Assembly (NCBI GenBank): GCA_030041985.1
Contig: JASIAM010000335.1
Span: forward strand, 1-43,583
DNA length: 43,583 nt
Direction of reading: 5' to 3'
Origin: Bryobacteraceae bacterium
Lineage (GTDB): Bacteria > Acidobacteriota > Terriglobia > Bryobacterales > Bryobacteraceae
This document shows positions 1 through 43,583 of the stretch, piece after piece. Made by a program: the position numbers and the translations under genes. Position 1 is the stretch's first letter; the number at the start of each line of letters is the position of its first letter. The notes beneath the pieces are model-generated. The model saw only the letters and a program-made list of their open reading frames with translations. It was not told the origin of the DNA and did not search any database.

Positions 1-1394
1 CCCGCTCCTTCATATAACGGCACGTCGCGCCATTCCTGCGGATTGAGTCCACTTTCTACCAGCAGCGCGTCGGGATACTGCACCGGCTTCTTGCAGTAGT
101 CGCAAATCACGCGCACCAGGCGCTGCGCCAGGATGCAGTTCAGCGAAGAAATAAAGTTGTAGGGTTCGACCCCCATATTGAGGAAGCGCCCCAGCACGTC
201 CAGCACATTGTTGGCGTGCACGGTGGTGAACACCAGGTGCCCGGTGAGCGCCGAGTTGATCGCAATCTGGGCGGTCTCCTGGTCGCGGATTTCGCCTACC
301 ATGATCTTGTCGGGATCGTGCCGCAGAAGGGAGCGCAGGCCGCGCGCGAAGGTCAGGCCCTTTTTCTCATTGACGGGAATCTGGGTGATGCCTTTGACCT
401 GGTATTCCACAGGGTCTTCGATGGTAACGATCTTATCCTCGTCGTTCTTGATCTCGCTCAGGGCGGCGTAGAGGGTGGTGGTTTTGCCGGAACCGGTCGG
501 CCCCGTAACCAGCACCATGCCGTAGCGTTCGGTAATGTAGCGGCGAAATTTCACCAGGTCCGCATCGGAGAACCCCACCACGTCGAGCGACAGCTTGGCG
601 AACTTCTCGCTCATGGACTCCTTATCCAGCACGCGCAGCACAGCATCTTCGCCATGAATGGTAGGCATGATGGAAACGCGGAAATCGATCAGGCGGGTTT
701 TATAGCGCACGCGGAAACGGCCGTCCTGGGGCACCCGTTTTTCAGCGATATCCAGCTCGCTCATCACTTTGATGCGCGAAATAATGGAGGATTGCCAGTC
801 TTTGGCGATGGGCGGCATAGCGTAATGCAGCACCCCGTCGATGCGGTACTTGATGGCGACTTCCTGATCGCGCGATTCAATGTGAATATCGCTCGCACGC
901 CGCTCGAGCGCATTGAAAATGGTGGTGTCCACCAGCTTGATGACCGGGGCGATGTCGTTATCGGTAGCGGTCAGTTTGGCGATCGAGAGGGTCTCGTCGG
1001 TATCGCCCTCATCGGCCACCACATCGAGCGTAAAACCCTCGGTGACCTCTTCGAGCACGCGCTGCGATTGCTCGGTTTTTTTCAACAGCTCAGAGATTTG
1101 CGAAAGGGTAGCGACCTTGATGCGCAGCTTCTTATTGAGCAGCAAGGTCAATTCGTCGATGAGGTTGAGATTGCGCGGGTCGGAAAGGGCAATTTCCAGC
1201 GTGCCGTTCTGGGCGTGCAGAGGCACGAAGTTGTAACGGAACATCAAGTCGACGGGAATCGACCGGAACAGGTCATGATCGATGGCGCCTTCCCGCAGAT
1301 CGACGAAATCGCAGCGATAGCGGGCGGCGATGGCGCGGGCCTGCTCGGCTTCGGCGGTGAAATCGGTGAGGCGCGGTCTTTCGGAAGTAGCCAT
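1..1394 (-). CDS. pilB: Type IV pilus assembly ATPase PilB (GspE family), C-terminus outside window
   Basis: This is the cytoplasmic hexameric ATPase that powers type IV pilus extension. It reads from ATG at 1394 (MATSERPRL) without a stop to the window edge, giving about 464 codons. An N-terminal GspE/PilB-type domain covers roughly residues 10-140. The ATPase core follows, with Walker A GPTGSGKT at about residues 298-305, a Walker B region (DPDKIMVGEIRD) and the His-containing stretch TTVHANN. Near the edge the first pair of the family's metal-binding cysteines is visible (CDYC); the second pair would lie beyond the window. It follows pilC on the same strand after a 142-bp gap filled by a repeat element, so it probably belongs to a lolA-pilC-pilB transcription unit. 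The family call is secure. The split between PilB and a type II secretion GspE is made from the adjacent pilC and is slightly less certain. Confidence 0.93.
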   Translation of the reverse strand, partial: MATSERPRLTDFTAEAEQARAIAARYRCDFVDLREGAIDHDLFRSIPVDLMFRYNFVPLHAQNGTLEIALSDPRNLNLIDELTLLLNKKLRIKVATLSQISELLKKTEQSQRVLEEVTEGFTLDVVADEGDTDETLSIAKLTATDNDIAPVIKLVDTTIFNALERRASDIHIESRDQEVAIKYRIDGVLHYAMPPIAKDWQSSIISRIKVMSELDIAEKRVPQDGRFRVRYKTRLIDFRVSIMPTIHGEDAVLRVLDKESMSEKFAKLSLDVVGFSDADLVKFRRYITERYGMVLVTGPTGSGKTTTLYAALSEIKNDEDKIVTIEDPVEYQVKGITQIPVNEKKGLTFARGLRSLLRHDPDKIMVGEIRDQETAQIAINSALTGHLVFTTVHANNVLDVLGRFLNMGVEPYNFISSLNCILAQRLVRVICDYCKKPVQYPDALLVESGLNPQEWRDVPLYEGA

Positions 1395-1400
1395 AAAAGA

Positions 1401-1532
1401 GCTTTCAGCGATCAGCCCTCAGCCTTCAGCTTCCGCTCCCTGACGGTCGCGGCTCGGTCCGGTGGTTGGCAAGCGAAGCGCCTGCCCCACGGAGCTGATA
1501 GCTGATAGCTGACGGCTGAATGCTGATAGCTT
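1401..1532. repeat. Imperfect inverted-repeat element between pilC and pilB
   Basis: The left arm (1401-1432) is built from CAGC/TCAGC units. The right arm (1493-1532) is built from repeated GCTGATAGCTGAT units, and its sequence resembles the reverse complement of the left arm. About 60 bp of GC-rich sequence separates them. The layout is that of a dispersed intergenic repeat, and a transcript through it could fold into a large hairpin between the pilC and pilB coding regions. No gene is seen here. That it is a multi-copy family member is inference, because only one copy lies in the window. Confidence 0.55.
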
Positions 1533-1536
1533 ATCT

Positions 1537-2739
1537 TCATCTAATACTATCTGCTAACGAGAATATCGGCAGATACAGCGAAATCAACACAAACGCCACG
1601 AACCCGCCCATGAAAATCATGATGGCCGGCTCGATCAGAGAGAGCGTGGCCTGCATGCGCGTGTTCACATCCTCTTCAAAGAATTCCGCCACGCTGTTGA
1701 GCATCGCGGGCAATGCGCCGGTGGACTCTCCCACTTCAATCATATCGACTGCCAGCGGCGGAACTAGCCCGGAGGTTTTGAGGGAAGCCGAAAGGGGCTG
1801 CCCTTCGCGCACCCCCTTGCCGGCGGTGGAAATGGCCCGCTCTAGAAGACGGGTGCCGAGGGACTCGGCCGCGGTTTCCATGGCGTGCACCAGGGGGATG
1901 CCGCCGGTCAAGAGCGTGCTCAGAATGCGTCCCAACTGGGCTACCTGATATTTCAGCCACATCTCTCCGAAAATGGGGATGCGCAATTTTACCAGGTCCA
2001 GCTTTTCGCGCACCGAATCCTTGCGCGCCCACCAGCGGAACAGAAAAATCCCGCCCACCAGGGCGCCCGCGAACACCAGGATATAGGTGCGCGCGGTGGT
2101 GCCAATGGCGATCAGCAGCACGGTCATGCTGGGCAACTTCGCATTCATACTGGCGTAGAGGGTTGCGAAGGTAGGGACGACATAGGTCACCAGGAAGACC
2201 ATCAGCAGCACCACCAGAACAATGAGCACACTGGGGTACATGAGCGAAACCAGCACCTTTTTGCGCACAGCCAGCGACAGTTTCTGATAAGCGATGTAGC
2301 GTTCCAGCACTTCGGTGAGGCTGCCGCTTTTCTCGCCCGCCATTACGGAAGTGACATAAATCTTGGGGAAAATGCCCTGCTCGCGAAAGGCATCCGAGAG
2401 GAGCGAGCCGCCGCGCACCTCGTCGCGCACCGCCTTGACGTGCGGACTTAATTTGGCGTCCGTGAGGCGTTCGGCCAGGAGGTCCAGGGATTTTAGAATC
2501 GGGAGGCCGGCGCGAATGAGCGTTACGAACTGCTGGTTGAAGATGAGGAATTTTTCGAGATTGAGCTTCTTGGGGCGGCCGGAAAAGCCCGCGACTCCCA
2601 GGCTGCGCGACTTAATGGAATAAATGAGGAAGCCCTGCTGGGAATAGCGTTCCCGCAGTTCCTTTTCGGACCCGGCCGTGGTCACCTGCTGGTGAATTTG
2701 CCCCCGGCCATCAGCGTATTTGAGAACGAATTCGGCCAT
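1537..2739 (-). CDS. pilC: Type IV pilus inner-membrane platform protein PilC (GspF family)
   Basis: PilC is the inner-membrane platform protein that couples the PilB/PilT ATPases to pilin assembly. The start is ATG at 2739 (MAEFVLKYAD), giving 400 aa, the usual family length; the longer upstream reading overlaps lolA in another frame and is rejected. Two T2SSF repeats are visible. The first (about residues 65-190) begins LEKFLIFNQQFVTLIRAGLP and the second (about 265-390) begins KYQVAQLGRILSTLLTGGIP. Hydrophobic segments occur near VLIVLVVLLMVFLVTYVVP, near YILVFAGALVGGIFLF, and at the C-terminus (IMIFMGGFVAFVLISLYLPI). It starts 22 bp after lolA ends and is followed by pilB on the same strand. 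Confidence 0.95.
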   Translation of the reverse strand: MAEFVLKYADGRGQIHQQVTTAGSEKELRERYSQQGFLIYSIKSRSLGVAGFSGRPKKLNLEKFLIFNQQFVTLIRAGLPILKSLDLLAERLTDAKLSPHVKAVRDEVRGGSLLSDAFREQGIFPKIYVTSVMAGEKSGSLTEVLERYIAYQKLSLAVRKKVLVSLMYPSVLIVLVVLLMVFLVTYVVPTFATLYASMNAKLPSMTVLLIAIGTTARTYILVFAGALVGGIFLFRWWARKDSVREKLDLVKLRIPIFGEMWLKYQVAQLGRILSTLLTGGIPLVHAMETAAESLGTRLLERAISTAGKGVREGQPLSASLKTSGLVPPLAVDMIEVGESTGALPAMLNSVAEFFEEDVNTRMQATLSLIEPAIMIFMGGFVAFVLISLYLPIFSLADSIR

Positions 2740-2761
2740 GTGTGCACGCGCGCCGCAGGAT

Positions 2762-3391
2762 CTATTGCGCGCTCTCCTCCAACGTCGCTCCCGGCGGCAA
2801 GTGGAATTCGAACAGCTTGGCATCGAGGGCAGGATCGTCCTTCTCATCGGCGAAGGTGAAATCGAGAATGGAACGATCGAACCCGGTCACTTTGAGTTCC
2901 TGGATGCGGCTTTCCGCCGACACTACGAATTCGACGCTCGAATAGGGTAAATCCTGGGTTTGGGGTTCGGCGGTGATGCGCGTGGCAGTTCCTTCGGGAC
3001 GGGCCTGCAAATTGCGGAACTCCTTGGTGAAATGCAGCTTACCGAGCAGGAAGGCGAGCGGCGCGCGCATATCTTCGCTCACCTTGAGGGGCATCTTTTC
3101 CGCTTTGTGATCGTCCGGCGTGTAGAGCCACAGAAACTTGCCATCGGAGATGAACAGCTTGCCCTGGGGTTGGGAATAATCGCCCCGCATGCGCCCCGGC
3201 TTGCGCAGCAGCAGCGTGCCGCTCTCCGTGCGCCGGATACTCCCGGGCGGCGTATATTGTTCTGTAAACGAGACTTGGAGCGTTTTGGCGTGGTTGTAAT
3301 GGCCTTCGACTTTAGCCAGCAGACTGTCCAGTCCGGTGTCTGCGCCGAACGCCGACACCACCAGCAACCCGATCAGAGGAGTAAGCCTCAC
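2762..3391 (-). CDS. lolA: Outer-membrane lipoprotein carrier protein LolA
   Basis: LolA is the periplasmic chaperone that shuttles lipoproteins from the inner to the outer membrane. The mature part shows the LolA pattern: an N-terminal helix (VEGHYNHAKTLQVSFTEQY), a strand with GTLLLRKPGRMRGDY, then GKLFISDGKFLWLYTPDD. I chose a GTG start at 3391 because it gives a compact signal peptide (RLTPLIGLLVVSAFGA, then D) and has AAAGG just upstream, though the spacing is only about 3 nt. A TTG at 3433 in the same frame would add 14 residues but has no ribosome-binding site. Length is about 209 aa, normal for LolA. It lies 22 bp before pilC on the same strand, so lipoprotein sorting and pilus genes may be co-transcribed. 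Lipoprotein partners elsewhere in the window include the products at 37193 and 41994. Confidence 0.85.
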   Translation of the reverse strand: MRLTPLIGLLVVSAFGADTGLDSLLAKVEGHYNHAKTLQVSFTEQYTPPGSIRRTESGTLLLRKPGRMRGDYSQPQGKLFISDGKFLWLYTPDDHKAEKMPLKVSEDMRAPLAFLLGKLHFTKEFRNLQARPEGTATRITAEPQTQDLPYSSVEFVVSAESRIQELKVTGFDRSILDFTFADEKDDPALDAKLFEFHLPPGATLEESAQ

Positions 3392-3470
3392 AAACCTTTG
3401 ACGTTCGGGGAGGGGAAAACGTGTATGGGGCAAAGGAGATCAGCGATCGCCACTCCGGGTCTCTCCGAGG

Positions 3471-3584
3471 ATGCCGTCCCGCAAATATCACGGGGACAAT
3501 CGCAGTCCTGCCACTTATGGCCGAGACATAGTCGCTGTGGCCTTCGAGCGTTATTTCATATTCCCGATCCTGACGCGCGTTAAA
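3471..3584. repeat. Copy A of a ~113-bp duplication matching the 3' end of the RES toxin gene
   Basis: This stretch is nearly identical to 4810-4922, differing by one indel and a few substitutions near its left end. In copy B the sequence is the 3' end of the intact RES toxin gene on the minus strand. Copy A therefore looks like a severed RES gene tail with no gene body. Its right edge coincides with the ATG of the broken PemK-like toxin, so it marks a recombination junction. It also lies just upstream of lolA. Confidence 0.85.
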
Positions 3585-3761
3585 TGATTACCTTCCACCC
3601 GCGACAGGGCATGGTCCTGATGTGCGATTTTAGCGGCTTCAAGCCGCCTGAAATGGTCAAGCGGCGGCACGTTGTTGTTGTCTCCCGACCCGGCTAAATC
3701 CGGTTGGGCAAAGTGCGACATGGTTACATGCGTTGCCTTTGAGCGCCTTGACGCTAGCTGA
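3584..3761 (+). pseudogene. Remnant of a PemK/MazF-like toxin gene with internal deletion
   Basis: Two pieces of one toxin gene lie back to back in different frames. The first (3584-3697) starts at ATG and reads MITFHPRQG, then CDFSGFKPPEMVKRR and HVVVVSRPG before a TAA. This is the N-terminal beta-sheet region typical of PemK/MazF-family mRNA interferases. The second piece (3699-3761, another frame) reads GWAKCDMVTCVAFERLDAS before a TGA, which resembles the family's C-terminal conserved block. The middle of the protein is missing, so the gene cannot make a working enzyme. It is too short and broken to appear as a normal ORF. The family match is by motif recognition only. No antitoxin partner was seen beside it. 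Confidence 0.7.
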
Positions 3762-3889
3762 AGTGGGCTTTTGCCACTTTCGAATAATCCCGCGTTATGT
3801 CCGCTGGAGGCGCTTCATTTTCAAATTAAGGTTAAGTTTTGAGATTCCCTCCCTGCCCTTCTGGATGTGATGCCGCCGCTGAAACAGGG

Positions 3890-3920
3890 TAAAAGGCTAC
3901 GATGAAAGGAGGGTACGAAC
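3890..3920 (+). promoter_or_regulatory. Conserved leader upstream of the first DUF433 antitoxin
   Basis: The 17-nt block 3890-3906 (TAAAAGGCTACGATGAA) matches 39694-39710 in all but one base, and both blocks end exactly 14 nt before a DUF433 start codon. It contains a -10-like TACGAT (3898-3903), followed by a strong Shine-Dalgarno sequence AAGGAGGG. The promoter role is inferred from position and conservation between the two modules. Confidence 0.5.
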
Positions 3921-4190
3921 ATGGCAACTCTCGATTGGTCACAATGTCCCGCCGTGGAAAGCATTCCCGGCAAGCGCAGCGGCGCATGGGTTTTCCGGGA
4001 TACCCGGACGCCGGTTTCCGTTGTCTTTGACAATCTGGAAGTGGGAGCCTCGATCAACGAGATTATGGACTGGTTCCATTTGTCGCATGAACAGGTTGTA
4101 GCGGTGATCGAATTTGCGGCGCGAAGCCTTGACGCACCCCCGCCCCCTCAGCAGCCCGCCCAAGCGGTCGATGCTCATACTCTTCGATAA
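3921..4190 (+). CDS. DUF433 family antitoxin (VapB-like), intact
   Basis: This encodes 89 aa from ATG at 3921, with the ribosome-binding site AAAGGAGGG about 7 nt upstream. The sequence shows the DUF433 pattern: WSQCPAVESIPGKRSG, then DTRTPVSVVFDNLEVGAS, then INEIMDWFHLSHEQVVAVIEF. DUF433 proteins are small helix-turn-helix-like proteins that usually sit before a DUF5615 PIN-like toxin and are predicted antitoxins. The end overlaps the start of the downstream toxin frame by 20 nt, which fits translational coupling. The Pro/Ala-rich tail (after about residue 72) is longer than in the second DUF433 copy at 39725. The cognate toxin is frameshifted, so this antitoxin may now be an orphan. Confidence 0.85.
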   Translation: MATLDWSQCPAVESIPGKRSGAWVFRDTRTPVSVVFDNLEVGASINEIMDWFHLSHEQVVAVIEFAARSLDAPPPPQQPAQAVDAHTLR

Positions 4191-4498
4191 CGGCACTCCT
4201 GCCCCGCTGCGCTACGCCCTCAAGGGCCACGTCGTTGTTGAAGCCATTGAACGCGGATGGGGATCGGCTTGTTAACGGCGAATTGATAGCGGCCGCTGAG
4301 GCCGCAGGCTTTGAGCTTTTGCTAACGACTGACAAAAACATGCGCTACCAGCAAAACTTGAAAGGGCGGAAAATCGCGTTTGTCGTTATCGGTAATCAGC
4401 AATGGCCCACTTTGCGCCGCCACATGGAAAGGGTTGTGGCCGCCGTGAATGCCGCCACCCCCGGCAGCTTTGCCGAAGTGGAAATCCCTTACGAGTAA
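4171..4498 (+). pseudogene. DUF5615 PIN-like toxin, broken by a single frameshift
   Basis: The reading frame from ATG at 4171 gives MLILFDNGTPAPLRYALKGH and continues to ERGW, then runs into a TAA at 4273. Shifting by one base in the G run at 4259-4262 restores a continuous DUF5615 protein: ERGW joins DRLVNGELIAAAEAAGFELL, then TTDKNMRYQQNLKGRKIA, ending EVEIPYE at 4498. DUF5615 proteins are PIN-like predicted RNases paired with DUF433 antitoxins. The acidic residues expected for the active site (D6 and the D of TTDKN) are present on either side of the break. The break could be a real inactivating mutation or a homopolymer sequencing error. If corrected, the product would be about 108 aa. Confidence 0.8.
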
Positions 4499-4826
4499 CC
4501 CCGCCGAGTTTCAGAAAGGGTCTTGCTCTCTTGTTGCTGCTGAGTTATGCGCTTATTGCGCTTTCAAGAACGAGCCGGCTAGCAAGGTTCCCGACCCCAG
4601 CTTTGACCCTCGTCAATACATCAAATTCTGAGCCATCATTATAAGCACCGACTTGGTTCCGGCCCTCCCCATCAGATAACGGCGTCTCACAAACCGGTAG
4701 CTCTCGCAACCGCGTCCAACCACTAACGAAATCAGGGCGTCCCGTGTTGCATATCTCAGGCTCAAATGTCCTGCCGGAGTCGCGGTGGAACCGAAGACCG
4801 CCCCCGATCATGCCGTCCCGCAAATA
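4499..4826. other. Gene-poor stretch between the DUF5615 remnant and the RES gene
   Basis: No recognisable gene, RNA or repeat was found, apart from the last bases, which belong to RES repeat copy B. An open frame on the minus strand (down to about 4545) follows the RES stop codon closely, but it has no family resemblance I can name and no ribosome-binding site, so it is not called as a gene. Confidence 0.5.
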
Positions 4827-4922
4827 TCACCGGACAATCTTAGTCCTGCCACTTATGGCCGAGACATAGTCGCTGTGGCCTTCGAGCGTTATTTCATATT
4901 CCCGATCCTGACGCGCGTTAAA
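4810..4922. repeat. Copy B of the ~113-bp duplication, at the 3' end of the intact RES gene
   Basis: This copy contains the last ~31 codons and the stop of the RES toxin gene and continues about 17 bp past it. It pairs with copy A at 3471-3584. Near-identity over this length suggests a recent duplication or recombination within the toxin-antitoxin island. Confidence 0.85.
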
Positions 4923-5528
4923 CACAAGCGCTGGCCGGAAGCATGCGATGCACGTGCCGGACGAACGGCGTACGCTCGGATAAACAAGCCCATTCGAGCC
5001 TGTGTACAAAAGCTGGTTCGCTAAGTTCTGGGACGCTTGATAACACTCCGGGACCGGGTCGGGCAGGCGGCACGTGTCCCTTTCTTCGGGGTCCGGACAA
5101 TGAAAATTTCCGTGAAAATCAGCGAGGAAATCAACATAAGAGAACGTCAACCGGTCCCGTATTCGCGCGTCTCGAAGAAATCTTCTCCTATGGAACGCTA
5201 CTTCCGCGATTGAGGTCTCAATCTCCACCGCCGCATACCAGGCGCCACGTTGCGGCGTATGAAAACGGCCTCCATGAGGGCCTGGGTGGCAGAATGCCGC
5301 GTTTACAATCCGGGCATAAGGGACGCCGAATAGCAGTTCGCTAGGTCCGATACCTGCCCTCTCTCCGTTCTCCGCGGCTTTGCGGTCGTTCGTCGCAGCA
5401 TCGATCTCGCTGAGATCCGCCAGCACATTGCCTGGGAGTCCCAGATTCTCGAGCACGCTGCCTCGGCTGTACTTCGAAGGAATCAATCGATGTGCGCCAG
5501 GCTCATCGAAGGACTCAAGATGAGCCAC
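4827..5528 (-). CDS. RES-domain toxin (predicted NAD+-degrading), intact
   Basis: The RES family is named after its conserved Arg, Glu and Ser, and characterised members degrade NAD+ to stop growth. This 233-aa protein shows all three in context: R88 in GRFHTPQRGAWYAA, E109 in ETSIAEVAFH and S185 in GLVYPSVRRS. About 70 residues precede the core, as in longer RES proteins. Translation starts at a GTG (5526-5528) immediately after the antitoxin's TGA, so the two genes are coupled. Upstream is an Xre/MbcA-type antitoxin, the standard partner. The gene looks intact, unlike the neighbouring toxin genes. Its final ~31 codons are duplicated at 3471-3584. Family assignment is confident; enzymatic activity is inferred from known homologues. 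Confidence 0.88.
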   Translation of the reverse strand: MAHLESFDEPGAHRLIPSKYSRGSVLENLGLPGNVLADLSEIDAATNDRKAAENGERAGIGPSELLFGVPYARIVNAAFCHPGPHGGRFHTPQRGAWYAAVEIETSIAEVAFHRRRFLRDARIRDRLTFSYVDFLADFHGNFHCPDPEERDTCRLPDPVPECYQASQNLANQLLYTGSNGLVYPSVRRSSGTCIACFRPALVFNARQDREYEITLEGHSDYVSAISGRTKIVR

Positions 5529-5969
5529 TCAGTGGCCGCCCCGCGTGCTATCGAGCAGACTCCGAACCTGTTGCAGTCCCGGAATGCCGGTTCGCACCAT
5601 ATACTCCAGCGGCGTTTGGCCGTGGAACAACAGGTTGTCATTGGGAAGCTTCGTCCATTTATCCGCCCATTCTTCGGGGAGAAGTATCTGCAGCGCCTTA
5701 TAGATGCCGACCAGGTAAGAGATTCGGGTTAACTCATCCTGCCGGAGTGTTCCAGCGGCCGTTTTGAGCTTGTATACACTTGATCGAGGCATACCTCCCA
5801 GCAGCTCTCCTGCTGTTTCGAGTGGCACCCCCCACTTGTTCATAATTGCGAAGAATCCATCCACGGCCGGCTGGCTCAGACGCTCCCGCGTTTCCAATCG
5901 GCTGAAATCCGGCACAGTGTCAAACTGATACCCTGGCACCGCATAGCTGGGAAAGGTAGTCACGCCCAT
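5529..5969 (-). CDS. Xre/MbcA/ParS-type antitoxin of the RES module
   Basis: I chose ATG at 5969 (MGVTTFPSYAV), giving 146 aa, because GAGAGGA lies 6 nt upstream (5976-5982) and a palindrome sits just beyond. A longer frame from GTG at 6074 would run through that palindrome and is rejected. The middle shows a helix-turn-helix-like region (VPLETAGELLGGMPRSSVYKL). The C-terminal half resembles the MbcA/ParS/Xre antitoxin toxin-binding domain: LTRISYLVGIYKALQILLPE, then NDNLLFHGQTPLEYMV and GIPGLQQVRSLLDS. The GlnThrProLeu-type motif and helices match the family that neutralises RES toxins. It ends directly before the RES start codon. Autoregulation through the upstream palindrome is likely but untested. 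Confidence 0.87.
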   Translation of the reverse strand: MGVTTFPSYAVPGYQFDTVPDFSRLETRERLSQPAVDGFFAIMNKWGVPLETAGELLGGMPRSSVYKLKTAAGTLRQDELTRISYLVGIYKALQILLPEEWADKWTKLPNDNLLFHGQTPLEYMVRTGIPGLQQVRSLLDSTRGGH

Positions 5970-5986
5970 ACCCAATCCTCTCACAG

Positions 5987-6003
5987 TAGACAAGTTTTGT
6001 CTA
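5987..6003. promoter_or_regulatory. Palindromic operator candidate of the Xre/RES module
   Basis: The sequence TAGACAAGTTTTGTCTA is a perfect inverted repeat with 7-bp arms and a 3-bp centre. It lies 17 bp upstream of the antitoxin start codon and about 4 bp before the Shine-Dalgarno sequence. This is where an autorepressing Xre-type antitoxin would be expected to bind. No other intact gene lies nearby for it to serve. Confidence 0.6.
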
Positions 6004-6189
6004 TAAGTGGACTGCCGGGGCCGCGCTATCGGGAACGGAAATCTCCATCCGCATGGCCTTTCTTCCCTCACCACTTTGCCCCATTCGCCCGCTCCTCCAA
6101 CCGGTCCATCAATAGCCCCAATTAGCCCCCGCTAAGCCAGGTTACCCCCCATGAACTCGGGATCCCGTTGTGATAAACTACCTCAAACC

Positions 6190-6204
6190 GTAACCTTAGG
6201 TTAC
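6190..6204. promoter_or_regulatory. Inverted repeat just upstream of the DUF1592 gene
   Basis: GTAACCTTAGGTTAC is a perfect inverted repeat with 6-bp arms and a 3-bp centre. It ends 1 bp before the GGAGG ribosome-binding site of the gene at 6216 and sits shortly after a weak -10-like TAAACT (6174-6179). The position suits a repressor site or a translation-blocking hairpin. No cognate regulator is identified. Confidence 0.4.
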
Positions 6205-6215
6205 CGGAGGGTTCA

Positions 6216-8624
6216 GTGAATACGAGGCGTCTCGGAAGCGGTTTCTTTTCAGGTTCTGTCGTTCTCGCGTCGGTCGCGCTTGTCTCCGGCCAATCTCCCC
6301 AAACAGCGCCATCCTCGGATATGGCCACCCAGCGTGCGCTCCTCGACAAGTACTGCGTGGTTTGCCACAACACCAAGTTGAAGACGGCCAACCTGGAGCT
6401 CGACAAACTTGACCTCGCGCACCTCAGCGAGCATGCGGAAGTTGCCGAGAAGGTCGTCCGCAAACTGCGCGCCGGCATGATGCCCCCGGCCGGTATGCCG
6501 CGGCCGGACCGCGCCAAAGTGGATGGATTAATCACCTGGATGGAAAAGGAAATCGATCGCAACGCGGTCACCTATCTCCCCCCGCCCGGCATTCACCGCC
6601 TCAACCGGACCGAATACACCAACGCTATTCGTGATGTATTGGCGCTCCAGGTCGATGCCACGAAATTCCTTCCCGCCGACGATTCCACTCACGGCTTCGA
6701 TAACATCGCCGGGGCGCTTACCCTCTCGCCCGCTTTGATGGAAGCGTATCTGTCTGCCGCCGGAAAAATCAGCCGCCTCGCGTTGGGCGATGCGTCGTCG
6801 CCCTCCCAGGCCGTCTTTGAAGTCCCCGCCGACACCGCGCAGAATTACCACATTGCGGGCCTGCCCTTCGGAACCCGCGGTGGCATCCTCATCAAGTATC
6901 AATTTCCTGTCGATGGCGAATACTCCTTCAAAGTCAAGGGAGTCACGGGTTATTTTCAGGCCGTCTTAGGCGGAGTCAAAGGCGAGCATCTGGAGGTCAC
7001 AGTCGATGGCGAACTGGTAAAGTTGTTCGACTGGGATAAGGAAATCGCCAACACCACAGGCAATGGCCGCTCCACGCCACGTATCCCCGTCAAGGCTGGC
7101 CTGCACACCATCGGCGTGACGTTCCTCGCCACCAACGACATCCCCGGCAGTGAATTGAACCGGCCGTTTGAGCGCACTATGAACACGCCGGGATCGATAC
7201 CGGGCTTTTTGTTCTATCCGCACGTCGGCCAGGTCTGGATCGAAGGACCTTACAATTCCGCCGATGTCAGCGAAACCGCCAGCCGCAAGAAGATTTTCGT
7301 TTGCCACCCGGCTACGGCGCGCGAAGAAACACCCTGCGCCCGCACCATCATTTCTACTCTCGTCAAGCACGCCTTCCGCCGGCCCGCCACGCCCGCGGAC
7401 GTCGAGGCGTTCCTGGCGTTTTACCAGGCAGGCCGCAGCGACAATGGCACTTTCGATGATGGCATCGAAGCGGTAGTGCAACGTGTGCTCGCCGATCCGG
7501 AATTCGTCTATCGTCTGGAGCCGGAGCCTGCCAGCCTCGCCCCCGGCAAGACGTATCACATCAGCGATCTCGCGCTGGCTTCGCGCCTCTCCTTCTTTCT
7601 TTGGAGCAGCGTTCCCGATGACCAGTTGCTCGATCTCGCTGCTCAAGGCAAGCTCAAAAATCCGGCTGTACTCGAACAGCAGGTCCGCCGCATGCTGGCC
7701 GACCCGAAGGCCGAAGCCATGGTCGACAACTTCACCGGCCAGTGGCTGAGCGTCCGCTCCCTGAAAACCAGCGAGCCGGTGGTGGAACTCTTCCCCGATT
7801 TCGATGACAACCTGCGCGCCGCCTTCCAGCGCGAGATGCAACTGTTCTTCGGTAGCATCGTCCATGAGGATCGCAGCGTGCTCGATCTGCTCGATGCCGA
7901 TTACACCTTCGTCAACGAGCGCCTCGCCAAACATTACGGAATCCCCGAGATTTATGGCGAGCAGTTCCGCCGGGTAACCCTCCCTGCGGACCTCGATATG
8001 CGCCGCGGCCTGCTGGGCAAGGGCGCCCTCATGACGCTGACTTCGGCCGCCGCCCGCACCTCGCCTGTCACCCGGGGCAAGTGGTTCCTGCAGACGTTTA
8101 TGGGAGTCAGCCCGCCCGATCCCCCGCCCAACGTCCCCAAACCCAAAGAACCTCCGGTGGATCCGACCGGCAATACCAAGGTCCCCACCATGCGCGAAAC
8201 CCTGGCGTTGCACCACACCAACCCCACGTGCGCATCCTGCCACGCCCTCTTCGAGCCGATGGGACTGGCGCTCGAAAACTTCGATGCGGTCGGAACCTGG
8301 CGCACCCGCGACGGGGATAGTCCGATCGATGCCAGCGGCGTCCTGGTGGATGGAACCAAAGTGGATGGCGTCGCGAGCCTGCGCGGCTGGGTGATCAGCC
8401 GCTCCGATCAATTCGTCCGGGTAGTGACCGAGAGGCTGATGACATACGCCTTAGGCCGTGGAGTGGAATATCAGGACATGCCGGAAGTGCGGGCCATTGT
8501 ACACGATGCGGCTCCCGGCCGGTATAAGTTTACCTCCCTCGTGATGGGCATCGTGAATAGCCCCGCATTCCAAATGAACATGAAGATAGACGACAGCAAT
8601 CAGCAACTGGCGGCGGCACGATGA
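6216..8624 (+). CDS. DUF1587/DUF1592/DUF1588/DUF1585-type exported cytochrome-like protein
   Basis: This 802-aa protein starts at GTG 6216, with CCGGAGG 5 nt upstream. A signal peptide (SGSVVLASVALVSGQ) precedes a c-type haem motif CVVCH (residues 47-51), so it should be exported. The following regions match the DUF1587 block (IHRLNRTEYTNAIRDVLAL), the DUF1592 block (ASRLSFFLWSSVPDDQLLDL), the DUF1588 block (RRGLLGKGALMTLTSAAART) and a DUF1585 tail (RVVTERLMTYALGRGVEYQD). A second CxxCH (CASCH, residues 672-676) lies in the C-terminal part. This architecture is common in Planctomycetes and Acidobacteria next to a DUF1552 protein, as here. Its biochemical role is unknown. Complex carbohydrate use has been suggested for such proteins, but nothing in this sequence proves it. 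Confidence 0.92.
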   Translation: MNTRRLGSGFFSGSVVLASVALVSGQSPQTAPSSDMATQRALLDKYCVVCHNTKLKTANLELDKLDLAHLSEHAEVAEKVVRKLRAGMMPPAGMPRPDRAKVDGLITWMEKEIDRNAVTYLPPPGIHRLNRTEYTNAIRDVLALQVDATKFLPADDSTHGFDNIAGALTLSPALMEAYLSAAGKISRLALGDASSPSQAVFEVPADTAQNYHIAGLPFGTRGGILIKYQFPVDGEYSFKVKGVTGYFQAVLGGVKGEHLEVTVDGELVKLFDWDKEIANTTGNGRSTPRIPVKAGLHTIGVTFLATNDIPGSELNRPFERTMNTPGSIPGFLFYPHVGQVWIEGPYNSADVSETASRKKIFVCHPATAREETPCARTIISTLVKHAFRRPATPADVEAFLAFYQAGRSDNGTFDDGIEAVVQRVLADPEFVYRLEPEPASLAPGKTYHISDLALASRLSFFLWSSVPDDQLLDLAAQGKLKNPAVLEQQVRRMLADPKAEAMVDNFTGQWLSVRSLKTSEPVVELFPDFDDNLRAAFQREMQLFFGSIVHEDRSVLDLLDADYTFVNERLAKHYGIPEIYGEQFRRVTLPADLDMRRGLLGKGALMTLTSAAARTSPVTRGKWFLQTFMGVSPPDPPPNVPKPKEPPVDPTGNTKVPTMRETLALHHTNPTCASCHALFEPMGLALENFDAVGTWRTRDGDSPIDASGVLVDGTKVDGVASLRGWVISRSDQFVRVVTERLMTYALGRGVEYQDMPEVRAIVHDAAPGRYKFTSLVMGIVNSPAFQMNMKIDDSNQQLAAAR

Positions 8625-8633
8625 AAACACATG

Positions 8634-8695
8634 TGGGGTCGGGGTTTCTGCCCCGCCGCCGGGTTTCTGCCCGGCGCATCTATGTACTGACCCCA
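8634..8695. repeat. Compound palindromic element after the DUF1592 gene
   Basis: Two tandem hairpins, GGGG-TTTCTG-CCCC (8641-8654) and GCCGGG-TTTCTG-CCCGGC (8658-8675), are enclosed by a 7-bp outer stem: TGGGGTC at 8634 pairs with GACCCCA at 8689. The layout resembles a REP-type intergenic palindrome and could protect or end the upstream mRNA. A related element lies at 12029-12077. No gene is supported in the rest of the 8625-8886 gap. Confidence 0.6.
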
Positions 8696-8886
8696 AGCTT
8701 TCGGGTACGGAGACGGACCCTCTCCCGAAAATGCGTCTCCAAGCGTCGCAATCCATACAAATCAGGCAGCTTACAAAAGAGTGCGTGTCTCTTCCCTCGC
8801 TCCGCCTCCATCCCCTGTGAGCCGGCCTTTAGTTTCAACAACGCAGTTGCAGTAGGAAAGCGGTAATAGAAGAAAGGAAAGGAATT

Positions 8887-10251
8887 ATGTTCATCACCAA
8901 AAAGCATATGTCCCGCCGGACGCTGCTGCGTGGCGCCGGCACCGCCTTAGCCCTCCCCCTGCTGGATGCCATGGTGCCCGCAGCTTCGGCGCAGGCGCAG
9001 ACCGCCGCTAGTCCCAAGCCGCGATTCGTAGGTTGTTTTGTGCCCCATGGTATGGCCCCCGGGGCCTATTGGGTCCCTGCCAAAGAAGGTGCTTTGGATC
9101 CGGTTTTTCCTTTCAACTGGAAGCCGCTAGAACCATTCCGCAATTCCACCCTCATCATGAGCGGCCTGCATTCCCGCTCCTCCGAGCCGCCTCCCGGAGC
9201 AACGGGGGCCGACCACTGGGTTGCTGCGGCGTTCCTCTGCGCCAACAAGCCCAAGAAGACCGCTGGCGCGGACGTGTATGCGGGCACCACCATCGATCAG
9301 ATCATCGCCCAAAAGATCGGCCGCGAAAATCTGATGCCCTCCATGCAGCTCGCTGTCGAAGATCCCGGCGCCAATTCCAGCAACTGCGGTGAAGGCTACA
9401 GTTGCGCCTACACCAACACCATCTCCTGGGCCACCCCGACCGACCCGCTGCCTATGGAGTTGAATCCGCAGGTCGTGTTCGAGCGCATGTTCGGAGACGG
9501 CAGCACGGCCGAATTGCGCGCCAAGCGCAGAAAGCGCGATGGCAGCATTCTCGATTCGCTCGGTGGCACCCTCTCCCGCCTGCGTAATGAATCGAGCCCC
9601 GCCGATCGCATGCGCATCGATAACTATACGGATAACGTTCGCGAGATTGAGCGCCGCTTGCAGATTGCCATGAAGGCTTCCGCCGTTGCGCCGCCCGAGA
9701 TGGAGGTGCCGGTCGGCGTGCCGCAAACCTTCGACGAGCACATCAAGCTGCAGTTCGACCTGTTGGCGCTCGCATTCCAGGCCGACATCACCCGCGTCGG
9801 CACGCTGTTGTTTGCCCGCGATCTTACCGGCCGGACTTACCCCGAAAGCGAAGCCCCCACCGCCGGTTTCCACGGAGCCTCGCATCACGGCGAAGATCCC
9901 AAGCGCATCGCCGAACTTTCCAAAATCAACCAATATCACGTAAAGATGCTGGCCCACCTCATCGATCGCTTGTCGAAAACCCCCGATGGCGATGGGACTC
10001 TGCTCGATCACTCCCTCGTCCTGTACGGTTCCAACATGGGCAACTCTAATCAGCACGTTCACTACGATGTGCCCCATGTGCTCGTGGGCGGACTCAATGG
10101 GAAGCTCAAAGGCGGCCGCCACATCGCTTTCCCCACTAGAACTATACCGACCGGCAACCTGCTGCTTACCTTGCTGGATATGTATGGCATCCATCAGGAC
10201 AGCATTGGCGATAGCACCGGCGAGATCTCAAATATCCCAAATCTAGGGTGA
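8887..10251 (+). CDS. DUF1552 family protein, Tat-exported
   Basis: This 454-aa protein has AGAAAGGAAAGGA upstream of its ATG. The N-terminus carries a twin-arginine signal (SRRTLLRGAGTALALPLLDA, cleavage likely after ASA), so it should be exported folded. DUF1552 features include PRFVGCFVPHGMAPGAYW, ADHWVAAAFL, and a C-terminal half with HGASHHGEDPKRIAEL and DHSLVLYGSNMGNSNQHVHY. The His-rich stretches and the resemblance to the DUF1501/sulfatase-like fold suggest metal binding, but no reaction is established for the family. It follows the DUF1592 gene and precedes the ankyrin gene by 4 bp, the usual DUF1592-DUF1552 pairing with an extra partner. Confidence 0.92.
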   Translation: MFITKKHMSRRTLLRGAGTALALPLLDAMVPAASAQAQTAASPKPRFVGCFVPHGMAPGAYWVPAKEGALDPVFPFNWKPLEPFRNSTLIMSGLHSRSSEPPPGATGADHWVAAAFLCANKPKKTAGADVYAGTTIDQIIAQKIGRENLMPSMQLAVEDPGANSSNCGEGYSCAYTNTISWATPTDPLPMELNPQVVFERMFGDGSTAELRAKRRKRDGSILDSLGGTLSRLRNESSPADRMRIDNYTDNVREIERRLQIAMKASAVAPPEMEVPVGVPQTFDEHIKLQFDLLALAFQADITRVGTLLFARDLTGRTYPESEAPTAGFHGASHHGEDPKRIAELSKINQYHVKMLAHLIDRLSKTPDGDGTLLDHSLVLYGSNMGNSNQHVHYDVPHVLVGGLNGKLKGGRHIAFPTRTIPTGNLLLTLLDMYGIHQDSIGDSTGEISNIPNLG

Positions 10252-10255
10252 ATCT

Positions 10256-12028
10256 ATGAAGCGCATTGCCGGAATTAGTGCCCTGTCTCTTCTGCTGCCG
10301 CTTGCCGGCTTCTGCGCCGGATCTCCCGAAGTTGCCGATGCGATGATGCGCGGCGATATCGCCGCTGTCCACCAACTCATCGATCAGCATGCCGATGTCA
10401 ATATCGCCCAGGATGATGGCGCAACCGCCGTGCACTGGGCGGTCTATCGATCCGATAAGCAAACACTGGATTTGCTGCTGCACGCCGGCGCGAATCCCAA
10501 AGCCGCCAACCGCGAGGGTTCCACGCCCTTGTGGCTGGCGAGCATCAATGGAGATGCCGGCATTATCGAATCGCTTCTCAATGCCGGCGCCGATCCCAAC
10601 GAAAAACTTCCCTTGGGAAGGACCCCGCTTATGGCCGCGGCGCGCACGGGCAATCCGGATGCGATCAAGGTGCTGCTCGATCATGGCGCGCAAGTGAACG
10701 TCAAGGAAACCCTGCGCGGCACTACACCGCTAATGTGGGCGGCCGATGAAGGCCATGCCGCTGCCATCAAGCTACTGGTAGAGCATGGCGCTGACATCAC
10801 GGCTCGCTCCGATCCCGCCGAACGCGGTAGAGGGCCGGCGCTCGGCAAGTCAGGCGACCCGAGAAAGCAAGTAGCAGCCTTGGCCGCTCGCCAGGCTGCC
10901 GGTCAGGATTCACCGGATCTCAGCCAACTCCGTACCTTCGCCGACACGCCCGCACAGCCTGCGGCGCAAGGGCGCGGTGGCCGCGCACGTGCGGCAAATA
11001 ATGAAGGCAACGATTCGGGCGTCGATCAAAACGATGATGCCGCCGTCGCCGCTTTAGGCTTTCGCAACCGTCCCGCCCCCAAAGATGGCGGTGGTCTCAC
11101 AGCGTTAGTCTACGCCGCTCGCGCCAATGACATCGATTCCGTCAAGGCGCTACTGGAAGCCGGTGCGGACATCAACCAGACCACCTTATACGGCTGGAGT
11201 CCTCTGCTGGTCGCTACGCAAAATCGGTTTTACAAGCTCGGAGAGTATCTAATCGCGCATGGCGCCAATGTCAACCTCGCCAATAAAGGCGGGTGGACGC
11301 CGCTCTATCTTGCCACTGACAACCGCAATATCGAATCCGGTGATTATCCCGTTCGCAAGCCCGACATGGATCATCTGGATTTCATCAAGCTCCTCCTCGA
11401 TAAAGGCGCTGATGTGAATGCCCGCATGAAGGACAGCACGGAAACCCGCACGGTTTTCACCAATCAGTGGTTGGATGAGAACGGTGCTACCGCTTTTCTG
11501 CGCGCCTCCCAGTCCGGCGACCTCGTCCTCATGAAACTTCTGCTGGCCCACGGCGCTGATCCGAAAATCCCAACGGTATTAGGCGTCACCGCGCTGCAGG
11601 TAGCCGCGGGTATCGGTTGGGTGGAAGGCATCACTTATGAGTGGTCTCCCGAATCCACGCTCGAAGCCGTGAAGATGTTAATCGATCTCGGCCTCGACGT
11701 GAATGCGCAAGCCGATACCGGCCGCACCGCCATGCACGGCGCGGCGCACAAGGGTCGAACCGACGTCATCCAGGTGCTCTACGATCACGGCGCCAGGCTC
11801 GACGTGCGCGATTACGGTAACACCGATAACCGCGGCGGCAAACTCGCCATTCACACTTGGCTACCCGTCGATTATGCCGATGGATTGGTTCGCGTAGGCG
11901 TCCAATCAGCCATCGCGCATCCCGAAGCCGGCCTCCTCTTACGGAAACTGATGACCCAATCCGGCCTCGAGGCTCCGCCCGTGGGACGCACTCTAGAATC
12001 GATTTGCATCACGGACGCCTGCGAATAG
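10256..12028 (+). CDS. Exported ankyrin-repeat protein
   Basis: The protein is 590 aa and starts 4 bp after the DUF1552 stop, with AGGGTG as a ribosome-binding site; the pair is clearly co-transcribed. A Sec signal peptide is visible (ISALSLLLPLAGFCAG). At least nine ankyrin-like repeats follow, recognisable by units such as GATAVHWAVYRSDKQTLDLL, GSTPLWLASINGDAGIIESL and GRTPLMAAARTGNPDAIKVL. Residues about 180-265 are a low-complexity linker between two repeat blocks. There is no catalytic domain, so it probably acts as a periplasmic binding scaffold. Its place in the DUF1592-DUF1552 operon suggests that it binds or organises those proteins. That link is inference. Confidence 0.9.
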   Translation: MKRIAGISALSLLLPLAGFCAGSPEVADAMMRGDIAAVHQLIDQHADVNIAQDDGATAVHWAVYRSDKQTLDLLLHAGANPKAANREGSTPLWLASINGDAGIIESLLNAGADPNEKLPLGRTPLMAAARTGNPDAIKVLLDHGAQVNVKETLRGTTPLMWAADEGHAAAIKLLVEHGADITARSDPAERGRGPALGKSGDPRKQVAALAARQAAGQDSPDLSQLRTFADTPAQPAAQGRGGRARAANNEGNDSGVDQNDDAAVAALGFRNRPAPKDGGGLTALVYAARANDIDSVKALLEAGADINQTTLYGWSPLLVATQNRFYKLGEYLIAHGANVNLANKGGWTPLYLATDNRNIESGDYPVRKPDMDHLDFIKLLLDKGADVNARMKDSTETRTVFTNQWLDENGATAFLRASQSGDLVLMKLLLAHGADPKIPTVLGVTALQVAAGIGWVEGITYEWSPESTLEAVKMLIDLGLDVNAQADTGRTAMHGAAHKGRTDVIQVLYDHGARLDVRDYGNTDNRGGKLAIHTWLPVDYADGLVRVGVQSAIAHPEAGLLLRKLMTQSGLEAPPVGRTLESICITDACE

Positions 12029-12077
12029 TGGGGCCAGGGCTTCCGCCCTGCCGCCGGGCTTCGGCCCGGCGCGCCCA
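12029..12077. repeat. Second palindromic element, after the ankyrin gene
   Basis: Two tandem hairpins, CAGGGC-TTCC-GCCCTG (12035-12050) and GCCGGGC-TTCG-GCCCGGC (12053-12070), sit directly after the stop codon. The arrangement parallels 8634-8695, so both look like members of one repeat family. With no T-tract it is not a classic terminator, but it may stabilise the 3' end of the upstream mRNA. Confidence 0.6.
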
Positions 12078-12106
12078 TGTTACACTGAGCAGGTTCTTAT
12101 GTTCGT

Positions 12107-13021
12107 ATGAAGATTCTCGCATTTGTAGTGTTCTTGTGCAGTGCAGTTTCGGCGCAAACACAAAAGCCTGCCGCACCCCCGCCGTCGCTGCCGAATTTGC
12201 CTGATAACACGGTAATTGCCGTCTTCGATGACGGCGCCAAAATGACCATGGGGGAGTTTAAGGCTTATTATCAGGTGCTGCCTCCCACGAATCAGCAGGG
12301 AATGCTCCGCGATCCGAAAGCATTCCTGGAGCAGTGGGCAATCATCCGGAAACTTGCCGCCGCCGCTGAGCAACAAAAACTCGATCAGGCCAGCCCCACT
12401 AGAGAGACTTTGGAATACAATCGCCTGCTCGCTCTGAGCGGGGCAGCCATGACCAAAGAATCCATGAATTGGATTCCGGAAGTGGGCGCGATTGACAAAT
12501 ACTACGACGCCAACAAGGAGCGTTATAAGCAGGTAAAAGTCAAGGCCATCTATATCACTTACACGAAAGAGCCTGCTTCCAAGCTCGGCAGCAACGGGAA
12601 ACCGCTCTTGAGTGAAGAAGAGGCCAAATCCAAGGCGCAAAAGCTGGTGGCCGAGATTCGCTCCGGAGCGGACTTTGTAAAACTCGTGCGGGAAAACTCC
12701 GATGACGCAACGTCCCGGGATAAAGATGGCGATTTCGCCACTCTCCGCCCCACGGACAATATCCCCGACGCCATCAAGAGCGCAGTCTTCCCTCTGAAAC
12801 AGGGCGAGGTCGCGGATCCGGTGGAACAACCCAGCGGGTTCTACATCCTGCGCGCGGAAGAAGTCTCGTATCGGGCACTCGCGGACGTGCGCAGTGAAAT
12901 CCTGGAAACCATGAAGCAGGAGCATTTCCGGGAGTGGATGAAACAATTGCAGGATGGCACGAAAGTGCAGTTCCCCAGCCCGCAGTTTCTCGGCGTTGCG
13001 CCGCCACCCCCTGCAAAGTAA
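12107..13021 (+). CDS. Periplasmic parvulin-type peptidyl-prolyl isomerase (PpiC/SurA-like)
   Basis: This 304-aa protein starts at ATG 12107 with a short signal peptide (MKILAFVVFLCSAVSAQ). An N-terminal helical chaperone region (about residues 20-155) contains the SurA-like pattern GEFKAYYQVLP and FLEQWAIIRKLAAAAEQQKL. A parvulin domain (about 160-270) follows, with KVKAIYITYTKEP, GADFVKLVRENSDD, SRDKDGDFATL and GEVADPVEQPSGFYILRAEE. It catalyses proline isomerisation and helps fold envelope proteins. A -10-like TACACT at 12081-12086 lies about 20 nt upstream, so it may have its own promoter, separated from the ankyrin gene by a palindrome. The next gene runs on the opposite strand. Confidence 0.9.
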   Translation: MKILAFVVFLCSAVSAQTQKPAAPPPSLPNLPDNTVIAVFDDGAKMTMGEFKAYYQVLPPTNQQGMLRDPKAFLEQWAIIRKLAAAAEQQKLDQASPTRETLEYNRLLALSGAAMTKESMNWIPEVGAIDKYYDANKERYKQVKVKAIYITYTKEPASKLGSNGKPLLSEEEAKSKAQKLVAEIRSGADFVKLVRENSDDATSRDKDGDFATLRPTDNIPDAIKSAVFPLKQGEVADPVEQPSGFYILRAEEVSYRALADVRSEILETMKQEHFREWMKQLQDGTKVQFPSPQFLGVAPPPPAK

Positions 13022-13028
13022 GGGTCTG

Positions 13029-14111
13029 TTAGCCCTTTCCCCGAAACAAAAACACCAGCTCGATGATCAGAATCACCACTACCATCAGCTCGAGAATGAA
13101 CCCGCGGCTCTGGTGATACTGATCCATCATGAAGCCGTACAGGTCGCCCGCGCTCTCCAGTTTCTGTTCCACCAGCCTCCGGTAGTCGGGCACGCCGATC
13201 CTTTGGGCCGCCATCCGGTATAAGCGCGCGGCAAACATGTCGCTTAGAAACTTGATGGAGTTATCCACCCTCTCGGTGAGCTCGCGCACGTCCAGGCGGA
13301 TCGTGTTCAGGTGCTCCGCCTCGTGCGCCATGCGCCAGCGCGCCAGAAAGCCTGTGCCGCGTTCCAGCGAGCGGTAGGCGGTCATCAGAAGATGCGTGAG
13401 CAGCGTGTCGTAGTGGCGGAATTCGAGCAACTGCGTGTTGGCGTATTCCAGAAGCTGAATGGTGGTCACGGCCCCTTCGGGCGTGTCATAAATCAGTGCC
13501 GCGGTCCAGCCCGCAACCACGAGGTCGGAATCGTAATACGACATGCGGCTTGCTAGAATCTCCGAGCGCTCCGTATCGGAAAACGTGGCCCGCTCGCCGC
13601 GCACGATTTGGGCTACCGAATCGCCTCGTTCTTTGAGCAATTGCGCGGCGGAAACCACGCGGCCATCGCCATCGGCAATCTGGCGCATCTGGAAGATGAA
13701 GTATTCTTCGGTGAGCCGTTCGCTATAAGGGTTCACGAGCGCGGGCGCGGCCCGCTCGACGAGCGGGCGCAGCGCTTCGGCGACTTGTTGCTCGAGGTCG
13801 GGAGCGTTCATCCAGCGCGCAGCCAGGTTGATCGCTTCCTCCCACCCACCCTCGAAAGGAAGCTCCACCAGCACGCTGACCACCCCATAGTCGTAATAGG
13901 CGACGCGGCCATCGCCGAATCCGGTTTTGAGCGGCTCCATCACCGGCGGCTGCGCGAATTGCACGTACTCGGGGACATGATGGCGGAACGGCGGCTCGCG
14001 TCCGGGCGGCGGAGCGCCGAGCAGGCTCCGCAGTTTGTCGAGCCGTATCTCATCGCACACGTCATAGAGATACAAGACCGATAAGGCGCCTGAGATTGTG
14101 GCTGCTGGCAC
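13029..14111 (-). CDS. C-terminally membrane-anchored protein, possibly DUF155/RMND1-like
   Basis: I place the start at GTG 14111 (PAATISGALSVLYLYDVCD), 7 bp after the stop of the small upstream ORF, giving about 360 aa; a GTG at 14129 would add six residues. A core near residues 65-130 holds a YDYGVVSVLVELP strand. The rest is mostly helical, and the chain ends in a single hydrophobic segment (ILELMVVVILIIELVFLF) followed by a short basic tail, as in tail-anchored proteins. This overall plan (YGVV strand, helices, C-terminal ILIxIE membrane helix) resembles the DUF155/RMND1 family, but I could not confirm it by search. Function unknown. It appears to be the last gene of the multicopper oxidase unit. 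Confidence 0.7.
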   Translation of the reverse strand: MPAATISGALSVLYLYDVCDEIRLDKLRSLLGAPPPGREPPFRHHVPEYVQFAQPPVMEPLKTGFGDGRVAYYDYGVVSVLVELPFEGGWEEAINLAARWMNAPDLEQQVAEALRPLVERAAPALVNPYSERLTEEYFIFQMRQIADGDGRVVSAAQLLKERGDSVAQIVRGERATFSDTERSEILASRMSYYDSDLVVAGWTAALIYDTPEGAVTTIQLLEYANTQLLEFRHYDTLLTHLLMTAYRSLERGTGFLARWRMAHEAEHLNTIRLDVRELTERVDNSIKFLSDMFAARLYRMAAQRIGVPDYRRLVEQKLESAGDLYGFMMDQYHQSRGFILELMVVVILIIELVFLFRGKG

Positions 14112-14118
14112 GCCCTGA

Positions 14119-14319
14119 TTATAGGGCACGTTTGACCGTCAGAACCTTCAGTTCCCATGGCGTGGCGCGATCGAACAGAATCCCTTCGATGCGCACCGGA
14201 ACGTGGAGCGGCCTGCAGGAAGTCTTTCTGCAGGACAGCGCAAAGACCACTACGGCAACGGCACCAAGGATCACCCTTCTGCCACGGTTACCGGGCAGCC
14301 TATGCAGGCCGGATCGCAT
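14119..14319 (-). CDS. Small lipoprotein-like ORF between the multicopper oxidase and the membrane protein
   Basis: This 66-codon frame starts at ATG 14319, 10 bp after the multicopper oxidase stop, and ends 7 bp before the next gene. A basic N-terminus precedes a hydrophobic run (VILGAVAVVVFALSC) ending in a plausible lipobox with its Cys. About 37 residues follow, including VPVRIEGILFDRATPWEL. The tight fit between two genes supports a real gene. There is no obvious ribosome-binding site and no recognised family, so this is a cautious call. Confidence 0.42.
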   Translation of the reverse strand: MRSGLHRLPGNRGRRVILGAVAVVVFALSCRKTSCRPLHVPVRIEGILFDRATPWELKVLTVKRAL

Positions 14320-14329
14320 TGTCAACGGC

Positions 14330-15760
14330 CTACGAGCAGCGCAGCAGAGCCTTGAAGCCGAAGTCCATGTGCTGCTGGATGTGGCAGTGGAACAGGGTTA
14401 ACCCCGGCTGGTCGGCGGTAAAGTCGACGGTGGCACGTCCGTAAGTGGGCACCACCACAGTGTCCTTGATGACGCCCGATGTGGCTTTGCCATAAATCTC
14501 GGCGATTTCCAGATTGTGGCGATGCAGATGCAGCGGATGCGAGTCGTCAGTCCGGTTGTGAAAGGTCAGCCGGTACCGCGTGCCTTGCTTCAGCACGAAT
14601 TCCTGGTCGTGCGGGTAGGTCTTGCCGTTCACGGTGAAAGTGTTAAATTTACCTGCTCCGCGCGGCACCTTTTCAAAGATCATGTCCAGTTTCTCGGTGG
14701 GCGCGGGTTGCGAGGGGGGCTTGCCAAACACCGTATAGTCCCAGTTGAATTTGGGCGGGGCGGTCCATTGCGGCGTGCGGCGCTGATTGGCGTATTCGAT
14801 GACAATGCCCAGACCCCCATCGCGCACCATGTCCTCCGGCCCGCCCATGATCCAAACGCCGGGCTGGTTCATCTGCACCCACGCATCGACGCGCTCGCCT
14901 GGCCCGATCAGCAACACATCAACGGCCGCGGGGGTGGGTACGGGATTGCCATCCAGCGCGATGACATTAAACTTGTGGCCGGGGAGCGCCAGGTGACGGA
15001 TCTCGATGGCGCTGGCGTTCAGAAAGTGAAACAGGACGCGGTCACCCGGTTTCACGCGAATGGGATCGCCAGCGCCGAGCGCTTTGTCGTTGATCGAGAA
15101 AATATCCGCTTGGACTTCGATGCCCACGGGCCGAGTATCGAGCACGGCGGGCTTTTCCGGTTGCGGGCCGGTAGCATCGAGATCGTCATTATCCATCGAT
15201 TGACTGGTGAAATAAGGCTCCCAATCGCGTAATGCCAGGTAGTGCTCTTGATCGTAGTTGCCGGGATTATTCGCTCCTTCGATGACCAGGAAACCAAACA
15301 TGCCGGTGTAACTGCCGCGGTGCAGGTCGTCCATAGCCATGGTGTGGGTGTGATACCAGCGCGTTCCGGCAGGCGTGGGGGTGAACTTATAGCTGCGGCT
15401 GCCGTGGGGAGGCACTGCGGGCGTGCCTTCTTCTTCCGAGCCATCCACCTCGGCGGGGATGAACAAACCGTGGAAATGGACGAACTCCGGCACGTCGGTT
15501 TTATTGACGACATTCACGGTGACCGGCACGCCTTCCTTCATCCGCAGCAGCGGGCCCGGCGCAATGCCGTTGTATCCGATGGTGCTCAGGATGCGGTTGG
15601 GCGCCAGTTCCACCGTAATGGGCGCGATTTCGAGCGAGAAATCGGTTCGGGCCACATCCTGCGGGCCGGTGGGCGCGAGAAACGATTGCGGTTGCTGGCC
15701 CGCGAGCCGGCCGCCGGCTGCCGACAGTCCGGCAAGTTTGAGAAATTCACGTCTTTGCAT
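14330..15760 (-). CDS. Tat-exported multicopper oxidase (laccase-like)
   Basis: The 476-aa protein begins MQRREFLKLAGLSAAGG, a twin-arginine signal, so the folded copper enzyme is exported. Four copper-binding histidine motifs are visible in order: HFHG (about residue 95), WYHTHT (about 137), HPLHLH (about 415) and HCHIQQHMDFG near the C-terminus. These build the type 1 site and the trinuclear cluster of a three-domain laccase-like enzyme that oxidises a substrate and reduces O2 to water. The Met after the last motif fits an axial type 1 ligand. The substrate cannot be read from sequence; phenols, metal ions or a reduced cytochrome are possible. It is transcribed divergently from the TonB-dependent receptor at 16030. 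The 269-bp gap should hold promoters for both, though no clear box was found. Confidence 0.93.
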   Translation of the reverse strand: MQRREFLKLAGLSAAGGRLAGQQPQSFLAPTGPQDVARTDFSLEIAPITVELAPNRILSTIGYNGIAPGPLLRMKEGVPVTVNVVNKTDVPEFVHFHGLFIPAEVDGSEEEGTPAVPPHGSRSYKFTPTPAGTRWYHTHTMAMDDLHRGSYTGMFGFLVIEGANNPGNYDQEHYLALRDWEPYFTSQSMDNDDLDATGPQPEKPAVLDTRPVGIEVQADIFSINDKALGAGDPIRVKPGDRVLFHFLNASAIEIRHLALPGHKFNVIALDGNPVPTPAAVDVLLIGPGERVDAWVQMNQPGVWIMGGPEDMVRDGGLGIVIEYANQRRTPQWTAPPKFNWDYTVFGKPPSQPAPTEKLDMIFEKVPRGAGKFNTFTVNGKTYPHDQEFVLKQGTRYRLTFHNRTDDSHPLHLHRHNLEIAEIYGKATSGVIKDTVVVPTYGRATVDFTADQPGLTLFHCHIQQHMDFGFKALLRCS

Positions 15761-16029
15761 GAAAATGCCGCATGAAAAAACTGGAAATCCGATCTTCGAT
15801 CATCGTATCGCATCATTCCGCGGGCCGTCCGGCTTCTGTGCCGAGAGTGGCGCCCGGATCGCCAACGCGACCTGCCGGCGCTGTAGTTATCTTTGTACAT
15901 GCGCTGTTCCGATCGCGAGGTCCTGCGGCGCCGTCCGCTCACCGTCAAAAGCAGTTCACTTATGGTTCGCGTGAGTCCGGCGGTGGCTTTGTGCTTCGGG
16001 CTTGCGGGTTTGTGGCTGAGAATTTAGAA

Positions 16030-18807
16030 ATGAGTCAGCGGTCTACCGTTCTCTCACTACTTTTCTCGCTATGCTGCGTCTCAAGTGTTATTTACGCCCA
16101 AGCCGGCGCCGGCAATGCCGGCACCGTACGGGGATCTGTACTGGATCCCTCGGGAGCGGCCATCGCCGGGGCGGCCGTCGAGATCCAAAACCCCGTTTCT
16201 CATTTCACGGCAACCACCAAAACGGATAGTCAGGGCCGGTTCGAACTTCTCAATGTCCAATATAACAACTACCATTTGACGGCCACCGCGCCGGGCTTCC
16301 AGTCCGGTGTAGCGGACATTGATGTGCGTTCGCCTTTACCGGTGGTGGCGAATCTGACATTGAAACTCGGCGCTGCCACCGAGAGCGTCAACGTAACAGC
16401 CGAGGCCGGCGATCTGGTCGAAACTACTCCGGTGACTCACACCGATATCGATCGGGAGTTATTTAGTAAACTGCCGCTCGAAAGTCAGTCCTCCGAGCTT
16501 AGTTCGCTGGTGACTTTGGCATCCCCGGGAGTCGCGGCCGATTCCAACGGCCTGTTCCACGGCCTCGGGGATCATGCCTCGAACTCGTTTTCACTCGATG
16601 GCCAGCCAATTACGGATCAACAGAGTAAAGTATTCTCCAACCAGATTCCCGAGGAGGCCGTGCAATCGATGGAAGTAATCGAAGGCGCACCTCCGGCCGA
16701 ATATGGCGACAAAACCAGCCTCATTATCGATGTCACTACCCGATCCGGCCTGGGAGTCAGCACGCCCCACGGGGATCTCTCGACTTCCTACGGAACCTTC
16801 GGCACCACCACGGGCGCGGCGGATTTCTCTTATGGCGGACCCAGGTGGGGCAACTTTATCGACATCAACGGAATGAACACGGGCCGATTTCTCGATGGCC
16901 CGGAATTCCAGGTGTATCATGACCACGGCAACCAGGAGAACATTTTCGATCACGTAGACTACAAGCCCAGCGTGCCGGATTCCCTGTCCACTAATCTCCA
17001 ATTCACCCGCTCCTGGTTCCAAACTCCCAATTCCTTTGACGCACAGACTGGCGATGCCTGGACAGGACTAGTGGTGAACAACGGTGGCCTGGGTCCCAAC
17101 GGCTTGCCGATCGGCCCCACCGACCAGCGCTCCCAAATCAGGACCTTTGATATCTCGCCTACCTGGTCGCGCCTCATCAACCAGAGCACCGTATTCACTT
17201 TGGGAGCATGGACGCGGCGCGACGAATACAACTACTATCCGAGCGACAATCCTTTCTCCGATCTCCAACCGGATCTGCAACTCCAGACCATTGGGCAGTA
17301 TCGCACGCTGACTAATGTGGGAGCGCGCACCTCCGTGTCCTATGTCAAGGGGATCCACAATATCAAAGCAGGGGTGAGCTATGAGGACACCATCCTTCAG
17401 GAAAACGACAGTTTCGGTATCGTCGATCCAACGGCTAACGCCGTCTGCCTGAATCCGGATGGATCACCGGACACCAACCCGCTCATCACCGACCCCGCAC
17501 AATGCGGCACGCTGCAAGCGAATCCCAATTTCAATCCTTTGCTCGGCTGTTATGACTTAACCCGAACAGCGCCGCTGCCCCCGTCTGACGGCTGCCCCAC
17601 TTCGACTAGCGGACTCTATACCTTCCGCGGCCACGCCGGTATTCGCGAAGTGGCGGCGTATATTCAAGACGCCATCACCGTGAAAAATTGGACCTTCAAT
17701 CTGGGGGTTCGATTCGATTACTACGATGGCATCACCAACGCCAAGCAAGGGGAACCCCGTATCGGCATCGCCTACAAAGTGAAGCCCTCGAACACGATTT
17801 TGCGGATTTCCTACGCGCGCACGCTAGAGACGCCGTTTAATGAGAACCTGGTCCTGGCGAGCCTCGGATGCTCGAACCCGGTAGTGAACGCAATTATGTC
17901 CAGCACGGTCAGTCCATGCGTTACCAACGCCCCGCTCGTCTCCGGTTACCGCAACGAATTCCACGCCGGCCTGGAACAGGCGTTCGGGAAATATTTTGTG
18001 TTGGATGGCGAGTATATCTGGAAATACACGCATAACGCATACGACTTTAGCGTGCTGGGCGATTCACCGATCACCTTTCCCATCGAGTGGGCTCGGTCCA
18101 ATATCCCTGGATTCGCGGTACGTGGCAGCATGCCGAACTTTCATGGATTGTCAGCGTATATCGTTATGTCTCACGTGGCGGCGCGCTTCTTCGAGCCGCA
18201 AGTCAGTGGCATCGGCGCAACGCCATGCTCGGCAGGCGGATGTCAGGTGTTCCGCATCGATCATGACGAAGTTTTCAATCAGACCACTCACCTCCAATAC
18301 CAGCCTTTCAAGCGGGGACCATGGCTCGCCTTCAATTGGCGCTACGACAGCGGACTGGTCGCCGGACCCGTGCCGTGCGCCGGCGGGCAAGATTGCGCCA
18401 ATGGCCCGAATGGAACCGATTCGATTGTGGACGTGTCCGGCCTGACGCCCGACCAGCAGTTTCAGGCCGGCCTGTATTGCGGCTCCGTACACGCGACGCC
18501 CACTACTCCGATCAGTCCCAATGATCTCTGCCCCGCGTCCGAATACGGATCGAACCTGGTGAAAATTCCGGCCGCCGGCACTGAGAACGACGATCACAAT
18601 CCGCCGCGCATCCAGCCGCGCAATCTCTTCGATATCGCGCTTGGCCACGACAACATATTCAACGGAGATAAATACAAGTGGAGCGCGAGAATTCAAGTAG
18701 TGAACCTGGCCAATGAATACGCGCTTTATAACTTCCTCTCTACGTTCAGCGGAACGCACTACGTGAGTCCCCGGACAGTAAGCGGCTCGATCGGATTCCA
18801 CTTCTGA
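16030..18807 (+). CDS. TonB-dependent receptor with N-terminal carboxypeptidase-regulatory domain (Oar-like)
   Basis: I start at ATG 16030 (MSQRSTVLSLLFSLC) because a signal peptide follows directly and ends at YAQ. The same frame is open 86 codons further upstream, but that part has no signal-like N-terminus. The mature protein opens with a carboxypeptidase-regulatory-like domain (GTVRGSVLDPSGAAIAGAAV, then GRFELLNVQYNNYHLTA). A plug region with SMEVIEGAPPAEYGD comes next, then a long beta-barrel to a C-terminal Phe (TVSGSIGFHF), the usual outer-membrane insertion signal. Length is 925 aa. Such receptors are abundant in Acidobacteria and import large or scarce ligands using TonB energy. The ligand is unknown. 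The gene directly precedes the exported TPP enzyme and cytochrome c, so its substrate may feed them. Confidence 0.92.
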   Translation: MSQRSTVLSLLFSLCCVSSVIYAQAGAGNAGTVRGSVLDPSGAAIAGAAVEIQNPVSHFTATTKTDSQGRFELLNVQYNNYHLTATAPGFQSGVADIDVRSPLPVVANLTLKLGAATESVNVTAEAGDLVETTPVTHTDIDRELFSKLPLESQSSELSSLVTLASPGVAADSNGLFHGLGDHASNSFSLDGQPITDQQSKVFSNQIPEEAVQSMEVIEGAPPAEYGDKTSLIIDVTTRSGLGVSTPHGDLSTSYGTFGTTTGAADFSYGGPRWGNFIDINGMNTGRFLDGPEFQVYHDHGNQENIFDHVDYKPSVPDSLSTNLQFTRSWFQTPNSFDAQTGDAWTGLVVNNGGLGPNGLPIGPTDQRSQIRTFDISPTWSRLINQSTVFTLGAWTRRDEYNYYPSDNPFSDLQPDLQLQTIGQYRTLTNVGARTSVSYVKGIHNIKAGVSYEDTILQENDSFGIVDPTANAVCLNPDGSPDTNPLITDPAQCGTLQANPNFNPLLGCYDLTRTAPLPPSDGCPTSTSGLYTFRGHAGIREVAAYIQDAITVKNWTFNLGVRFDYYDGITNAKQGEPRIGIAYKVKPSNTILRISYARTLETPFNENLVLASLGCSNPVVNAIMSSTVSPCVTNAPLVSGYRNEFHAGLEQAFGKYFVLDGEYIWKYTHNAYDFSVLGDSPITFPIEWARSNIPGFAVRGSMPNFHGLSAYIVMSHVAARFFEPQVSGIGATPCSAGGCQVFRIDHDEVFNQTTHLQYQPFKRGPWLAFNWRYDSGLVAGPVPCAGGQDCANGPNGTDSIVDVSGLTPDQQFQAGLYCGSVHATPTTPISPNDLCPASEYGSNLVKIPAAGTENDDHNPPRIQPRNLFDIALGHDNIFNGDKYKWSARIQVVNLANEYALYNFLSTFSGTHYVSPRTVSGSIGFHF

Positions 18808-18929
18808 GGGTGACCCGTCCGGATTTTCTATCTCGCTTGACACTGCAACTTCCGCTTCACTAAGATGGTGGCCGCAGCCGGCGGAGTTGCATGGTATTGG
18901 TGTATCCGCCGGGCAGGAGGATCACAACC

Positions 18930-20882
18930 ATGGCGAAATCGAAAAATGGCCCGGTTTCGGGTCACGGACGGCGGGGATTTCTCAAAGGTGTGGCTGCTGG
19001 CGCAGCAGCGCTGGTAGCGAAGCCTCCCGCGGCACAAGCGCAGCAGGCCGCGCCGCAGCGTCCCGCAGCGCCTCTGCCTTCCGCCACCCAAGTCGCGTTT
19101 GAAACCGGAACGCCGCCACCGCGCGCCGATGTGTACAGCACCGACCGGCCCGGCGCCGATTTCATGGTAGACGTCCTGAAATCGCTGAACTTCGATTACA
19201 TCTTCGCCAACCCGGGATCCAGCTTCCGCGGCTTGCAGGAGTCGTTCATTAATTACGGCGGCAATAAAGCTCCCGAATGGATCACCTGCTGCCATGAAGA
19301 GTCCTCCATCGCGATGGCGCACGGCTACTTCAAGATCGAAGGCAAACCGATCCTCTGCATGGCTCACGGCACCGTGGGGCTGCAACATGCTTCCATGGCC
19401 ATTTACAACGCCTACGCGGATCGCGTTCCGGTGTATCTGGTTTTGGGCAACGAGCAGGATATTGCCTTCCGCCGCAGCGATGTGGAATGGGCGCACAGTG
19501 TGCAGGACGCCGCTTCCATGGTGCGCGATTACACCAAGTGGGATGATACGCCGGTTACCTTGCGCCACTTCGCGGAATCGGCTGTGCGGGCATATAAGAT
19601 TGCGATGACGCCGCCCATGGAGCCGGTGGTGATTGTCGCGGGAGGGGCGCTGCAGGAAGAACCGATGCCGGAGGAAGACCGCAAGGCGCTGCGCGTTCCG
19701 AAACTGGCGATGACTACACCTCCCGCCGGCGATCCCAACGCTGTGGCCGAATTGGCGAAGATGCTGGTGAATGCGGAAAACCCGGTGATCATCGCGGGCC
19801 GGGTGGCGCGCACGCCGGATGGCATCAACTCGCTGGTGGAACTGGCCGAACTGCTGCAGGCCCCCGTGCAGGACCGCCGTTTCCGCATGAATTTCCCGAC
19901 TAAGAATCCCCTTTACAACAGCGGCGATGTGCCGAACGCGGATGTGATTCTCGGCCTCGAAGTGCCTGATTTCTGGTATGTCACCCACGCCCAGACGCCG
20001 ATTAACCGCATGGGCATGGAGTCGCGGTCCACCGTAAAACCGGGCACGAAACTGGTGACCATCACCGCCAGTGACCTGTTCAGCCGCAGCAACTATCAGG
20101 ATTTCGGCCGCTACGCGGAAGTGGACCTGGCCATCGCCGCCGATGCCGAAGCCACTCTGCCGCCGCTGATTGAGGCCTGCAAAAAGCTGCTCACTGCCGA
20201 CCGCAAACAGGCCATCGAACAGCGTGGGAAGCGCCTCGCCGACCGGCACAAGCAGACTCGGGACCGCGACTTCGATGCGGCCGCATATGGCTTCGACGCG
20301 AGCCCGGTGAGCACCGCCCGCATGTCCGCCGAGTTGTGGAACCAGATCCGGCACGAAGACTGGTCGCTGGTTTCCGACCTGACCTTTGTGAGCTGGTGGC
20401 CCTTGCGCCTCTGGGAATTCGACAAGCATTACCAGTACATCGGCGGGCATGGCGGTTACGGTATCGGGTATGGCGCGCCGGCCGCGGTAGGAGCGGCGCT
20501 GGCCAACAAAAAGCACGGGCGCGTGACCATCAACATTCAATGCGATGGCGATTTGAACTACGCTCCCGGCGTGCTCTGGACGGCCGCGCATCACAACATC
20601 CCGCTGCTGAGCGTGATGCACAATAACCGCGGCTATCATCAGGAACGCATGTTCCTCGAAGACATGGCTTGCCGTGCCAATCGCGATGTGTCAAAAACCC
20701 ATATCGGCGTGGCGCTCGACACTCCCAATATCAACTACGCCACGATGGCGAAAGCCTACGGAATGTATAGCGCGGGGCCGATCGACAATCCCAACGATCT
20801 GGGTCCGGCCATCAAGGCCGCTCTCGAAGTGGTCAAGAAGGGTGAGCCGGCCCTGATCGATGTGGTTACGCAGCCCCGTTAG
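18930..20882 (+). CDS. Tat-exported thiamine diphosphate enzyme (acetolactate synthase-like)
   Basis: Start ATG 18930 has GGAGGA 7 nt upstream, giving 650 aa. The N-terminus is a twin-arginine signal (GRRGFLKGVAAGAAALVA), unusual for this enzyme family, which is normally cytoplasmic. Three domains follow as in acetolactate synthase or benzoylformate decarboxylase. The N-terminal pyrimidine-binding domain includes FANPGSSFRGLQE and CCHEESSIAMAHGY (the Glu near residue 123 activates TPP). The central domain includes NPVIIAGRVARTPDGI. The C-terminal diphosphate-binding domain has the motif CDGDLNYAPG, D539 to N565-N566. The first Gly of the usual GDG is Cys. It probably cleaves or oxidises a 2-oxo acid-like substrate in the periplasm. 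The neighbouring cytochrome c suggests an oxidative reaction, which is inference. Confidence 0.85.
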   Translation: MAKSKNGPVSGHGRRGFLKGVAAGAAALVAKPPAAQAQQAAPQRPAAPLPSATQVAFETGTPPPRADVYSTDRPGADFMVDVLKSLNFDYIFANPGSSFRGLQESFINYGGNKAPEWITCCHEESSIAMAHGYFKIEGKPILCMAHGTVGLQHASMAIYNAYADRVPVYLVLGNEQDIAFRRSDVEWAHSVQDAASMVRDYTKWDDTPVTLRHFAESAVRAYKIAMTPPMEPVVIVAGGALQEEPMPEEDRKALRVPKLAMTTPPAGDPNAVAELAKMLVNAENPVIIAGRVARTPDGINSLVELAELLQAPVQDRRFRMNFPTKNPLYNSGDVPNADVILGLEVPDFWYVTHAQTPINRMGMESRSTVKPGTKLVTITASDLFSRSNYQDFGRYAEVDLAIAADAEATLPPLIEACKKLLTADRKQAIEQRGKRLADRHKQTRDRDFDAAAYGFDASPVSTARMSAELWNQIRHEDWSLVSDLTFVSWWPLRLWEFDKHYQYIGGHGGYGIGYGAPAAVGAALANKKHGRVTINIQCDGDLNYAPGVLWTAAHHNIPLLSVMHNNRGYHQERMFLEDMACRANRDVSKTHIGVALDTPNINYATMAKAYGMYSAGPIDNPNDLGPAIKAALEVVKKGEPALIDVVTQPR

Positions 20883-20894
20883 AGGTTTTTCACG

Positions 20895-21248
20895 ATGAAA
20901 TACGCTGGTTTGTTTTTCGTCCTCTTGCTGCCAGTAGCAGCCTCCGCGCAATCGGCGGCAACGGGCAACGTGGATAACGGCAAGAAACTGTTTCTGCGGG
21001 AGGGCTGCTGGGAGTGCCACGGCTACGCCGGACAGGGCGGCAGGGATGGCGCTCGCATCGGCGCGACGAGCTTGACTCTGCAGGGCGTGATCCGTTATGT
21101 ACGCAAGCCTGCCGGCGCCATGCCCGCTTTTTCGGAGAAGAACCTTTCGGACGCAGACTTGACGGATATCTACGCATACCTGAAGTCATTGCCTCCCGTA
21201 AAGACAGCTAAAGATGTTCCGCTGCTGAACCAGTTCAAGAACGAATAG
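20895..21248 (+). CDS. Small exported cytochrome c
   Basis: This 117-aa protein has a clear Sec signal (MKYAGLFFVLLLPVAASAQ). A single c-type haem motif CWECH lies at residues 38-42, and M76 (GAMPAFSEKN) is the likely axial ligand. The fold matches a class I monohaem cytochrome (KKLFLREGCWECHGY near the start and LTDIYAYLKSLPP near the end). It begins 12 bp after the exported TPP enzyme, with AGAGG upstream, so the two are almost certainly co-transcribed. It is therefore a candidate electron acceptor for that enzyme. A four-base gap separates its stop from the broken mutM. Confidence 0.92.
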   Translation: MKYAGLFFVLLLPVAASAQSAATGNVDNGKKLFLREGCWECHGYAGQGGRDGARIGATSLTLQGVIRYVRKPAGAMPAFSEKNLSDADLTDIYAYLKSLPPVKTAKDVPLLNQFKNE

Positions 21249-21251
21249 CGG

Positions 21252-22140
21252 ATGCCGGAACTTCCGGACGTAACGGTGTACGGGGAAGCGCTGTGTCCGC
21301 GGGTGGGGGGGCGCCGGTTGGAGAATGTCCGCATTCGCGGGCCGTTTCTGCTGCGCAGCACGAACCCTCCGCTCGAAGCGGTGTTTGGCAAGACTGTGGA
21401 AGAGGTGCGCCGCCTCGGCAAGCGCATTCTCTTGGGTTTCGAGGGTGGCCTTTGGCTGGCACTGCATCTGATGATCGCGGGCCGGCTGCACTGGCGGGAA
21501 CGAAGCCCGAGCGTTGGTTCGAAAAATTTCCTGGCGACCTTCGAGTTTGATTCCGGCTGGCTGCTGCTGACGGAAGCCGGCACACAACATCGCACGTCGT
21601 AGCAGGAGAGGAAGGGCTGCGCTCGCTCGACGCGGGCGGAATCGAAGTGCTCGATTCGGACGTGGTTGCTTTCGCCGCGGTGTTACGTCCGCCAATCACA
21701 CGCTCAAGCGCGCGCTTACGGACCCGCGCCTGTTCAGCGGCATTGGCAATGCCTATTCGGATGAGATTCTGCACCGCGCGCAACTTTCGCCCGTCGCGAT
21801 GACGCAGCGGCTCGATGAAACGGCCCTGGCGCGGCTGCATCGCGCGACCATCGACGTGCTGCAGGAATGGGTTGTCCGGCTGCGGGAACAGGCCGGCGGG
21901 AAATTCCCGGAGAAGGTCACGGCGTTTCGTCCGGAAATGGCGGTGCACGGCCGTTACGGCCAGCCGTGCCCGCGCTGCTGCGCCAAGATTCAGCGCATCC
22001 GCTACGCTGCCAACGAAACCAACTACTGCCCGGTTTGTCAGACCGGCGGACGGCTGCTGGCCGACCGCGCACTCTCCCGCCTGTTGCGCGAGGACTGGCC
22101 GCGGACGCTGGAGGAACTCGAAGCGCTCAAGCAGCGGTAG
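21252..22140 (+). pseudogene. mutM: Formamidopyrimidine-DNA glycosylase gene with two frameshifts
   Basis: The enzyme removes oxidised purines from DNA. The N-terminal frame starts MPELPDVTVYGEAL, with the catalytic Pro2 and Glu3, and stops at a TAG at 21600. A second frame (about 21596-21690) continues the protein with [21 protein letters not shown] third frame (from about 21691) gives [20 protein letters not shown] and runs to 22140, including a C-terminal zinc finger with two CxxC pairs. So one full-length gene is split by two shifts, one near 21577-21598 (several residues seem to be missing there) and one near 21680-21693. All conserved segments survive, so this is either a recent pseudogene or locally poor sequence. 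No intact copy is in the window. Confidence 0.85.
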
Positions 22141-22602
22141 CTAAAAGTGGAACCACGACACCAGCCATAAGACGATGGCTGCGTAAATGCCGGCCATGGC
22201 GTCATCGGCTACGATCCCCAATCCTTCGGGCAGGTTTTCCAACTGGCGTACCGGCGCCGGCTTCCAGATATCGAACAGGCGGAACAGGATGAAGGCGGCC
22301 AGGCACGTCTTCCAATTGAAGGTCCGCGCGCCGGCAAGGGCGATCCATTGGCCGATTACCTCGTCAATGACGACAATTCCAGGGTCCTTCGCCTTCACCA
22401 GACGGGCGGTGCCCGTCGCGGCCCACACGGCGGGGATGAAACCTACCGCGGCCAGCACTGCAAAATGCCAGGGGGAGAATCGCGCGAATTGGTGGAGCGG
22501 AATTGCCAGTGCGATCGCAGCCAGCGATCCAACGGTGCCCGGGGCGAAGGGCGAATAGCCGCAGCCCAGGCACGTGGCAATCAACTTACTCGTCGTCTTC
22601 AC
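22141..22602 (-). CDS. pgpA: Phosphatidylglycerophosphatase A
   Basis: PgpA removes the phosphate from phosphatidylglycerophosphate to make phosphatidylglycerol. The 153-aa protein shows the family signature: GYSPFAPGTVGSLAAIALAI near the start, DPGIVVIDEVIGQWIALAG in the middle, FILFRLFDIWKPAPVRQLE, and GLGIVADDAMAGIYAAIVLW near the end. Several hydrophobic helices fit an inner-membrane enzyme. Its start codon overlaps the end of yacG by 17 bp, so translation is probably coupled. It is the last gene of the rimO-yacG-pgpA unit and converges on the broken mutM gene, whose stop abuts its own. Confidence 0.93.
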   Translation of the reverse strand: MKTTSKLIATCLGCGYSPFAPGTVGSLAAIALAIPLHQFARFSPWHFAVLAAVGFIPAVWAATGTARLVKAKDPGIVVIDEVIGQWIALAGARTFNWKTCLAAFILFRLFDIWKPAPVRQLENLPEGLGIVADDAMAGIYAAIVLWLVSWFHF

Positions 22603-22753
22603 GGGAGGGTTCCGGTGCGCCGGGGACAGAGACCTTGTATTTCTCCGAGGCCCAGTTGCCCAGGTCGATGATGCGGCAGCGCTCGCTACAAAACGGAAAG
22701 TCGGGCGCGCCGGGTGGGACTTCCTTCTTACAGATAGGGCATTTGAAGGTCAT
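22586..22753 (-). CDS. yacG: DNA gyrase inhibitor YacG-type zinc protein
   Basis: This 55-aa protein starts at ATG 22753. It shows the YacG pattern: FKCPICKKEVPPGAPDFPFC, then SERCRIIDLGNWASEKYKV. Four Cys in two pairs bind one zinc. The related E. coli protein binds GyrB and inhibits gyrase. The start codon overlaps the rimO stop by 4 bp (ATGA), and its end overlaps pgpA by 17 bp. It is easily missed because a longer frame hides its start. The tail (PSREDDE) is acidic. Confidence 0.9.
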   Translation of the reverse strand: MTFKCPICKKEVPPGAPDFPFCSERCRIIDLGNWASEKYKVSVPGAPEPSREDDE

Positions 22754-24168
22754 GACACACCGAGCGGCTGGATGTTGACAAGCGGGGCTGCCGCGTACAC
22801 GGGCGCGAATTCGGGTACGCCATTGGCTAGAGGAAGCAGGGTCGCGACCAGATCGTAATCGTGCGCTTCGGAAATGCGCGCGCGGCGAATCTGGCCGGGG
22901 CGCGGGGCGTTGTCTTCGGGGGCGCCCTCGCAATCGTTGATCAGCACGACGCCATCGATCTCCGGAGCTTGCGTCGCTAGGCGGGCTTGCCACAGCAGGT
23001 CGGTCTCGCTCGAGCGGCCTTCCACCAGCACCGGAAGCTCAGCCCCAACCAGCGCGCGATTGCGGGTCCGCGCTATTTTACGCTGGATGGCCATGAGGCG
23101 CCGCTTGCGGTTGTGAATCGTGCGGGCGTCTACCTTGCCATCGAGTTGATAGCTGGCGCTGATGTCTTCATCGGAATAAGCGAACACGCCGAGGTTATCG
23201 AATTTAGCCGCTTGCACAAATTGACACAATTCTTCGAAATTTTCGGCTGTCTCTCCGGGAAAGCCAGCGATGAAGCTGGTGCGGATGGCGACGCCGGGGA
23301 TGGTGCGGCGAATGCGCTCCAGCAACTTCAGAAAAATATCGCCGGAAGCGCCGCGCTTCATGCGTTTCAACACGCTGGCGCTGGCGTGCTGCAGCGGCAT
23401 ATCGATGTACTTCACCAGCGCGGGGTGGGCGGCAATGGTATCGAGAAGTTTTTGCGTGATCCGGTTCGGGTACGCATAAAGGAAACGAATCCATTTTTCG
23501 TGCGGCGTTTCGATGGCCGCCAAACGTTCCAGTAAGGCCGCAAGACCGTCCTTCAGGCCGAGGTCTTCGCCATAACAAGTGGTGTCCTGGCCGATCAGAT
23601 TGATTTCGCGGACACCCTGCGCGAACAGCCGCGTGGCCTCGGAAATCACGGATTCAAAACGCCGGCTGCGAAAGCTGCCGCGATACTGCGGAATCACGCA
23701 GAAAGTACAGGGGTGGTCGCACCCTTCGGCGATTTTGATATAGGCGAAATGGCGCGGGGTGGCGAGCACACGCGGGGTGAGATCGTGATAGAGGTACGGG
23801 GCGAAAGCCTTGTCCGGGGGAGATTCCCCTTCACAGAGGGACACAATGGCTTCGAGCTCATTGGCGCCCACGAGGGCATCGACTTCGGGCAACTCCTTGC
23901 GAATCTCGCCGCGATAGCGCTCGACCAGGCAACCCGCGACGATCAGCTTCTTGGCGCGGCCGACCTTTTTATATTCGGCCATTTCGAGGATCGTATCGAC
24001 GGACTCCTTCTTGGCGGGATCGATGAAGCTGCAAGTGTTGACAACGAGGATCTCGGCCTGATCGGGGTGCGGTGTTAACTCATGGCCGCGGGCGACGAGC
24101 TGCCCCATCATCACTTCGCTATCGACGAGATTCTTTGGACATCCGAGACTGATAAATCCGATTTTCAA
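22750..24168 (-). CDS. rimO: Ribosomal protein S12 methylthiotransferase RimO
   Basis: RimO is a radical-SAM enzyme that adds a methylthio group to an aspartate of ribosomal protein S12. The 472-aa protein has an N-terminal UPF0004 domain with three Cys for the auxiliary iron-sulfur cluster (SLGCPKN, VVNTCSF, VAGCLVER). The radical-SAM motif CDHPCTFC follows in KIAEGCDHPCTFCVIPQYRG, along with GQDTTCYGEDLG and MPLQHASASVLKRMKRG. A TRAM-like region ends the chain. LGCPKNLVDSE and the order of motifs favour RimO over MiaB. It leads the overlapping operon rimO-yacG-pgpA. Confidence 0.93.
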   Translation of the reverse strand: MKIGFISLGCPKNLVDSEVMMGQLVARGHELTPHPDQAEILVVNTCSFIDPAKKESVDTILEMAEYKKVGRAKKLIVAGCLVERYRGEIRKELPEVDALVGANELEAIVSLCEGESPPDKAFAPYLYHDLTPRVLATPRHFAYIKIAEGCDHPCTFCVIPQYRGSFRSRRFESVISEATRLFAQGVREINLIGQDTTCYGEDLGLKDGLAALLERLAAIETPHEKWIRFLYAYPNRITQKLLDTIAAHPALVKYIDMPLQHASASVLKRMKRGASGDIFLKLLERIRRTIPGVAIRTSFIAGFPGETAENFEELCQFVQAAKFDNLGVFAYSDEDISASYQLDGKVDARTIHNRKRRLMAIQRKIARTRNRALVGAELPVLVEGRSSETDLLWQARLATQAPEIDGVVLINDCEGAPEDNAPRPGQIRRARISEAHDYDLVATLLPLANGVPEFAPVYAAAPLVNIQPLGVS

Positions 24169-24205
24169 GCTGTTTCCTGTCAGGACAACGCAAAGCGAAT
24201 TCTGA

Positions 24206-24280
24206 GCCGCAGATAAACACAGATTAACGCCGATAAAGATTTCTTTTTTCGATCTGCGTTCCTCAGCGTTCCCCGGCGGC
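24206..24280. repeat. Degenerate inverted-repeat element upstream of rimO
   Basis: The arm at 24206-24232 contains CCGCAGATAAACACAGATTA. It is answered by ATCTGCGTTCCTCAGCGTT (24252-24270) after a T-rich centre. This resembles the degenerate CAGAT...ATCTG intergenic repeats of several environmental bacteria, an identity that is inference. No gene is seen in 24169-24314. Confidence 0.45.
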
Positions 24281-24314
24281 TGGTAATTCGCTGCACTACT
24301 CCTTTCATTATCGC

Positions 24315-25208
24315 CTATACAGCGAGAGATCCCACGCGAATTACCGCCGCTAATTGATGCGACTCGCCTGGCGCGAGATGGACCGCGTTATCGGCGGCAT
24401 TGGCCGTTTCGACGCAGAGCATTTGTTTCCACTCGCCGGGCGCCATGTCGGACATGCCCTTGGTTTTTTCGGTCCACGGATTCCACACGACTGTGCTCTC
24501 GGAGCCGGCCTTTTCGATGATGATCCGGCGGTTCCATACGGGATCGTGAATGACACAAGGGGCCGTTGCGTTCAGGTGAACCTGGTCGGTCTCTTGGGCG
24601 ATGCGGAGCGGCTCGTGGCCCAGTTTCTTGCGGCGGAAAGCATCGGTTTTATCGATGTAAGTAGTGTCTTCGAGGCCCAAAACCGAGGCTTGGTGAATAT
24701 CGGCTACAGCGAAGTAAGCATGCAAGGCTTCTTCATAGGTAAGGGGCTGCTCCGCGCCGTTGCGGGTTTCCAGTTCGAATTCGAGATCCGGGCCGACGGT
24801 CACGCGCAAGCTTAGGTGGAAGGCATGGTAGCCCAAAGTGCGAGTCGTCTCGTTGGGCTGGAGCGTCAGTTCGATGGCCACTCGTCCATCGCGCAGCCCG
24901 GTCTCTTCGATGGTCCATTCCAGGTTGCGCGCGAAGCCATGCTGCGGGCCGGGCCGGCCATCACTGCGAGGCCCAAACCACGGAAAAATGACTGGGACGC
25001 CGCCGCGAATCGCTTTACCGGGCACGAACTGACTCCGGGAGCTGAGAAACAGAACGGCCCGCTGCCCTGCTGGTTTCCACTCGGCCACGTGCGCCCCTTG
25101 CAAGTAGATGGTGGCTTCCGCGGCCGGAGTGGAAATCGCGGCGCGCACCAGGCCGCCCGGCGTTTTCTCGAAACGGAGGGCATCGGGAATTTCGAAGGGT
25201 GTGAGCAT
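24315..25208 (-). CDS. D-hexose-6-phosphate mutarotase (YeaD-like, aldose 1-epimerase fold)
   Basis: The start is ATG 25208 (MLTPFEIPDALRFEKTPGG), giving 297 aa. Conserved features are IRGGVPVIFPWFGPRSDG, GFARNLEW, EEALHAYFAVADI and VVWNPWTEKTKGMSDM, which are typical of the YeaD/Ymr099c group that interconverts anomers of glucose-6-phosphate. His and Glu residues in these blocks are the likely acid-base pair. The start codon overlaps the upstream gene's stop by one base (TGATG), so it is translationally coupled to the exported protein before it. A longer upstream frame lies over that gene and is not used. There is no signal peptide, so it acts in the cytoplasm. Confidence 0.9.
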   Translation of the reverse strand: MLTPFEIPDALRFEKTPGGLVRAAISTPAAEATIYLQGAHVAEWKPAGQRAVLFLSSRSQFVPGKAIRGGVPVIFPWFGPRSDGRPGPQHGFARNLEWTIEETGLRDGRVAIELTLQPNETTRTLGYHAFHLSLRVTVGPDLEFELETRNGAEQPLTYEEALHAYFAVADIHQASVLGLEDTTYIDKTDAFRRKKLGHEPLRIAQETDQVHLNATAPCVIHDPVWNRRIIIEKAGSESTVVWNPWTEKTKGMSDMAPGEWKQMLCVETANAADNAVHLAPGESHQLAAVIRVGSLAV

Positions 25209-26224
25209 CACTGTGCGCCGCCACGCCCGGCCTGTGCGGGCGCGGGTTGTCGAAGTTCGGCGGGCAAGGGGAAGTTGCCATCGTAGGGCGGCCAATTGGG
25301 CACGGGGAGATCGTTGGGAGGATAGAACATGGTCGAATACACGTGGCGGATCTTGTTGGTGTCGATTATGAACCACTCGGCAAACGCATTGCGGCGAGAG
25401 GGGGAACCGGGGCGGCGAATGAAGACCGCGTAGGCCAGCACCGTCTGCGCTTCGGTATCGACCACGGGAAAACGGCGGGCTGCTACATTTGCAAGGTTGA
25501 AATTTTGCAGGCCGGAAGCGCAAGAGCTGCCGGGCCGCTGACCTGCCGGACGTGACTCCGGAGCGGGTGGAGGGGGCGGCGGCGAGCCGGCGCGGGCATC
25601 AGGATCGCCGGATACGGTCTGTCCGTTTTCCAAACGGGAGCAACCCGGATGGGCCATGATCATGGAGCCATCATGCGCCGTGATGCCATCGAAGTAGCTA
25701 TTGGTGATGGCGATGAGTTCCTCGCGCGAGAGGCGCTGCGCGGGCGGCACCACGCGCTGCTCTGGAGGATGCAGAGCCAGATTGTCGGGGCTGAACGCGT
25801 AGGCTTGCGGCTTGCCCTGCGCGTCAAATCCGTTAATGCCTGCTGCGATGCGACGCGCGATCATCCACTCCGCTTCGGTGATTTTGCGATTTTCCACGCG
25901 GATGCGGACGGTGGTGACTGTGGGTTCTGCGCCTTCGTACAATACGCCAAAGAAGGCCGCTTGTCCGGAAACGGGATCATAGTAGCGGCGATCCACTTTG
26001 CCGATGGCGGTGATCGATTTCCAGGCCCCTTCGCCGAGCTTGACAAGCAGCGCGTTCTCCGTGTGGCGATAGCCAAGGAAGAGAGGCGCGGCTTGCGGAT
26101 CGTGCTTCAGAATGGCCTGTAAATATTGGTCGAGCGATGAGGTGAGGCAGGCCCGATCACAGGTGGCGGCAAACGAAGGCAGCACGGCTGCGCACCCGGC
26201 AACCAGGACGCTGGCTAGTCGCAT
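25208..26224 (-). CDS. Exported protein of unknown function, DUF8021-like
   Basis: The 338-aa protein starts at ATG 26224, with GGAG about 8 nt upstream, and has a Sec signal peptide (MRLASVLVAGCAAVLPSFA). The mature start CDRACLTSSLDQYLQAILKH is followed by RHTENALLVKLGEGAWKSI. This matches a SnoaL/NTF2-like pattern often labelled DUF8021. A second similar domain (AITNSYFDGITAHDGSMIMA) suggests an internal repeat of that fold. A proline-rich linker interrupts it. The C-terminus is rich in Pro, Ala and Gly. No reaction is known. It is coupled to the mutarotase downstream. Confidence 0.75.
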   Translation of the reverse strand: MRLASVLVAGCAAVLPSFAATCDRACLTSSLDQYLQAILKHDPQAAPLFLGYRHTENALLVKLGEGAWKSITAIGKVDRRYYDPVSGQAAFFGVLYEGAEPTVTTVRIRVENRKITEAEWMIARRIAAGINGFDAQGKPQAYAFSPDNLALHPPEQRVVPPAQRLSREELIAITNSYFDGITAHDGSMIMAHPGCSRLENGQTVSGDPDARAGSPPPPPPAPESRPAGQRPGSSCASGLQNFNLANVAARRFPVVDTEAQTVLAYAVFIRRPGSPSRRNAFAEWFIIDTNKIRHVYSTMFYPPNDLPVPNWPPYDGNFPLPAELRQPAPAQAGRGGAQ

Positions 26225-26372
26225 AGAGATTCTCCGCGAACCATGTTATACAAAATCCTGTTCCGTTGCGGCCCGAGAGTAAGGGAGGGCGGAGAAAAAA
26301 TCCCGGAAAATGCATGAACGGCTGGAGTTTGCCCGGCGCCGGGCACAGCGAGGCCAGGCTATTTCTATCCGG

Positions 26373-28889
26373 TTACCCCAGCGCCGCGCGCTGCCGCCCG
26401 AGCCTTTCCTCGCGCTCGCGGGCAAATCGCTCGACGGCGCGGAAAATAGAGGCTTGGTCGAGGTGCGCCTCGGCGATCACGTCAGGTTCGAGGCCGCCGC
26501 TGCGCCAGTGGTCGTCGAAATCGGAGGTCAGCGAATAGGCGCCGGTTAGGGGTCCGGCATCGCGAATGGGCCACATGCGGCGTGTGCCGGTGCTCACCAC
26601 CATCAGGTCGTAATGAGCTTCGAGTGGCAGGACCGAATGGCGATAGGCTTCGGGCTGCCGGTCGAAGAGATCTTCACTGATGGCTGCGATGATCTTAACG
26701 TTGATGCCGGCCTGCTCGAGATGCGGGATCTGTTTCACCAGATTGGCGGTGGAACTCGATCCCTGCACGATTACATAGCCGTGGCGGGGCTTGCCGGGAG
26801 CGAAATCGCGGATGACGTACAGGCCTTTGGCGGCGGCTTTCCAGTCCGTATCGGCGAACTGGCTACGGTCAACCACGGCAAAATCGGGGCGCGCCACTTC
26901 AATCACAATGATGCCGACCTTTGGATCCCGCGCCGCGATTTCCGCTGCAGCAAAATAGCCGGCGGCCACGTCGTTATAGTCCCAGAAGTTGAGGTTGATT
27001 ACCTGGCCTCGCGGGAACAGCTTCCATACCTGGGGCGCGAAGATGCCAAAGTGAGTGCGGGCATCGGCCGCGGTTTCCGGTCCCGAGTGGGCCGCCAGAA
27101 TGTGCAGCACGCCTGTGCGGAAGCGGCTATCCTGATTCTGCTGGCTCCACACGCGGGCGGGCGTATACATGAGAGGAGTAAACGCGCCGTAAGTGCCGCT
27201 GAGTGCCCACACGCCCGCGAATTTCGTGGGATCGACCGAAGCGCTTTGGCTAATCAGGCCGATGCACGTGGAGACGTTTCCAGCCTCCTGAATACCCGCC
27301 TTGAGCCGGGTGCCCAGCGGATTGGTCTCGGGATCATAATGGCCCCAGAGGCTGCCGTGTTCCACGTTGATCGATTCGGAGAGATCGGCGGCGATCGTGA
27401 TGAAGCGGTTGCCGGTCACGTAGTTCATCCATTTGATAACTTCCGAGACGGCGCGGCGCGCGCCGGCGATTTCGCCCGGCTTGCGAAACAGCGTGATGGC
27501 TAGTTCCTTTTCAGTCCCGGAGAAGGTGTTCTCGACTCTGACGTTCTGCGGCTCGATAGGAAGATTGGCGACGCGCAGGCGCTCATCGAGGAAGGGGTCG
27601 CGCGTGACATCGATGCGCACGGGGAAATCGCCGGTTACGGTATCGCCGATCTCGACCAGGCGATCGGCCAGCCAGTCGCCCAGACCATTGCGGTCGAGCA
27701 GAGACATGACCACATCAATGTTGGTTTTGAACTGGACCAGGCGCTCGCGCGGGTCGGTCACAGGCCCCTGGCGAATCCCGGAGAACTCGACGCCATAGTG
27801 TTTTTCGAACGTGGAGGCGAGCGCGACAAAGTACTCCGAGTTCATTTTGAGTGAGTAGGGATGGCTTCCGTAGCCGACGGTCTGGGGACCGTAGCCGGGA
27901 ATTCTGCCATCCACCGCGCCGGGCCAGTAACCCTTGACGGTCTTGCCGACGAGGATCATGGGCCGGCGGTCTTTGGGGTCCCACTCCTCCATGGCGCCGA
28001 GAGCGGCCGCGACCTGGCCGTAGTCGTTGCCGTTATTGAGGGCGAATACGTTCCAGCCGTAGGAAGTCCATTGATCGATGATGCGGTAGGCGTCGTATTT
28101 CCCGGCAATTACGCCACCGAGAAGGGAGTCATCGATTCCGTTGTTGTTATCGGAGAGAAGGATGCGCAGGCGCTTGCCCACTTGCAAGGCGATGGCCTGC
28201 GTTTTCAGTTCCTGGGCGTGGCCTTCGGTCATCGCAAATTCGCCTTCGAATGCGATGATCTTGGGGTGATTGACGCCCGCGCCAATCATGTCCCAGAAAG
28301 CCGCTTTGCCGGCGGCGGTGGCGATGCCGATGCCGGAGGGGCCGCCATTGACGTCATTGGTGACATCGGTGGATTCGGCGTGGCCCTGCAGCGCGCGGAT
28401 GCCGCGAGTTTTGGCTTGGGCGAAGAGGGGATGGTCTTCCAGACCCTGTTCCTGAAGGAGGGTTTTGAGAGCTCCCGAGCCACGGCGGAATCCCAGGGCA
28501 TCCACGGGCAAAATTGCCATGCTGGGGTCCACATAGTAGCGGCGATCGCCGGTGAGCCGGTACTTGCGGTCTAAGGCTTGGCCCAGAATCATCCAAAGGG
28601 CGTAGCAAGTGGGGATGCAATGCCCGCCCGCCAGCATGAACTTGTCACTGTACGGATACTTGGGGCGGCGGTAATCATAGCGAAGGCCGCCGTGTTGGGG
28701 ACCCGCCAGATGCACCGCCACGTTGTAGGGAGTGTAAGCTAAAGGTCCCCCGAAATGCCCGGTTTGGGCGTAGTTGCCAAGCAGGACCAGGGTCATGCAG
28801 GTCATGTAACCGATTTCTTCCAGCCGCTCGTCGTATCCGGCACGTAGGGGCTCGATCGGGGAAAGCAGAGCGTCAGCAGTGGCAGCCAA
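26373..28889 (-). CDS. Divergent transketolase-like TPP enzyme
   Basis: The protein is 838 aa from a TTG at 28889, preceded by AGGAGG with 6-nt spacing; an ATG at 28913 has no good ribosome-binding site. Transketolase order is clear. The N-terminal TPP-binding domain has GGHCIPTCYALWMILGQALD and a diphosphate motif region GEFAMTEGHAQELK...DNNNGID. A middle domain holds ITIAADLSESINVEHGSLWG, GIQEAGNVST and AAHSGPETAADARTHFGIF, and a C-terminal domain follows. At 838 aa it is longer than ordinary transketolase (about 650 aa). The usual GDG of the cofactor site reads GEF. The substrate is therefore uncertain; a phosphoketolase or pyruvate dehydrogenase E1 role is less likely by motif. The gene stands alone, with a 148-bp gap (26225-26372) after it. 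Confidence 0.82.
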   Translation of the reverse strand: MAATADALLSPIEPLRAGYDERLEEIGYMTCMTLVLLGNYAQTGHFGGPLAYTPYNVAVHLAGPQHGGLRYDYRRPKYPYSDKFMLAGGHCIPTCYALWMILGQALDRKYRLTGDRRYYVDPSMAILPVDALGFRRGSGALKTLLQEQGLEDHPLFAQAKTRGIRALQGHAESTDVTNDVNGGPSGIGIATAAGKAAFWDMIGAGVNHPKIIAFEGEFAMTEGHAQELKTQAIALQVGKRLRILLSDNNNGIDDSLLGGVIAGKYDAYRIIDQWTSYGWNVFALNNGNDYGQVAAALGAMEEWDPKDRRPMILVGKTVKGYWPGAVDGRIPGYGPQTVGYGSHPYSLKMNSEYFVALASTFEKHYGVEFSGIRQGPVTDPRERLVQFKTNIDVVMSLLDRNGLGDWLADRLVEIGDTVTGDFPVRIDVTRDPFLDERLRVANLPIEPQNVRVENTFSGTEKELAITLFRKPGEIAGARRAVSEVIKWMNYVTGNRFITIAADLSESINVEHGSLWGHYDPETNPLGTRLKAGIQEAGNVSTCIGLISQSASVDPTKFAGVWALSGTYGAFTPLMYTPARVWSQQNQDSRFRTGVLHILAAHSGPETAADARTHFGIFAPQVWKLFPRGQVINLNFWDYNDVAAGYFAAAEIAARDPKVGIIVIEVARPDFAVVDRSQFADTDWKAAAKGLYVIRDFAPGKPRHGYVIVQGSSSTANLVKQIPHLEQAGINVKIIAAISEDLFDRQPEAYRHSVLPLEAHYDLMVVSTGTRRMWPIRDAGPLTGAYSLTSDFDDHWRSGGLEPDVIAEAHLDQASIFRAVERFAREREERLGRQRAALG

Positions 28890-29002
28890 GGTGGGCCTCC
28901 TGGAATCCGACATCCTAACACGGCGACAGTAATTAGGACGGAAGTAATACGATTGAGACTATTGCGGAGAGGAGAATCGACCGATAAGATTCCTGAGAGG
29001 GT

Positions 29003-29947
29003 ATGGAAGCGGCAAGACGCATGAAGATTTTGGCGGCGGAAGATAACCCGATTTCGCAGTCCATGCTTCGCAGCATGCTGACGAAATGGGGCTATGAGGT
29101 GCTGACGGCAGCGAATGGCAACGAGGCCTGGAACATTTTGCAATCCGCGGAGGCGCCGCGGATGGCCATTCTGGACTGGATGATGCCAGGACAGGACGGC
29201 GTTGAGGTATGCCGGCGTTTGCGCGCCGCGAGCGCCGAGCCCTACACCTACATTTTGCTGCTAACCGCCCGATCCGATTCCCAGGACCTGGTGGAAGCGA
29301 TTGACGCGGGGGCCGACGATTATTTAACCAAGCCCTTTAACTCCTCGGAGTTACGAGCCCGGCTGCGGGCTGGACGGCGGATTGTGGAATTGCAGGAGCA
29401 ACTGCTCGAAGCCCAGGAAGCCCTGCGGGAGCGCGCGACTCACGATGGTCTCACCAGCCTGTATAACCGCGTCGCGATCCTCGACCTCCTGCGGCAGGAA
29501 TTGGCCCGCGCCACACGTGAGCCGCTGCCGTTCTCGATTCTGATGGCGGATCTGGACCATTTCAAAGAAATCAACGACCGGCATGGCCATCAAGCGGGAG
29601 ATGAAGTACTGCGTGAGGCAGCGCGGCGAATGAAGAAAACCATGCGGTGCTACGATTCGCTGGGCCGTTACGGGGGAGAGGAGTTCCTCGTGGTACTGCC
29701 GAGCTGCGATGAGTGTGGCGCATGGACGATGGCCGAGCGTCTTCGCCAGAGTCTTGGTGACGAGCCTTTCGCATTTGGCGAAGCGCTGTTTCCGATTACC
29801 TGCAGCATTGGCTGCGCCACGCAACCCGCAGGGGACGCATATGACTGCGATTCGCTGATTCGCCTGGCGGATGGCGCTCTTTACACCGCCAAACACCGGG
29901 GGCGGAATCGCACGGAGGTAGCCCAGCCGGAACTGGTCGTGCTGTAA
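29003..29947 (+). CDS. PleD-like response regulator with GGDEF diguanylate cyclase domain
   Basis: The 314-aa protein starts at ATG 29003; an ATG at 29021 is also possible. The N-terminal receiver domain (about residues 8-125) has D14, the phosphorylation site D58 (AILDWMMPG), LLTARSD and the conserved Lys in YLTKPF. A helical linker joins a GGDEF domain (about 150-310). The active-site loop is G224-G225-E226-E227-F228, a functional variant. The product-inhibition site R215-x-x-D218 sits exactly five residues before it. It should make the second messenger c-di-GMP when phosphorylated. No histidine kinase is adjacent. In such bacteria c-di-GMP often controls pili and surface growth; pil genes are at the left end of the window. 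Confidence 0.93.
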   Translation: MEAARRMKILAAEDNPISQSMLRSMLTKWGYEVLTAANGNEAWNILQSAEAPRMAILDWMMPGQDGVEVCRRLRAASAEPYTYILLLTARSDSQDLVEAIDAGADDYLTKPFNSSELRARLRAGRRIVELQEQLLEAQEALRERATHDGLTSLYNRVAILDLLRQELARATREPLPFSILMADLDHFKEINDRHGHQAGDEVLREAARRMKKTMRCYDSLGRYGGEEFLVVLPSCDECGAWTMAERLRQSLGDEPFAFGEALFPITCSIGCATQPAGDAYDCDSLIRLADGALYTAKHRGRNRTEVAQPELVVL

Positions 29948-30018
29948 GCCAGGGCCCGAGACTGGTTCGGGTGAATCGGTGACGCGCTAACGCGCCCCGC
30001 CGCATCTCCCGCGCGGTG

Positions 30019-30024
30019 TATAAT
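30019..30024 (+). promoter_or_regulatory. TATAAT -10 box before the exported protein at 30045
   Basis: A consensus TATAAT lies 20 nt before the start codon of the next gene. No convincing -35 hexamer is seen at the usual distance. The preceding gap (29948-30044) shows no gene. Confidence 0.45.
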
Positions 30025-30044
30025 CGCCTCACTGCGAGGGCCAA

Positions 30045-30821
30045 ATGCGAATCGGTAACATCGCGGTTCTGTTGGCTCCCATGATTGTGTGGGGGCAAGT
30101 CGCATGGGGGCAATGGGTCAAAGTGCCCCAGGGATCGATCCCACGCGCGGCGGACGGCAAACCCAACCTCTCGGCGCCAGCGCCGAAAACGGCGGACGGG
30201 GTGCCCGACCTTTCCGGGATTTGGGAACCCCATGAAAACAAGTATGTGAGAGACATCGCCGTCGATTTGCAACCGGGAGACGTGCCCTTCCAGCCCTGGG
30301 CCAAAACGGTGTTCGAACAACGCGCTGATGGCTCCCATTCGAGGGAAGACCCAGATGCCAACTGTCTCCCGCAAGGTGTGCCGAAGATCGATGCCGCACC
30401 GGCCCCCTGGAAAATCGTGCAGACGCCAGGCTATATCGTAATTGTTTACGAGGCATTCAATCTCTGGCGGCAAGTCTTTCTGGATGGGCGCGAACAGGCC
30501 AGCGACTTGAATCCGACCTGGATGGGCTATTCGACGGGCAAGTGGCAAGGCGATAGCCTGGTGGTGGATACCCGGGGTTTCAACGGTAAGGCTTGGCTTG
30601 ACCAGTTGGGCCGGCCCTCCACCGATGCCCTGCACGTGATCGAGCGCTTCCGGCGGAAGGATTTCGGGCACATGGACATTCAAATCACCATCGATGACCC
30701 GAAGGCTTACACTAAACCTTGGACCGTTACCGAGGACGTCCACCTGTTGCCGGACACAGAACTACTGGAATTTATCTGCAACGAGAACAACCGGGATGTG
30801 GCCCATCTGCCGGGGCAGTGA
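30045..30821 (+). CDS. Exported protein of unknown function next to a PQQ-type dehydrogenase
   Basis: The 258-aa protein begins MRIGNIAVLLAPMIVWGQ, a signal peptide. Two similar stretches near the start (PRAADGKPNLSAPAPKTADG, then VPDLSGIWEP) resemble the 'DGKPDLSGIW' leader I associate with secreted acidobacterial proteins of unknown role. Later blocks include GYIVIVYEAFNLWRQVFLDG, WMGYSTGKWQGDSLVVDTRG and DIQITIDDPKAYTKPWTVTE, which look like beta strands. Two Cys are present (DANCLPQG and EFICNENN). It is followed 33 bp later by the PQQ-type enzyme on the same strand, so a shared periplasmic role is likely. The function cannot be read from sequence. Confidence 0.72.
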   Translation: MRIGNIAVLLAPMIVWGQVAWGQWVKVPQGSIPRAADGKPNLSAPAPKTADGVPDLSGIWEPHENKYVRDIAVDLQPGDVPFQPWAKTVFEQRADGSHSREDPDANCLPQGVPKIDAAPAPWKIVQTPGYIVIVYEAFNLWRQVFLDGREQASDLNPTWMGYSTGKWQGDSLVVDTRGFNGKAWLDQLGRPSTDALHVIERFRRKDFGHMDIQITIDDPKAYTKPWTVTEDVHLLPDTELLEFICNENNRDVAHLPGQ

Positions 30822-30854
30822 CTTGGTGAGAAATTTGGATTTGAGGAGAAATGG

Positions 30855-32855
30855 ATGAGTTATCGAATTCTGGCGGCAGCCGCCGCTGGTTGCTTCCTTA
30901 GCCTGTGCGTAGGGCAAGCGCAGGAGGGCACGCCGGCCACGGGCGAGTGGCGCGTGAACGGCGGAGATACGGGCAGCACGCGGTATTCGCCGCTCGATCA
31001 GATTAATGCAGGAAACGTGCAGAACCTGCAAGTGGTCTGGCGCTGGAAGGCGCAAAATATGGGGCCAAAGCCCCAGGCGGCGTGGGAAGTGACTCCGCTG
31101 ATGGTGGACGGCAAACTATATTTCACAGCGGGGACGGGGCGGACGGTAGTGGCCGCGGATGCCGCTACCGGTGAGACGCTCTGGCTCTACCGTGGCGACG
31201 ATACTGCGGAGCGCGGCGCAGTGCGCGCTAACAATCGCGGCCTGGCGTATTGGACTGATGGCCGGGGAGATGAGAGGCTTCTGTTTGTAACGCCGGGTTA
31301 CCAGCTTGTGGCGCTGAATGCCAAAACAGGATTGCCTATTCCTGGTTTTGGTGTGGATAGCCACGTGGACCTGTGGCAGGGCCTGGACCGTCCGGTGGTG
31401 CAGAAGGGCACGATCGGCGCGACTTCGCCGCCCATCGTGATTCGTGATGTGGTCGTGGTCGGTGCGGCATTGCGCGTAGGCGTGGCGCTACCCACCAAAG
31501 AGAACGTGCCGGGCTATATTCGCGGTTACGATGTCCACACCGGCAAACTCCTGTGGACCTTCCACACCGTGCCGCAGGCCGGCGAACAGGGCACAGAGAC
31601 GTGGGGCAAGGACCCGCAAACCGGGATCGACTCCTGGAAATTCACGGGCAATACGGGCGCCTGGGGGCCGCTGACCGCGGATAACGAACTGGGCTACGTA
31701 TATATTCCCGTCGAAGCGCCGAGCGGAGACACGTATGGCGGACAACGTCCCGGCGCCAACCTGTTCTCCGACACCATCGTGTGTCTGGACGCCAAGACGG
31801 GAAAGCGCGTCTGGCACTACCAGCTCATCCACCACGAAATGTGGGATTACGATATTCCGGCCGCGCCGGTGCTGGTGGACCTGACCGTCAACGGGAAGAA
31901 GATCAAGGCGCTGGCGCAGGTAAATAAATCGGCGTTCACCTTTGTGTTCGACCGGACCAACGGGCAGCCGGTATTTCCGATCGTAGAGCGTCCCGCGCCG
32001 AAGGGCAATACGCCGGGTGAGTGGTATTCGCCCACCCAGCCCTATCCCACCAAACCGCCGGCATTCGACCGCCAGGGGGTCACGGATGCAGACTTGGCCG
32101 ACTACACACCCGAAATCAAGGCGGCGGCTTTGAAGCTGGCCTCGCAGTATGTGACGGGGCCGATTTATACGCCGCCGATCGTAAAAGATGCGGGCGGTAA
32201 GCTGGGAACCATTCAACTGCCGGGTGCGGGCGGCGGCGCCAACTGGATGGGTGCTTCGGTCGATCCGGAGACGGGCATCCTGTACGTGCCCTCAGTAACC
32301 TCGCCGTACATTTCCGCGCTGCAACCGGGGGGCACACGCTCGGAGATGCCGTATATCGCTGCGGGCGGCCTCGGCGGACCTACGGTAATGGGTCTGCCGC
32401 TGATCAAAGAACCATACGGGCGCATTACGGCCATCAACCTCAACACGGGCGAGGACGTGTGGATGACGCCGAACGGGAAGACTCCCGACAGCGTGGTCAA
32501 CAATCCGGCGCTGAAGGCTGCGAATATCGACGCCAGCAATTGGGGCGGCTCGCAGCGTTCGCCCATCCTGGTGACCAAAACGTTACTGCTGGAGGGGAGC
32601 AACGCTCTTCGCGTGCTCGATAAGAAAACCGGCCAGCAGGTCCACGAGTTTGACTTAGGCTCGAACCTCACGGGCGGCACGATGACGTACCTGGTGAATG
32701 GGCGCCAGTTCATCGTTGCCGTGGTCAGCGGAAAGATGGGCGAAGGAGCGGAGCTGGTTGCGCTGGCGTTACCGGAGCCGGGCGCAGCAGGCCGCGGGGG
32801 CCGCGGCGGGCGTGGTGGCCGTGGAGGCCGCGGCGGTGAGGCCGATCCGAACTGA
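30855..32855 (+). CDS. PQQ-type quinoprotein dehydrogenase, exported
   Basis: The 666-aa protein starts at ATG 30855, with GAGGAG 6 nt upstream, and has a signal peptide ending CVGQAQ. It is built as an eight-bladed propeller of the quinoprotein type. Signature stretches include GGDTGSTRYSPLDQINAGNV, the repeated LDAKTGKRVW and LNAKTG blade motifs, and HHEMWDYDIPAAPVLVDL. The family oxidises alcohols or sugars (glucose/ethanol dehydrogenase-like) and passes electrons to quinone or cytochrome c in the periplasm. A run of RGG units (about 32788-32838) forms a Gly-Arg-rich tail unlike the usual family end. PQQ synthesis genes are not in the window. The exact substrate is unknown. It converges on the NHL-propeller gene. 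Confidence 0.9.
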   Translation: MSYRILAAAAAGCFLSLCVGQAQEGTPATGEWRVNGGDTGSTRYSPLDQINAGNVQNLQVVWRWKAQNMGPKPQAAWEVTPLMVDGKLYFTAGTGRTVVAADAATGETLWLYRGDDTAERGAVRANNRGLAYWTDGRGDERLLFVTPGYQLVALNAKTGLPIPGFGVDSHVDLWQGLDRPVVQKGTIGATSPPIVIRDVVVVGAALRVGVALPTKENVPGYIRGYDVHTGKLLWTFHTVPQAGEQGTETWGKDPQTGIDSWKFTGNTGAWGPLTADNELGYVYIPVEAPSGDTYGGQRPGANLFSDTIVCLDAKTGKRVWHYQLIHHEMWDYDIPAAPVLVDLTVNGKKIKALAQVNKSAFTFVFDRTNGQPVFPIVERPAPKGNTPGEWYSPTQPYPTKPPAFDRQGVTDADLADYTPEIKAAALKLASQYVTGPIYTPPIVKDAGGKLGTIQLPGAGGGANWMGASVDPETGILYVPSVTSPYISALQPGGTRSEMPYIAAGGLGGPTVMGLPLIKEPYGRITAINLNTGEDVWMTPNGKTPDSVVNNPALKAANIDASNWGGSQRSPILVTKTLLLEGSNALRVLDKKTGQQVHEFDLGSNLTGGTMTYLVNGRQFIVAVVSGKMGEGAELVALALPEPGAAGRGGRGGRGGRGGRGGEADPN

Positions 32856-32872
32856 TAAACCGCTTTCGGGCT

Positions 32873-33991
32873 TTACGAAACGCCTTTGAAATTCCAGCGC
32901 ATCACGCGCTCGCCGAACGACTCACCTAGGTAGATATTGCCCTTGGAGTCCGTGGCGATGCTGTGAATGTGATAGAACTCGCCGGTTCCGTGGCCGCCAT
33001 GACCGCCGAAGGAGCCGATGACTTCTAGCGTCTGGCGGTTCAGAATTTGCACCTTCTTATTGCTGCCGTCGGGAACGTACAGAAACTCCTGCTGCTTATC
33101 CGGTGAGAAGGCGATATCGAAGGCAGTGCCCTCAGGCGCCGAAGTCTTGCGCTCGATGTAAGCTTCTTTCACAAAAGTGCCATCGGGCCGAAACACCTGT
33201 ATGCGGTTGTTGACGCGGTCGCAGACGTAGACCAGGTCATCGTTCGAGATGCGGATTCCGTGAACCGTGTTGAACTGCTGCGGGCCAGGGCCTTCGTAGA
33301 GGCGGGTGCGCGGCGCGTTATCGTCGGGCTTGTGTCCGTAAGCGCCCCAGTGCCGCTTATAAGCGCCGGTATCGGCATCGAACACAATGACACGGCGGTT
33401 GCCGTATCCGTCGGCGACGAACACTTCATTGGTTTTCGGATAGACCACAAAGCCGGCCGGCCGGTTCAGGTTCGCGGTGTCGTTGCTGCCGCCGGTCTGG
33501 CCGTGGTGGCCGATCTGTAGCAGGAATTTTCCCTCTTTGGTGAATTTGAGGATGTTGGTGTCTTTCCCCATGGCGTTGCCGCCGATCCAGACATTGTCTT
33601 TGTAATCGACAAACATGCCATGCTCGTTTTCCGGCCAGTCGTAGCCCTTGCCGGGGCCGCCCCACCCCTGAATGAAATTTCCGGCGGTGTCGAATTCCAG
33701 AATGGGCGGGGATGGAATGCAGCAATCGGATTGATGCAAGGCCCCGTATTTGTCGTTGTTATCGAGCGTGCGCGGGCGGCTGGTAACCCAGATGTGGTCA
33801 TGGGAATCGACGTAGATGCCGCCCACCTGTCCCAACATCCAGTTATTGGGGAGCGGTTTCGGCCAGTAGGGATCGGGTTCAAACTTAGGCACGCCGCGTC
33901 CCGCAGTGGCAGCGCGGCTCCTGGGGGAATTGAACTGCACCAGGGCTGCGAGGGCAGCAAGGCCCACAGTGGCGAGAATCTTTGCCTTCAT
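32873..33991 (-). CDS. Exported six-bladed NHL-repeat propeller protein
   Basis: I start at ATG 33991 (MKAKILATVGLAALAALVQF), which has GGAGG 5 nt upstream and begins a signal peptide; a longer frame would add ten residues. NHL-type propeller blades recur, for example NRPAGFVVYPKTNEVFVADG, VHGIRISNDDLVYVCDRVNN and IHSIATDSKGNIYLGESFGE. The closest familiar group is the peptidyl-alpha-hydroxyglycine lyase-like propellers, but lyase activity is not shown by these motifs. Length is 372 aa. It may bind or cleave an extracellular substrate. It is the last gene of the minus-strand run that includes the LigB- and LigJ-like enzymes, separated by 62 bp. Confidence 0.85.
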   Translation of the reverse strand: MKAKILATVGLAALAALVQFNSPRSRAATAGRGVPKFEPDPYWPKPLPNNWMLGQVGGIYVDSHDHIWVTSRPRTLDNNDKYGALHQSDCCIPSPPILEFDTAGNFIQGWGGPGKGYDWPENEHGMFVDYKDNVWIGGNAMGKDTNILKFTKEGKFLLQIGHHGQTGGSNDTANLNRPAGFVVYPKTNEVFVADGYGNRRVIVFDADTGAYKRHWGAYGHKPDDNAPRTRLYEGPGPQQFNTVHGIRISNDDLVYVCDRVNNRIQVFRPDGTFVKEAYIERKTSAPEGTAFDIAFSPDKQQEFLYVPDGSNKKVQILNRQTLEVIGSFGGHGGHGTGEFYHIHSIATDSKGNIYLGESFGERVMRWNFKGVS

Positions 33992-34053
33992 GGAAACCTC
34001 CACGAACAGGGAGGATATCACGCCAGCGCGAATAGCGTCTCGAAGTAGTCTTC

Positions 34054-35088
34054 CTACCGGAACGCCAGTTTCGCCTTGCGCTCCTCTTCCTGCTTGACGC
34101 CGGGGCCGAATAACTTCTCGAAGTACCCCTCTTTGACCAGTCGATCGACTACGCTATTGTCGATCACTTTATGGAAGTCGTAGGCGCGCAATTGGGCGGC
34201 GATTCGTTCATCGGCAGGGTGGTCCAGGATGTATTGCACAGCCGGGGCGAGAATGTACGGCACGCGTTCATAGGTGTTGACCTTGGCGTAGTGATCGTAA
34301 GTGCGCTCCAGGTCCATGGGGTCCTGTTTGTCCCAGGCGAGATAGGCTTTCAGGGCGAAGGCCTTGTCGTCGTAGAAGCGCTTGATGGCTTCGGCGCAGG
34401 CTTTGATCAGCGCCTCTACCAGCTTGGGGTTTTCGAGCGCAGTAGTCTTCTTAAACAGGTAGACAGATGGCGCGTAGATATCGTCATAATCGCTGATATT
34501 GCCGAAATTTTTGTAGCCTTCCTCTTCGAGCTTGAAATAGACAGGCGCCGTGATCATGGTAGCGTCTACGCGGCCGCCTACCAGCGCAGCAGCGCGGGTA
34601 CTGACATCGCCGCCGGTGGGAATCCATTGCACGTCTCGCGGAGTCAGGCCGGCTTTACCGATCAGATTGACCGTATAGTTATACGGCGCATCGCCGATCT
34701 GGCTGACGGCCAGGCGCTTGCCCCGCAGGGCGCGCACATTGGCGATCGCTTTATTCGCCATGAGCGCAAACAGGCTCTTTTTAAACGGGCTGCCGAGCGC
34801 AATCAGCGATCCATCTTTGGAACTGGCCACCATGGATTGCTCGAGGGTGTACGTGGTCATGACCGCTTCCCCGCTCACCACCATGGCGATGCCCGCGGGA
34901 TGGATACCAAACACGAGATCGGCATCGATTCCGTACTTCTGAAAGTAACCACCCTCTTTGGCTAGATAGAGCGGCCACACCTGGCCGGTGCGTGTGGGGT
35001 AATTGATCTTGATTTTCTGAAGGGGGATGGATTGTGCGTATAAGGCAGGCGCAAGCAAGGCCAGAGCCGCGAGTGTTCTCAGCACCAT
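34054..35088 (-). CDS. NMT1/SsuA-type ABC transporter substrate-binding protein
   Basis: The 344-aa protein begins MVLRTLAALALLAPALYAQ, a signal peptide. The fold matches the NMT1/THI5 and SsuA/TauA group of periplasmic binding proteins: GQVWPLYLAKEGGYFQKYGI, MVVSGEAVMTTYTLEQSMV, RGKRLAVSQIGDAPYNYTVN and VGGRVDATMITAPVYFKLEE. Such proteins bind small organic molecules such as sulfonates, pyrimidines or aromatic acids. No permease or ATPase lies beside it in the window. The start overlaps the end of the dioxygenase gene by 10 bp, so it may deliver the aromatic substrate used there. That substrate link is inference. Confidence 0.87.
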   Translation of the reverse strand: MVLRTLAALALLAPALYAQSIPLQKIKINYPTRTGQVWPLYLAKEGGYFQKYGIDADLVFGIHPAGIAMVVSGEAVMTTYTLEQSMVASSKDGSLIALGSPFKKSLFALMANKAIANVRALRGKRLAVSQIGDAPYNYTVNLIGKAGLTPRDVQWIPTGGDVSTRAAALVGGRVDATMITAPVYFKLEEEGYKNFGNISDYDDIYAPSVYLFKKTTALENPKLVEALIKACAEAIKRFYDDKAFALKAYLAWDKQDPMDLERTYDHYAKVNTYERVPYILAPAVQYILDHPADERIAAQLRAYDFHKVIDNSVVDRLVKEGYFEKLFGPGVKQEEERKAKLAFR

Positions 35089-36089
35089 TGCGCAAACCCC
35101 ATAGCGCTTCCGGTTCCCGCTTCGGAGCGGTAGCAGGGCACGTAATCGACGAGTCTCATGGAAAGGCCGGCCTCCGCCATGGCACCGGCGGCCGTGATCC
35201 AGTTCTTGATTTCGGAGGTGCCGGATTGAAACATGGATTCGGGTATGCGGGAGAGCGCGGCCTCATCGGCATTTTGGATCGCGTCTAGAACGCGAGCGTC
35301 GAATTCCTCATCGACCACGAAGTGAGTGAGGCCGCCCGAAGCGATGATGGCCACCGACAGATCCTCGGGCCACGAGACAAGGGCGCGTGCCAGCGCGCGT
35401 CCAAATGCGAAGCAGCGGCTTGCGGGCGGTTGATTCGGGGGATAGAAGGTGTTCACGAATACCGGAACGTGAGGCACTACTTGGTCGCGCATCAGGCGGC
35501 GATACACGAACCCATAGGCATGAGGCGCTGAGTTGACGCCGATCTCGCCGACGGACAGCCGGCGCAATTGGGCCACGTCGAAACCTTCCGCGATCGCCGA
35601 CTCGATCATATGCTGCCCCAGGCCGGGCAGGCAGGGGTACTGTGTGTAGACCGGCGGAGTGCGGTCGGCTTCCGCTCGCGCCACCCCGCGGTTGAGTTTG
35701 GCGAGAAATTCCGGCGTGCGCGGATGGCCTTCCATGTAGTCGCCCCAGAACAGCGCGAGGGCCGGCACGTGATCCCTGGTGAAAACTTCCATTTGATCGT
35801 TGCCGATAACGAGGGCGGCATCCGGCCGGTGCTCGTCAAAAAAATCGGCGAGCCGGCGAATGGCTTTTTGGCAGCGCTCATGGCGGGCCTCTAAGACTTC
35901 GGGCGTGATTTGGGCGGCCAGACCCTCGGGCCGCCGCAAGTCCGCCATTTGCTGGAATGTGTAGGTGTTCCCTTTGAAGAAGTGACGCGGATTTTCGCGG
36001 TCCGCGGAGACGCGATCCACCCAGAATTCCGGCGGAATCGAGAGCATCGGCCCGTGCGAGGTGGCCAGTCCGAAACGTATGTGCGCCAT
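35079..36089 (-). CDS. LigB-family extradiol ring-cleavage dioxygenase
   Basis: I start at ATG 36089 (MAHIRFGLATSHGPMLSIPP), giving 336 aa; a longer frame would overlap ligJ. The N-terminal HIRFGLATSHGPM carries the His (H12) that binds iron in LigB-type enzymes. Later blocks include ALVIGNDQMEVF, VPVFVNTFYPPNQPPASRCF and IASGGLTHFVVDEEFDARVL, the last with a conserved His. These class III dioxygenases open protocatechuate, gallate or similar catechols by meta-cleavage. The upstream gene encodes a LigJ-type 4-oxalomesaconate hydratase, whose substrate arises from protocatechuate or gallate cleavage. So a gallate- or protocatechuate-like ring is the best guess. The small LigA subunit is not visible in the window. 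Confidence 0.82.
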   Translation of the reverse strand: MAHIRFGLATSHGPMLSIPPEFWVDRVSADRENPRHFFKGNTYTFQQMADLRRPEGLAAQITPEVLEARHERCQKAIRRLADFFDEHRPDAALVIGNDQMEVFTRDHVPALALFWGDYMEGHPRTPEFLAKLNRGVARAEADRTPPVYTQYPCLPGLGQHMIESAIAEGFDVAQLRRLSVGEIGVNSAPHAYGFVYRRLMRDQVVPHVPVFVNTFYPPNQPPASRCFAFGRALARALVSWPEDLSVAIIASGGLTHFVVDEEFDARVLDAIQNADEAALSRIPESMFQSGTSEIKNWITAAGAMAEAGLSMRLVDYVPCYRSEAGTGSAMGFAQWC

Positions 36090-36096
36090 AGGTTGA

Positions 36097-37128
36097 CTAC
36101 CGGGACGCGTGCACCGCTTCCTGGGCACGCGGGATCGCAAGCCGGGGGAAAAGGCGGCGCGCGTTTTCTTCGAAGATTTTGGCGCGGCCGGCCTCGGAAA
36201 GAGAGCTGATGCTATCGATGAGCGGCTTAATATCGTCGAAGCTACGGCCGGTCTCGGGGTTGGCGGCCGATCCGGAGCCCGGATTCTCCGTGCCGAACAG
36301 CACGTTTTCAGGGCCGGCCACGGAGAGCAGCATCTCCAATGACTTTTTCGAGTGAAGGCAGGTGTCGAAGTAGAGCTGCCGCAGCCGGCGATTGAACTGC
36401 TCCACAGTGCCTCCGCCTTTCATCACATGGTCTGCCTGCCAGCGGCCGATCTGGTAAGGAATCGAGCCGCCGCCGTGCGCCACGATGATTTTCAGCTTGG
36501 GAAAATCCACGAGCACACGCGAATTGATGAGCGAGAGCACAGCCATGCTTTCCTCGCTGATGAAGTGCTGGCTGTAGGTTTCGCGCCCGTGTTTACAGCC
36601 CGAAGAATGGATCAGTCCGGGCACATCGAGTTCGATCATTTTTTCCCAGAGCGGGTACCAATATTCGTCAGCCAGAGTGGGCGTGCTGTTGTCGCCTTCG
36701 CCGGGGTCGGTATCGATCAGGAGGCCTACGAAGCCGAGCTGTTTGACGCAGCGCTCCAGTTCCGGCAAACCGGCCGAGACCGGCTCGCCGGCAGCCTGCG
36801 GCGGAGAGCACACGCCCTGGAACCGGTTGGGAAAAGCGCGCACCTGCTGGGCGATGTAATCATGATTGGCAACCGCCCAAGCCTCGATCATCTTCAGAGG
36901 CTTTTCGGCGTGCATCAATTGAAAGGGCCGTGGGGAGAGGAACTGAACGTCGGTTCCTACCGAATCCATGATGCGGAGGTTGCGTTTGGTTTCCGGATGA
37001 TCCCGCACAAAATCGTCGCTAAATTTTCGGGGCGCAAAGCCGTGCGCGCCGCGAGCCGAAAGCTGGACCGCTTTCCATTGATAAAGCTCGGGGGCCGCGC
37101 AGACGTGCGCATGGATGTCGATAACCAT
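36097..37128 (-). CDS. ligJ: 4-oxalomesaconate hydratase-like amidohydrolase (LigJ type)
   Basis: The start is ATG 37128 (MVIDIHAHVCAAPELYQWKA), with GAGAGG 9 nt upstream, giving 343 aa; three residues more are possible from 37137. It shows the amidohydrolase-2 fold: DIHAH at the start, SPRPFQLMHA, LERCVKQLGFVGLLIDTDPG, ELDVPGLIHSSG, IIVAHGGGSIPYQIGRWQA and VLFGTENPGSGSA. This pattern resembles LigJ of the protocatechuate 4,5-cleavage pathway. It hydrates 4-oxalomesaconate to a precursor of pyruvate and oxaloacetate. Related ACMSD-like decarboxylases remain possible. Its stop lies 7 bp before the dioxygenase start, so both act together. The gene runs away from the DUF885 gene. Confidence 0.75.
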   Translation of the reverse strand: MVIDIHAHVCAAPELYQWKAVQLSARGAHGFAPRKFSDDFVRDHPETKRNLRIMDSVGTDVQFLSPRPFQLMHAEKPLKMIEAWAVANHDYIAQQVRAFPNRFQGVCSPPQAAGEPVSAGLPELERCVKQLGFVGLLIDTDPGEGDNSTPTLADEYWYPLWEKMIELDVPGLIHSSGCKHGRETYSQHFISEESMAVLSLINSRVLVDFPKLKIIVAHGGGSIPYQIGRWQADHVMKGGGTVEQFNRRLRQLYFDTCLHSKKSLEMLLSVAGPENVLFGTENPGSGSAANPETGRSFDDIKPLIDSISSLSEAGRAKIFEENARRLFPRLAIPRAQEAVHASR

Positions 37129-37179
37129 AGCAGTCATCCTCTCACATTAGAGCGCGGAGTGGAGCCGGCAGACCGGATG

Positions 37180-37185
37180 TACAAT
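37180..37185 (+). promoter_or_regulatory. TACAAT -10 box, 7 nt before the DUF885 gene
   Basis: TACAAT ends 7 nt before the ATG at 37193. If transcription starts at the usual distance from a -10 box, the mRNA would be leaderless or nearly so. No Shine-Dalgarno sequence is seen between the box and the ATG, which agrees with that reading. Confidence 0.5.
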
Positions 37186-37192
37186 TGCAACC

Positions 37193-38965
37193 ATGTGGAA
37201 AACGGCTGTAGCGCTTCCTGTTCTGTTAGCCCCTATGCTATTAACCATGACGAGTTGCAACCGCGATGCCTCGGCCGATTTCGGCAAGCTTTCAGAAGAG
37301 TTTGTCTATACCACGCTTTCTTTTTCGCCAGCCGCCGCCACTGCCGCGGGCTTGCATGAATACAACCAGCAGAAGCTCGACGAGATGCTCGATGACGTGA
37401 GTCCGACAGCGCTAAACAAGCAGCGGACGTTTTACCAGGAGTTTAGTAAGCGCCTGGGAGCGCTAAAACCTCTCACGCTATCCGCGGAGGACCGCGCCGA
37501 CCTCGGCATCATCGAGGACCAGATTTCGCTGGCCTTGCTCGACCTCGACGAAATCCATTCAACATCGCATAACCCGACGGTATATGTTGAGCTTCTGGGG
37601 AACGCCTTGTTCAGCCCCGACGTGCTGGATTATGCCCCGAAACCGGCCCGCATGCGTAACATCATTGCGCGATTGCAGCAGGCGCCCCGGTTTCTCGATC
37701 AGGCGAGCGCCAATCTGCTCTCTTCGCCGGATATCTGGACGAAAGTGGCCATCGAAGAGAATGAGGGCAACATCGAACTGGTGGACAAAACCATTCGCGC
37801 GGATGTGCCCGATGATCTTAAAGGCGATTACAACAGCGCGGCGCAACCCGCCCTGGCAGCCATGAACCGATTTCAGGATTACCTGAAGAACAGCCTCTCG
37901 AAGCGGAACAACTGGGATTGGCGGCTGGGGCGCGATCTCTACACCCGCAAATTCCGCTACACACTCGAAAGCGGGATGGAGGCTGATGAGGTGCTCGCGA
38001 ATGCGGAGGCGGACCTGCCGCGCGTACGCGCCCGCATGCTGGCGTTGTCCTTGCCGCTGCATCGCAGCATGTTTCCTTCGCATGGCGACCATGCGAACCT
38101 TTCGGGAACCGAGCGCGAAAACGCTGTGATCGGGGAAGTGCTCAACAAAATCGCCGAGCATCACTCGACTCCCGCGTCGTACATGGATGATGCGCGCAAG
38201 GATCTGGACGAGGCGCGCGCGTTTGTTCAGGAAAAGCACCTTTTGACGCTGCCGGCCCGTTCGAATCTGCAGGTAATTCCTACGCCGGAATTCATGCGCG
38301 GCATTTATTCCGTGGGCGGCTTCTCGCCTGCGCCTCCGCTCGAGCCGCAATTAGGGGCTTTTTATTGGATCACGCCCATTCCTTCCGATTGGCCCAAGGA
38401 ACGAATCGAATCGAAGCTGCGCGAATACAATTTTTTCAACCTGAAACTGCTTACGATTCACGAAGCCATGCCCGGCCACTATGTTCAGTTTGAATTCGCC
38501 AACGACGTGCAGCCCAAGGCGCGCAGAGTGCTGCGGGCCCTTTTCGGCAATGGCGCGTACGTGGAGGGGTGGGCGCAATATGCCACCCAGATGATGCTCG
38601 ACGAGGGCTTCCTCAATCACTCGCCGGAACTCGCTCTGACTTTGGCCAAACAGGAACTGCGCGTCCTTGCCAACGTGATTCTGGATGTCCGCATGCAAAC
38701 CCGCAACATGTCCGACCAGGAAGCGCTCGACCTGATGGAGAAAATGACTTTCCAGGAAAGCGAAGAGGCCATCGGCAAATTGCAGCGGGCCAAGCTCAGC
38801 TCCTGCCAGTTGCCCACTTACTTCGTGGGTTGGCGCGGCTGGCTGAGCGTGCGCGAACGTTACCGGCAAGCCAAAGGCGCTTCTTACAGTCTGGCGACGT
38901 TTAACGACAAAGCGATGGAGCAGGGCGCTGTGCCGCTGACCACGCTGGGCCAATTATTACAGTAG
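37193..38965 (+). CDS. DUF885 zinc peptidase-like lipoprotein
   Basis: The 590-aa protein starts at ATG 37193. Its signal ends in a lipobox-like TMTSC, so it is probably lipid-anchored in the envelope. A zinc-binding motif HEAMPGH lies at residues 423-429, and the downstream EGWAQYATQMML supplies the Glu typical of the family. DUF885 proteins belong to the M3-like peptidase group and are common in Acidobacteria as secreted peptidases. Other family blocks are PEFMRGIYSVGGFSPAPPLE and GAFYWITPIPSDWP. The substrate is unknown. Transcription may begin at a TACAAT box just before the start codon. It is followed 45 bp later by signal peptidase I. Confidence 0.9.
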   Translation: MWKTAVALPVLLAPMLLTMTSCNRDASADFGKLSEEFVYTTLSFSPAAATAAGLHEYNQQKLDEMLDDVSPTALNKQRTFYQEFSKRLGALKPLTLSAEDRADLGIIEDQISLALLDLDEIHSTSHNPTVYVELLGNALFSPDVLDYAPKPARMRNIIARLQQAPRFLDQASANLLSSPDIWTKVAIEENEGNIELVDKTIRADVPDDLKGDYNSAAQPALAAMNRFQDYLKNSLSKRNNWDWRLGRDLYTRKFRYTLESGMEADEVLANAEADLPRVRARMLALSLPLHRSMFPSHGDHANLSGTERENAVIGEVLNKIAEHHSTPASYMDDARKDLDEARAFVQEKHLLTLPARSNLQVIPTPEFMRGIYSVGGFSPAPPLEPQLGAFYWITPIPSDWPKERIESKLREYNFFNLKLLTIHEAMPGHYVQFEFANDVQPKARRVLRALFGNGAYVEGWAQYATQMMLDEGFLNHSPELALTLAKQELRVLANVILDVRMQTRNMSDQEALDLMEKMTFQESEEAIGKLQRAKLSSCQLPTYFVGWRGWLSVRERYRQAKGASYSLATFNDKAMEQGAVPLTTLGQLLQ

Positions 38966-38992
38966 TCGTAACCCCTTTCCGGTTCGACCGTC

Positions 38993-38998
38993 TATACT
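38993..38998 (+). promoter_or_regulatory. TATACT -10 box before lepB
   Basis: TATACT lies 12 nt before the lepB start codon. No clear -35 element or Shine-Dalgarno sequence is seen, another case of a short-leader promoter candidate. Confidence 0.4.
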
Positions 38999-39010
38999 AG
39001 TGAAGCAGTA

Positions 39011-39613
39011 ATGCCGGAGAACGATAACGTCCGCGCGGCTTCCATGGAAGCCGAATCCACGCGCCTTCCTCAGGAAACAGCACCCGCGCAACCGGCTACC
39101 TGGGGCACTTTATCGTGGATACGCGATCTGGCTTTCTCCGTCCTCATCGCCATCGTTCTGATCGTGTTTATCTACCAGCCTGTGAAAGTGGAAGGCACCA
39201 GCATGATGCCCACGCTGTCCAATGACGAGCGCATCTTCATTAACAAGTTCACCTACCACTACGGCTTGGGCCACATCGAACAGGGCGACATGGTGGTATT
39301 CCGTTATCCGCTCGATACGTCCAAATCCTATATAAAGCGGGTGGTCGGCGTTCCGGGCGATGTGGTGAAGATCGTCGAGGGGCAGGTCTACGTAAACAGC
39401 AAACAGCTAGTGGAAGACTATGTGCCCGAGGAGTACCGCGACCGTGTCTCGTGGGGGCCGGAGCGCGTGCCGCCGGACCAGTATTTTGTTCTGGGCGACC
39501 ACCGCAATTCCTCCAACGACAGCCGTGCTTGGGGTTTTGTCGACCGGCAGTATATTTATGGGAAAGCCGTTTTTGTTTACTGGCCGATTGACAAGATGGG
39601 CCGCTTGAAATAA
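39011..39613 (+). CDS. lepB: Signal peptidase I
   Basis: LepB cleaves Sec and Tat signal peptides at the outer face of the inner membrane. The 200-aa protein has a cytoplasmic N-terminus of about 37 residues, one membrane helix (SVLIAIVLIVFIYQPVKV) and the catalytic domain. The nucleophile S64 lies in EGTSMMPTL and the general base K109 in SYIKRVVGVPGD. The box C/E regions QGDMVVFRYP and VLGDHRNSSNDSRAWGF are present. It serves the many exported proteins in this window. Start ATG 39011 gives a normal length for Gram-negative LepB with a single anchor. Confidence 0.95.
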   Translation: MPENDNVRAASMEAESTRLPQETAPAQPATWGTLSWIRDLAFSVLIAIVLIVFIYQPVKVEGTSMMPTLSNDERIFINKFTYHYGLGHIEQGDMVVFRYPLDTSKSYIKRVVGVPGDVVKIVEGQVYVNSKQLVEDYVPEEYRDRVSWGPERVPPDQYFVLGDHRNSSNDSRAWGFVDRQYIYGKAVFVYWPIDKMGRLK

Positions 39614-39693
39614 GCGGGGGCAGGGCTTTTGCCTAAAGCGCGAATTCGACTATCGGCAGGTTACGTCACCGGGTGATGCCGCCCAAACCGTGC

Positions 39694-39724
39694 TAAAAAG
39701 CTACGATGAAGAGGGGAAGGACAG
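39694..39724 (+). promoter_or_regulatory. Conserved leader upstream of the second DUF433 antitoxin
   Basis: The block 39694-39710 repeats the leader at 3890-3906 with one base change and the same 14-nt distance to the start codon. It contains TACGAT at 39702-39707 and is followed by a GAGGGGAAGG ribosome-binding stretch. Confidence 0.5.
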
Positions 39725-39961
39725 ATGGTACGGACGGAAATCGACTGGACTGCATGTGAACTGATCGAGCGCATTCCCGGCAAGGTGTCGGGCCGTCCCA
39801 TCGTGCGCGGCACGCGTATCCTGCCCGATGCCATCGTTGACAGCTACGACCTCGGCGAGAGCATCGACGAGCTGCACGACGGCTTTCCCGCCCTGTCCGT
39901 CGCGCAGATCAAGCGGTTGATTGAGTTTGCCCACGCGCAGCGAGGGCAGCCCGCCCGGTGA
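39725..39961 (+). CDS. DUF433 family antitoxin, second copy
   Basis: This encodes 78 aa from ATG 39725. The protein reads DWTACELIERIPGKVSGRPI and then VRGTRILPDAIVDSYDLGES, with INEIM replaced by IDELHDGFPALSVAQIKRLI. It is a clean DUF433 match and clearly related to the copy at 3921, but much diverged in protein sequence while the leader is nearly the same. The stop overlaps the GTG start of the downstream toxin frame (GTGA), which indicates coupling. As with the first module, only the antitoxin is intact. Confidence 0.86.
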   Translation: MVRTEIDWTACELIERIPGKVSGRPIVRGTRILPDAIVDSYDLGESIDELHDGFPALSVAQIKRLIEFAHAQRGQPAR

Positions 39962-40140
39962 GAGTGTTGCTCGACGAAAACCTTGACCACGCCTACAACG
40001 CGATAACCCGCACAAACGCCTTATGCAGCCGAGTGGCCATTTCGCCCGTAACGACGTTTATGATTAAGCCGCGAGTATCCGACGCCCCCCGCCTGGCCGT
40101 ATTCTCAGCCGCGCAAAGAACTCACCCTGTGTGCAATTGA
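39958..40140 (+). pseudogene. Truncated DUF5615 PIN-like toxin
   Basis: The frame opens at GTG 39958 with RVLLDENLDHAYNAI, the N-terminus of the DUF5615 family, including the conserved Asp-Glu-Asn. After about 13 residues all resemblance ends, and the frame runs to a stop at 40138 in unrelated sequence. An intact member would have about 110 aa. No C-terminal block (such as a TTDKN-like motif) was found in any frame in the next 300 bp, so the gene has lost its body, unlike the frameshift case at 4171. Confidence 0.72.
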
Positions 40141-40530
40141 AGCCCTGATTACAAAGGTTTCTGAGACCATCATGCAGATCAAATACCTCGACGGAACTAT
40201 TATCCGGAGATATCTTCTAGAGTGAAACAACCCAAACTTCAGGAAGGTTGTCATTCTGTGTTGTCCGTTGGTTGTAGGTAAGCTGCCGATGAATGGTTGC
40301 TCTAAAGGTGCCGTCACAACCACTAAAAGAGACTTCGGTGTAAACCTGGGCGGTCTGTATTGGGAAGCAATGAACCGTGATCGAATAGCTGATCCATCAG
40401 TCTGTCCTTTATAAACTGCATCGCTTCTTGGAAGCGCCGGCTTCGGATTACCCGCGTTAACGAAGTACTGTCGGCGTAATTAGCTTATACGCTCTTGCCG
40501 GCGCTCGCTGCCCTTTCACTTCCGCCCGCT
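40141..40530. other. Gene-free stretch after the truncated toxin
   Basis: No gene, RNA or repeat could be supported. Base composition is less GC-rich than in neighbouring coding DNA. The open frames here are short, lack ribosome-binding sites and resemble nothing I recognise. It is probably decayed sequence from the toxin-antitoxin insertion. Confidence 0.45.
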
Positions 40531-40743
40531 TTACCGCCGAAAGATCCACATCACCAGAGAAAACAGCACGCTGAGCAGGATGCAAGTCACCAGGGGAAAG
40601 TAGAAAGTGGTGTGCTTACCGTGGAAATAGATATCGCCCGGCAGGCGGCCTATGCGGAAGGGCAACCGGCCGGCGAAATCGATCAGCACGCCGACGATAA
40701 TCAGCAACAGTCCCGCGGCAATCAGCAGCCGGCCCAAGCCCAT
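40531..40743 (-). CDS. DUF2905 small membrane protein
   Basis: This 70-aa protein starts at ATG 40743. It shows the DUF2905 pattern: MGLGRLLIAAGLLLIIVGVL as the first membrane helix, the conserved loop GRLPGDIYFHGKHTTFYFPL and a second helix (TCILLSVLFSLVMWIF). Both helices sit in the inner membrane and the loop holds the family's invariant GRLPGDI. No function is known. It is a single gene between two gene-free stretches. Confidence 0.9.
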   Translation of the reverse strand: MGLGRLLIAAGLLLIIVGVLIDFAGRLPFRIGRLPGDIYFHGKHTTFYFPLVTCILLSVLFSLVMWIFRR

Positions 40744-41146
40744 AGGTAGATTTTGACGTGGTATTGGCGTCTATCGCAACTTGTTCGTGAGGGCGCGTAT
40801 GGCAAGGTGACGGCTTGGATACGCCCCAGACGATTCACGGGTTTTTCAGATTTCTTCGATTGGGATTAAGCTTCATTTGCTCAAGCGCTTGCCGGTAAGT
40901 CAGTCAAGCGGAACCGGCCAACTGCCGGCACTCCTGCTGAGACAATGACCTCAGGGGAAAGGAGGATGCTCCCCCGGGGAATGGCTTGGGCGGGCTGTTC
41001 CCAGCTCAGAGCGTCTATGGAGGGTAGCTTCGACGGGCCGCCCTCGCCATTGCGATTCATTCCCTATCAGACGGGCCGGGAGTGGGGCCTCCCGGTCCGG
41101 CTGGAATCGCACATGACCTTTCCCCAATTTGGACGGCAATTTGGCG
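40744..41146. other. Gene-free stretch upstream of DUF2905
   Basis: I see no convincing gene here. Open frames on both strands (around 40945-41214) have no family resemblance, and part of them overlaps the end of the next gene. The promoter of the DUF2905 gene must lie at the left end, but no clear box was found. Confidence 0.5.
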
Positions 41147-41845
41147 CTACTGCGCGCCTGCTGCTCCGCCTTCTCGCTTGACTGTTTTGCCGTACACCTC
41201 GATCCAAGCCACATCAGACCAGCCGCCAGGGCCGTGTCCGCTCCCCGGCATCAGATCGGTGAACCCAATCTCATCCACCTTACTCAGATCCGGCTTTTCC
41301 ACCCAGGTGCCCTTGGGCAACACTTTATCGATATCAAGCTTTAGCCAGCGCACTTCCGCAAGTGAGAACTCATATGGGTGCCAGTCGACTGTAGACCCCA
41401 TAGCTAAATCGCCCACCAGCCAGGTTCCGTTCGCCAGCTTGAGGATCGGATGCACCTGATGAAAACCGGACTCCTTCAGCAGCCAGCGAACTTTGGCGAG
41501 ACCGGTCAAATCCATATAGTTATTTTTGTCCCGCAAAGCGGCCGCGCTGTTGCCTTCGCATAGGCCCGTCCAGAGGTGAATCGGGTTCGCTTCATTCCCC
41601 TGCGCCCCTGTCAATTGCATGTCTTTGCCGGAGGGCCCATATAGTTTCAATTCCAGATCGGGATTCGATACGGCATCGGCCGGACTAACAGCATTTTCGC
41701 CGCCTTTCGGTGTTTGCTTCCAATTCTCCCGAAACAGAAGGGCTGGCGCTTTGGGAGCTCCGCGTTCACCGCCTCGGCCCTGCCCCCAAGCCGTGACACC
41801 CGCCGCCAGCATCGGCAGCATCCAAATCACTGTTCTTTTGCGCAT
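41147..41845 (-). CDS. Exported protein of unknown function
   Basis: The start is ATG 41845, with GGAGGT 5 nt upstream, giving 232 aa; a TTG one codon earlier is ignored. A signal peptide (MRKRTVIWMLPMLAAGVTAW, cleavage after GQ) leads into a Gly-Arg-rich spacer and then a beta-rich domain: PALLFRENWKQTP, PDLELKLYGPSGKDMQLTG, NPIHLWTGLCEGNSAAAL, VRWLLKESGFHQVHPILKLA and GGWSDVAWIEVYGKTV. The layout suggests a jelly-roll binding domain, possibly carbohydrate-binding, but I do not recognise the family. It runs opposite to the lipoprotein at 41994, with a 148-bp gap between them. Confidence 0.78.
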   Translation of the reverse strand: MRKRTVIWMLPMLAAGVTAWGQGRGGERGAPKAPALLFRENWKQTPKGGENAVSPADAVSNPDLELKLYGPSGKDMQLTGAQGNEANPIHLWTGLCEGNSAAALRDKNNYMDLTGLAKVRWLLKESGFHQVHPILKLANGTWLVGDLAMGSTVDWHPYEFSLAEVRWLKLDIDKVLPKGTWVEKPDLSKVDEIGFTDLMPGSGHGPGGWSDVAWIEVYGKTVKREGGAAGAQ

Positions 41846-41993
41846 CAAATACCTCCACCAGTTGTCGGATCGGCTGCCAGTATATCAAAGCAGACCGGCG
41901 GGAGATCAGGCTCGCGAGCGCATGAGACATCTTGCACACAAAGCCGTCTCTTTTGGCGGACAACGTGCCTGTAACTATTGTCAGGGTGACAGC

Positions 41994-43310
41994 ATGAGTC
42001 GAGGCGCCGTATACACAAGTGTCGTGTCTATTAACGTTCTGCTCTTCGCGGGGCTGGTTGCTTGCAACAGAGGCTCCAATCAAGCCGCGGAGTCAAATCA
42101 AGCCGCGGACTATAGCACGGGAGATCCGGCCAGCGGCAATCTTGCCCCGGTGAGCGGCACTGTGCCCGCTCCGGCCCCGGAGACTGCCGAGGCTCCGGCA
42201 CAAGCGCCGGAAAATTCCGAGTTCTCCAGCGAAGCGCCGGTCGAAGCCCCGGAGCCGCCTCCACCTCTCCCGGATTATATGCAACCGCCATGTCCCGGGG
42301 ATAATTACCTGTGGACACCCGGTTACTGGAACTATGCCAGCGCCGGTTATTACTGGGTTCCAGGGGCATGGGTATTGGCACCTTGGGTGGGCGCCCTTTG
42401 GACTCCGCCATGGTGGGGTTACCAGAACGGCGCTTATGTCTTCCATACCGGGTATTGGGGCCCGCATATCGGCTTCTATGGCGACATTGATTACGGATTC
42501 GGATACACAGGCCGCGGCTACTATGGCGCGTACTGGAATCGAGGCACGGTGTATTACAACCGCTCTGTGACCGTCCTAAATACGAACTCCGTTCATAACG
42601 TGTACAATTACGCCGCGCCGGCCAACCGGGGACCTCGTACCAGTTACAACGGCGGCCGTGGCGGAATCGAGGCAAGACCCACGCCTCAGGAATCGGCTGC
42701 GGCACGCTTTCCGCGAACTGCGCCCGTAGCCGCGCAGACCGCGCACGTGCGCGAGGCCTCCCTCAATCACGGTCAATTTGCCACCGCGGGCCGGGCCGCA
42801 CCCGCTGCGCTGGCAGCTTCGCGGCCCCTGACCACGGCCTACAAAGCTCCGGAGGCCAAGCCACCGGAGGCAGCAGTTCGCGCCGCCGCACATCCGGCGC
42901 CCGAAACGCGTTCGCAGCCGCAACTCACCCCGCGTCCGGCGGCACCCCAGGCCGAGCGGTCCGCGGTCCCCAATCGGCCGGAACCGCAGCCGGCGCAGCG
43001 TCCCGAAGTTCGACCCACGCCGCAAACGCAAGCCCGTCCCGAACTCCAACAACGCCCCGTTGTGCCGCGTCCGGAGTCCCAACGGCAAGCCGCGCCCCGC
43101 CCCGAACCGCAGCGCGCAGCCCCGGCTACTCCGCGTACGGAAACTCAGCGTCAGGCCGCGCCGCGTCCCGCACCCCAGCGTGCAGCCCCCGCACCGCGTC
43201 CGCAACCGCAGCGCGCGGCCCCGGCTGCTCCGCGTCCGGAACCGCAGCGGCAGGCCGCTCCTCGCCCCACGCCCCAACAAAAACGCCCCGAGGAGAACCG
43301 CAAAGAATAG
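41994..43310 (+). CDS. YXWGXW-type lipoprotein with Pro/Ala/Arg/Gln-rich tail
   Basis: I start at ATG 41994 (MSRGAVYTSVV), with AGGGTGA upstream, giving 438 aa. The signal ends in a lipobox (AGLVAC), so the protein should be lipid-anchored. An Ala/Pro/Glu-rich spacer follows. A central aromatic domain (about residues 95-190) has repeated motifs such as YYWVPGAWVLAPW and WTPPWWGYQNGAYVF, related to the YXWGXW repeats of secreted envelope proteins. The last 170 residues are a low-complexity tail of PRPEPQRQAAP-like units. It may be a structural or cell-wall-binding envelope protein. No catalytic residue is seen. Confidence 0.8.
   Translation: MSRGAVYTSVVSINVLLFAGLVACNRGSNQAAESNQAADYSTGDPASGNLAPVSGTVPAPAPETAEAPAQAPENSEFSSEAPVEAPEPPPPLPDYMQPPCPGDNYLWTPGYWNYASAGYYWVPGAWVLAPWVGALWTPPWWGYQNGAYVFHTGYWGPHIGFYGDIDYGFGYTGRGYYGAYWNRGTVYYNRSVTVLNTNSVHNVYNYAAPANRGPRTSYNGGRGGIEARPTPQESAAARFPRTAPVAAQTAHVREASLNHGQFATAGRAAPAALAASRPLTTAYKAPEAKPPEAAVRAAAHPAPETRSQPQLTPRPAAPQAERSAVPNRPEPQPAQRPEVRPTPQTQARPELQQRPVVPRPESQRQAAPRPEPQRAAPATPRTETQRQAAPRPAPQRAAPAPRPQPQRAAPAAPRPEPQRQAAPRPTPQQKRPEENRKE
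43069..43290 (+). repeat. Tandem-like repeats coding the Pro/Arg/Gln-rich tail
   Basis: Imperfect units of about 10-12 codons, each encoding variants of RPEPQRQAAP, recur about seven times. This internal repeat lies in the 41994 gene and is prone to length change by slippage. Confidence 0.75.
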
Positions 43311-43338
43311 CCGCAGGTGGGCGTGGAGATGATGTTGC

Positions 43339-43344
43339 TACAAT
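43339..43344 (+). promoter_or_regulatory. TACAAT -10 box before the helicase gene
   Basis: TACAAT lies 12 nt upstream of the ATG at 43357. No Shine-Dalgarno sequence is visible between them, so this may be another short-leader transcript. Confidence 0.4.
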
Positions 43345-43356
43345 CAAATCAATCCA

Positions 43357-43583
43357 ATGCCCACCGAAGTTCGGACTCCGCCGAAGACCGGCGCGGCACG
43401 TGAGTTTTTTCGAGCGGGGGGCACGCTCTCCCAGTGGCATCCGGCTTACGAGTTCCGCGAAGGGCAGGTTGCCATGGCGGAGGCCGTGGAGTCGGCGCTG
43501 GCGGATAAACGCCACCTGATTGTGGAAGCCGGCACCGGTACCGGCAAAACGCTCGCTTACCTCGTTCCCGCGCTGCTATCGGG
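43357..43583 (+). CDS. DinG/Rad3-type ATP-dependent DNA helicase, N-terminal part only
   Basis: The frame starts at ATG 43357 (MPTEVRTPPKTGAAREFF) and is open to the window edge, so about 75 residues are seen. The block YEFREGQVAMAEAVESAL, followed by the Walker A motif in VEAGTGTGKTLAYLVPALL, is typical of XPD/DinG superfamily 2 helicases, which use an iron-sulfur cluster. The cluster and helicase motifs would lie beyond the window. DinG unwinds R-loops and damaged DNA structures. The identity is based on the N-terminal quarter or less, so a related YoaA-like name is also possible. Confidence 0.83.
   Translation, partial: MPTEVRTPPKTGAAREFFRAGGTLSQWHPAYEFREGQVAMAEAVESALADKRHLIVEAGTGTGKTLAYLVPALLS

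Follow-up and report, generated by a model that had tools for sequence, protein, structure and literature searches.

The window (the whole 43,583-nt stretch of DNA analysed here) is contig C325 of a host genome of 6.0 Mb in 355 contigs that is 98% complete. An ORF map of the window gave the following four genes, whose strands and spacings match those of the first-pass annotation, and one leader:

14330-15760, minus strand: three-domain multicopper oxidase with a Tat-type leader, divergent (Pfam Cu-oxidase, Cu-oxidase_2 and Cu-oxidase_3)
16030-18807 (likely), plus strand: TonB-receptor-like outer-membrane protein (Pfam CarboxypepD_reg and a weak Plug match, 8e-6)
18930-20882 (likely), plus strand: thiamine pyrophosphate (ThDP) enzyme with a Tat leader and a benzoylformate-decarboxylase-like fold (Pfam TPP_enzyme_N, TPP_enzyme_M and TPP_enzyme_C)
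18930-19040, plus strand: Tat leader of the ThDP enzyme, RRGFLKG plus a hydrophobic stretch (RR at 18969-18974)
20895-21248, plus strand: small exported mono-haem class I c-type cytochrome (CWECH at 21006-21020, distal Met76)

The receptor ORF is open from position 15772, and the ATG at 16030 is its likely start; given this start, the 269-nt gap reported between the divergent oxidase and receptor genes is correct. The ThDP enzyme ORF extends from 18891 to 20882, and because an AGGAGG at 18915 precedes an ATG at 18930, we take the latter as the likely start. The cytochrome begins 12 nt past the stop codon of the ThDP enzyme, again as annotated. The N-terminus of the multicopper oxidase reads MQRREFLKLAG. 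This oxidase stayed below the CopA and CueO cut-offs (TIGR01480, 164.3 bits vs. 478.95; PRK10965, 98.4 bits vs. 525), and the host genome (G000) has further copper oxidases elsewhere.

The leader of the ThDP enzyme has the sequence MAKSKNGPVSGHGRRGFLKGVAAGAAALVA. Motif inspection showed a Tat-type GRRGFLKG (S/T-R-R-x-F-L-K type) ahead of a hydrophobic stretch, in agreement with the twin-arginine signal first proposed for this protein. The RR and F of the leader were invariant in the 18 clade members compared, and the RR motif was found in 77 of the best 80 of at least 556 relatives. Two of the three RR-negative loci are cut at the 5' end; the third is L080, although the near-identical L074 has RR. 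TatC and cytochrome c assembly genes are present in the host genome. Tat transports folded proteins, and by its leader the ThDP enzyme looks built for export from the cytoplasm. The description of such a leader on a ThDP enzyme as rare was too strong, as RR was also present in 15 of 18 distant Acidobacteriota homologues (25-28% identity). Among these distant enzymes (L017-L034), a CxxCH frame lay downstream only in L030 (L018 was not evaluable). RR leaders in distant ThDP enzymes lacking the cytochrome indicate that export alone does not call for a cytochrome.

Pfam identified three TPP domains in the ThDP enzyme. The top NCBIfam match, PRK08327/NF006203 ('thiamine pyrophosphate-requiring protein', a name that gives no reaction), scored 251.8 bits across residues 85-661 against a cut-off of 456, and no curated cut-off was reached in any of the 25 best NCBIfam models listed. 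An AlphaFold model built from 64 sequences (pLDDT 85.6) was closest to benzoylformate decarboxylase (BFD) of P. putida (1bfd/1mcz; Z 37.0, rmsd 2.5-2.7, 504 residues aligned, 25% identity, residues 86-663). The ThDP-dependent synthase 8x3x came next (Z 35.5), and then benzaldehyde lyase, 2-hydroxyacyl-CoA lyase and acetohydroxyacid synthase (about Z 34). On the fold ranking and the alignments, the original label 'acetolactate synthase-like' is better read as 'benzoylformate-decarboxylase-like'. The acetolactate synthase large subunit has the same three TPP domains, but this identity was rejected on the TIGR00118 score (106.5 bits vs. a cut-off of 538) and on its fold rank below BFD. Pyruvate oxidase (PoxB) was rejected as the identity at 76.5 bits vs. 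a cut-off of 792 (PRK09124). From its nearest folds, the enzyme is probably without flavin.

Besides the fold, the alignments equate BFD Ser26, the ThDP-activating Glu47 and His70 with S110, E136 and H159 of the window enzyme; roles of Glu47 and His70 in BFD are given in an earlier study (PMC6028569). The ThDP-site residues E136, H159, D552, G553 and N578 were found in 97/97 clade members and N579 in 96/97, which preserves the catalytic Glu and the GDG...NN metal/ThDP motif; the S110 position was Ser in 88/97. The window enzyme differs from BFD in its Tat leader and paired cytochrome, and it scored 160.6 bits against the NCBIfam BFD cut-off of 493 (PRK07092). BFD positions 459-461 align with H583-Q584-E585, so that Glu585 stands in place of BFD Leu461; positions 460-461 belong to the substrate pocket of BFD. 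The BFD His281 region aligns poorly with the window enzyme, and the sole position tabulated there (369) is variable. Sixteen positions at least 95% conserved in the clade were common to at most one of eight relatives without RR, among them H583, E585, M587 and Q165 (each 97/97). These clade-specific positions, taken with H583-Q584-E585, suggest that the clade has its own active site, with a pocket that seems more polar than that of BFD.

We examined the conservation of the enzyme and cytochrome genes in three sets of loci. Searching 297 Acidobacteriota genomes, we found a CxxCH frame just downstream of the enzyme in 15 of 18 evaluable members (window included). Scanned against the genomes of 84,980 species, the ThDP protein returned at least 556 relatives, and in the best 80 of these a CxxCH frame was present within 700 nt downstream at 68 of 79 evaluable loci. 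A set of 97 loci omitted L035, L044, L045 and L046 (same contigs as L101, L107, L084 and L099), L043 (same place as L078, with a matching cytochrome) and L039 (cut at a contig end); it reduced to 95 distinct loci at 95% identity and, L094 not being evaluable, to n = 94. At 82 of these 94 loci a CxxCH frame followed the enzyme in the same orientation within 900 nt, vs. 20 of 368 control genes (other genes of at least 300 aa in the same neighbourhoods). The count is not circular because the ThDP protein was the only criterion by which loci were selected. In 61 of 78 cases, the first Met in the cytochrome frame lay between -4 and +30 nt from the enzyme gene. A2 and A3 drew on 53 loci out of L054-L133 (n = 80) and on 4 distant homologues out of 18. 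On this sequence evidence, the enzyme-cytochrome part of the neighbourhood is conserved, and the Tat-leader ThDP enzyme with its small c-type cytochrome is a genuine conserved two-gene module.

No downstream cytochrome was found at the remaining 12 of the 94 loci, which include L038, one of the host's own copies. At L124 the cytochrome is convergent, and at L115 another CxxCH protein lies upstream. Of five enzyme copies in the host, three (on C325, C148 and C265) are followed by the cytochrome and one (on C267) is not, and the copy on C51 is truncated by the end of its contig. Tandem ThDP genes with a common cytochrome were also observed, in the orders ThDP-cytochrome-ThDP and ThDP-ThDP-cytochrome (L159/L060 and L056); their products could possibly form hetero-oligomers.

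The window cytochrome has one CWECH, and its distal Met was invariant in 82 relatives, as expected of a class I c-type cytochrome (CxxCH plus distal Met). Class I cytochromes mature in the periplasm. Mono-haem proteins made up 76 of the 82 partner cytochromes and di-haem proteins the other 6. Across the 82 sequences (median identity 43%), the C, C and H of the motif, one Arg and the distal Met were 100% conserved, and a G-Q-G region was conserved in 80-90%. The distance matrices of enzyme and cytochrome were correlated (Mantel r 0.65; no permutation among 2000 reached this value). Partners that are inherited together should give such a correlation, which could arise from co-inheritance alone and is no proof of contact. 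Fusion of the two genes was considered and rejected, as none of the enzymes at the 95 distinct loci contains a CxxCH.

The ThDP enzyme was placed in a tree of 116 rows obtained by a quick search, in which 11 of the 18 distant homologues were included and the proteobacterial rows form long branches. In this phylogenetic placement, as suggested in the first-pass annotation, the 97 rows of the same type as the window enzyme form one side of a branch with an SH-aLRT of 94. The cytochrome states of 21 added rows were entered from separate locus examinations and not computed with the tree. Eight relatives without RR (31-39% identity) are the next group. No CxxCH frame was seen downstream of these eight, L147 among them, with 663 nt visible for two of them. 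Two of the eight have annotated neighbours: one enzyme lies between aldehyde dehydrogenases and beside an alpha-hydroxy-acid oxidase, and the other precedes an NAD(P)-dependent oxidoreductase. Such dehydrogenase and oxidoreductase neighbours, with no cytochrome, suggest that the electron partner may change with the compartment. The outer group (n = 11) had an RR leader in 8 of 11 and a CxxCH frame near 1 of 11 (L018 is without downstream sequence to judge). As read from the tree, cytochrome pairing began at the base of the clade and was later lost in scattered lines. RR leaders are also found outside the clade, and their presence in 8 of 11 outer-group members indicates repeated gain or loss of the leader. 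In one cytochrome-less subclade (L095, L096 and L104), an Abhydrolase_10 gene occupies the place of the cytochrome, and the oxidase-assembly genes CtaA, SCO1 and DUF420 lie nearby upstream, with a UbiA-type (CtaB-like) gene in L095; the Pfam assignments cover the L096 genes and the UbiA gene of L095 only.

Relatives scoring 470 bits or more (44-69% identity) were found in 12 of 297 Acidobacteriota genomes (the host is one of the 12), and several of these genomes have multiple copies; up to four candidates were scored per genome, and one host copy was missed. The clade is patchy, occurring in 3 of 61 genomes of the host's family. The pair is also carried by two proteobacterial plasmids, and both of these enzymes have RR leaders. 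In Caballeronia zhejiangensis p3, 8 nt separate a 'thiamine pyrophosphate-binding protein' from a 'c-type cytochrome'; Novosphingobium sp. KACC 22771 has the enzyme, two cytochrome ORFs and then a TonB-receptor-like ORF (by eye). Among 398 genomes of the phylum of seed G297 (titled Gammaproteobacteria), matches at E 1e-60 or better came from 4 genomes, with up to three candidates scored per genome, and none besides the seed had an RR-type member. Three metagenome-assembled records that are proteobacterial by title (L069, L120 and L127) may be misbinned.

We propose that the module is a periplasmic 2-oxo-acid-cleaving ThDP enzyme that passes electrons directly to its partner cytochrome c, a reading to which we would give about an even chance. 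The gene pair points to a route, so far undescribed, by which organic acids could be oxidised outside the cytoplasm. The ThDP enzyme would fold and bind ThDP and Mg2+ in the cytoplasm and would then be exported in folded form by Tat. In the periplasm it would attack the carbonyl of a 2-oxo acid (or an acyloin) and split the C-C bond, usually freeing CO2. As the periplasm has no NAD+ or CoA, the resulting carbanion/enamine would be oxidised via the partner cytochrome c: it would lose two single electrons, stepwise, to the haem protein, and hydrolysis would then yield the carboxylic acid. The electrons would move onward from cytochrome c to a terminal oxidase. The presence of several paralogues in one genome suggests several substrates.

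PoxB (EC 1.2.5.1) is a flavoenzyme on the cytosolic face of the membrane that reduces quinone and carries out oxidative decarboxylation without CoA. The window enzyme would be its periplasmic, cytochrome-c-linked counterpart, sharing the proposed oxidative decarboxylation of a 2-oxo acid that feeds the respiratory chain without CoA, but with a haem protein as the proposed carrier. In periplasmic PQQ alcohol dehydrogenases, the redox cofactor is PQQ and the gene lies beside that of a class I cytochrome; the window pair resembles these in that the gene of an exported oxidoreductase adjoins that of a class I cytochrome, and differs in its cofactor, ThDP. We suggest more tentatively, as something that may well not hold, that the pair represents a new electron-transfer class, in which an extracytoplasmic ThDP carbanion/enamine is oxidised directly by haem c, without flavin, an iron-sulfur cluster, lipoamide or NAD+. 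A precedent for the chemistry, with a one-electron iron complex as the acceptor, is the reduction of ferricyanide by the ThDP alpha-carbanion, the basis of a published transketolase assay (PMC3352088).

A serious if somewhat doubtful alternative is a non-oxidative periplasmic 2-oxo-acid decarboxylase or acyloin lyase, with the aldehyde product oxidised by another periplasmic dehydrogenase that the cytochrome serves. The closest fold, BFD, is itself non-oxidative, which counts against the oxidative reading, and the replacement of BFD Leu461 by Glu585 and the relative without RR that lies between aldehyde dehydrogenases also fit the alternative. Against it, the cytochrome is the one regular neighbour, and every dehydrogenase family seen stayed at or below 9 of the 98 loci. 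PQQ dehydrogenases do lie near 9 of 98 loci (L074 and L080 being near-identical), in 1.23 Mb scanned, and we rejected them as regular partners. The host is rich in PQQ genes: its 6.0 Mb gave 92 PF01011 matches, many of them fragments of one gene and counted differently from the 9/98, and the frequency near the enzyme copies was not shown to exceed chance. One such gene, a PQQ dehydrogenase at 30855-32855 of the window (PF01011, 575.6 bits), is one among many in the host genome.

The neighbours of the enzyme copies have no common theme, and we rejected gene context as a guide to the substrate. L044 lies beside TctA/TctB, CoxM/CoxG and amidohydrolase genes, L134 beside aromatic-ring dioxygenase genes, and other copies beside tannase, esterase and MFS genes. 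Tannase/feruloyl esterase genes were found near 6 loci, really 5 (L060 and L159 are one place), with about 1.6 expected from the 8 such genes of the host; this was set aside as a weak lead only.

It is unlikely that the pairing reflects shared export or regulation only, with the cytochrome acting as a general periplasmic electron carrier and not as a partner dedicated to the enzyme. Small class I cytochromes are generic, and the partner is missing at 12 of 94 loci, as might be expected of such a carrier. The pairing is nevertheless far more frequent than in control genes (82/94 vs. 20/368), it occurs both in Acidobacteriota and on two proteobacterial plasmids, and an Arg and a Met are kept in all 82 cytochromes at a median identity of 43%; these observations argue against a merely general carrier.

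The first-pass annotation had offered, as one reading of the four genes, a pathway of TonB import, ThDP enzyme, cytochrome c, and perhaps copper oxidase with O2, and had allowed that the cluster would be coincidental if relatives lacked Tat signals and never lay beside a cytochrome or the receptor. Tat leaders and cytochromes are present in the relatives and support the two-gene core; the receptor is not kept, and the four-part system is left unsupported. A receptor similar to that of the window was found within 7.5 kb at 5 of 98 loci, any TonB-type receptor by a looser profile at 16 of 98, and a copper oxidase near the enzyme at 2 of 98 (window included), all lower bounds since many flanks are short. 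A receptor directly upstream and co-oriented was found in the window only (1 of 98). The relative L055 (83% identical) has the ThDP enzyme, cytochrome and formamidopyrimidine-DNA glycosylase in the same order as the window (the glycosylase by its opening sequence), and no receptor was found upstream of its enzyme within the available 1.8 kb. We rejected the receptor and the copper oxidase as parts of the system on these counts. The four-part pathway, favoured by the gene order in the window alone and by the TonB-receptor-like ORF downstream of the Novosphingobium pair, is highly improbable given the 1/98 and 2/98 counts; a terminator-like and a promoter-like site also fall between the receptor and enzyme genes, yet such sites are no commoner than in shuffles. 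A real two-gene module sits inside a partly coincidental cluster.

To our knowledge, the oxidative ThDP enzymes described so far have flavin, an iron-sulfur cluster, lipoamide or an artificial dye as electron acceptor and are sited in the cytoplasm or in organelles. No description of an exported ThDP enzyme paired with a cytochrome was found in the titles and abstract openings among the literature matches listed. In a Candidatus Solibacter paper, a paralogue group, possibly of this family, appears under the label 'acetolactate synthase, large subunit' (PMC3174227). The module combines known kinds of component (a ThDP enzyme; an exported oxidoreductase with a cytochrome), and there is a realistic chance that its electron-transfer chemistry is new. 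If the proposal is correct, an exported ThDP enzyme that has its own cytochrome would bring thiamine chemistry a new acceptor, and ThDP would join the cofactors carried across the membrane by Tat. Electrons from organic acids would join the respiratory chain at cytochrome c, a new entry point, and Acidobacteriota, which are hard to culture, could respire organic acids without taking them up into the cytoplasm. With two genes, the module is easy to test.

Other features of the window were also recorded. A formamidopyrimidine-DNA glycosylase gene at 21252-22140 appears split between different frames (N-terminal domain 21252-21602, zinc finger 21799-22140), through either an assembly error or a pseudogene; L055 has a single longer ORF with a similar start. 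A PSCyt/PSD-domain cytochrome protein, an HXXSHH (DUF1552) protein with a Tat-type leader and an ankyrin protein lie in a row at 6216-12028. HXXSHH and PSCyt proteins were also seen near the ThDP copies L038, L108 and L113 (HXXSHH also near L131), and ankyrin proteins near L038, L108, L113, L131 and L048.
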